Virus record (IMG/VR): IMGVR_UViG_3300010354_000340
Location: 1-32,073 of that record
DNA length: 32,073 nt
Origin: a virus
Reading direction: 5' to 3' (one strand)
The notes beneath the pieces are model-generated. The model saw only the letters and a list, made by a program, of their open reading frames with translations. It did not search any database and was not told the origin of the DNA. The position numbers and the translations under genes are program-made. Position 1 is the first letter of the stretch; each line of letters begins with the position of its first letter. Below are positions 1-32,073 of this stretch, piece after piece.

Positions 1-20
1 GAACTGGAATTTTTAATCGG

Positions 21-49
21 TTGACAGCCCATTTATTTGGTGCTATACT
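21..49 (+). promoter_or_regulatory. Strong sigma70-type promoter with extended -10
   Basis: TTGACA at 21-26, a 17-nt spacer and TATACT at 44-49, preceded by TG at 41-42 (extended -10). Predicted start of transcription is near 56, giving a leader of about 27 nt that carries a GGAG Shine-Dalgarno at 73-76 before the ATG at 83. It drives the AAA+ ATPase gene. Confidence 0.85.
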
Positions 50-82
50 ATTAAAACTGTAACAAACGACACGGAGAAACAA

Positions 83-1105
83 ATGGCTCAAATTCGCATC
101 GTCAACGGTACTTATCGTAACAAAAGCGTGGCTGGTCAAGTGTTCGAGCTTGTTAGCCAATTCCAAAAGACTGCCAAGAGTGCGTTCGTTACTGTTCGCA
201 ATTCTGGCCAGTTTCCTGGCTTCCCTGAGACCATCCGTATCAATGTAGAAGGTCCGCAAGACTATCAGTTCACCAGCGATGCTCCGGCATCTGTTCCGAC
301 TGCTCCGGTAGTCGAAGCAGTAGTCGAAACCGACGAGGAAGCAATTGCTCGTATCCGTGAACGTTTCGAAATTCTTACGGACATGACCAAGGCTGCTACC
401 ACCGGCGACATCCGTGCTATGATTGTTTCGGGTCCTCCCGGAGTTGGCAAGAGTCACGGTGTTGAACAAGAAATCGAAAAGGCCTGTTTGTTCGACAAGA
501 TCGCTGGCAAGCGTCTTCGTGCCGAAGTAGTCAAAGGTTCCGCTACTCCAATCGGTCTGTACCAAACCCTGTACAAGTATTCAGATGCCAATTGCGTAGT
601 AGTGTTTGACGATTGCGACAGCATTCTGCTTGACGATGTGTCGTTGAACTTGCTCAAAGGTGCTTTGGACTCGGGCAAGAAGCGTAAGATTTCTTGGCTG
701 TCAGAGAGCAGCACCTTGCGTCGCGAAGGCATCCCCGACCAGTTCGAATTCAAAGGTTCTGTAATCTTTATCACGAATCTTAAGTTCGATCAGATGAAGT
801 CGCAGAAGCTTCGCGACCATTTGGATGCATTGCAGAGCCGTTGCCACTATCTGGATCTTACGCTGGACACCATGCGTGACAAGATCCTGCGTATTCGGCA
901 AATTGCTGGCGATGGTCAACTGTTTAACGACTATGGCTTCAGTCAAGAAGAACAAAACGAAATTCTTGACTTCATGAACGAACGTCAGAATCAACTTCGC
1001 GAAATGAGTCTGCGTATGGCACTGAAGATTGCCGATCTGCGTAAGAGCTTTCCGCTTCGTTGGAAATTGATGGCTCAGACTACTTGCATGAAGCCTGCTG
1101 CTTAA
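83..1105 (+). CDS. AAA+ family ATPase, role unknown
   Basis: A 340-residue P-loop ATPase. Residues 1-85 form a non-ATPase N-terminal region. The AAA core follows: Walker A GPPGVGKS near residue 117, Walker B VVVFDDCD near 172, a sensor-1-like FITN segment near 230, and a QSRC stretch near 251 that resembles the SRC motif of clamp-loader-type ATPases. The C-terminal 90 residues look helical. It does not otherwise match T4 gp44, so I do not call it a clamp loader; a remodelling or DNA-metabolism role is possible. It has its own consensus promoter, a good RBS (GGAG, 6 nt before ATG) and its own terminator, so it is a monocistronic unit. Its base composition is much richer in G+C than the genes that follow (31 of 60 in positions 181-240 by hand count), which suggests a separate history or strong codon selection. 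Confidence 0.85.
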   Translation: MAQIRIVNGTYRNKSVAGQVFELVSQFQKTAKSAFVTVRNSGQFPGFPETIRINVEGPQDYQFTSDAPASVPTAPVVEAVVETDEEAIARIRERFEILTDMTKAATTGDIRAMIVSGPPGVGKSHGVEQEIEKACLFDKIAGKRLRAEVVKGSATPIGLYQTLYKYSDANCVVVFDDCDSILLDDVSLNLLKGALDSGKKRKISWLSESSTLRREGIPDQFEFKGSVIFITNLKFDQMKSQKLRDHLDALQSRCHYLDLTLDTMRDKILRIRQIAGDGQLFNDYGFSQEEQNEILDFMNERQNQLREMSLRMALKIADLRKSFPLRWKLMAQTTCMKPAA

Positions 1106-1126
1106 ACAGAATCCGTGTTGTACTTT

Positions 1127-1152
1127 ATACCGGCTTCGGCCGGTATTTTTTT
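1127..1152 (+). terminator. Rho-independent terminator, UUCG tetraloop
   Basis: Perfect 8-bp stem ATACCGGC / GCCGGTAT around a TTCG loop, followed by a run of seven T. It ends the AAA+ ATPase transcript 22 nt after the stop. The last two T of the tract are the first two bases of the next -35 box. Confidence 0.9.
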
Positions 1153-1180
1153 GACTTTTGTTTTAGCAAGATGCTATACT
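1151..1180 (+). promoter_or_regulatory. Sigma70-type promoter giving a leaderless mRNA
   Basis: TTGACT at 1151-1156, an 18-nt spacer and TATACT at 1175-1180 with TG at 1172-1173 (extended -10). The ATG at 1187 lies 7 nt after the -10 box, at the expected transcription start, so the mRNA should have no leader. It overlaps the upstream terminator. Confidence 0.75.
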
Positions 1181-1186
1181 AGACCT

Positions 1187-2302
1187 ATGCTTACATATCT
1201 CGAAGATTTCTTAGAATACATTGGTGGGTATAGAGACAACCAAGGAAAATCTTTATCGTCTGCTTCTCTTTTTTCTTTGGCTAATATACGGTTAGCTAAT
1301 TACGATCAAAATATTGTAAGTACGATCGGATATCAAACATTCACTGGCGGTGCTCTAACAGATAGACAGTATGCACTTGTAAATAAGTTAGTAACTAAAT
1401 ACCGCCGACAATTGCAACAGAAAGGAATTATCGTACCCGATAGTTTGCCATTGAGAATGCCCCTTAGACAGATCAATCGAAGTAAAACACTATCTTATGA
1501 TTCAGAGAATGCAGACCTGCTACTAAAATTTCCATACGACAATAATTTGGTGCAAAGTATTCGTCAACTAATTCCGGATAGTTGCGGAACGTTTGAATTT
1601 AACAGAGATATTAGAGCATGGGTTGTGGCAGCTACCTTACCTAACCTAGTGCGTCTAGTTGACTGGGCTAATGATAACAAATTCGAAATAGCTTTTGATT
1701 ATGAAAAATTGTTGGATCAATTATATCAAGAAATTGCGGTACCCGAGTTAGAGCTCAATGAAGAACAATCATTGATGATCAACAATGATCCTGGTAGTAT
1801 TCCGCTAGAACAATTTTTAGAACACTTGGATAATCCTCTCAAATTGTTAGTTCGAGTTAGTGAATATCAGTTACTCGTTGGAAAAAATTTATTGTCTCAT
1901 ATACAAAAATTTAATCTCGAAGAGACATGGATGGATTGGTCTCTGAAGAAAAAAATACAAATAGATCCAACTCAATATTCAATAGATAATTTTTTAGATT
2001 GGGTAGATGCCACAGAACAATTTCCTGTAGTATGGCACAGTAGTGATACATTGTTAGAGCAAAAATTGATCTCAAGGTATGGTAAAGAAGCAATACAAGT
2101 ATTGACTGGAAAAAAACGCCCTCAGCCTGATTTTAAATTTTATCTAATTCCGATATTGGGTACTAATAAAACTTTTTTCAACAAAGAGGAAATCGCTATA
2201 CTTGTAACAGGACAAAGTATAATCTATAATTTAAAAAAACATTCATCTGTTCGATCAAAAAAAATTGTCTATTGGGGATCAGATATGTTACTTAATAAGT
2301 AA
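1187..2302 (+). CDS. HARP-like domain protein, partner candidate of UvsW
   Basis: 371 residues; not recognised as a named T4 protein. The segment at about residues 112-165 (LLLKFPYDNNLV... then a conserved AWV) has the pattern of the HARP domain, which in SMARCAL1-type annealing helicases binds branched DNA. Residues 57-76 (LTDRQ..LVNKLVTKYRRQL) look like the helical element that often precedes such domains in phage proteins. No helicase motifs are present. A longer reading from upstream is possible, but the promoter places the transcript start at the ATG at 1187, so I chose that start. The gene sits 8 nt before uvsW and is probably co-transcribed, so a role with UvsW in fork regression or branched-DNA recognition is a reasonable inference, not shown. 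Confidence 0.7.
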   Translation: MLTYLEDFLEYIGGYRDNQGKSLSSASLFSLANIRLANYDQNIVSTIGYQTFTGGALTDRQYALVNKLVTKYRRQLQQKGIIVPDSLPLRMPLRQINRSKTLSYDSENADLLLKFPYDNNLVQSIRQLIPDSCGTFEFNRDIRAWVVAATLPNLVRLVDWANDNKFEIAFDYEKLLDQLYQEIAVPELELNEEQSLMINNDPGSIPLEQFLEHLDNPLKLLVRVSEYQLLVGKNLLSHIQKFNLEETWMDWSLKKKIQIDPTQYSIDNFLDWVDATEQFPVVWHSSDTLLEQKLISRYGKEAIQVLTGKKRPQPDFKFYLIPILGTNKTFFNKEEIAILVTGQSIIYNLKKHSSVRSKKIVYWGSDMLLNK

Positions 2303-2310
2303 ATAATAAT

Positions 2311-3750
2311 ATGGCCATTGCTAAACTAGTAATTTCAGATGAGGTCAATGTAAAGATACATAACCTCGATACAGCTACCAGAAAATTTTTAAATAACAAA
2401 TTTAAATATCAGATACCCGGGGCTCGTTTTATTCCTGCTGTTCGTTTAGGTCGGTGGGATGGTTGTGAGACTTTCTTTCAGTTAGGAGGTAGCACTTATA
2501 TCAATTTGCTTCCTGAAATTATTCCTGAGTTAGAGACACGCGGATATGATCTTGAGCTAGAAGATCAACGCGAATACAGTCGTCAATATACTTTAGATCC
2601 CATTGGCGAAGATTTTTTATCTGATTACGTATGGCCTCGAGGTCATCCGGAGGAGGGCAAACCAATTCTTCTTAGAGATTACCAACTCAATGCGATCAAT
2701 GAGTTTTTATCAAACAACCAAAGTATTCAATGTATCGCGACCGGAGCAGGTAAAACTATTCTAACTGCTACTCTGGCCAAGTGTGTAGAAAAGTATGGTC
2801 GATCAATTTTGATTGTACCCAGCAAGAACCTTGTAACTCAAACCGAAGAAGATTACATCAATGTAGGTTTAGATGTTGGTGTGATTTATGGTGACAGGAA
2901 GCAACTACACAATCATCATTTGATCTGTACTTGGCAAAGTCTGAACAGTCTGCTTAAAGATCATCCTGAGAAATTATCCGAAGTGATAGATGGGGTAGTC
3001 TGTGTTATGGTAGACGAATGTCATAGTCTTAAAGCCGACAAACTTAAAAGTTTAATGACAGGTATCATGTCTCGTATCCCAATCCGATGGGCAGTCACAG
3101 GGACTATCCCCAAAGAAGAGTACGAGTGGCGGTCGCTGCAAGTGTGCGTCGGTGAGGTCATCAATCGAATTTCAGCTTCAGACTTACAAGAGAAAGGTGT
3201 GTTAGCTGAATGTAATGTGAACATTTTGCAGCTGACCGACCATGCTGAATTTAAGGACTACCCAAGCGAGCAAAAATATCTATTAAGTAATAGTGATAGA
3301 TTAAAGTTTATAGCTCAAATGATTAATCAACTTGAAGGGAACAGTTTAGTGCTGATAGATCGAGTGGATCCCGGTCAGGAGTTAGCTAGTTATATTAACA
3401 ATGCAACATTTTTAAGTGGATCGACCAAGATCAAAGATCGTAAAGAACACTATGTTGAAGTTAATTTCAGCGATAACAAAATTTTGGTTGCTACGTATGG
3501 TATCGCGGCCGTGGGTATTAATATTACCAAGTTACACAACTTAGTATTAATCGAACCGGGAAAAAGTTTTGTTCGTGTGATTCAAAGTATAGGTCGAGGT
3601 CTACGTAAAGGTTTCGACAAAGATCATGTAGAGATTTGGGACATTACTAGTACCTGCAAATTTAGTAAACGCCACCTGACTAAAAGAAAACAGTTCTATG
3701 CCGAAGCAGATTACCCATATCATATACAAAAACTTGATTGGCAGAAATAA
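2311..3750 (+). CDS. uvsW: UvsW-like superfamily 2 DNA helicase
   Basis: 479 residues, close to T4 UvsW (about 500). In T4 this ATP-dependent helicase unwinds branched DNA and R-loops, drives fork regression and helps switch from origin-dependent to recombination-dependent replication. Visible motifs: motif I ATGAGKT (K148), motif II DECH (235-238), motif III TGT near 264, motif V-like GIAAVGIN near 394 and motif VI QSIGRGLRKG near 427. The first 100 residues match the position of the UvsW N-terminal DNA-binding domain (GARFIPAVRLGRWDG). It follows the HARP-like gene by 8 nt. No clear promoter or Shine-Dalgarno of its own was seen, so expression is probably from the promoter at 1151. Confidence 0.93.
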   Translation: MAIAKLVISDEVNVKIHNLDTATRKFLNNKFKYQIPGARFIPAVRLGRWDGCETFFQLGGSTYINLLPEIIPELETRGYDLELEDQREYSRQYTLDPIGEDFLSDYVWPRGHPEEGKPILLRDYQLNAINEFLSNNQSIQCIATGAGKTILTATLAKCVEKYGRSILIVPSKNLVTQTEEDYINVGLDVGVIYGDRKQLHNHHLICTWQSLNSLLKDHPEKLSEVIDGVVCVMVDECHSLKADKLKSLMTGIMSRIPIRWAVTGTIPKEEYEWRSLQVCVGEVINRISASDLQEKGVLAECNVNILQLTDHAEFKDYPSEQKYLLSNSDRLKFIAQMINQLEGNSLVLIDRVDPGQELASYINNATFLSGSTKIKDRKEHYVEVNFSDNKILVATYGIAAVGINITKLHNLVLIEPGKSFVRVIQSIGRGLRKGFDKDHVEIWDITSTCKFSKRHLTKRKQFYAEADYPYHIQKLDWQK

Positions 3751-3762
3751 AAATGTTATAAT
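3734..3762 (+). promoter_or_regulatory. Sigma70-type promoter giving a leaderless mRNA
   Basis: TTGATT at 3734-3739, a 17-nt spacer and TATAAT at 3757-3762 with an extended -10 TG at 3754-3755. The ATG at 3768 is 5 nt beyond the -10 box, so transcription should begin at or next to the start codon. The promoter lies across the end of uvsW. Confidence 0.75.
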
Positions 3763-3767
3763 TAGCT

Positions 3768-4268
3768 ATGAAAATATTATCTTTAAACAATAAAACTTTT
3801 GACCTTAATGAAATCCCAGATCAGGTCGACGACCTAAGATTCTGTATCTTAGACAACAGTAATTATAAGGATCCGGATTATTTTTTTATTCCATTGATTT
3901 TTTTAGAAAGCTTTAATGCACCAGCATTGGTTTTAGAAATCGGAAATCGTAGAATTACTATGCCAGTCGATTGGCAAATATTAATCGGTGAACCCGATCA
4001 AGGTGATCTAGAAGTAGTACCTTTGACTACAGTTAATGATCGCGGATTTAATGCTTTTGTTTTTAATCCGTTGAGCAGTTTTAGACCCGAATTTCACAAA
4101 ATAGAAGTAGTAGACATTTATCAAGATATGAAATGGTATGCTCCTAAACTCAAACCCAGTCAATTATTGAGTGTACCTTTGAACATCGGCGATAAACCTG
4201 ATTGCGTATATTTTGTTCGTGACATTAGCAAACAAAGCGAAATCGTTAACTATAGTAAAATATGGTGA
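3768..4268 (+). CDS. Conserved phage protein of unknown function
   Basis: 166 residues, predicted soluble, mostly beta-rich, acidic N-terminal half. No catalytic motif, membrane segment or metal site is visible. It opens a small operon (3768-6127) driven by the leaderless promoter at 3734-3762; the following genes are spaced by 3 nt or overlap. Its place between uvsW and the possible clamp-loader subunit suggests an early or middle gene linked to DNA metabolism, but I cannot assign a function. Confidence 0.75.
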   Translation: MKILSLNNKTFDLNEIPDQVDDLRFCILDNSNYKDPDYFFIPLIFLESFNAPALVLEIGNRRITMPVDWQILIGEPDQGDLEVVPLTTVNDRGFNAFVFNPLSSFRPEFHKIEVVDIYQDMKWYAPKLKPSQLLSVPLNIGDKPDCVYFVRDISKQSEIVNYSKIW

Positions 4269-4271
4269 ACT

Positions 4272-4421
4272 ATGAATGATATAGAATGGCTAGATAGAGT
4301 TTGGAGAGCCTATCGTGTGTATCAAGATAGAGTTCATATTATAGATCAAAGCTTAGATCATTTTCTTTTTTGGTTATACAAGGAATACGGAGTAGTTCCG
4401 CCTCCGCAAAGAAAAAAATGA
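4272..4421 (+). CDS. Small hypothetical protein (49 aa)
   Basis: 49 codons starting MNDIEWLDRVW and ending PPPQRKK. It begins 3 nt after the stop of the upstream gene, and its stop overlaps the next start in an ATGA arrangement (4418-4421), which is the best evidence that it is real. It is aromatic-rich (four W, four Y) with an alternating charged pattern suggesting one long helix. No function can be assigned. Confidence 0.6.
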   Translation: MNDIEWLDRVWRAYRVYQDRVHIIDQSLDHFLFWLYKEYGVVPPPQRKK

Positions 4422-4882
4422 GTGATCGATTAAACATCAACAATGAAATGGCAGCGTTCGATCGCAAAGACCGTCGTTATTATGATGAGCTAACCGACGA
4501 TGAACGTAAAAAATTTAGCACATACCTAATGCTCAAGTGGGGGTCGGGTGTAGACGGTAATTCCGACATTGAAGAATATTATCTTAGAGCTACAAACGAA
4601 AATGTTAATGTTCATTTTTTTGATCTAGGTCGGCATCCAAAGTTACAATGGTTATTGTGTACATCGGTTAGTCCAGGAATGGGTAAACAAAGGCATTATT
4701 TTGTTAAACCAACTAAAGGAAAAACAAATAATCCTTGTCTGAAGTTTCTCATCAAAATGTATCCTAGTCACAAAGTTAGCGATCTTGAATTACTGGTTAA
4801 ATTAAATGATCAACGATATTTTGAAGATTTGGCAAGAAAGCATGGATGGTCAGACGAAGAAATCAAAAATTTCTTCAAATAG
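4418..4882 (+). CDS. Conserved phage protein, possibly clamp-loader small subunit (gp62-like)
   Basis: 154 residues from the ATG that overlaps the preceding stop (ATGA). Features: DRKDRRYYDELTDDERKKF near residues 14-32, a TNENVN segment near 60, HPKLQWLL near 74-81, and a basic middle (GKQRHYF). The opening helix, the helical tail and the neighbourhood (uvsW, primase and helicase nearby) recall small clamp-loader subunits of some T4-like phages, but the similarity to T4 gp62 itself is too weak to be sure and no gene 44 homologue is in the window. The upstream extension from a TTG was rejected because the ATGA overlap explains the start. Confidence 0.6.
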   Translation: MSDRLNINNEMAAFDRKDRRYYDELTDDERKKFSTYLMLKWGSGVDGNSDIEEYYLRATNENVNVHFFDLGRHPKLQWLLCTSVSPGMGKQRHYFVKPTKGKTNNPCLKFLIKMYPSHKVSDLELLVKLNDQRYFEDLARKHGWSDEEIKNFFK

Positions 4883-5561
4883 TAAACCCAAAGTTGTTTG
4901 TACATTTTGTGGAGTTAGTTTTTCTAAAGAAACTACTTTACTAGCACACAATTGCGAGCCCAAACGTCGACATCAACAAAAAGATGAAATCGGTGTTAGA
5001 TTTGGTTTTAGATGCTTTCAAAAATTTTATAATTTGTTAAGACCAACTGATGCTGATAAAAGTTATGAAGAGTTTTCGACTAGTCCTTACTATTTGGCTT
5101 TTGTAAAATTTGGTAGATATCTAGTAGACATACGTGCTGTTGCTCCGGAAAGTTATTGTGATTGGTTGTTAAAGAATAACAAAAAATTAGATCAATGGAC
5201 TAAAGATAGTTTCTACGATGAATATTTAATTGATTATATTCGTAAAGAATCGGTAACTGATGCTTTGGAGCGTAGTATAGAGACTATGACAATTTGGGCT
5301 GAAGAAAATTCAGCCCGATATCAAGATTATTTTAAATACGGAACTCAAAGTAGAATTTGTTTTGATATCCAACGAGGTCGAATAAGTCCTTGGGTAATCT
5401 ATGGTAGTACAACTGGAAATGACTTTTTAGCGAATATTGATGATAAGTCTTTACAAACAATTTGGCAATTTGTTGATAGTGATTATTGGAATCAAAATTT
5501 ATCTAAGAGAGATATAGATTTTAAATGGGCACAGAAGATATTAACTCAAGCAGGAATTTAA
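4842..5561 (+). CDS. Zinc-finger protein conserved in marine T4-like phages
   Basis: 239 residues. Near residues 19-43 there is a zinc-finger-like stretch: C-F-C spaced CxxC, then a helix with H, then an H-N-C and R-R-H end (CTFCGVSF ... LLAHNCEPKRRH), typical of a C2H2-like nucleic-acid-binding finger. The rest is a helical domain with FVKFGRYLVDIRA, LLKNNKKLDQW and GRISPWVIYGS stretches that I recall from hypothetical proteins of cyanophages and related phages. The start at 4842 overlaps the upstream gene by 41 nt; a longer form from 4806 would be mostly overlap. A DNA- or RNA-binding, possibly regulatory, role is inferred from the finger alone. Confidence 0.75.
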   Translation: MDGQTKKSKISSNSKPKVVCTFCGVSFSKETTLLAHNCEPKRRHQQKDEIGVRFGFRCFQKFYNLLRPTDADKSYEEFSTSPYYLAFVKFGRYLVDIRAVAPESYCDWLLKNNKKLDQWTKDSFYDEYLIDYIRKESVTDALERSIETMTIWAEENSARYQDYFKYGTQSRICFDIQRGRISPWVIYGSTTGNDFLANIDDKSLQTIWQFVDSDYWNQNLSKRDIDFKWAQKILTQAGI

Positions 5562-6127
5562 TTACAGTCGGGGACATTGATATAGATGTTGCTAACCGAG
5601 ATCTGTTGCTGGCTGAAATAAAACATATCCCGGCAGCTATACGCAGAGAGGAACAATGGGTTCGTCATAATACTGGCATTTATGTTACCAATATACCAAA
5701 AAATCCTGTTCTTTCTACAGCATCAATCGACTATCAAGAAGCCGAAAGTCGAGGCTATGTTAAATTAGATATATTGAACAACAGTATCTATAGTTTAGTT
5801 CGAGATCGATCACATCTATTAGAGCTTTTAAGTATCGAACCAAACTATAAAAAACTAGATCAACCTGATTTTTTTGCAAAATTAGTACATATCGGAAACC
5901 ATTACAATCTTTATACTATGCTATATGAGCCTGTATCTTCCGTTGAAGAGATGGCTATGTTTTTAGCATTAATACGTCCAGCTAAACGTCATTTAGTAGG
6001 GAAATCCTGGAATGAAATCGCTAAAACAATCTGGGAAAAGAACAGCGACGGAGTATATGGATTTAAAAAATCGCATAGTCTAGCCTATGCACATCTAGTT
6101 ATTGTACATATGAATCTACTGTCTTAG
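5525..6127 (+). CDS. Protein resembling a truncated DnaE (C-family polymerase) segment
   Basis: 200 residues. Three blocks line up in order with the bacterial DNA polymerase III alpha subunit: SIDYQEAESRGYVKLDIL (residues 67-84) with DnaE FDFLGL region, where D82 matches the third catalytic Asp; SVEEMAMFLALIRPAKR (139-155) with DnaE EDMIALVALFRPGP; and GVYGFKKSHSLAYAHL (176-191) with DnaE GYGFNKSHSAAYAL. The PHP domain and the first two palm aspartates are absent, so it should not polymerise alone. It overlaps the zinc-finger gene by 37 nt and no later good start precedes the conserved blocks. It may be a structural or regulatory relic, or bind primer-template. The alignment is by eye. Confidence 0.7.
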   Translation: MGTEDINSSRNLITVGDIDIDVANRDLLLAEIKHIPAAIRREEQWVRHNTGIYVTNIPKNPVLSTASIDYQEAESRGYVKLDILNNSIYSLVRDRSHLLELLSIEPNYKKLDQPDFFAKLVHIGNHYNLYTMLYEPVSSVEEMAMFLALIRPAKRHLVGKSWNEIAKTIWEKNSDGVYGFKKSHSLAYAHLVIVHMNLLS

Positions 6128-6498
6128 ATTCGTTTTACTAGTGTAATACTTCTTCTTTTACTTTTTTTAGCACTAATCTCTTTTAAACTAACGTATGGAC
6201 CATGTTTGATCGATACATCCTTGCTGTTTAACGTTTTTAAACAAAATTTAAACGGGATCCAGTCAGTCTTGATAAAAAGATTAATAGGAATCTGACGACT
6301 ACTTTCCCACCACCATTCGTCGCCTAATTTTAAAAAGTCGCTTTTTTGTTCTACTGTACGAAGACTACCAAAGTCGTATATAGTAGTTATTATGTCGTCG
6401 ACGTTTTGTATGATCCCAATATACTCCATTTTGCCATAGGTTAAGTAGGTCAAAAAAGGATATTGGTCTAGTAATAATTTGTATTCTGTTTCTGTCAC
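6124..6498 (-). CDS. Conserved phage protein of unknown function
   Basis: 124 residues, GTG start at 6498, one of two genes on the minus strand. It contains YGKMEYIGIIQN, YDFGSLRT and WWWESSRQIPINLF stretches that I remember from hypothetical proteins of marine T4-like phages; the tail is strongly basic (KKSKRRS). An early-protein role binding nucleic acid is possible but not shown. It converges on the DnaE-like gene with a 4-nt overlap of the ends. No clear promoter or Shine-Dalgarno was found in the 66 nt between it and the divergent gene at 6565. Confidence 0.75.
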   Translation of the reverse strand: MTETEYKLLLDQYPFLTYLTYGKMEYIGIIQNVDDIITTIYDFGSLRTVEQKSDFLKLGDEWWWESSRQIPINLFIKTDWIPFKFCLKTLNSKDVSIKHGPYVSLKEISAKKSKRRSITLVKRI

Positions 6499-6503
6499 TT
6501 ATC

Positions 6504-6512
6504 AAATAAATA
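6504..6512 (+). promoter_or_regulatory. Possible T4-type late promoter variant
   Basis: AAATAAATA, one mismatch from the TATAAATA late box, 52 nt before the ATG at 6565. The distance is like that at the three clear late boxes of this window (about 42-64 nt), and the downstream product looks like a virion protein. AT-rich sequence makes chance matches common. Confidence 0.3.
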
Positions 6513-6564
6513 AACGAGCAAGTTATTTACCATTTCGAAACTAGACTAAATTTTTTGATTAATT

Positions 6565-7332
6565 ATGCAAAGAACTAATGCTTATTATTATCCAAACCGA
6601 GTAGATGTTTTAGTGGACATCTTTCCTGGTTTAATTACAAGGAATAAAATTGTGTATGCAAGAACAGTTAAATTCAATCGGGGTATAAACAACACCGTAG
6701 TATTTTATTTTAAAGATAGCGACCAAAAACCTGTGAATCTCGGGGGTTTCTCTGTCTATATGAGTGTAATCGACGACGATGATAACAGTATATTTTTAGA
6801 AACCGAAGGTACCGCAATCAATGCTCAAAAGGGTATTTTTTCTGTAACTGTTGATAGCAACGATTTAGATTTATTTGAAAAAGAATTCTATAATTATGCT
6901 GTAAAATTAGTCGATGATACTACCAATGACGAATTCCCGGTCTATACAGATGATTTTTTTACAGTGCGAGGGCAATTACAAGTATTAGATGGTTATCTAC
7001 CAACATTCCGACCAAGTCGACAACTTACTTTAACAAATCTATCAGCAGAGGTTATTATTAGTTCGGCAGCTTCGGGTGAATATCCAACTGGATATAATAA
7101 TTTGCATAGTTTTCAAATTTACTTTAATAATTTTACCGGAACCATTATACCTCAAGTTACCAATGTTCCTATCGGCGATATAGTAGAAGGCAGCTGGACA
7201 AGCTTGACTAGCACTTCATATAGCGGAAGATCTGATCCGGACTACATGAATTTCGAAGGTCCCTATACAGCTATTAGATTTAGAATTGAAGTTACCTCGG
7301 GGTCGGTGGCTAAAATTCTGTCGCGTAGTTGA
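6565..7332 (+). CDS. Probable virion (baseplate or fibre) protein
   Basis: 255 residues, beta-rich with few helices. The stretch at about 33-130 (RTVKFNRGINNTVVFYFKDS then VNLGGFSVYMSVID) has the look of the N-terminal domain of upper-baseplate proteins such as BppU, followed by a second beta domain (about 150-255) rich in T, S, N and G with SFQIYFNNFTG, which resembles a jelly-roll carbohydrate-binding or fibre module. No signal peptide or enzyme motif. It lies 67 nt from the divergent minus-strand gene, behind a possible late box. Assignment rests on composition and pattern, not on a confident family match. Confidence 0.6.
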   Translation: MQRTNAYYYPNRVDVLVDIFPGLITRNKIVYARTVKFNRGINNTVVFYFKDSDQKPVNLGGFSVYMSVIDDDDNSIFLETEGTAINAQKGIFSVTVDSNDLDLFEKEFYNYAVKLVDDTTNDEFPVYTDDFFTVRGQLQVLDGYLPTFRPSRQLTLTNLSAEVIISSAASGEYPTGYNNLHSFQIYFNNFTGTIIPQVTNVPIGDIVEGSWTSLTSTSYSGRSDPDYMNFEGPYTAIRFRIEVTSGSVAKILSRS

Positions 7333-7358
7333 CATTAACATTGTCTATAGTTTATACT
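7329..7358 (+). promoter_or_regulatory. Sigma70-type promoter for the primase-helicase pair
   Basis: TTGACA at 7329-7334, an 18-nt spacer and TATACT at 7353-7358. The ATG at 7372 is 13 nt after the -10 box, giving a leader of only about 7 nt with no room for a normal Shine-Dalgarno site. The -35 overlaps the stop region of the upstream virion-type gene. Confidence 0.75.
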
Positions 7359-7371
7359 GTAAGGCAATTCT

Positions 7372-8409
7372 ATGTCTAATACAGTACAACAAACTATTAT
7401 TTCTGCATGGCAACGACAATCTAAATCTCGATCTAGTGTCAGTGGGTGGATTAGTTCTAATGCAGTCTGTTGCCACCATAATGGTCATCGCCCTGACCGT
7501 AGAGGAAGGGGTGGAATGATTGCCGGGGCAGACGGAGAGTTAAGTTATAGCTGTTTTAATTGTGGATATCGAGCCCATTATCGACCAGGACGAGCATTAA
7601 ATTACCGTATGCGTAAATTGTTGAGTTGGCTCGGCTTTGACGAAAATCAAATACGAATTTTAGTGCTTGAGGCGATTCGAGTTAAAGAAGTCTCTCCAAC
7701 AATTGAAACTACTAAACATAAAGATATCGAATTTGTAGCTTCTAAATTGCCCGACGGTAGTCAAAGTTTTACCGCACTAGCAGAGTTTTATGCACTAAAA
7801 GGGCTTGATTATTGTCCTAAAGAATTTTTAGATGCTGTATCCTATATAAACAATCGTGATATAGATATGAGCAAATATGATTTTTATTGGACCGATATAC
7901 AACAAAATTCAATGAAATATCGTGTTGTGATACCTTTTCAACATAATAATCAAATAGTAGGATATAGTGCTCGAACCTTTTGTGATTGGGTTAAGCCTAA
8001 ATATTTTATGGATACTCAACCCGGATTTGTTTTTAATATTGATCAACAACAAATAAATTGGCAAACGGTTATTGTATGCGAAGGAATTTTTGATGCTTTA
8101 AGCATTGATGCAGTAGCAGTGATGCACAACGAGATCAGCGAGTTACAAGCCGAACAAATCGATGATCTAAAACGATCGGTTATTGTAGTTCCAGATTGGG
8201 ACAATAGTGGACGTAAATTATTAGACCAAGCAATCGAATATAATTGGGCAGTAAGTTTTCCAGTTTGGAGAGAAACGTGCAAAGATATTAATGAGGCGGT
8301 ACTCAAGTATGGTAAATTATTTGTATTAAAAACTATCCTAGATAGTGCAGAACATAGTAGCTTAAAAATTCAACTTTGGGCTAAAAAAACACGTTGGAAT
8401 AATGCTTAA
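7372..8409 (+). CDS. 61: DNA primase, gp61-like
   Basis: 345 residues (T4 gp61 is 342). Synthesises RNA primers for lagging-strand replication with the hexameric helicase. An N-terminal zinc site is visible: C33-C34 with H35/H36/H39 and then C61-F-N-C64. The TOPRIM core follows, with VIVCEGIFDALS near residue 226 (the catalytic Glu) and VVPDWDNSG near 269 (the DxD-type metal site). It overlaps the helicase gene by 8 nt, the order 61-41 seen in T4-like phages. The ATG at 7372 is set by the promoter and by the N-terminal zinc domain. Confidence 0.93.
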   Translation: MSNTVQQTIISAWQRQSKSRSSVSGWISSNAVCCHHNGHRPDRRGRGGMIAGADGELSYSCFNCGYRAHYRPGRALNYRMRKLLSWLGFDENQIRILVLEAIRVKEVSPTIETTKHKDIEFVASKLPDGSQSFTALAEFYALKGLDYCPKEFLDAVSYINNRDIDMSKYDFYWTDIQQNSMKYRVVIPFQHNNQIVGYSARTFCDWVKPKYFMDTQPGFVFNIDQQQINWQTVIVCEGIFDALSIDAVAVMHNEISELQAEQIDDLKRSVIVVPDWDNSGRKLLDQAIEYNWAVSFPVWRETCKDINEAVLKYGKLFVLKTILDSAEHSSLKIQLWAKKTRWNNA

Positions 8410-9793
8410 AGAATTCACTCCAGAAGTACAGAAATTTTTTATCGACATAATGCTAACAGAAGCTAGCTGTTATGTACGAGTGCAAGGAATTTTCAATCCA
8501 GAAAATTTTGACCGAAGCCTACGATCCGCGGCTGCTTTTATACAATCACACGTAGATGAATATAAAAGTATACCCACATTTCAACAAATCTCAGCAGTAA
8601 CTGATCAAGAATTTCAACGTGTCGAGGATCTCAATGAGCAAATTATTGAATGGTTTTTTGATGAGTTTGAAAAGTTTAGTCGTAGACAAGAACTCGAGCG
8701 AGCTATTTTAAAAAGTGCTGATCTATTAGAAAAAGGCGAATACGACCCGGTTGAAAAATTAATCAAAGATGCAGTACAGGTCGGATTGGTGCGGGATATG
8801 GGCACAGATTATTTTGCAGATCCTAAATCCAGGCTAGCAGCATTAAGAAACCAAAATGGTCAGGTTGGTACAGGTTGGCCCACATTGGATAAAATGTTGT
8901 ATGGTGGATTTAATCGAGGCGAATTAGAAATTGTAGCAGCACAGAGTGGTGGTGGTAAAAGTTTGATTATGCAAAATCTAGCAGTAAATTGGCTTGAGCG
9001 TGGTCTTAACGGAGCATATCTTACACTTGAATTGAGCGAAGAACTGTGTGCTATGCGTATTGACAGTATGGTATCAGGAATAGCTAGTCGAGAAATTTTT
9101 AGAGATATCGACAATCTCGAAGTTGCAGTTAAAATAGCTGCAAGAAGGTATGGAAAATTTCAGATTAAGTACATGCCGGCTCAAAGCACCGTTAATCAAG
9201 TAAGAAGTTATGCCAAGGAATTAATGGTGAAAACTAATAAACCATTGGATTTTTTAGTAGTTGATTATCTTGATTTGTTAATGCCTAGTTCTGTTAAAGT
9301 TAATCCATCGGATTTCTTTACAAAAGATAAGTTTGTTGCTGAAGAACTACGCAATATTGCTAAAGAATATAATTTAGTTTTGCTTACAGCGGCACAGTTT
9401 AATCGTAGTGCTCAAGAAGAAGTAGAATTTAATCATGCTCATATCAGTGGTGGTATCAGTAAAATCAATACTTCGGACAATTTCATTGGAATTTATACTA
9501 GTCGTGCTATGCGTGAACGTGGCAAATATCAGCTACAGTTACTTAAAACACGTAATAGTAATGGTGTAGGACAAAAAATAGATTTAGATTTCAATGTTGA
9601 CACATTGAAAGTCACTGACAGTGGTGACCAAGTTGATTCTACTGTATCTGACAGTGCCAAACAGATTTTAGAAAAAATAAAAAATAATCCCACAACTGCT
9701 ATTTCTAATCAACCGTCGGCGACGGCATCAGTGCCTAGTACCAAACTTAAACAAATGTTAAATCAACTTAATCGAAACCGAGATCAAGTTTGA
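8402..9793 (+). CDS. 41: Replicative DNA helicase, gp41-like (DnaB family)
   Basis: 463 residues (T4 gp41 is 475). Hexameric 5'-3' helicase that loads at the fork and partners with the primase. N-terminal 130 residues are helical; the RecA-type motor has Walker A AQSGGGKS (K186), a YLTLELSE segment near 213, Walker B FLVVDYLDLL near 286 and TAAQFNRSA near 331 with KTRNSNG near 386. The last 70 residues are low-complexity, polar and probably disordered. It overlaps the primase stop by 8 nt, indicating coupled translation. Confidence 0.95.
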   Translation: MLKEFTPEVQKFFIDIMLTEASCYVRVQGIFNPENFDRSLRSAAAFIQSHVDEYKSIPTFQQISAVTDQEFQRVEDLNEQIIEWFFDEFEKFSRRQELERAILKSADLLEKGEYDPVEKLIKDAVQVGLVRDMGTDYFADPKSRLAALRNQNGQVGTGWPTLDKMLYGGFNRGELEIVAAQSGGGKSLIMQNLAVNWLERGLNGAYLTLELSEELCAMRIDSMVSGIASREIFRDIDNLEVAVKIAARRYGKFQIKYMPAQSTVNQVRSYAKELMVKTNKPLDFLVVDYLDLLMPSSVKVNPSDFFTKDKFVAEELRNIAKEYNLVLLTAAQFNRSAQEEVEFNHAHISGGISKINTSDNFIGIYTSRAMRERGKYQLQLLKTRNSNGVGQKIDLDFNVDTLKVTDSGDQVDSTVSDSAKQILEKIKNNPTTAISNQPSATASVPSTKLKQMLNQLNRNRDQV

Positions 9794-9849
9794 TCATTAG
9801 TTTAATTCCAAAATGGTAAATATTTAATACCAAATTTTGGAGTTAGATT

Positions 9850-10104
9850 TTGCAACGGAAAACACGCAGTATTCTAGATGAACTAGCGTCTATGACCACT
9901 AAAGGTGGAGACACTCTTCAGATCACCGAAAGTCGTGCTATTCATGTTATTCAAGGAGCAGTTAATTTACTTAATTATTTGCGAGAAAATTTCGATCAAG
10001 ACACTGCATCTGATTTAGAAAAAAGATTAATTAATAGCATAAAAACCGGAGACAGTACAAAATTTGTTCGTGGAATCAGGAAGGCCAAAAATGAAAATAA
10101 ATGA
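9850..10104 (+). CDS. Small conserved phage protein, TTG start
   Basis: 84 residues, helical, starting from TTG at 9850 with a GGAG Shine-Dalgarno at 9839-9842, 7 nt upstream. The sequence RKTRSILDELASM then TESRAIHVIQGAVNLL and DLEKRLINSIKTGD resembles small proteins of marine T4-like phages that I know only as hypothetical. It follows gene 41 by 56 nt of AT-rich sequence and overlaps the next gene by 14 nt, opening the operon 9850-15264. Function unknown. Confidence 0.75.
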   Translation: MQRKTRSILDELASMTTKGGDTLQITESRAIHVIQGAVNLLNYLRENFDQDTASDLEKRLINSIKTGDSTKFVRGIRKAKNENK

Positions 10105-10921
10105 AATTATTTTAGAGAATGATCAAAATATCAATGAAGGCCCTATAAATTTTCTACGTAAAGTTGGTAGCGGATTAGCTGGTTTAGCTAGTGGTGCTGG
10201 ATGGAGTGCAGGTTACTCTGCTAAAAAAGGCGAAATCGAACAATCCAAGATAGTTAAGGACATGATCAAAAATGCTATGGCAGATTGGTCTCAATTTAAG
10301 CGAGCAAAAGAAACTTCTTCAGGAACTAAAGTAACGCCCAACGAAGCAGTAGATTGGGCTAAATCTTATTTTCAAAGCACCGGTGAAATAAATCCAAGAA
10401 CAGGATCGCCTGGCGGAAAATTATACGAAATTACTACTTCTCCTACAGGGACTTCGGATTCCGAAATTAAACAATGGTTAGAAAAAGAAATTAATAAAAA
10501 TTTTGCAGCTACATTAACTCAAACCCCAGAGAAGCCAGTTGAAAGACCCGATTTCGTAGAAAAATTAGCACCGATTCCGCCCAACGGTAGTATTGTAAAA
10601 TCTCGTACCGGGGATTATAAAGTGGTTGCTGGACAATGGCAAGATCCCAAAAATAATGTTATCACTGATAACGAAATTGTTCAAATTCTTAATAACAGAT
10701 ACGAAGAACTTAATAGTCTCAGAGGGTTAACACCGTTCCCCAAAGCTGATATTACACTTAACACAACCAATGGGGAATATGTTTATTCGGTAGCCACTGG
10801 CATTAATTGGATTCAAGTTTCGGACGCTGCTGGAAATAGACTTAGCCCATCTAGAACAGTAACTAACAGAGCCGAAGTGGAACAATTGAACAAAATAGCT
10901 GCTCAACAAGGTCGACCATGA
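10091..10921 (+). CDS. Putative head-packaged protein with capsid-targeting-like N-terminus
   Basis: 276 residues from the ATG at 10091 (AGGAAG about 8 nt upstream). The N-terminus MKINEIILEN is like the T4 capsid-targeting sequence (MKTYQEFIAEA in internal protein III), and offers two (L/I)xE sites: ILE/N at residue 9 and INE/G at residue 16. A glycine/alanine-rich patch follows (GSGLAGLASGAG, about 23-34), then a helical region and a beta-rich C-terminal half with KSRTGDYKVVAGQW. Nothing enzymatic is recognised. It is coupled by ATGA to the nucleotidyltransferase gene. The capsid role is inferred from the tag shared with its neighbours. Confidence 0.7.
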   Translation: MKINEIILENDQNINEGPINFLRKVGSGLAGLASGAGWSAGYSAKKGEIEQSKIVKDMIKNAMADWSQFKRAKETSSGTKVTPNEAVDWAKSYFQSTGEINPRTGSPGGKLYEITTSPTGTSDSEIKQWLEKEINKNFAATLTQTPEKPVERPDFVEKLAPIPPNGSIVKSRTGDYKVVAGQWQDPKNNVITDNEIVQILNNRYEELNSLRGLTPFPKADITLNTTNGEYVYSVATGINWIQVSDAAGNRLSPSRTVTNRAEVEQLNKIAAQQGRP

Positions 10922-11916
10922 TGAATTTAATCAATGAAGGCGGAAACGTTTTTAAAGATGCTCAAGGAACCCCTGTAACTCGTCGTATTCGTCGCGATGA
11001 AATAATGTCCACGGTGGAATTTCTTGAACAAATAACAGGATTAGATCTTACTTCCGAAATAGATAAAAGTGATGGTCTTCCGAAAAAGTGGCTAGGTAGT
11101 ACTGGACGTAAACCCGACTCGGGCGATTTGGATCTTGCTGTTGATGCTACACAAACTAGTAAAGAACAATTAGAAAAAATTTTAAAAGATTGGGCACAGA
11201 AACAAGGACTGGACCCGAGACAGAATGTTAAAAAATCAGGTGCCAGTGTACATTTCAATGCACCTATAATGGGAGATCCTGCTAACGGAACAGTACAAAC
11301 AGATTTCATGTTTGGCGACCCCAATTGGATGCATTTTAGTATGCAAGGTGGTAGACAAAAGCATATTCTAATGGCTAGCATAGCTAAACATCATGGGCTA
11401 CGTTGGAGTTATTCCAATGGACTGAGTAGCAGAATGACAGATCAGCCGATACCAGGAGCACAGGATCCAATTAGAATAGCACAGGTTCTATTAGGTCCTA
11501 CAGCTAAACCCGAAGACGTAAAATCGGTAGAGTCAATAATTAAAAAAATTAAAAATCATCCTGAATATGAGCAAATGGTTGCCGATGCTCGTGCAACATT
11601 AAGTGCAGAAGGCTTTTATCTCCCAGAATCCGTACAATTCGGAACGTCGCAATGGTTTCGAAAACTAATGGATGATATTAGTAACGAAGAATTAATTTTA
11701 AACAAAGATCGCCCTACCGTAGACCAAATAGCTTCAAAACATCAAGTAAGTAAAGAGTATATTAATTTACAACTTAAAAAGGGCATAGCTGTTGAGTTTG
11801 AGCACACCGATGATCGAAGTACTGCTATTCATATAGCATTAGATCATTTAAACGAAGACCCTGATTATTATATTAAACTTAAAAAGATAGAATCTAAGCC
11901 AAAATATCAAAAATGA
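10918..11916 (+). CDS. Nucleotidyltransferase-fold protein with DUF5661-like tail
   Basis: 332 residues (a second ATG at 10921 would start MNLINEGG). Pol-beta-type nucleotidyltransferase signature: G60-S61, then D70-L-D72 and a third carboxylate at D129 (TVQTDFMF). This fold transfers nucleotides to protein, RNA or small molecules; the substrate is unknown. The last 45 residues (GIAVEFEHTDDRSTA then LDHLNEDPDYYIKL) match the pattern of the DUF5661 family. The N-terminus LINEGG fits a (L/I)xE/G capsid-protease site. It overlaps its neighbours on both sides by ATGA, so it is translated with them. I recall similar proteins in cyanophages. Confidence 0.8.
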   Translation: MMNLINEGGNVFKDAQGTPVTRRIRRDEIMSTVEFLEQITGLDLTSEIDKSDGLPKKWLGSTGRKPDSGDLDLAVDATQTSKEQLEKILKDWAQKQGLDPRQNVKKSGASVHFNAPIMGDPANGTVQTDFMFGDPNWMHFSMQGGRQKHILMASIAKHHGLRWSYSNGLSSRMTDQPIPGAQDPIRIAQVLLGPTAKPEDVKSVESIIKKIKNHPEYEQMVADARATLSAEGFYLPESVQFGTSQWFRKLMDDISNEELILNKDRPTVDQIASKHQVSKEYINLQLKKGIAVEFEHTDDRSTAIHIALDHLNEDPDYYIKLKKIESKPKYQK

Positions 11917-13616
11917 AAATTAAAGAGATTTTAATTGAGGGCGGGTGGGCATCATCTAAAACACAAGAAACTGTTATAACACCTCAGGTATTGGATAAAG
12001 TAGTAAACTTTTTAAAAAATACCGTAGAACCTCAAATGAATCAATGGTTTTCTGATCGTGGTATACCTAAAATAGAATTTGGACGGCCAGTAGGCAGTGG
12101 TACTTATTATAAACGACATTTAGCTACACAGCCCGATAAACGTTACGGTGACATCGATATACAGTTTATAATTCCACGTATCGCAGACAAAACCAATAAC
12201 GAAAACAAACAATTTTATTACGACCTAGCAAAAAGTTATGGGCAACAGTCTGGAGCATATGAAAGCGAAAATGGAAAGAACATTATTGTTAAAATTGTAG
12301 CTAACAAATATGCTCAAGTTGATTTAGTTAGTATTTTTGGAGAACTAGTTCGGTGGAGTGATGTGTTTAGTCCACCCGACGGAGTAAAGGGTGTACTAAG
12401 TGCTAGTCTATATTCTTCGTTAGGCGAAGCTTTAAACCTCAGTATTTCGGATTTAGGAGTACAAATTAAGAGTTCCAATGGACAAATTGTTCCGTTTAGC
12501 AAGCAAAAAAACGTAGAAATTGCTACAATTACTGCGATTCCCGAGCAGTGGGCTGTCGACATTGCTAAATATTTTAAGTGTAACAAGTTTGATCCACTAC
12601 TTGCTCGTTACCCAGGATTAGGAGACGAAGTTACGATTGAGCAAATAGTGGGTTCTATTGTAGGACTAGCTCGTACATTAGAACTGAATAATCGATTATC
12701 GGCCTCTGGCATCGCCTACGCCAGTGCCGAAGATCTACTAAAGCGTATTCAAGAAATTTATTTGGGTAAAATTGAAAAAGTAATAAACTCAAGTAAGTTT
12801 GACAAAGCTGCTTCCCCGGAAGCACAGCAGTTAGCACAGGAGACTAAAGAATTGCTAAAGTCCAAAGGACAAGCCATTGCAAGATTATTGACCAGTACTC
12901 TAACCGAAGGGTTTAAGAGTAATCTGGCCCGACTTGGCTTGATTGGTGGAATAGCAATGGGTGCAGCACACTATGGTAAAGATTTGAATTTACCTAGCAA
13001 AGATCAAATATTTGGTAAGCCCGCTGTTATACAAGATTATCCTGATGTTCCGCCTGAATTGCAGGCACCTAAAAAGAAAATCGATCCGGTAGTTCAATTT
13101 TTGCATACATTAGAACCAAATAATCTGAGAGATTTATTAGTCGATACTGCGGTAACCACCGGTATGAAAGGTCTAGAATTAGCACAATTTATAGCTCAAA
13201 CGCATCACGAGACTGGTGCATTCACAAAACTAATTGAAATGGGATCTGAGCGTCAGATTACTAGAAACTATGATATAAGGCATAATCCTGAATTAGCTCG
13301 TTCTTTAGGCAATACCAAGCCCGGGGACGGATGGAAATATCGTGGTCGAGGATTTATACAATTAACCGGTAAGGCTAATTATGCAGCAGCATCAAAAGAA
13401 TTATTCGGCGATGATCGTTTAGTAAACAATCCCGAATTAGCTAGTGATCCTATAATTGCTGCTAATGTTGCTTTATGGTATTGGGGTTGGCGTGTTAAAC
13501 CACGTGTGAATAATTTTGATAATACCGCTGAAGTCACAAAACCGATCAATCCGAGTTTAAGAGGATTAGCCCAAAGAAAAGAACTATTTCAATTTTATAA
13601 AGGGGAAGAAAAATGA
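11913..13616 (+). CDS. Nucleotidyltransferase-GH19 lytic domain fusion
   Basis: 567 residues. Residues 1-9 MKIKEILIE form a capsid-targeting-like tag with a predicted LIE/GG cut. A nucleotidyltransferase domain follows: G61-S62, D80-I-D82 and D137 as the third carboxylate. A short apolar stretch (LIGGIAMGAAHYG, near 344-356) and a proline-rich linker lead to a GH19 chitinase/lysozyme-type domain from about 385 to the end, with catalytic-type E433 in QTHHETG and the WKYRGRGFIQLTG substrate-cleft motif. GH19 phage enzymes cut peptidoglycan. The combination suggests an injected or virion-borne bifunctional protein. ATGA overlaps couple it to both neighbours. Confidence 0.85.
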   Translation: MKIKEILIEGGWASSKTQETVITPQVLDKVVNFLKNTVEPQMNQWFSDRGIPKIEFGRPVGSGTYYKRHLATQPDKRYGDIDIQFIIPRIADKTNNENKQFYYDLAKSYGQQSGAYESENGKNIIVKIVANKYAQVDLVSIFGELVRWSDVFSPPDGVKGVLSASLYSSLGEALNLSISDLGVQIKSSNGQIVPFSKQKNVEIATITAIPEQWAVDIAKYFKCNKFDPLLARYPGLGDEVTIEQIVGSIVGLARTLELNNRLSASGIAYASAEDLLKRIQEIYLGKIEKVINSSKFDKAASPEAQQLAQETKELLKSKGQAIARLLTSTLTEGFKSNLARLGLIGGIAMGAAHYGKDLNLPSKDQIFGKPAVIQDYPDVPPELQAPKKKIDPVVQFLHTLEPNNLRDLLVDTAVTTGMKGLELAQFIAQTHHETGAFTKLIEMGSERQITRNYDIRHNPELARSLGNTKPGDGWKYRGRGFIQLTGKANYAAASKELFGDDRLVNNPELASDPIIAANVALWYWGWRVKPRVNNFDNTAEVTKPINPSLRGLAQRKELFQFYKGEEK

Positions 13617-14065
13617 AAAAATATTTTCGAGAACTAATAGCACTATCCATAATTTATTTTGCCGCAATGGGATCGGCTTTAGCTCAAAAAACTCCCCAAG
13701 GCGTAACCTATGACGCACAAATTGTCCGAGTCAACGATGGAGATACAGTAGTAATTGCTGCTCCATTTCTGCCAGCACCTTTGCGTCCAGAACTCGCGGT
13801 TAGAGTCTTCGGAGTTGACACACCAGAAAAGAATCACTTGGCCAAGTGCGAATCAGAAAAACAACGTGGATTGGCCGCAACAGAATTTACTAAGAAAATG
13901 GTCAATCAGAGTCAACAAAGACAGGTTATTTTATACGGATGGGATAAATTCGGTGGTCGTGTTCTTGGTGATATCATATTAAATGGACAAAGCCTTCGTA
14001 TGATGTTAATACAAAATGGATTTGCTCGTGAATATTTTGGCGAAGCCAAAACTAGTTGGTGCTAA
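13613..14065 (+). CDS. Sec-exported staphylococcal-nuclease-like protein
   Basis: 150 residues. A signal peptide is clear: KK charge, hydrophobic core about 8-19, and an AxA site (A22-L-A24/Q25). The mature part is an OB-fold thermonuclease with the calcium and catalytic residues in place: D42-G-D44, R64, D69 and E72 (VDTPE), and R116 in FGGRVLGD. It would cut DNA or RNA outside the cytoplasm. A good Shine-Dalgarno (AGGGGAAG) precedes the ATG, which overlaps the upstream stop. Possible roles are degradation of periplasmic DNA, exclusion of competing phage or nucleotide scavenging; none is shown. Confidence 0.88.
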   Translation: MKKYFRELIALSIIYFAAMGSALAQKTPQGVTYDAQIVRVNDGDTVVIAAPFLPAPLRPELAVRVFGVDTPEKNHLAKCESEKQRGLAATEFTKKMVNQSQQRQVILYGWDKFGGRVLGDIILNGQSLRMMLIQNGFAREYFGEAKTSWC

Positions 14066-14067
14066 AC

Positions 14068-15264
14068 ATGCTAATCGAAGAAATTATTCGTCAATATAAT
14101 ATGTTAACCGAAGGTGTGCGTATCACACATTTGGAAGATACAGTATTAGATCAAGGGGTCGACGGAGCATTATTTGCGATCAATCAATTAGAAAATTTAA
14201 TTAAAAATGATCCAGCAAATAAAAAATTTCTAACAATTAAGTATGATGGGAAACCGGCGGTGGTCTTTGGTAGAGATCAAAACGGAAATCTTATGTTTAC
14301 TGACAAACCAAGATTTGTTGCAACTGGATATAATGGTCGAGCGACCAGTGAACAGGAATTACAAAATGTATTGTTAGGAAGACTTCCAGCAAACGCCACA
14401 GAAGATCAAATCGCTGAAAGAAATAGATATGCTGTTGGCCTAAGTAGTATCTGGAATACCATAGATTTAGCTATCCCTAAAAATTTTAGAGGTTATATCT
14501 TCGGAGATTTGATGTGGAGCCCAAATCTTTCTCGCTTGGCTATGGTCAATGATTATTATGTATTTGAACCAAATACAGTGACTTATCGTTTACATAAAGA
14601 TACAGATATCGGCAAACAAATAACCGCAGCCGGTATAAACAAAAGTGTAGGTATTGCAGTACACCAATATTTGCCCTTAAACGAAACAGTTCCCCAACTA
14701 CTCGAGTCAATTCCGCAATACAATAAGAACGCCGGATTAATATTATTTGGCTCTGAATATCCCGGACAGCCTGATGTTTCTTTGGAAAAAGATAAGTTAG
14801 ATCAGCTCAAAAAAGAAATCAATACTCCAGCTAACAAACAAGCTTTAAACGGATTATTGAATTCAGACGTGTTAGCTAAGATGAGAATCAGTGATTTTTC
14901 TAATATATTGCAGTCTTATGTTAATTATAGGGTCGACACCGGAAATTTTAGAGGATTGGGCGAAGAATTTTTGGCTTGGGTAGAAACAAATCCTCGATTA
15001 ACTGGTCCTAAAAAAGAAAATATCAGAATGCATGTAGAAATGCATCAACCGGCTTTTCGTTTATTAATTAAAATCTTTTTAGCATTGTTATATTTTAAAG
15101 AAAGTTTATTACAACAGTTAGATAGTGGTCAGCATAGTATACAGAGTGCCATCGGAAATCAATCTGGTGGTGAAGGTTATGTGTTTGGTCAAGGCGATGA
15201 TAAATTAAAATTTATACGTCGCTTCCAGTTCAGTGCAGAAAATCGTAGAAGATACAAAAAATAA
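14068..15264 (+). CDS. Ligase-like nucleotidyltransferase (DUF6267-like), possibly head-packaged
   Basis: 398 residues from the ATG at 14068, 2 nt after the nuclease stop. The N-terminus contains MLTEGVRITHLED, with an LTE/G site at residue 15 that fits a head-protease cut. K58-Y-D-G61 (TIKYDGKPAVVFGR) matches motif I of ATP-dependent DNA/RNA ligases and capping enzymes, followed by GYIFGDLMW (near 150, motif III-like) and YRLHKDTDIGKQI. The C-terminal third is helical. I recall relatives in cyanophages described as DUF6267. The nucleotide-transfer activity is inferred from motif I. The gene ends the operon; 94 nt later a late promoter starts the next unit. Confidence 0.75.
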   Translation: MLIEEIIRQYNMLTEGVRITHLEDTVLDQGVDGALFAINQLENLIKNDPANKKFLTIKYDGKPAVVFGRDQNGNLMFTDKPRFVATGYNGRATSEQELQNVLLGRLPANATEDQIAERNRYAVGLSSIWNTIDLAIPKNFRGYIFGDLMWSPNLSRLAMVNDYYVFEPNTVTYRLHKDTDIGKQITAAGINKSVGIAVHQYLPLNETVPQLLESIPQYNKNAGLILFGSEYPGQPDVSLEKDKLDQLKKEINTPANKQALNGLLNSDVLAKMRISDFSNILQSYVNYRVDTGNFRGLGEEFLAWVETNPRLTGPKKENIRMHVEMHQPAFRLLIKIFLALLYFKESLLQQLDSGQHSIQSAIGNQSGGEGYVFGQGDDKLKFIRRFQFSAENRRRYKK

Positions 15265-15306
15265 ATTTAATCTATTGTGTTGTAACCGGTGAATTTTTTC
15301 CATTTG

Positions 15307-15316
15307 GTATAAATAT
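15307..15316 (+). promoter_or_regulatory. T4-type late promoter
   Basis: GTATAAATAT, containing the T4 late consensus TATAAATA, 42 nt before the ATG at 15359. The same 10-mer occurs at 24051-24060 and 25485-25494. There is no -35 box, as expected for gp55/gp33-dependent late transcription. Confidence 0.8.
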
Positions 15317-15358
15317 CATTATGCAACAGTGTTTGCAGAATAATTAAGGAGATTTAAA

Positions 15359-15781
15359 ATGGCAGAATTTACACGAGTTAATGGTACCGCAGGTTCAGCA
15401 GGTGCTCTAAATGGTAATGAAGTACAATCCGCTAAAGGTACCCCAGTTGCTTGGACACTAGGTGCAGCACAACTAGGTCAGAGTGTTGTATTTTATAAAA
15501 TTGAAGCAATTGACGCAGCTTCTGCACAGGTTGCACTAACCACCGAAGATGACACACCTAACGAATTACTAGAGATCATTCTTCGTCAGCTTCCCGCAGT
15601 ATTATCATTCTATGCAGTTGCCGCAACTGGTATCATCCATGTTTGCTGCGATGGTCATGCTGCTCCCGCTGCTTCAACATTACAGACAGCAATTCGTGCT
15701 TTAGGTACTAGCGTTGGTGCCAACGGTGCAGACGTCAGTCTTTCAACTGTTACACTAGGAACCAGCTTCACAGTAGCCTAA
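15359..15781 (+). CDS. Probable abundant virion structural protein
   Basis: 140 residues, rich in A, G, T, S and V and poor in charge, of the type seen in capsid decoration or tail-surface proteins (VNGTAGSAGALNG near the start, repeated beta segments). No enzyme motif. Expression signals are the strongest in the window: the clear late promoter, an AAGGAG Shine-Dalgarno (15346-15351) before the ATG and a UUCG terminator after the stop, making it a monocistronic late gene. I recall similar small proteins in marine T4-like virions. Its exact position in the particle is not known. Confidence 0.75.
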   Translation: MAEFTRVNGTAGSAGALNGNEVQSAKGTPVAWTLGAAQLGQSVVFYKIEAIDAASAQVALTTEDDTPNELLEIILRQLPAVLSFYAVAATGIIHVCCDGHAAPAASTLQTAIRALGTSVGANGADVSLSTVTLGTSFTVA

Positions 15782-15803
15782 TTAACCATAATATGGTTAT
15801 ATC

Positions 15804-15830
15804 AAAAAGGACCTTCGGGTCCTTTTTCTT
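15804..15830 (+). terminator. Rho-independent terminator, UUCG tetraloop
   Basis: Perfect 10-bp stem AAAAAGGACC / GGTCCTTTTT around TTCG, continuing into a T-rich tail. It ends the transcript of the structural gene at 15359-15781. Confidence 0.92.
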
Positions 15831-15860
15831 TGACTATACATATGATTCATAAATTAATAC

Positions 15861-16340
15861 ATGTATTTCTATGTAATTTGTACTCTATTTGATATAACCT
15901 CCACTGGGATATTATTTTTCAATTCTAATTTGAATAATCTCTTTCAAAGAAATCAACAAAGAAACTGGCAAGTTATACAACAATTAATACAACTGCGAGC
16001 TCAACCTATACTAATAACAGAACCGCAATGTTTAACTTTGAATCTAAAAGATTATCATTTTGGTTCTCAGTACACCGGAGAACAAAAAGTATGGTATACA
16101 ATATTCGCTGTTGAATATGATTTATTGTATCAACGAAAAAATGATTCTGTTGCTGCATTGGCCGAGGATTTTGATTGTGTACCAATGATTCCTTCTTTAG
16201 GAGAAAGTGTAAAATTTGAAATACCCAGTTTATTAACCACCGGGGACTGGAAAAATATATGTTTTTATAGTGAGCAGACTTGTCCTAGTGTATTAAACAT
16301 CAATTTCGATGAGATTAAAAATTCTCTAATAGGTAAATAA
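15861..16340 (+). CDS. Conserved phage protein of unknown function
   Basis: 159 residues with a hydrophobic start (MYFYVICTLFDI) and a RNQQRNWQVIQQLIQLRAQPIL stretch that I recall from hypothetical proteins of marine T4-like phages. Cysteines are scattered and do not form an obvious metal site. It follows the terminator by 30 nt. TTGACT at 15830-15835 looks like a -35 box but no -10 fits, so its promoter is not clear. The ATG at 15861 has no good Shine-Dalgarno. A late or structural role is suggested by the neighbours only. Confidence 0.65.
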   Translation: MYFYVICTLFDITSTGILFFNSNLNNLFQRNQQRNWQVIQQLIQLRAQPILITEPQCLTLNLKDYHFGSQYTGEQKVWYTIFAVEYDLLYQRKNDSVAALAEDFDCVPMIPSLGESVKFEIPSLLTTGDWKNICFYSEQTCPSVLNINFDEIKNSLIGK

Positions 16341-16361
16341 ACACATTGGTATGAGGATTTT

Positions 16362-16658
16362 ATGTCTATCTTAAGCGAAATTGAAAAAAAGAGTCTCGAA
16401 GCTCATGTTGAGTTATGTGCAGAAAGGTACCAAAACTTGGACGAAAAGCTAGACACACTAGAACAACGAGTGGGCGAATTGGAAAAAAAACTTGAAGCCA
16501 AAATGGAAGGAATGGAATCTTCATTAGACGAGATTAAATCTATGATCGCGGAAATGAAAGATCAGAGAAATAATCAATTGATCAAATGGGGTATAGGTAT
16601 TATTACTACTCTATTGTCATTGGTTGGATTTTTAGGTTGGCATTTATTATACAAATGA
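16362..16658 (+). CDS. Coiled-coil protein with C-terminal membrane anchor
   Basis: 98 residues. Residues 20-70 carry a heptad pattern rich in E, K, L and M (LDEKLDTLEQRVGELEKKL), predicting a parallel coiled coil. Residues 74-96 (KWGIGIITTLLSLVGFLGWHL) are one transmembrane helix. This layout resembles hemolysin-XhlA-type phage proteins and small proteins of cyanophages. It may work at the membrane during lysis, or at infection. The stop overlaps the next start (ATGA). A weak GAGGA before the ATG may serve as the RBS. Confidence 0.7.
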   Translation: MSILSEIEKKSLEAHVELCAERYQNLDEKLDTLEQRVGELEKKLEAKMEGMESSLDEIKSMIAEMKDQRNNQLIKWGIGIITTLLSLVGFLGWHLLYK

Positions 16659-16870
16659 GAATCATCGATCTTTTCAATCAGCCCTCAGTACCAGTTAACA
16701 ACGAAGAAGATAAGTTGTTAGAAAACCTATATCTCTATGATCATGTAGTTAAAAATGATCTGTCAGAGAGACAACAGTATATAATAGATTCCCTAGTAAA
16801 CAAAAATTTAGTAATAAGAAAAGTAGTAGATGGAACAGTTACCTATTTTGTCTCGCCAAGAATTCGATGA
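16655..16870 (+). CDS. Small hypothetical protein (71 aa)
   Basis: 71 residues from the ATG at 16655, which overlaps the preceding stop (ATGA); the apolar upstream extension is an artefact of the neighbouring frame. The DLSERQQYIIDSLVNKNLVIRKVVDGTVTYF portion has the helix-turn-helix then beta-hairpin layout of a winged-helix module, which would suit DNA or protein binding. The next gene starts inside it (overlap 41 nt). Function unknown. Confidence 0.65.
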   Translation: MRIIDLFNQPSVPVNNEEDKLLENLYLYDHVVKNDLSERQQYIIDSLVNKNLVIRKVVDGTVTYFVSPRIR

Positions 16871-17351
16871 TATATTAAACCAAGCCGGTCAAATCGTTAT
16901 TGATTGGTTTAATATAGAGATATCTAGATTATCTCGGCGTAAAATCTTATTTAGAAAAATCAAAAAGAACACTTATCAAATTGGCTCATTGACTATGAGT
17001 AAAAATGATAATGACCACTGGGAAGTAATTCACAATGATAAAAAGATCAATGATTTTTATTATCGTTCCTCGGCTTTTTTTTATTGTTTAAGTTGGGTGG
17101 ATAATAATTTAGTTACAGCAAAAGAATTGTTAGAATTAGATAGAACTCTTAGCAATAGAATAGTTGATCATTTTATTTTTAAAGAAAATATTAAAAAAAT
17201 TACCGATGATAGTTTTAAACGTGAAATTTTAATATCAAGATTTACAGAAAATGCACAACAAATAAATACAATTAAAGCTCGGTTAGAAAAAACTATCATT
17301 GATGCTAAATATAAAAAAACTAGGAACTCCCATGAATCTTACAGAAATTAA
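16830..17351 (+). CDS. Hypothetical protein
   Basis: 173 residues, rich in K, I, N and aromatic residues, mostly helical; no family recognised. It overlaps the preceding small gene by 41 nt and the following head-core-like gene by 20 nt, so it belongs to the same tight operon (15861-18329). The N-terminal half has alternating basic and hydrophobic residues (SRLSRRKILFRKIKK) and an FYYRSSAFFYCLSWV stretch; the second half is a long helix. The ATG at 16830 is the only reasonable start. Confidence 0.65.
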   Translation: MEQLPILSRQEFDDILNQAGQIVIDWFNIEISRLSRRKILFRKIKKNTYQIGSLTMSKNDNDHWEVIHNDKKINDFYYRSSAFFYCLSWVDNNLVTAKELLELDRTLSNRIVDHFIFKENIKKITDDSFKREILISRFTENAQQINTIKARLEKTIIDAKYKKTRNSHESYRN

Positions 17352-17985
17352 CCCAAAAGCCACTCCAGTTCGGCTTAATAAATTTTTCGAAAGTCGTTTT
17401 GGATTTACTATCGATTTTGAAAATTTAACTTTATCTAAAGCACGTAAAATTTACAGAACTTTAGATGAAAATCTTAATAAGATTAAATCAAGCTATGGAG
17501 TTCATTTCTCAGAGACCAATCCTAAGTATACTGAACTACTTAGCGTTAAGGAAGGGTTATCTTTGTGGATCAGACAAAATCGTGTTCTTACTGAGGGAGA
17601 AGTTTCTGAAGCCGAAGTTAAAGTAGCAGCACGTAAAATGGTTGACGAAATTCAAGGTATGGCAGAAAAAATCAGCAAAATGCAAAACGAAGAGCTGGTC
17701 GCTATTATACAAAAAGCTCGAGACGAAATAGGAATTCAACAAGCTGATTCATTTAAAGAAGCTGCTTTTGCTTCATTATCTACTTTATTAACTACTCTAC
17801 AACAACAACAAGATACACTCGATCTTGCAGTTAGAACATTAGCCGGAGAAGAAGGAACTGCAATGGCTATGCCCGAAGCTCCGGTCAGCGATCTTGACCA
17901 ACTAGGAACAGTTCCAGAACCGACCTTTCAAGCTACGGCAGGAGCAGCTGGTGGAACAGCACCAATGGGACGCGAACGTAGATAA
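17332..17985 (+). CDS. Possible head core or scaffold-associated protein
   Basis: 217 residues from ATG at 17332 with AGGA 7 nt upstream. Mostly acidic and helical, with a middle section (about 95-165, SEAEVKVAARKMVDEIQ, QQQQDTLDLAVR) of coiled-coil character and a proline/glycine/alanine-rich tail (about 170-217) that is probably disordered. An LTE/GE site near residue 94 fits head-protease specificity. I recall related proteins in cyanophages, where I believe they are linked to the prohead, but I cannot confirm. Its stop and the next start share one base (TAATG). Confidence 0.65.
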   Translation: MNLTEINPKATPVRLNKFFESRFGFTIDFENLTLSKARKIYRTLDENLNKIKSSYGVHFSETNPKYTELLSVKEGLSLWIRQNRVLTEGEVSEAEVKVAARKMVDEIQGMAEKISKMQNEELVAIIQKARDEIGIQQADSFKEAAFASLSTLLTTLQQQQDTLDLAVRTLAGEEGTAMAMPEAPVSDLDQLGTVPEPTFQATAGAAGGTAPMGRERR

Positions 17986-18329
17986 TGAGATTCCGAGAAT
18001 TTGGGTTCATTCTTAAAGAAAATATTCAGTCAGATGCGGTGCTTTTGACTGTATTAAATCATCTGCAAAAAAAAGCTAAAGAAAGTCAAAGCGACGGAAA
18101 ATTTAATATGGACAGTGTTATAAACCATATTAGAAATGCCGGAGCGGATACTTTTGAGTATGATAATTTTGTTGATGCATTTGAAAATAATCAAGCAGTT
18201 AAAAATATGGTTTCTAACTTTAATAGAGAATTCATATCCTTAAGAGTCGATAGTCCAGCCGGAACTGGCGAATTAGAACCCGAACGTCAAGAAGAACTAG
18301 TTAGCAAAATGGCACAATCAGCTGTCTAA
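17985..18329 (+). CDS. Small protein with capsid-targeting-like N-terminus
   Basis: 114 residues. Begins MRFREFGFILKEN: a basic-aromatic-acidic start with an LKE/N site at residue 12, the pattern of T4 capsid-targeting sequences. The rest is helical and soluble (VLNHLQKKAKE, FNMDSVINHIRNAG, FVDAFENNQAVKNM), without a recognised motif. It is translationally coupled to the head-core-like gene (TAATG) and ends its operon before the promoter at 18334. A T4 internal-protein-like role is inferred. Confidence 0.65.
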   Translation: MRFREFGFILKENIQSDAVLLTVLNHLQKKAKESQSDGKFNMDSVINHIRNAGADTFEYDNFVDAFENNQAVKNMVSNFNREFISLRVDSPAGTGELEPERQEELVSKMAQSAV

Positions 18330-18333
18330 ATTG

Positions 18334-18362
18334 TTGATTTAATACAACACACCTGCTACAAT
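18334..18362 (+). promoter_or_regulatory. Sigma70-type promoter giving a leaderless mRNA
   Basis: TTGATT at 18334-18339, a 17-nt spacer and TACAAT at 18357-18362 with TG at 18354-18355 (extended -10). The ATG at 18369 is 7 nt after the -10 box, so the start of transcription and of translation should coincide. Confidence 0.8.
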
Positions 18363-18368
18363 TAATCA

Positions 18369-19055
18369 ATGTTAATTCAAAAATATGATTATCGACCATT
18401 GAGTCGAGAAACTTCAAACGGCCAAAGATTATATCAAACACCCGACGGTGAAAAATTACCTAGTGTTACAACTATACTAGATCGAACTAAAAGTGAAGAA
18501 AGTCGTCAAGCATTACAAGAATGGCGACAAAGAGTCGGAGTAAAACGAGCACAGGAAATTACAACTGAAGCAGCTAGTCGGGGTACTAGAATGCACAAAT
18601 ATCTCGAAGATTATGTCAAAAATAATAAACTTTCTGATCCCGGAACAAATCCATATAGCCAACAAAGTCGAAAGATGGCTGAGATCGTTATCAATGAGGG
18701 ATTGAAAAATGTTAACGAATATTGGGGCTTAGAAGTTCCTATATATTATCCTGGACTATACGCTGGAACTACTGATTGTGCTGGTGTTTGGAATAATCGC
18801 CCGGCAATTATAGATTTTAAACAAACCAATAAACCAAAGAAAAAAGAATGGATCGAAGATTACTTTTGTCAATTGGTAGCTTATTCTTTAGCTCATAATG
18901 AAGTATACAATACAGATATTCGAACTGGTGTTATTTTGATGTGTAGTCAGAACTTCGAATTTCAGCATTGGGTTATCGAAGACCAAGAATTCGATTTATA
19001 TACCGAAAAATGGTTGGACCGAGTAGCAAAATTTTATCGTATCAGCGATAAATAA
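18369..19055 (+). CDS. PD-(D/E)XK exonuclease, RecB/MGME1-like
   Basis: 228 residues. The nuclease core is clear: the helix GTRMHKYLE (H76, E80), then TTDCAG with D136, IIDFKQT with D149 and K151, and the DYFCQLVAYSLAHN helix (Q and Y of motif IV). This matches the RecB-nuclease family, and in layout the mitochondrial exonuclease MGME1, which degrades single-stranded DNA ends. In a phage it could process ends in recombination or degrade host DNA. It is read from its own leaderless promoter. The next gene follows by 15 nt with its own Shine-Dalgarno. Confidence 0.88.
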   Translation: MLIQKYDYRPLSRETSNGQRLYQTPDGEKLPSVTTILDRTKSEESRQALQEWRQRVGVKRAQEITTEAASRGTRMHKYLEDYVKNNKLSDPGTNPYSQQSRKMAEIVINEGLKNVNEYWGLEVPIYYPGLYAGTTDCAGVWNNRPAIIDFKQTNKPKKKEWIEDYFCQLVAYSLAHNEVYNTDIRTGVILMCSQNFEFQHWVIEDQEFDLYTEKWLDRVAKFYRISDK

Positions 19056-19070
19056 TCAAAAAGGATTGTC

Positions 19071-19619
19071 ATGGCTATTGTTCAACTATCAAGAATAACT
19101 AACCGACGGGGGTTGAATGAAAACTTACCCCAACTAGCACCCGGAGAATTAGGTTGGTGTTTAGATACTCGTTTATTGTTTATCGGTAACGGAACAATCG
19201 AAGAAGGTAGCCCTGCTATCGGTAATACCGAAGTATTAACAGAATTCAGTGATATTAAACGATTAGTTGAGGATCTTACCGGTCCATTATTATATAATAT
19301 TGCTGGAACTCACATACTTGATGACGCACAAGGTGATGGTATAACTGCGTCAGTTGATAGCGGATTTGGTTTCCCTGCTGCTGCTACTAGTGCAGTTATG
19401 GACTATAGAATTAAAAGAAATAATCGGTACCGAGCAGGCACAATGACTATTACCTTTAGCCCAATGGGTATTTCCTATACCGATAATTATACTGAACCCA
19501 TTGACATAGGTGTAGTATTAGCTCCAGTGATTAATCTGGGCTCAAAGAAGCTTTTTTACACTACAACTGCAACAGGTTTTGATGCAGAATTTATCGCTGC
19601 ACTAAAATATTTTAAATAG
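19071..19619 (+). CDS. Probable tail fibre or adhesin protein (Mtd-N-like start)
   Basis: 182 residues. The first 55 residues (SRITNRRGL, LAPGELGWCLDTRLLFIGNG) match the N-terminal module found in phage tail fibres and in the major tropism determinant, usually the part that docks the protein on the virion. The remainder is beta-rich with G, T and S (TMTITFSPMG, LFYTTTATG). No receptor-binding function can be assigned. A strong Shine-Dalgarno (AAAAGGA) precedes the ATG. Confidence 0.75.
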   Translation: MAIVQLSRITNRRGLNENLPQLAPGELGWCLDTRLLFIGNGTIEEGSPAIGNTEVLTEFSDIKRLVEDLTGPLLYNIAGTHILDDAQGDGITASVDSGFGFPAAATSAVMDYRIKRNNRYRAGTMTITFSPMGISYTDNYTEPIDIGVVLAPVINLGSKKLFYTTTATGFDAEFIAALKYFK

Positions 19620-19629
19620 TTAAAAATTA

Positions 19630-20073
19630 ATGTGGAATTTAAATTCGCAAGAACGTCTTGCTGAATGGAAAACTTTTAGACAACAATTAAATAACCATCC
19701 GCCAGAACAAGCATTAGAAAAAATTTGTTCTTTGTGGAGTTATGTTCCTTATGTTGACCATTATTTAGATCGAGTGCCGCCACAAAAATGGCCCGGTCCA
19801 TGGGAATTAATTTGGAATAATCACTATTGTGATCTTGCAAGAGCTCTCGGAATGTTGTATACTTGGGAGTTCACTGATCATGCTAAAAATTATAATTCAG
19901 AATTAAAAATTTATCACGATCATAAAAATAATCAACGGGTAAACTGTTTTTGTGTTTACCCGGGCGAATATGTGCTAAATTTATCTTACAATACAGTACT
20001 AAAAAAACATTCTTTTAATTCAGCCTACGAGTTGATACATACATATCCATCCAGCAAATTGATTGAAATTTAA
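19630..20073 (+). CDS. Hypothetical protein upstream of nrdA
   Basis: 147 residues, rich in W, Y and H (WPGPWELIWNNHYCDLARALGML; YHDHKNNQRVNCF). The C-terminal half is beta-rich. No family recognised; I have the impression of similar proteins in marine T4-like phages. It lies 10 nt after the fibre gene and 8 nt before nrdA, so it may belong to the reductase operon. The ATG at 19630 has no clear RBS. Confidence 0.7.
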   Translation: MWNLNSQERLAEWKTFRQQLNNHPPEQALEKICSLWSYVPYVDHYLDRVPPQKWPGPWELIWNNHYCDLARALGMLYTWEFTDHAKNYNSELKIYHDHKNNQRVNCFCVYPGEYVLNLSYNTVLKKHSFNSAYELIHTYPSSKLIEI

Positions 20074-20081
20074 GAGGTCAA

Positions 20082-22391
20082 ATGAATAAAACTATATCTG
20101 TTATAAAAAGAAATGGAACCAGAGAATTACTAGACATTGAAAAAATACATAAGGTCTTAGAGTGGGCCACTGAAGACCTAACTAATACTAGTGTAAGTGA
20201 TATCGAGATGAAAAGTCATTTACAATTTTATGATGGCATTACTACTGACGAAATTCATAATATTATTACCTATGCATCCGAAGGTTTAATTAAACAAGAA
20301 TACAACTATCAATATGTAGCTGCTCGTTTGGCATTGTTTCATCTAAGAAAAAAGGTTTTGGGACAATACGAACCTATTCACATTCGAGATCTGGTTACAA
20401 AAAATATTCAATTACGTGTATATGATGCCAATTTATTGAGTTATTATTCAACCGAAGAATGGGATAGAATCAATGGGTTTTTAGATCATAAGCGTGATTA
20501 TCGTTTGACTATTGCCGCGGTTAAACAAGCAATGGACAAATATCTTGTCAAGGATAGAACTTCGGGTCAAATTTACGAAACACCTCAATATGCTTTTATG
20601 TTAATTGCTGCGGTGATGTTTAAAAATTATCCACGCGAAACAAGATTGAATTATGTTAAGGATTTCTATGATGCAATTACCAAATTTCAAATTAGTTTGC
20701 CAACTCCTATCTTGGCCGGTGTTCGAACCATTACTAAGCAGTTTAGCAGTTGTGTGCTTATCGATGTTGACGACAACTTAGATAGTATCGGAGATGCTGC
20801 TACTGCGATCATGAAATATGGTGCCAAACGAGCCGGAATTGGCGTAAATGGTGGCCGAATTCGTGCAGTAAAGAGCAAAATTCGTGGCGGAGAAGTCAGT
20901 CATACAGGTGTTATACACTATTACCGTAAATTTGAAAGTAGTTTAAAATGTTGTAGTCAAGGCGGTATACGTGATGCTGCTATGACCTTATATGTTCCAG
21001 TTTGGCATCTTGAAATCGAAGACATTATTGTACTTAAAAATAATAAGGGAACACCGGATAATCGTGTTCGAAAAATTGATTATGGAGTACAATGGGACAC
21101 CTATTTGATACGTCGAGCTATTGCTAAAAAACCGATCACCTTGTTTAGCCCACACGATGTTACAGATCTATACGAGGCTTATTTTAAAGGTGATCGACAA
21201 GAGTTTGAATCTCTTTACGAAAAATACGAAGCTGATCCTAACATTCGTAAAAAACAAGTTCCCGGGCGTGAATTGTTGGAACTATTTTTGAAAGAGCGAC
21301 AAGAAACTGCTCGTATCTACAGTTTCATGGCTGATCATGTTAATACACATAGTCCTTTCAAACTGCCGATATTTCAAAGTAATCTCTGTGCCGAAATCGC
21401 ACTACCAACTCGACCTATTCGTAATGCAATTGATGTTGCAGAAGGGAAAATTGATTTCGAGGGGTGGATACAACTTTGTACCCTAAGTGCTATAAATCTC
21501 GGTACATTACGTAATTTACAGGATCTCGAAAAGCGTATGAATTTGTTAGTTCGTGGATTAAATGAAATTCTTGATTATCAAGATTATCCCATACCACAAG
21601 CTCAGATTGCTACAATGTTATTTCGTCCATTAGGCATCGGTGTTATTAATTATGCTTACTGGTTAGCCAAGCAGGGAATGACCTATAATGACCAAGCCGG
21701 ACATGATGCTACCCATCGATTAGCTGAGGCTATGTATTATTATGCTCTAAAAGCTTCTGTGGATTTAGCAGAGGAACGTGGAGCTATCCCTGGACTCAAA
21801 GATACTATCTATGCTGATGGTGGTTTAATGATTGATAATTATTGCCAAGAAGTTGATAAGGTAGTTACTGTTGGTCTAGAATTAGATTGGGAATCTCTAA
21901 GAGATCGTGTAAAGAAATATGGTGTTCGTAATGCTACACTTTTGGCTCTAATGCCTAGTGAAAGTAGTAGTATTATGAGTAACGCTACCAATGGTATAGA
22001 ACCGATACGTAGTTTAGTTACAGAAAAGAGTAATAAAAATACTAGTTTTGTACAAGTAGCACCCGATGCAAATCGTTTACGTAATCAATATGATTATCTT
22101 TGGGATATGAGACCTGACCATTTTGACGGGTATTTAAAAAACATGGCCATATTCCAAAAATTTGTTTGTCAAAGTATTAGCACTAATACTTCGTACAACC
22201 CCGAGCATTTTTCCGATGATAAAATTTCTTTACAAGTACTAATGAATCACTTTATACTTGCAGCTAAATTGGGAGTTAAAACTCTCTACTATGCAAACAC
22301 CAAAGGTCTCGATGAAGCCAAAGATGATCCTCTTAAAGACAGCACAGAGGAAATTGAGGATTTGGCCGATTGTGACGCATGTAAAATTTAA
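20082..22391 (+). CDS. nrdA: Ribonucleoside-diphosphate reductase alpha subunit (class Ia)
   Basis: 769 residues (T4 NrdA 754). Reduces ribonucleoside diphosphates to deoxy forms for phage DNA synthesis with NrdB and a thiol donor. An ATP-cone spans about residues 4-95 (VIKRNGTRELLDIEKI). Active-site cysteines appear in order: SSCVLID near 222, the thiyl site NLCAEIALP near 437 with the following Glu, and QLCTLSAINLG near 463. The C-terminal CDACKI (C764, C767) is the relay pair that glutaredoxin reduces. An AGAGG Shine-Dalgarno precedes the ATG; nrdC follows by 9 nt. Confidence 0.97.
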   Translation: MNKTISVIKRNGTRELLDIEKIHKVLEWATEDLTNTSVSDIEMKSHLQFYDGITTDEIHNIITYASEGLIKQEYNYQYVAARLALFHLRKKVLGQYEPIHIRDLVTKNIQLRVYDANLLSYYSTEEWDRINGFLDHKRDYRLTIAAVKQAMDKYLVKDRTSGQIYETPQYAFMLIAAVMFKNYPRETRLNYVKDFYDAITKFQISLPTPILAGVRTITKQFSSCVLIDVDDNLDSIGDAATAIMKYGAKRAGIGVNGGRIRAVKSKIRGGEVSHTGVIHYYRKFESSLKCCSQGGIRDAAMTLYVPVWHLEIEDIIVLKNNKGTPDNRVRKIDYGVQWDTYLIRRAIAKKPITLFSPHDVTDLYEAYFKGDRQEFESLYEKYEADPNIRKKQVPGRELLELFLKERQETARIYSFMADHVNTHSPFKLPIFQSNLCAEIALPTRPIRNAIDVAEGKIDFEGWIQLCTLSAINLGTLRNLQDLEKRMNLLVRGLNEILDYQDYPIPQAQIATMLFRPLGIGVINYAYWLAKQGMTYNDQAGHDATHRLAEAMYYYALKASVDLAEERGAIPGLKDTIYADGGLMIDNYCQEVDKVVTVGLELDWESLRDRVKKYGVRNATLLALMPSESSSIMSNATNGIEPIRSLVTEKSNKNTSFVQVAPDANRLRNQYDYLWDMRPDHFDGYLKNMAIFQKFVCQSISTNTSYNPEHFSDDKISLQVLMNHFILAAKLGVKTLYYANTKGLDEAKDDPLKDSTEEIEDLADCDACKI

Positions 22392-22400
22392 GGAATTTTT

Positions 22401-22655
22401 ATGATTACTGTTTATGGGAAACCTGGTTGCAGTTTTTGCGAACAGGCTAAAATGTTAAGCACCAGTCAGGGTCTAACATATAATTATATCGAATTGGATG
22501 TCGGTCAACCTAAAAAATTAGATGGAGAATATATTTCTCGCGAAGACTTTATGATGCTATTTCCTGATGCACGTACAGTCCCTCAAATTCTCGTTGACGA
22601 TATCCATGTAGGTGGATACCAAGAATTTAAACAATACTTAAAGGAATCGAAATGA
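22401..22655 (+). CDS. nrdC: Glutaredoxin
   Basis: 84 residues, a minimal glutaredoxin with the redox pair C10-S-F-C13 after a YGKPG loop, a TVPQILVDD cis-proline segment and a VGGYQEF end. It would recycle the C-terminal cysteines of NrdA, matching its position between the two reductase subunits. AAGGAA precedes the ATG. Its stop overlaps the nrdB start (ATGA at 22652-22655), indicating coupled translation. Confidence 0.94.
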   Translation: MITVYGKPGCSFCEQAKMLSTSQGLTYNYIELDVGQPKKLDGEYISREDFMMLFPDARTVPQILVDDIHVGGYQEFKQYLKESK

Positions 22656-23734
22656 CTGTTTTTAATAATAAACCCGTAGACCCTAGCAGTCAATATATGT
22701 TTTTTGGTGAACAACTAGGTTCAGCTCGATATGACAAAATTAAAAATCCAATCTTTGAAAAATTAACAAGAACACAAAATAGTTTTTTTTGGCAACCTGA
22801 AGAAATTAGTCTTACAAAAGATCATGCCGATTTTAAAGATCTTAGTGCTGCCGAAAGACATATCTTCACTAAAAACATTAGCTATCAAATTTTATTAGAT
22901 AGTGTACAGGAAAGAAGTCCGGTATTGGCATTTTTGCCATGGGTTAGTAGTCCTGAGTTAGAACCTTGCATTCTAACTTGGAGTTATTTCGAAGCTATTC
23001 ATGCTCGTAGTTATCAATACATCTTACAAAATGTATTCAATGATCCTACACAGATATTTGATAGTATTACACTAGATAAAGAAATTATGAAACGTTCTGA
23101 ATCAGTGACCAAATACTACGACGATTTTATCGACTATTCAAATCAATATCGTAACGGTAATGGCAGTCTATCGACTCTAAAAGAAAAGTTTTTTCTAGCT
23201 TTGATTAGTGTCTATGTATTAGAATCGATTCGATTTTATGTTAGTTTTGCCTGTAGTTTTAGTTTTGCTCAGTTGGGTAAGATGACCGGCAATGGACGAA
23301 TTATTAAATTAATTGCCAGAGACGAAAGTCAACATATGGGCATTACTATGAATATCATTCGTCTTTATCAAAGAGGAAAGGATGATCCCGAAATGACTGT
23401 AATTGCTCAACGACTAGAACCTATGATAGAAGAAATATTTGAAGAAGCTATTGAACAAGAACGTCAATGGGCAAAATATTTGTTTAAGGATGGTAGTATT
23501 CTTGGCCTCAATGAGGAATTACTTTGCCAATATGTAGAACATATAGCAGGTAAAAGAATGAAAGCAGTTGGATTAAAAAATCGTTACGAAAAAACTGTTA
23601 ATCCTTTTACATGGATGAATCAATGGTTAGAAGGAGAAACTACTCAAGTTGCTCCTCAGGAAGCCGAAATTGTCGATTATCGAATTGGCAGTATCGACAG
23701 CAATGTCAACGAAGAAGAACTTATCTCACTTTAA
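22652..23734 (+). CDS. nrdB: Ribonucleoside-diphosphate reductase beta subunit (class Ia)
   Basis: 360 residues. Carries the diiron-tyrosyl radical centre: the Asp in SYQILLDSVQ, then E, H and the radical Tyr in FEAIHARSYQY, Glu in VYVLESIRFY, and E and H in RDESQHMG, all in the order of E. coli NrdB. The C-terminal tail (IGSIDSNVNEEELISL) is of the type that docks on NrdA. No intein or intron interrupts it. AAAGGAA precedes the ATG, which overlaps the nrdC stop. Confidence 0.96.
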   Translation: MTVFNNKPVDPSSQYMFFGEQLGSARYDKIKNPIFEKLTRTQNSFFWQPEEISLTKDHADFKDLSAAERHIFTKNISYQILLDSVQERSPVLAFLPWVSSPELEPCILTWSYFEAIHARSYQYILQNVFNDPTQIFDSITLDKEIMKRSESVTKYYDDFIDYSNQYRNGNGSLSTLKEKFFLALISVYVLESIRFYVSFACSFSFAQLGKMTGNGRIIKLIARDESQHMGITMNIIRLYQRGKDDPEMTVIAQRLEPMIEEIFEEAIEQERQWAKYLFKDGSILGLNEELLCQYVEHIAGKRMKAVGLKNRYEKTVNPFTWMNQWLEGETTQVAPQEAEIVDYRIGSIDSNVNEEELISL

Positions 23735-23742
23735 GGAACACT

Positions 23743-24051
23743 ATGTTACTCGAAAAAATTCAAACTAATGAAGTATATTGTTTTAAACTGGTCAATGGCG
23801 ATGAGGTTATTGCTAGACTAGAGTCGTCTGATAACGATAATTTTACTTTAAACAAACCCACTACTCTTGTGCCCAGTTCACAAGGGATTGGGCTTATGCA
23901 AAGTATGATTGCTATGAAGCAGGACTCAACCGTTAAAGTATCAAGAAGCCATATTATTATGTATTCGGAAGTAGATCCTAGAATGAGAGATCATTACATT
24001 CAGACTACTACAGGTATACAGCCTGTAACTAAGGACAAAATTATTATCTAG
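23743..24051 (+). CDS. Small Lsm-like beta-barrel protein of marine T4-like phages
   Basis: 102 residues from the ATG at 23743 (AAGGAAC, 4 nt upstream of ATG region). VYCFKLVNGDEVIARLES (residues 10-27) has the strand pattern of the Sm-like fold, with a TLVPSSQGIGLMQSMI middle and TTTGIQPVTKDKI tail. I recall this protein as conserved but unnamed in cyanophages, also near nrdB. Role unknown; RNA binding or oligomer formation could fit the fold. A longer reading through the nrdB end was rejected because the good RBS is here. Confidence 0.72.
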   Translation: MLLEKIQTNEVYCFKLVNGDEVIARLESSDNDNFTLNKPTTLVPSSQGIGLMQSMIAMKQDSTVKVSRSHIIMYSEVDPRMRDHYIQTTTGIQPVTKDKIII

Positions 24052-24060
24052 TATAAATAT
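24051..24060 (+). promoter_or_regulatory. T4-type late promoter
   Basis: GTATAAATAT, identical to the boxes at 15307 and 25485, 44 nt before the ATG of the PAAR gene. It starts on the last base of the upstream stop codon. Confidence 0.8.
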
Positions 24061-24062
24061 TT

Positions 24063-24088
24063 TAGTCGGTAGGTTGAATTGCCGACTA
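24063..24088 (+). other. Leader hairpin between late promoter and PAAR gene
   Basis: TAGTCGG (24063-24069) pairs perfectly with CCGACTA (24082-24088) around a 12-nt loop, followed by TTTTA. It could be the terminator of the nrd operon or a 5'-end structure of the late PAAR transcript. The weak T tract makes termination uncertain. Confidence 0.45.
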
Positions 24089-24104
24089 TTTTAAAAGTCT
24101 AATC

Positions 24105-24413
24105 ATGCCAGGTCGAGCTCGTTTAGGTGATAGTGTGTCAGGAACATGTTATAGTCACAAGTCTGCTCAGTCAGTGACTGGAACTATTAACTCGGCCTCC
24201 TCAGACATAAAAATAAACAATATTTTAGTTGCTCGAAAGGGTGATACAGTAGCGTTAAGCTGTGGTCACGGAGGAGTTATTACAGGATCTTCCCCAGATG
24301 TAAAATCAAATAATCAATTGGTAGCACGATTAGGCGATGCTGTTTCTGGAGCCACTGGTGTTAATTTTGTAGGATCAATTACATCGGCTTCGGAAGATGT
24401 AATTGCAAATTAA
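24105..24413 (+). CDS. PAAR-repeat spike-tip protein (gp5.4-like)
   Basis: 102 residues forming the pointed cap on the baseplate spike, which pierces the outer membrane. PAAR-type repeats are seen: PGRARLGDSVSG at the start, VARKGDTVALSCGHGG in the middle and LVARLGDAVSG later, with the repeated ARxGD core and Cys/His residues that bind the tip metal. Length fits the T4 gp5.4 class. It follows a late promoter and is late expressed. The start codon has no obvious Shine-Dalgarno. Confidence 0.9.
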   Translation: MPGRARLGDSVSGTCYSHKSAQSVTGTINSASSDIKINNILVARKGDTVALSCGHGGVITGSSPDVKSNNQLVARLGDAVSGATGVNFVGSITSASEDVIAN

Positions 24414-24425
24414 AAGGAGTTTTCC

Positions 24426-24641
24426 ATGAATGTACAAGATTTAGAAAACTTCGTTCATAACGAAGACGAAGTAGATATCGAGGATGGAGATTTTGGTATA
24501 ATAATTACACCAGATGGAAAACTTAAAATGTTGTTAATGCCGGATGATTTAGATGGCCCAGACGAAGTACCGGATATACTAGCAAAAATAGTAAGCTTGT
24601 TTGAAAACAACAATTTAGGTTCAGTTAGAACTCTTCATTAA
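24426..24641 (+). CDS. Small acidic protein
   Basis: 71 residues, very acidic (many D and E, for example NEDEVDIEDGDFG), with a beta hairpin FGIIITPDGKLKMLLMPDD and a short helix (VPDILAKIVSLF). I recall similar short acidic proteins in cyanophages. A strong AAAGGAG precedes the ATG. It shares the late transcript of the PAAR gene and ends at the bidirectional terminator. Possible roles are a chaperone or an inhibitor; none is shown. Confidence 0.7.
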   Translation: MNVQDLENFVHNEDEVDIEDGDFGIIITPDGKLKMLLMPDDLDGPDEVPDILAKIVSLFENNNLGSVRTLH

Positions 24642-24645
24642 AGAA

Positions 24646-24672
24646 AAACCGCCCCGAAGGGCGGTTTGTATT
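24646..24672. terminator. Bidirectional terminator between convergent genes
   Basis: Perfect 9-bp stem AAACCGCCC / GGGCGGTTT. Plus strand loop is CGAA with a following TATTTTT tail; on the minus strand the loop is TTCG and the tail continues as TTTTTC. It serves the acidic gene from the left and the GIY-YIG gene from the right. Confidence 0.9.
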
Positions 24673-24686
24673 TTTATAAATTAGTT

Positions 24687-25013
24687 TTAGAAAGTATTTA
24701 GAATCGGATTGTAAGCACGAATCAACTCGCGTTCGCGAGCATGAGCAGTCAATCGACCACGAACAACTTCTAGTATACCATACACATGAGCTTCAGCACC
24801 ATGCTCACGTAGGCTGCGGCACAAAGCCCAATCTTTGTTTTCAGTCAATGCACGACGCAGATGTTTCTGCATACGGACTTTCAGAGCAGCACGAAGGTTA
24901 CCTGATGCAACAGTGATGCCCACGTACTGTTCTTTGGTTACAGTATTGGTGATCACGTAAACTGCGTGGTTGCAGTCGTTGCGGCGTTTGCGGGTGCTAG
25001 TGCGGCGTTTCAT
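24687..25013 (-). CDS. GIY-YIG-type nuclease, compact
   Basis: 108 residues from the ATG at 25013. A basic start (MKRRTSTRKRR) leads to a GIY-YIG core: AVY at 17-19 and Y30-V-G32, then R47 in KVRMQKH and E94/E96 with YNPILN at the end, which correspond to the catalytic Arg, Glu and Asn of the family. No separate DNA-binding domain exists, so it may be a mini homing-type or repair endonuclease. Base composition is very G+C rich (34 of 60 in 24961-25020) against its neighbours, and it has its own promoter and terminator, marking it as a late-acquired moron gene. Confidence 0.82.
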   Translation of the reverse strand: MKRRTSTRKRRNDCNHAVYVITNTVTKEQYVGITVASGNLRAALKVRMQKHLRRALTENKDWALCRSLREHGAEAHVYGILEVVRGRLTAHARERELIRAYNPILNTF

Positions 25014-25022
25014 AGTGTTAGT

Positions 25023-25051
25023 ATTATAGCAAAGGTCAATATTTAGGTCAA
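25023..25051 (-). promoter_or_regulatory. Sigma70-type promoter for the GIY-YIG gene
   Basis: Read on the minus strand: TTGACC (25051-25046), a 17-nt spacer and TATAAT (25028-25023), preceded by TG (extended -10). The ATG at 25013 is 9 nt after the -10 box, so the leader is only about 3 nt. Confidence 0.82.
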
Positions 25052-25085
25052 CCGAAATTTGTTGTAAAAAAGCCACAAAATTAGG

Positions 25086-25114
25086 TTGACTTTGGCTAAA
25101 AAATACCGTAAAAT
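25086..25114 (+). promoter_or_regulatory. Divergent sigma70-type promoter for the deaminase
   Basis: TTGACT at 25086-25091, a 17-nt spacer and TAAAAT at 25109-25114. Predicted start near 25121, leader about 36 nt without a clear Shine-Dalgarno. It points away from the GIY-YIG promoter, with 34 nt between the two -35 boxes. Confidence 0.65.
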
Positions 25115-25156
25115 CATGTCTTTACACCTCAAAATTTGTTGTTTTTTCGCGACATT

Positions 25157-25462
25157 ATGTCCACGAAACAAAAAATTATTGCTACAGTTTACGATCGCCG
25201 CGGCCGTGTGCTCAGTGTCGGTACCAACAGTTATGAAAAAACTCATCCCCGACAGGCGTTTCTTGCTAAAAAAGTAGGTATGCCCGAACGGCAATATCTT
25301 CATGCCGAAATAAGTGCATTAGTTAAATGTCGCGGGAAGCCCTATCGTATTCATATAGAACGGCGAAATACTCAAGGTCGATTACAATTGGCCAAACCCT
25401 GTCCGATTTGTGAATTAGCTATAAAAGAGGCTGGAGTTAAGTTTGTTGAGTATTCTATATAA
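25157..25462 (+). CDS. Minimal zinc cytidine/dCMP deaminase-like protein
   Basis: 101 residues, short for the family. Zinc motifs are present: H49-A-E51 and P81-C82-P-I-C85, spaced by 30 residues. The family deaminates cytidine, dCMP or bases in nucleic acid; here a role in dUMP supply for thymidylate synthesis is plausible, substrate unknown. Upstream in-frame TTG at 25136 is possible, but the ATG at 25157 gives the natural MSTKQK start. It is transcribed away from the GIY-YIG gene; the sigma70/late promoter of HSP20 begins right after its stop. Confidence 0.82.
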   Translation: MSTKQKIIATVYDRRGRVLSVGTNSYEKTHPRQAFLAKKVGMPERQYLHAEISALVKCRGKPYRIHIERRNTQGRLQLAKPCPICELAIKEAGVKFVEYSI

Positions 25463-25494
25463 TTGACAAACTCAATGATATTTTGTATAAATAT
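25463..25494 (+). promoter_or_regulatory. Overlapping sigma70 and T4-type late promoter
   Basis: TTGACA at 25463-25468 and TATAAA at 25486-25491 with a 17-nt spacer form a sigma70-type promoter. The same -10 lies inside GTATAAATAT (25485-25494), the late-promoter 10-mer found twice elsewhere. It would allow both early and late expression of HSP20. Confidence 0.75.
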
Positions 25495-25556
25495 ATTTGT
25501 ATGCAATGCCTACTCAGGGTTCATACATTGTCATTCGCTTAATAAAGGAGAAAAAA

Positions 25557-25994
25557 ATGACACGATTAACAACTCTCGATCTCGCACCTTTCACTCGTCA
25601 CTCAGTTGGATTTGATCGACTATTTGAGCAAATGGATCGACATTTTGCTAACAGTGCAGGAAATGGATATCCTCCATATAATATCGTTCAACTTAACGAA
25701 GATGAGTACTTGATTACTTTAGCAGTTGCTGGGTTCTCAATGAAAGACCTAGAGATCACTAAAGATGGCAATATTCTAAACGTCGAAGGAGAGATCCAAA
25801 AATCCGAGGAGGATTCTGTAAACTATCTACACAAAGGTATTGCAGGACGTAATTTTCGTCGTCAATTTACACTAGCTGATTATGTAGAGGTAGAAAAGGC
25901 GACCCTGGATCTTGGGATGTTACATATTCATCTTAAGCGTTATATTCCAGAAGAAAAACAACCGAAGAAAATTGCTATTACATTAGGTAATTAA
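25557..25994 (+). CDS. hsp20: Small heat-shock protein, HSP20 family
   Basis: 145 residues. The alpha-crystallin domain covers about 38-130 (YNIVQLNEDEYLITLAVAGF, NILNVEGEI, IAGRNFRRQFTLADYVEVEKATLDLGMLHIHL), with the GMLHIHL strand typical of the family and a short C-terminal tail. It keeps aggregation-prone proteins folded; HSP20 is common in T4-like cyanophages. A strong AAAGGAG precedes the ATG at 25557; a longer reading from upstream lacks an RBS. Controlled by the overlapping early/late promoter, and followed by a terminator. Confidence 0.92.
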   Translation: MTRLTTLDLAPFTRHSVGFDRLFEQMDRHFANSAGNGYPPYNIVQLNEDEYLITLAVAGFSMKDLEITKDGNILNVEGEIQKSEEDSVNYLHKGIAGRNFRRQFTLADYVEVEKATLDLGMLHIHLKRYIPEEKQPKKIAITLGN

Positions 25995-26001
25995 ATAACC
26001 C

Positions 26002-26029
26002 GGGGTTGGGGATTTCCTCAACCCCTTTT
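26002..26029 (+). terminator. Rho-independent terminator after HSP20
   Basis: Stem GGGGTTGGGG / CCTCAACCCC (10 bp with one G-T pair) around ATTT, then TTTTA. It separates the HSP20 unit from the clpS unit. Confidence 0.8.
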
Positions 26030-26043
26030 ATATAGAGACAATA

Positions 26044-26370
26044 ATGACCGACGAAATTGATGTTCCAGTAAAAATTGATGACGCAGTAAAAACTAAAATT
26101 AAAACTCATATTAAAGAACCTCCTAAGTATAAAGTAATTTTTGTCAACGATGACAAAACTACTATGGAATTTGTTGTAGAAAGTTTAATGGAATACTTTA
26201 ACTATAACGAGTCAGACGCAGTTAATAAAACTCAAGAAATTCACGAAGAAGGCAGTAGTGTTGTGGCTATCTACAGTTATGAAATTGCCGAACAAAAGGG
26301 TATCGAAGTGACATTAGCAGCAAGAAGTCAAGGATATCCATTACAAATTCGAATTGAGGCTGAAGAATGA
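26044..26370 (+). CDS. clpS: ClpS-like protease adaptor
   Basis: 108 residues. ClpS delivers N-degron substrates to ClpA-type AAA+ proteases and blocks others. The core YKVIFVNDDKTTMEFV has the N-degron pocket residues N35, D36, D37 and the gatekeeper M41; H67 in EIHEEG also matches. The tail (ARSQGYPLQIRIEAE) matches the ClpS end. The first 27 residues form the flexible arm that contacts the ClpA N-domain. All key residues are kept, so it should be active on the host protease. It starts after the HSP20 terminator and is coupled to the next gene by ATGA. A weak GAGA precedes the ATG. Confidence 0.9.
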   Translation: MTDEIDVPVKIDDAVKTKIKTHIKEPPKYKVIFVNDDKTTMEFVVESLMEYFNYNESDAVNKTQEIHEEGSSVVAIYSYEIAEQKGIEVTLAARSQGYPLQIRIEAEE

Positions 26371-26822
26371 TTTTCGACCATTTAAAAACTTTGCAAGGCA
26401 AAGAAATAGGATTCACATGTAGCAGTTTCGATTTATTGCATGCCGGGCATGTGGCTATGTTAGCCGAAGCACGTAGTTATTGTGATTATCTAATTGCCGG
26501 ATTACAAATCGATCCAACGATTGATCGACCAGAGAAAAATTTTCCTGTACAAAGTATCGTTGAACGACAAATTCAATTAGCCGGTGTTCGTTATGTTGAC
26601 GAAATTATTGTGTATAATACTGAGAGAGATTTAGAAAATTTGTTAAAAATTCTTCCTATTACGATGCGTATTTTAGGTGTTGAATATCGAGAAAAAGAAT
26701 TTACCGGTAAACAACTTTGTATCGATAGAGGAATTAAAATTCAATTTAATTCAAGAGAACATGATTATAGTACTTCTGAATTAAGAAAACGTATCGCTAC
26801 ACTAGACAAAGATACAGAATAA
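26367..26822 (+). CDS. Cytidylyltransferase-type nucleotidyltransferase
   Basis: 151 residues of the HxGH superfamily (glycerol-3-phosphate or similar cytidylyltransferases, or adenylyltransferases). Visible: FDLLHAGHVAML with H25-A-G-H28 and the YSTSELRKRI (about 134-143) motif that positions the nucleotide phosphate. Substrate cannot be told from the sequence; a sugar- or lipid-head activation role fits the UDP-glucuronate decarboxylase downstream. It overlaps clpS by 4 nt (ATGA). Confidence 0.8.
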   Translation: MIFDHLKTLQGKEIGFTCSSFDLLHAGHVAMLAEARSYCDYLIAGLQIDPTIDRPEKNFPVQSIVERQIQLAGVRYVDEIIVYNTERDLENLLKILPITMRILGVEYREKEFTGKQLCIDRGIKIQFNSREHDYSTSELRKRIATLDKDTE

Positions 26823-26827
26823 AATTT

Positions 26828-27385
26828 ATGCAAGCAGTTATGATCGACCTGGAGACACTGAGTGTTACTCCAGAAAGTGTAATTCTCACCTTAGCAGCAG
26901 TTAAATTCAATCCTCACAATACGGTTGGTGTCACTGATAAATTATATCATAAACTTGATGTAGATGAACAAATACAATCCGGTAGAGAAATAAATGACGA
27001 TACCCTTGCTTGGTGGTCGCGTCAGCCTGCAGAAGTGTATAACGATGCAATGACAGAGCATGATCGTATATCGGTTGAGAAAAGTTTACAAGAATTAACT
27101 AAGTTTTTGGTCGGTGTTAACGATATTTGGTGTCAGGGCCCGGTATTTGATATCGTTATATTGGAGAATATATACAGACAACATCAAATGCATTTTCCTT
27201 GGCAATATTGGCAAATCAAAGATAGTAGAACATTATTTGGTTTTTTAAACTTTGATCCAAGAAAAGAAATACGATCAAGGGATTCTAAGGCTCATCATAA
27301 TGCCTTAGATGATGCTATCACTCAGGCAATGGCAGTGCAACAATGCTATAAAAAATTAAAAAATAGTAACATTTCGAACGGATGA
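26828..27385 (+). CDS. dexA: DEDDh 3'-5' exonuclease, DexA-like
   Basis: 185 residues (T4 DexA 227). RNase T/oligoribonuclease-like fold with the ExoI motif MIDLETLSV (D and E at residues 7 and 9), the ExoII-region WCQGPVFDIVILENIY (D near 108) and the ExoIII HHNALDDAITQ (H and D near 157-162). A WWSRQPAEV segment resembles the T4 DexA WW..Q motif. It degrades single-stranded DNA, RNA or oligonucleotide ends. It follows the cytidylyltransferase by 5 nt and has no clear RBS. Confidence 0.82.
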   Translation: MQAVMIDLETLSVTPESVILTLAAVKFNPHNTVGVTDKLYHKLDVDEQIQSGREINDDTLAWWSRQPAEVYNDAMTEHDRISVEKSLQELTKFLVGVNDIWCQGPVFDIVILENIYRQHQMHFPWQYWQIKDSRTLFGFLNFDPRKEIRSRDSKAHHNALDDAITQAMAVQQCYKKLKNSNISNG

Positions 27386-27394
27386 ATTCGTCGG

Positions 27395-27409
27395 CTATTT
27401 AATAAATAG
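27395..27409. repeat. Perfect 15-bp palindrome in an intergenic gap
   Basis: CTATTTA-A-TAAATAG reads the same on both strands around a central A. It contains AATAAATA, one mismatch from the late box, and lies 7 nt before the ATG at 27417. It could be an operator or a late promoter variant; chance in AT-rich sequence is possible. Confidence 0.45.
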
Positions 27410-27416
27410 TTTTACG

Positions 27417-28133
27417 ATGAATAATTTTGACTGTTATAACAGAGTTTTAATTTCAGCATTTGCTGCTAGTAACAAACAAAAAGAGTTTATAACTCGTAAA
27501 TATCAACTTTTACACGAAGTATACAACTATCACAGTATAAATCCTAAATCGGAATTATATCTAGGATTTAATCCGGCTATGATTTATAATTCTTCTTCCA
27601 AATCTTATGTATATGGTATTGACCCACAGGATTTTATTTACTTAAAAAATCATAACAATTCTTTAATAAGAATTGATAGTTTGGACCAATTACCATCAGC
27701 AGTTGATTCGATCATCAGTGGCGACGAATTTTTTACTTTTATGGATCACGAAACAGAACAGAGATCTTTTTTATCTGAATGTAGAAAATATGTTTCCCGT
27801 ATAGTAGTAACAACTCTAAGAGATTACAAAAATCAAGATTTCAAAGATAAAGAATTTAGTTTTCCCTCAATAATCGATCATAATGGACCTAAAATTTATT
27901 TAGAATATCACAATCATGACGGCAAATTAAAAAACCAATGGGCAACTAACATCTACGAAATCAATGGGACAAATTTAACTATACACGGACCATTTGATCG
28001 CAAAGCAGTTTACTTTAAACAATTAGCTAAATTTACTAACGATGCTGGATTTAGCGATTTTGTTGTTCATAAAAACCTCATGTATAAAAGCATAATTCGT
28101 AAAAATTACGAACATGTAATCAGTTTCAGTTAA
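27417..28133 (+). CDS. Hypothetical protein
   Basis: 238 residues. Not recognised. Mixed alpha/beta with [12 protein letters not shown] (46-60), [10 protein letters not shown] and [12 protein letters not shown] stretches; the hydrophobic strand followed by acidic loops recalls a Rossmann-like fold but no SAM or nucleotide motif is present. It follows the palindrome by 7 nt with no Shine-Dalgarno. The next gene (UXS) starts 25 nt later and may be co-transcribed. Confidence 0.68.
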
Positions 28134-28158
28134 ATACTTCATCTTAATTCAATATAAA

Positions 28159-29091
28159 ATGAAAAAAATTCTAGTCACCGGCGGTGCCGGGTTTTTGGGT
28201 AGCCATCTTTGCGATCGTTTAGTTCAACAAGGGCATCATGTTCTCTGTATGGATAATTATTTCACTGGAACGAAAAAAAATATACAGCATCTATTAGATC
28301 ATAAAAATTTTGAAATTTTACGTCAAGATGTTTGTTTTCCGGTCTTTGTTGAAGTGGATGAAATTTATAATCTTGCCTGCCCCGCTAGTCCAGTTCATTA
28401 TCAACACGATCCAATTCAAACTGTAAAAACCAGTGTACTTGGAGCCTACAACATGTTAGGGTTAGCTAAAAGAACTGGAGCAAAAGTATTACAAACTAGT
28501 ACTAGTGAAGTGTATGGTGATCCAACAGTTCATCCTCAATCTGAAGAATATTGGGGAAATGTTAATCCTATAGGTCCTCGTAGTTGTTATGATGAGGGTA
28601 AACGTGCCGCAGAGACATTGTTTTTTGATTACCATAGACAACACAAAGTAAGAATTAAAGTAGCAAGAATTTTCAATACCTATGGTCCTAGAATGGCATT
28701 AAATGATGGTAGAGTAGTTAGTAATTTTGTTGTTCAAGCATTGACCGGACAAGATATTACTGTATATGGCGAAGGACTTCAGACTCGAAGTTTTTGTTAT
28801 GTAGACGACCAAATTGATGGATTGATGAGATTAATGAATTCAGATGATTCAGTTACCGGTCCTATCAATATCGGTAATCCAGAAGAATTCACTATGATTA
28901 AATTAGCTCAACAGGTAATCGAGCTTACCGGTAGTAAATCTCAAATCATTCATTTGGATTTGCCTAAAGATGATCCTCGTCAAAGACGGCCCGATATTAC
29001 ACGAGCACAAACTATATTAAATTGGCAACCCACTGTGGATTTGGATACTGGATTAGTTAAAACTATTGACTATTTTAAAAGTATCTTGTAA
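28159..29091 (+). CDS. UDP-glucuronate decarboxylase-like SDR enzyme
   Basis: 310 residues, extended short-chain dehydrogenase/reductase. GGAGFLG (G8xxG11xxG14) binds NAD; the catalytic set is T115-S116-E117 and Y144-x3-K148. The stretch [20 protein letters not shown] is the signature of UDP-xylose synthase (UXS), which makes UDP-xylose from UDP-glucuronate. Length is close to the soluble bacterial enzymes. In phages such genes modify host surface glycans or phage DNA, so the role here is open. It has no clear Shine-Dalgarno; AT-rich spacer precedes the ATG. Confidence 0.85.
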
Positions 29092-29094
29092 AAT
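29066..29094 (+). promoter_or_regulatory. Sigma70-type promoter giving a leaderless mRNA
   Basis: TTGACT at 29066-29071, a 17-nt spacer and TAAAAT at 29089-29094. The ATG at 29101 is 7 nt after the -10 box. It lies over the end of the UXS-like gene. An alternative TATAAT at 29094-29099 would have a 22-nt spacer and is less likely. Confidence 0.6.
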
Positions 29095-29100
29095 ATAATT

Positions 29101-29325
29101 ATGAATGATATTGAAATCGTTATTCAAGAGAGTACCCCTCAACCGGTACTAACTGTGACAACGGACCGAAATATTACATTTAATATCGAAGGTGAAGAAT
29201 ATCTTCGAATTTCAGAAACAGGATTTTTTGTTCGCGGTGAGCAGATCGCACCCGATAGTAAAGAAGCCGAACAAGTTTATAACGCATTCAAACAATGGTT
29301 AGTATGGTCACACCTCGTAAAATAG
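29101..29325 (+). CDS. Small conserved phage protein
   Basis: 74 residues with a beta-hairpin pattern (VLTVTTDRNITFNIEGEEYLRISETG) and GFFVRGEQIA before a C-terminal helix (AYNAFKQWLVW). I recall proteins of this type in cyanophages, of unknown role and found near structural genes. It has its own predicted leaderless start and overlaps the next gene. Confidence 0.68.
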   Translation: MNDIEIVIQESTPQPVLTVTTDRNITFNIEGEEYLRISETGFFVRGEQIAPDSKEAEQVYNAFKQWLVWSHLVK

Positions 29326-29576
29326 TCTTAAAGTTTCGTCCACAAGACCGCAATCGTCGTCGTTGGTTAAAATGGCATCGCGAATCCGGCGAATACTATG
29401 GGTTATACAATTGGCAACAAAACTACAGTGAACGAATGTGGCGTAAAATGAAATGGCCTGGTTACTATAGAATAGGTCATCATTTACAATATTTGGCTCA
29501 ACATGCTCCACGAAATATTCGTGTAAAATGGTTGCCGGCTTGGCGTCGTTTTGTTAAACAATATCGCAAATACTAA
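29304..29576 (+). CDS. Small very basic protein
   Basis: 90 residues from the ATG at 29304 (an earlier ATG at 29295 adds three residues). Rich in R, K and W: DRNRRRWLKWHRESGEY and MWRKMKWPGYYRIGHH. Predicted helical and positively charged, so nucleic-acid binding is likely by composition. It overlaps the end of the preceding gene by 22 nt, and the GIY-YIG-like gene starts 15 nt after its stop. No function assigned. Confidence 0.62.
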   Translation: MVTPRKIVLKFRPQDRNRRRWLKWHRESGEYYGLYNWQQNYSERMWRKMKWPGYYRIGHHLQYLAQHAPRNIRVKWLPAWRRFVKQYRKY

Positions 29577-29591
29577 TTTTTGGAATAACTC

Positions 29592-30095
29592 ATGTTTATT
29601 CACGATATGAAAGACGTCGGTTGGGAAAAAGTCTGCGATGTAAGAACAACTTATTATGGTAATTATTGGTATTATGTTAATATCAATAAAGACATAATGT
29701 TTTCTCCACATCAGAGTTGGATTTATGCTATAACTGATAATGAACAAATTGTAAAAATAGGCGAGAGTGGCAATCCCTTGGGTATTAGATATAAAAGATT
29801 TGATAGTAATTTTCCAGAGTCACAACCACAAATAGGTACAAAATGTAGGCTAGGGCGATATCGTAAAAACGGGGATTCTGATCAAACGATCAGAGAATAT
29901 TTACGTCGAGAAGCTGCAAATAATCAAATAGCAATTTATGCATATAAATGTCCTAATTTTGAAATACCAATATCCATTGGTGGTAAAGAAAAAATAGTAC
30001 AATCTACAATACATAAGCATCTAGAAAAAGTTATTTTAGATTTTATCGCGGAAAAAGACGGTCGTTATCCTTGGTTAAATTGCGGAAGGTATTAA
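29592..30095 (+). CDS. GIY-YIG-like nuclease domain protein
   Basis: 167 residues. Residues 43-66 carry the GIY-YIG pattern in diverged form: W43-I-Y45, then V54-K-I-G57 and ESGNPLGIRYKR, with R66 as the catalytic Arg candidate. A basic helix (GRYRKNGDSDQTIREYLRREAAN) follows and Glu-containing HLEKVILDFIAEK near the end could hold the metal ligand. The first 40 residues are an extra beta-rich region. It is related in fold to, but not close in sequence to, the GIY-YIG gene at 24687. Weak RBS (TTTGGA). Homing, repair or restriction-like functions are possible. Confidence 0.68.
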   Translation: MFIHDMKDVGWEKVCDVRTTYYGNYWYYVNINKDIMFSPHQSWIYAITDNEQIVKIGESGNPLGIRYKRFDSNFPESQPQIGTKCRLGRYRKNGDSDQTIREYLRREAANNQIAIYAYKCPNFEIPISIGGKEKIVQSTIHKHLEKVILDFIAEKDGRYPWLNCGRY

Positions 30096-30107
30096 AAATT
30101 ATCTGAT

Positions 30108-31286
30108 ATGAAAAAAATTGCTATAATTGGGTCTGGCATTACTGGTATTATGGCCGCTTATTATCTGGCTCGTTCAGGCTATCAAGTCGAAGTATATGAA
30201 CAAGAACGACACGCTGCGATGCGAACCAGTTATGCCAATGGAGGACAAATTTCAGTTAGCAACAGCGAAGTTTGGACTACCTGGGGTAATGTTCAAAAAG
30301 GAATCCGGTGGATGTTTACAAAAGATGCTCCTTTATTGATCCGTCCAACCCCAGAAGTGGATAAAGTACGTTGGCTATCCAAATTTCTATTAGAAACCTT
30401 TTTCAAAACTTATGCTCGTAATACCGCAGAAACAATCGAATTGGGGTTAGCCTCAAGGAATCTATATCAAGATATCATTCAAAAAGAAAATATCGAATTT
30501 GATTATAGTCAGTGCGGTATTCTGCATTTTTATCGTGATGCAAAATATTTCAGAAATGCTCAATCAGTGCAGGAACTTTATCGTGCCAATGGCTGCGAAT
30601 GGGAAATTTTAAGGGCTGATCAAATTCAAGACTTGGATCCAGCTTTGAATAATCTTTCTGATACCATTGGTGGAGCATGGACCAAAACCGATTCGGTCGG
30701 CGATATACATAAATTTTGCCATCAATTACAACACGTATTAGAAACTCGATACCAAGTTAAATTTCATTTCGAACACGAAATTGATAAAACGGAATTAAAT
30801 CGGTTGCTTGATAAAAATGATCGTGTTATAATTTCAGCTGGAGTAGGTTCTGCGAAACTAGCAAAACACATTGGCGATCGTTTGGATATATATCCAGTCA
30901 AGGGGTATAGTGTGACTATTACAATAAGGCCAGACCAGATGAATTTAGTTCCAAAGGTTAGTCTACTAGATGATGAAGCAAAAATTGTAACTAGTACATT
31001 AGGGAACAGATTTCGTGTAGCCGGTACCGCCGAACTTGCAGGTGAAAATTATGATATCAGGAGAGATCGTGTCGACCCTTTGTTAAAATGGATACACAAG
31101 AATTTTCCCAAATTGGATACTAGTAACTATTCTAGTTGGGCATGTTTAAGGCCGATGACGCCAAATATGATGCCGATAATTAAAGTCAGTGATAAAAACT
31201 CTAAAGTAATTTATCATACTGGGCACGGGCATCTAGGTTGGACAATTAGTCCAGCAACTGCTGTTCGTTTATTAAATCTAATTTAA
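30108..31286 (+). CDS. dadA: D-amino-acid dehydrogenase-like FAD oxidoreductase
   Basis: 392 residues. The Rossmann start IIGSGITGIMAAYYLARSG (G8xG10xxG13) with E31 binds FAD. DadA-type features: RTSYANGGQISVSNSE, KWMFTKDAPLLIRPTP-like pattern, YPVKGYSVTITI and C-terminal LRPMTPNMMPII ... HTGHGHLGWTISPATA, in order and spacing of the bacterial enzyme. DadA oxidises D-amino acids (mainly D-alanine) to 2-keto acids with a quinone acceptor. Length is slightly below the bacterial form (about 432). Rare in phages: it could use D-alanine released from host peptidoglycan. It starts 12 nt after the GIY-YIG-like gene and ends 8 nt before UvdE. Confidence 0.9.
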   Translation: MKKIAIIGSGITGIMAAYYLARSGYQVEVYEQERHAAMRTSYANGGQISVSNSEVWTTWGNVQKGIRWMFTKDAPLLIRPTPEVDKVRWLSKFLLETFFKTYARNTAETIELGLASRNLYQDIIQKENIEFDYSQCGILHFYRDAKYFRNAQSVQELYRANGCEWEILRADQIQDLDPALNNLSDTIGGAWTKTDSVGDIHKFCHQLQHVLETRYQVKFHFEHEIDKTELNRLLDKNDRVIISAGVGSAKLAKHIGDRLDIYPVKGYSVTITIRPDQMNLVPKVSLLDDEAKIVTSTLGNRFRVAGTAELAGENYDIRRDRVDPLLKWIHKNFPKLDTSNYSSWACLRPMTPNMMPIIKVSDKNSKVIYHTGHGHLGWTISPATAVRLLNLI

Positions 31287-31294
31287 TTTTAAAA

Positions 31295-32073
31295 ATGCCA
31301 AAAATTGGTTTTGCTTGCAAATGGATCGACCGAGCCGATCAGGTTGACGGCATCGGTCCTAAGGATGAGTGTAAAAAGTATAATACCGGAGCCACTACAG
31401 TGGCCTGGTTAAATAGACAAACAAGAGAGGTAGCGGAACAACGACTATGGGACTTAATGAAACACAATATCGAATCGACAAGACTGTTGGTTCAACGAGT
31501 AGGAGAGTTAGATAATGGACTTCGGATGGTACGTCTTTCAAGCGACATTCTTCCTGTTTATACTGAGTCTAGCTGGTGCTACTTTTGGCAGCTACCTGAT
31601 GTTAAAAGATATGCGGAAGGGGCTTTTGCCGAGGTCGGAAGGTTGGCTAGGGATCGTGGTGTTCGGCTTAGCTTTCATCCTGGCCAGTTCACTGTGCTTG
31701 CTAGTGATAATCCTGAAATTGTTGAACGTAGTATAGAGGAGTTTGAATATCATGCTACAATGGCCGCTTGGATGGGGTTTGCCCAGAGATTTCAAGACTT
31801 TAAAATCAATGTCCACATCGCGGGTCGAGCCGGTCCAACCGGTATCCGACAAGCCTATTCGAGACTCAGTCCAGAAGCCCGTAACACCATTACCGTCGAA
31901 AACGAGGAAATAAGTTATGGATTGGATGATTGTCTCAGTCTTGCTGACATTGTTCCTACTGTGCTCGATATACATCATCATTGGTGTCGTGAAGGGGTAT
32001 ACATTGACCCAACTAGCGACAGCGTTAAAAGAGTGGTGGATAGTTGGCGTGGTGTTCGTCCTGCTATGCATTA
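31295..32073 (+). CDS. uvdE: UV damage endonuclease UvdE, partial (3' end beyond window)
   Basis: Open from ATG at 31295 to the window edge: 259 codons seen, no stop. TIM-barrel repair nuclease that nicks DNA 5' of UV lesions. PKIGFACKWI start; metal ligands: H128 in SFHPGQF, E202 in VENEE and the H227-H228-H229 of DIHHHW, with VHIAGRAG between. Bacterial UvsE is about 280-300 residues, so most of the protein is present. It is more G+C rich (34 of 60 in 31621-31680) than most neighbours, which suggests transfer. Two other reading frames over this gene (one membrane-like) are rejected as shadows. No clear RBS. Confidence 0.92.
   Translation, partial: MPKIGFACKWIDRADQVDGIGPKDECKKYNTGATTVAWLNRQTREVAEQRLWDLMKHNIESTRLLVQRVGELDNGLRMVRLSSDILPVYTESSWCYFWQLPDVKRYAEGAFAEVGRLARDRGVRLSFHPGQFTVLASDNPEIVERSIEEFEYHATMAAWMGFAQRFQDFKINVHIAGRAGPTGIRQAYSRLSPEARNTITVENEEISYGLDDCLSLADIVPTVLDIHHHWCREGVYIDPTSDSVKRVVDSWRGVRPAMH

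Follow-up and report, generated by a model that had tools for sequence, protein, structure and literature searches.

What does a phage do with a ClpS gene, and which protease would the product serve? The gene considered here lies in the window, the whole stretch of viral DNA that was analysed (32,073 nucleotides, positions 1 to 32,073 of IMG/VR record IMGVR_UViG_3300010354_000340). Phage ClpS has been proposed to bring targets to host ClpAP (PMC7824862), Agrobacterium phage Atu_ph07 has ClpX, ClpA, ClpB, a Clp proteolytic subunit, ClpS and DnaJ (PMC6102473), and DnaK, DnaJ, HSP20 and ClpA occur among large aquatic phages (PMC12619734). The reading preferred here, with a probability of roughly 0.6, is that the phage ClpS would be an adaptor for ClpA-ClpP, serving N-degron and probably aggregate substrates, within a thermoregulated HSP20-ClpS heat-shock cassette. 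The sequences supply a predicted ClpS fold with its clamp residues, conserved synteny, a covarying RNA element, and ClpA-like, ClpP, ClpX and DnaK genes in relatives. The features of the locus are as follows.

25486..25493, + strand: TATAAATA, a word resembling the late promoters of T4-type phages, 63 bases ahead of where HSP20 begins (weak, by position only)
25493..25562, + strand: candidate ROSE-like RNA thermometer element, from the HSP20 5'UTR into the start codon (R2 match, covariation)
25498..25527, + strand: hairpin I, with a bulged G (25508) and its loop at 25512-25515 (MFE fold, covariation)
25535..25550, + strand: UCGCU anti-Shine-Dalgarno (25535-25539) facing the AAGGAG Shine-Dalgarno (25545-25550) (motif conservation)
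25557..25994, + strand: small heat-shock protein of 145 aa, HSP20 / IbpA-like (59.4 bits to Pfam HSP20, whose cut-off is 20.8)
26002..26025, + strand: hairpin resembling a terminator, in the gap from HSP20 to ClpS, with TTTTATAT after it (folding)
26044..26370, + strand: ClpS, 108 aa, ATG start, the same open reading frame as in the sequence-only reading
26044..26115, + strand: N-terminal extension of ClpS, codons 1-24 (predicted disordered)

The sequence-only reading had called the frame at 26044-26370 ClpS, and the identification holds. The product matches Pfam PF02617 (ClpS) at 92.8 bits (E 1.1e-26), above the family cut-off of 23, and its gap-free alignment with E. coli ClpS spans 95 residues (E 2.3e-15). 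Among the NCBIfam equivalog models for ClpS, ten also match, the best at 82.4 bits, but none of the ten reaches its cut-off (149 for the best model), and the protein is therefore assigned to the ClpS family and not to an NCBIfam equivalog. Its predicted structure has the ClpS fold, with a core of high confidence (mean pLDDT 87.7) that fits Caulobacter ClpS to 0.6 A (3gq0 and 3dnj). At the N-terminus, mean pLDDT is 47 for residues 1-10 and 58 for residues 11-20, and the first strand begins at residue 29. Compared with three close relatives (loci L002, L003 and L004), dN/dS is 0.155, 0.139 and 0.134 (Nei-Gojobori; dN 0.18-0.20, dS 1.1-1.5, the ratios being rough because dS exceeds 1), which points to purifying selection on the window gene.

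N35, D36, D37, M41 and H67 had been named as evidence of an intact N-degron pocket. All five are present and, by the gapless alignment, fall on the E. coli positions that were meant; in E. coli these positions bind N-degrons, and the amine clamp there is N34/D35/H66, corresponding to N35/D36/H67. The clamp portion of the claim stands: across 103 viral rows (the window and 102 IMG/VR loci) N35, D36 and H67 are each invariant, as are T39, V44, E80, E83, Q84, G86 and L100, and M41 is kept in 100. Position 37 is variable (D 57, N 26, E 17, S 2, T 1). In its hydrophobic portion the pocket is changed at two positions. T39, M41, V44 and L100 are kept and I66 replaces V, but F33 and T63 differ from E. 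coli. Position 33 is Y in 99 viral rows and F in 4, and position 63 is T in 102 and S in 1. By comparison, 92 Pseudomonadota rows, in which two genes or more appear in duplicate (L088/L113 and L089/L115) and which are named by the phylum or class of their source genomes, as are all bacterial groups here, have L 54, M 28 and I 10 at position 33 and M 88 and T 4 at position 63. By the gapless alignments these positions correspond to E. coli L32 and M62 and to Caulobacter I45 and M75, which line the pocket. A larger side chain on one side of the N-degron pocket, combined with a smaller, polar one on the other, suggests that the pocket is reshaped, so that N-degron preference may differ or be lost. 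T63 was rejected as a virus-only signature, given its presence in the four Pseudomonadota rows and the distribution in 27 Bacteroidota rows (T 11, A 11, S 4, V 1).

The viral proteins share with bacterial ClpS (E. coli, Caulobacter; PF02617) the common fold, the N/D/H clamp, the gatekeeper M41, a disordered N-terminal extension and the ClpA-facing residues. Unlike bacterial ClpS, the viral clade has Y/F33, T63, a YEIAEQKG stretch, KIKPN in most extensions and a variable D37; a gene other than clpA follows clpS in the window and in two relatives examined gene by gene. The KIKPN stretch covers residues 16-20; among the 47 dereplicated viral rows, its P occurs in 38 and its N in 40, while the window has KTKIK.

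The ClpA-facing residues could also serve a decoy or inhibitor, in which phage ClpS would occupy ClpA N-domains, block host ClpS and SsrA delivery, and so shield phage proteins while delivering no substrates. Neither E80 nor E83 varies, and position 85 is always K (98 rows) or R (5); E80 and K85 sit on E. coli E79 and K84, which contact ClpA. Two hydrophobic-pocket positions have meanwhile changed, and E. coli ClpS blocks SsrA substrates. A pure decoy, however, would not need the clamp, which is retained in 103 of 103 rows. The disordered N-terminal extension, a part of ClpS needed for substrate delivery, is also retained, and most of the 47 rows show a KIKPN-like stretch in it. A decoy is thus considered improbable, and an adaptor is preferred.

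The viral loci were chosen by ClpS alone. An IMG/VR scan with short ClpS peptides yielded at least 599 stretches, at least 597 of them confirmed, and the 80 best loci were taken forward; 22 more came from a second, alignment-based scan, for 102 viral loci in all. Many are near copies, and the window, the loci and two copies from contig G005 reduce to 47 rows at 90% core identity. A conserved-peptide scan of a genome collection for cellular homologues returned 4 loci only, and cellular ClpS were then drawn by other searches. In a ClpS tree of 134 rows, limited by few columns and a bootstrap that is not fully settled, the 47 viral rows together with L086 and L087 form one clade (support 98/93, stem 1.09), within which the window groups with L002, L004 and L005 (92/84). 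ClpS from PA5oct, Phosso and Vibrio phage 2.275.O lie outside the main viral clade on long branches, and their placement is unsure. The L086 and L087 contigs, which had been assigned to an actinobacterium and to a Bacteroidetes MAG, have a ClpS of the viral clade and probably come from phages.

It might be that clpS is an ordinary moron, acquired recently from a host and without a phage role, as host-like genes are common in phages. This explanation is already contradicted by the single viral clade with its long stem and its own signature residues, by purifying selection and by stable synteny; recent host transfer was rejected on the first of these grounds, and a moron is very improbable. Megablast with window positions 20000-32073 returned no match. 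ClpS matches were found in 16 phage records, of which four were viewed (PA5oct, Phosso, Vibrio 2.275.O and Acinetobacter). 'Acinetobacter phage MD-2021a' was rejected as a source of phage ClpS after one of its two records showed neighbours (rpiA, argC, clpA and aroF) that read as bacterial chromosome. Records under that name, and possibly also those under 'Pseudomonas phage Y7' (CAKLQF020000008.1, OQ572409.1), look like bacterial DNA.

The proposal that the upstream HSP20 forms a pair with ClpS is borne out well beyond the window. The window protein scores 139.5 bits against PHROG 432 and 136 bits against the IbpA model, below the latter's cut-off of 212; its start is taken as the ATG behind the Shine-Dalgarno, the list of open reading frames giving a longer TTG start at 25497. 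An HSP20 match occurs in all 102 viral ClpS loci, and in 100 of these it lies at most 600 bases upstream on the same strand (its end at -200 to +600 bases from the ClpS open frame; 723 in the other two). The window's other neighbours (a deaminase, an HldE-like protein and an exonuclease) are common to only 4 of the first 80 loci. A typical locus, L072, reads clpX, bS21, [ROSE-like] hsp20, clpS, ..., SprT-like, phasin-like, clpP. PA5oct has HSP20 followed by ClpS, in the order clpX, S21, hsp20, clpS with two genes between S21 and hsp20, and Phosso has a small heat-shock protein, thymidine kinase and ClpS; no HSP20 lies within 3 kb of ClpS in Vibrio phage 2.275.O. Among phages, HSP20 is far commoner than ClpS (508 versus 16 records): the 508 are out of 50,697 phage records, and 463 bear the name of a cyanobacterial phage. 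To our knowledge, phage HSP20 has no settled role.

Several other window genes flank the cassette. Upstream are genes for a PAAR-motif protein (24105-24413, + strand) and a GIY-YIG endonuclease (24687-25076, - strand). An HldE-like nucleotidyltransferase gene (26367-26822) overlaps the ClpS stop codon by ATGA, and 28159-29091 encodes a 310-aa protein that by eye resembles a nucleotide-sugar epimerase/decarboxylase. These last two are possible surface-sugar genes.

An RNA element that the sequence-only reading missed appears, from sequence comparison, to regulate the cassette at its HSP20 end. Leaders were taken from the window, L227 and 100 of the 102 viral loci, two with fewer than 100 bases before the start being dropped; U(U/C)GCU faces AAGGAG in all 102 sequences, and in 56 of 56 after dereplication. 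In an alignment of 76 distinct leaders, which was fitted to the structure and hence leans towards it, 94.3% of cells pair (80.5% in shuffles), 162 pair cells are doubly changed (33.5 in shuffles), and the covariation score is 0.414 (0.156 in shuffles). When the partners are slid by 1-3 columns, pairing falls to 40-54%. Changes on both sides are seen in all 11 pairs of hairpin I and in only one of the seven pairs of the Shine-Dalgarno helix, which consequently rests on conservation rather than covariation. Just 5' of the motif, 51 of 56 sequences carry a complement of at least 4 bases to the start-codon region (13.6 expected from shuffles).

Two models of the leader were used. R2, built without the window, L002 and L005 (L003 and L004 are in neither model), matches the window at 25493-25562 with 41.5 bits (E 2e-8) and L002-L005 with 37.7-56.5 bits; it has no match in 77 cellular ClpS loci (245 kb). 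R1, built from the 56 training sequences, was run on 100 of 103 sources (L096, L097 and L111 were left out) and matches before HSP20 in 98, training sequences included; it has no match in L017 and L081, both of which end about 450 bases upstream of clpS. Candidate promoters were rejected here. TATAAATA, which resembles a late promoter, occurs three times in the window against 5.4 expected by chance, and a sigma-70 promoter scan of 25300-27500 found fewer sites than in shuffles.

The viral element and the ROSE thermometers (RF02523, ROSE_3) both occupy an hsp20 5'UTR and have a hairpin I with a bulged G and U(U/C)GCU paired to the Shine-Dalgarno; hairpins, this pairing and the bulged G make up the ROSE motif as defined in the accessible text of PMC11182007. 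In contrast to ROSE_3, the element is viral, falls below the Rfam cut-off or is unmatched, and is also found on phage dnaK. Rfam ROSE_3 is the top match at the leader site in five of five relatives that were picked for clear hairpins (26.6-32.1 bits). The Rfam gathering score for ROSE (43) is reached by none of the matching HSP20 leaders (26.6-34.1 bits), and the window has no Rfam ROSE match at E up to 5, its only hit being a poor one to freshwater-2 (E 2.7). For this reason the element is termed 'ROSE-like'.

These Rfam scores could also be those of a general translational repressor element that responds to a protein or RNA target and is not a thermometer, an alternative that concerns the RNA only. 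So could the computed opening of the Shine-Dalgarno, which is modest: its mean unpaired fraction in the window is 0.275 at 15 C and 0.427 at 50 C, and the viral median goes from 0.251 to 0.369 over the same range. Set against this are the architecture, which fits ROSE in its hairpins, its U(U/C)GCU against the Shine-Dalgarno and its bulged G, and the presence of the element on two classic heat-shock genes, hsp20 and dnaK. A repressor of this kind is unlikely, and a thermometer remains the preferred function.

The element extends to named phages. Ten were fetched from the 40 listed of the 508 HSP20 records; Pseudomonas phage Y7 (unannotated, 'UNVERIFIED' and possibly bacterial; R1 match of 22.4 bits) was left out and PA5oct and Phosso were added, giving 11 loci, some of them (MbCM1, C48C1) with no recorded host. 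R1 matches at the HSP20 start in ten: Melnitz (49.6 bits), S-CRM01 (33.4), C48C1 (32.9), S-SRM01 (29.7), Phosso (29.6), MbCM1 (28.9), P-RSM1 (28.6), P-SSM4 (23.5), HTVC115P (23.2) and PA5oct (21.0, E 0.014). The S-SRM01 match overlaps the annotated HSP20 start, so that translation would have to begin in frame 51 bases downstream of it. In whole-record scans, nine of the eleven have one match each, at HSP20; the PA5oct match is lost under the stricter filters of that scan, and S-TIM5 has no match either at its HSP20 start or in the whole record. At E up to 1, Rfam ROSE_3 leaves nine of the 11 loci unmatched, matching only Melnitz (34.1) and C48C1 (26.8).

HSP20 is not the only gene with such a leader. 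Among 16 ClpS-carrying records (14 IMG/VR contigs, PA5oct and Phosso), all three that encode DnaK (G005, G012 and G013) have an R1 match just upstream of dnaK, and extra matches in L023 and L106 precede proteins reading as DnaK. The 524,565-base viral contig G005 carries two ROSE-like/HSP20/ClpS cassettes (L227 and L228), each with ClpP nearby, and its second cassette adjoins dnaK with a ROSE-like leader of its own. In G007 and G008 (L284 and L285), a second R1 match precedes a 91-aa protein identified by eye as phasin-like; a similar small phasin-like protein in L072 matches no Pfam or NCBIfam family. Weak further matches occur in G012 at 59871 (23.4 bits) and in G006 at 229329 (23.1 bits). 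A match in G016 (29.3 bits) was set aside as doubtful, since it precedes a 452-aa structural-looking protein and has no clean hairpin.

The lambda cIII element is a known phage RNA thermometer. SPbeta blyA has been called the second, and a Caudoviricetes sigma70 element was added with it (accessible text of PMC11182007). The viral element resembles these in being an RNA thermometer candidate in phage genomes; it differs in that blyA and sigma70 are of the fourU type and that the accessible text reports none on a phage heat-shock gene (PMC11182007). A literature search, with most subscription papers and all bioRxiv preprints outside its scope, yielded no description of a ROSE-like element ahead of phage hsp20 or dnaK, nor of the HSP20-ClpS pairing.

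ClpS may not share this control, because in the window the terminator-like hairpin separates the two genes (gap 25995-26043). Of 46 dereplicated loci, 45 form a hairpin of 6 bp or more after HSP20, only 5 of these with a T-run behind it (78 post-stop bases folded), while a TATAAT-like word comes right after the HSP20 stop in 33. That word stands at the very start of the gap in 30 of 41 HSP20-ClpS gaps, compared with 1 of 182 other gaps; the window's own gap does not contain it. The intergenic hairpin was rejected as special in itself, as a fold of -12 kcal/mol or lower occurs in 73 of the 182 other gaps, some of them HSP20 leaders themselves, as against 38 of the 41. The gap may combine a promoter for clpS with a 5' hairpin. 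Since the hairpins mostly have no T-run and are accompanied by the TATAAT-like word, ClpS may be transcribed from a promoter of its own or by read-through from HSP20. Its link to temperature is thus weaker than that of HSP20.

The protease partner was sought in larger relatives: 14 IMG/VR contigs chosen for size, plus PA5oct and Phosso. ClpP (Pfam PF00574, above cut-off) is encoded in all 16. Of the 102 viral loci, 72 have ClpP on the strand of ClpS and 1.1-4.2 kb downstream of it, as do 62 of the 70 whose downstream sequence reaches at least 5.5 kb. The one ClpP scanned scores 313.7 against the PRK00277 subfamily (cut-off 249) and 304.9 against TIGR00493, just short of 308.6. Clp_N open reading frames occur in ten of the 16 records (all seven IMG/VR contigs above 250 kb, G012, G017 and PA5oct) and are absent from Phosso (469 kb) and five contigs of 100-131 kb. 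In each of the 11 ClpA-like frames examined, an IGF-type loop accompanies two Walker A motifs. The best family for the two that were scanned is ClpA TIGR02639 (794 and 791 bits), below its cut-off of 993, hence the name 'ClpA-like'; the N-domain of one aligns with the E. coli ClpA N-domain at E 1.9e-18. A tblastn count with a ClpA-like protein (69 loci) was discarded, as identity is 23-26% in the 25 matches listed and the hits in the loci examined sit at the ClpX position. ClpX and DnaK are also encoded in relatives.

The sequence-only reading had the adaptor sending host proteins to ClpAP or competing with host ClpS. Use of the host machinery survives as one option but not as the sole one: with all seven contigs above 250 kb encoding ClpA-like protein and ClpP, the adaptor's partner in large relatives may itself be viral. 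For the window's phage, it is possible, at somewhat under even odds, that there is no protease partner of its own and that host ClpAP alone is used, which is compatible with the cassette explanation. ClpP was found neither in the window nor in the L002-L005 contigs, its four nearest, and clpS in this lineage has different neighbours (HldE-like, exonuclease), which recur in no more than 4 of the first 80 loci. However, all five ClpP-lacking records are fragments (10-32 kb, the window being a 32-kb one), and ClpP is present in 16 of 16 larger or named ClpS-phage records.

The preferred reading, an adaptor within a thermoregulated cassette, can be set out as a series of steps, and it is the binding, delivery and temperature steps, together with the switch between aggregate and SsrA substrates, that we infer. 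Warming would melt the HSP20 leader through the ROSE-like thermometer, allowing HSP20 to be translated and to hold unfolding proteins. ClpS, from the neighbouring gene, would turn ClpAP from SsrA-tagged substrates to those that are aggregated or bear an N-degron, a switch known from E. coli ClpS work. (The aggregate role of ClpS is cited in the accessible text of PMC6102473.) The protease would probably be the phage's own ClpA-like protein and ClpP in large relatives, and may be host ClpAP in the window's phage.

Phage ClpS alone is already published, as is ClpA, a ClpP-like protein and ClpS together in one jumbo phage. Like the window, Atu_ph07 and other jumbo phages carry ClpS (PMC6102473, PMC7824862); they differ from the viruses described here, which have a large viral ClpS clade, a stable HSP20-ClpS synteny and a ROSE-like 5'UTR, an RNA thermometer being unmentioned in the accessible text of those two papers. 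The HSP20-ClpS cassette with its ROSE-like leader, together with the viral ClpA-like/ClpP set in relatives, adds a variation on this that is open to direct testing. Tentatively, and with rather less assurance than for the cassette, it may be that jumbo and T4-like phages carry a heat-shock regulon in which hsp20-clpS, dnaK and a phasin-like gene, each behind a ROSE-like thermometer of one type, feed a phage ClpA-ClpP-ClpS system with a retuned N-degron pocket.

These viruses may therefore bring their own heat-responsive protein quality control. If so, they would gain a temperature-gated protein quality-control kit, and phage HSP20 would become directly testable through its 5'UTR. Bench tests are possible in those carriers of the element that have a recorded host, for example Melnitz, S-CRM01, P-SSM4, Phosso and, weakly, P. 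aeruginosa phage PA5oct. There would also be a simple RNA-level reason for infections to respond to warming and, if the regulon exists, infection would stay productive, or change course, as the water warms.
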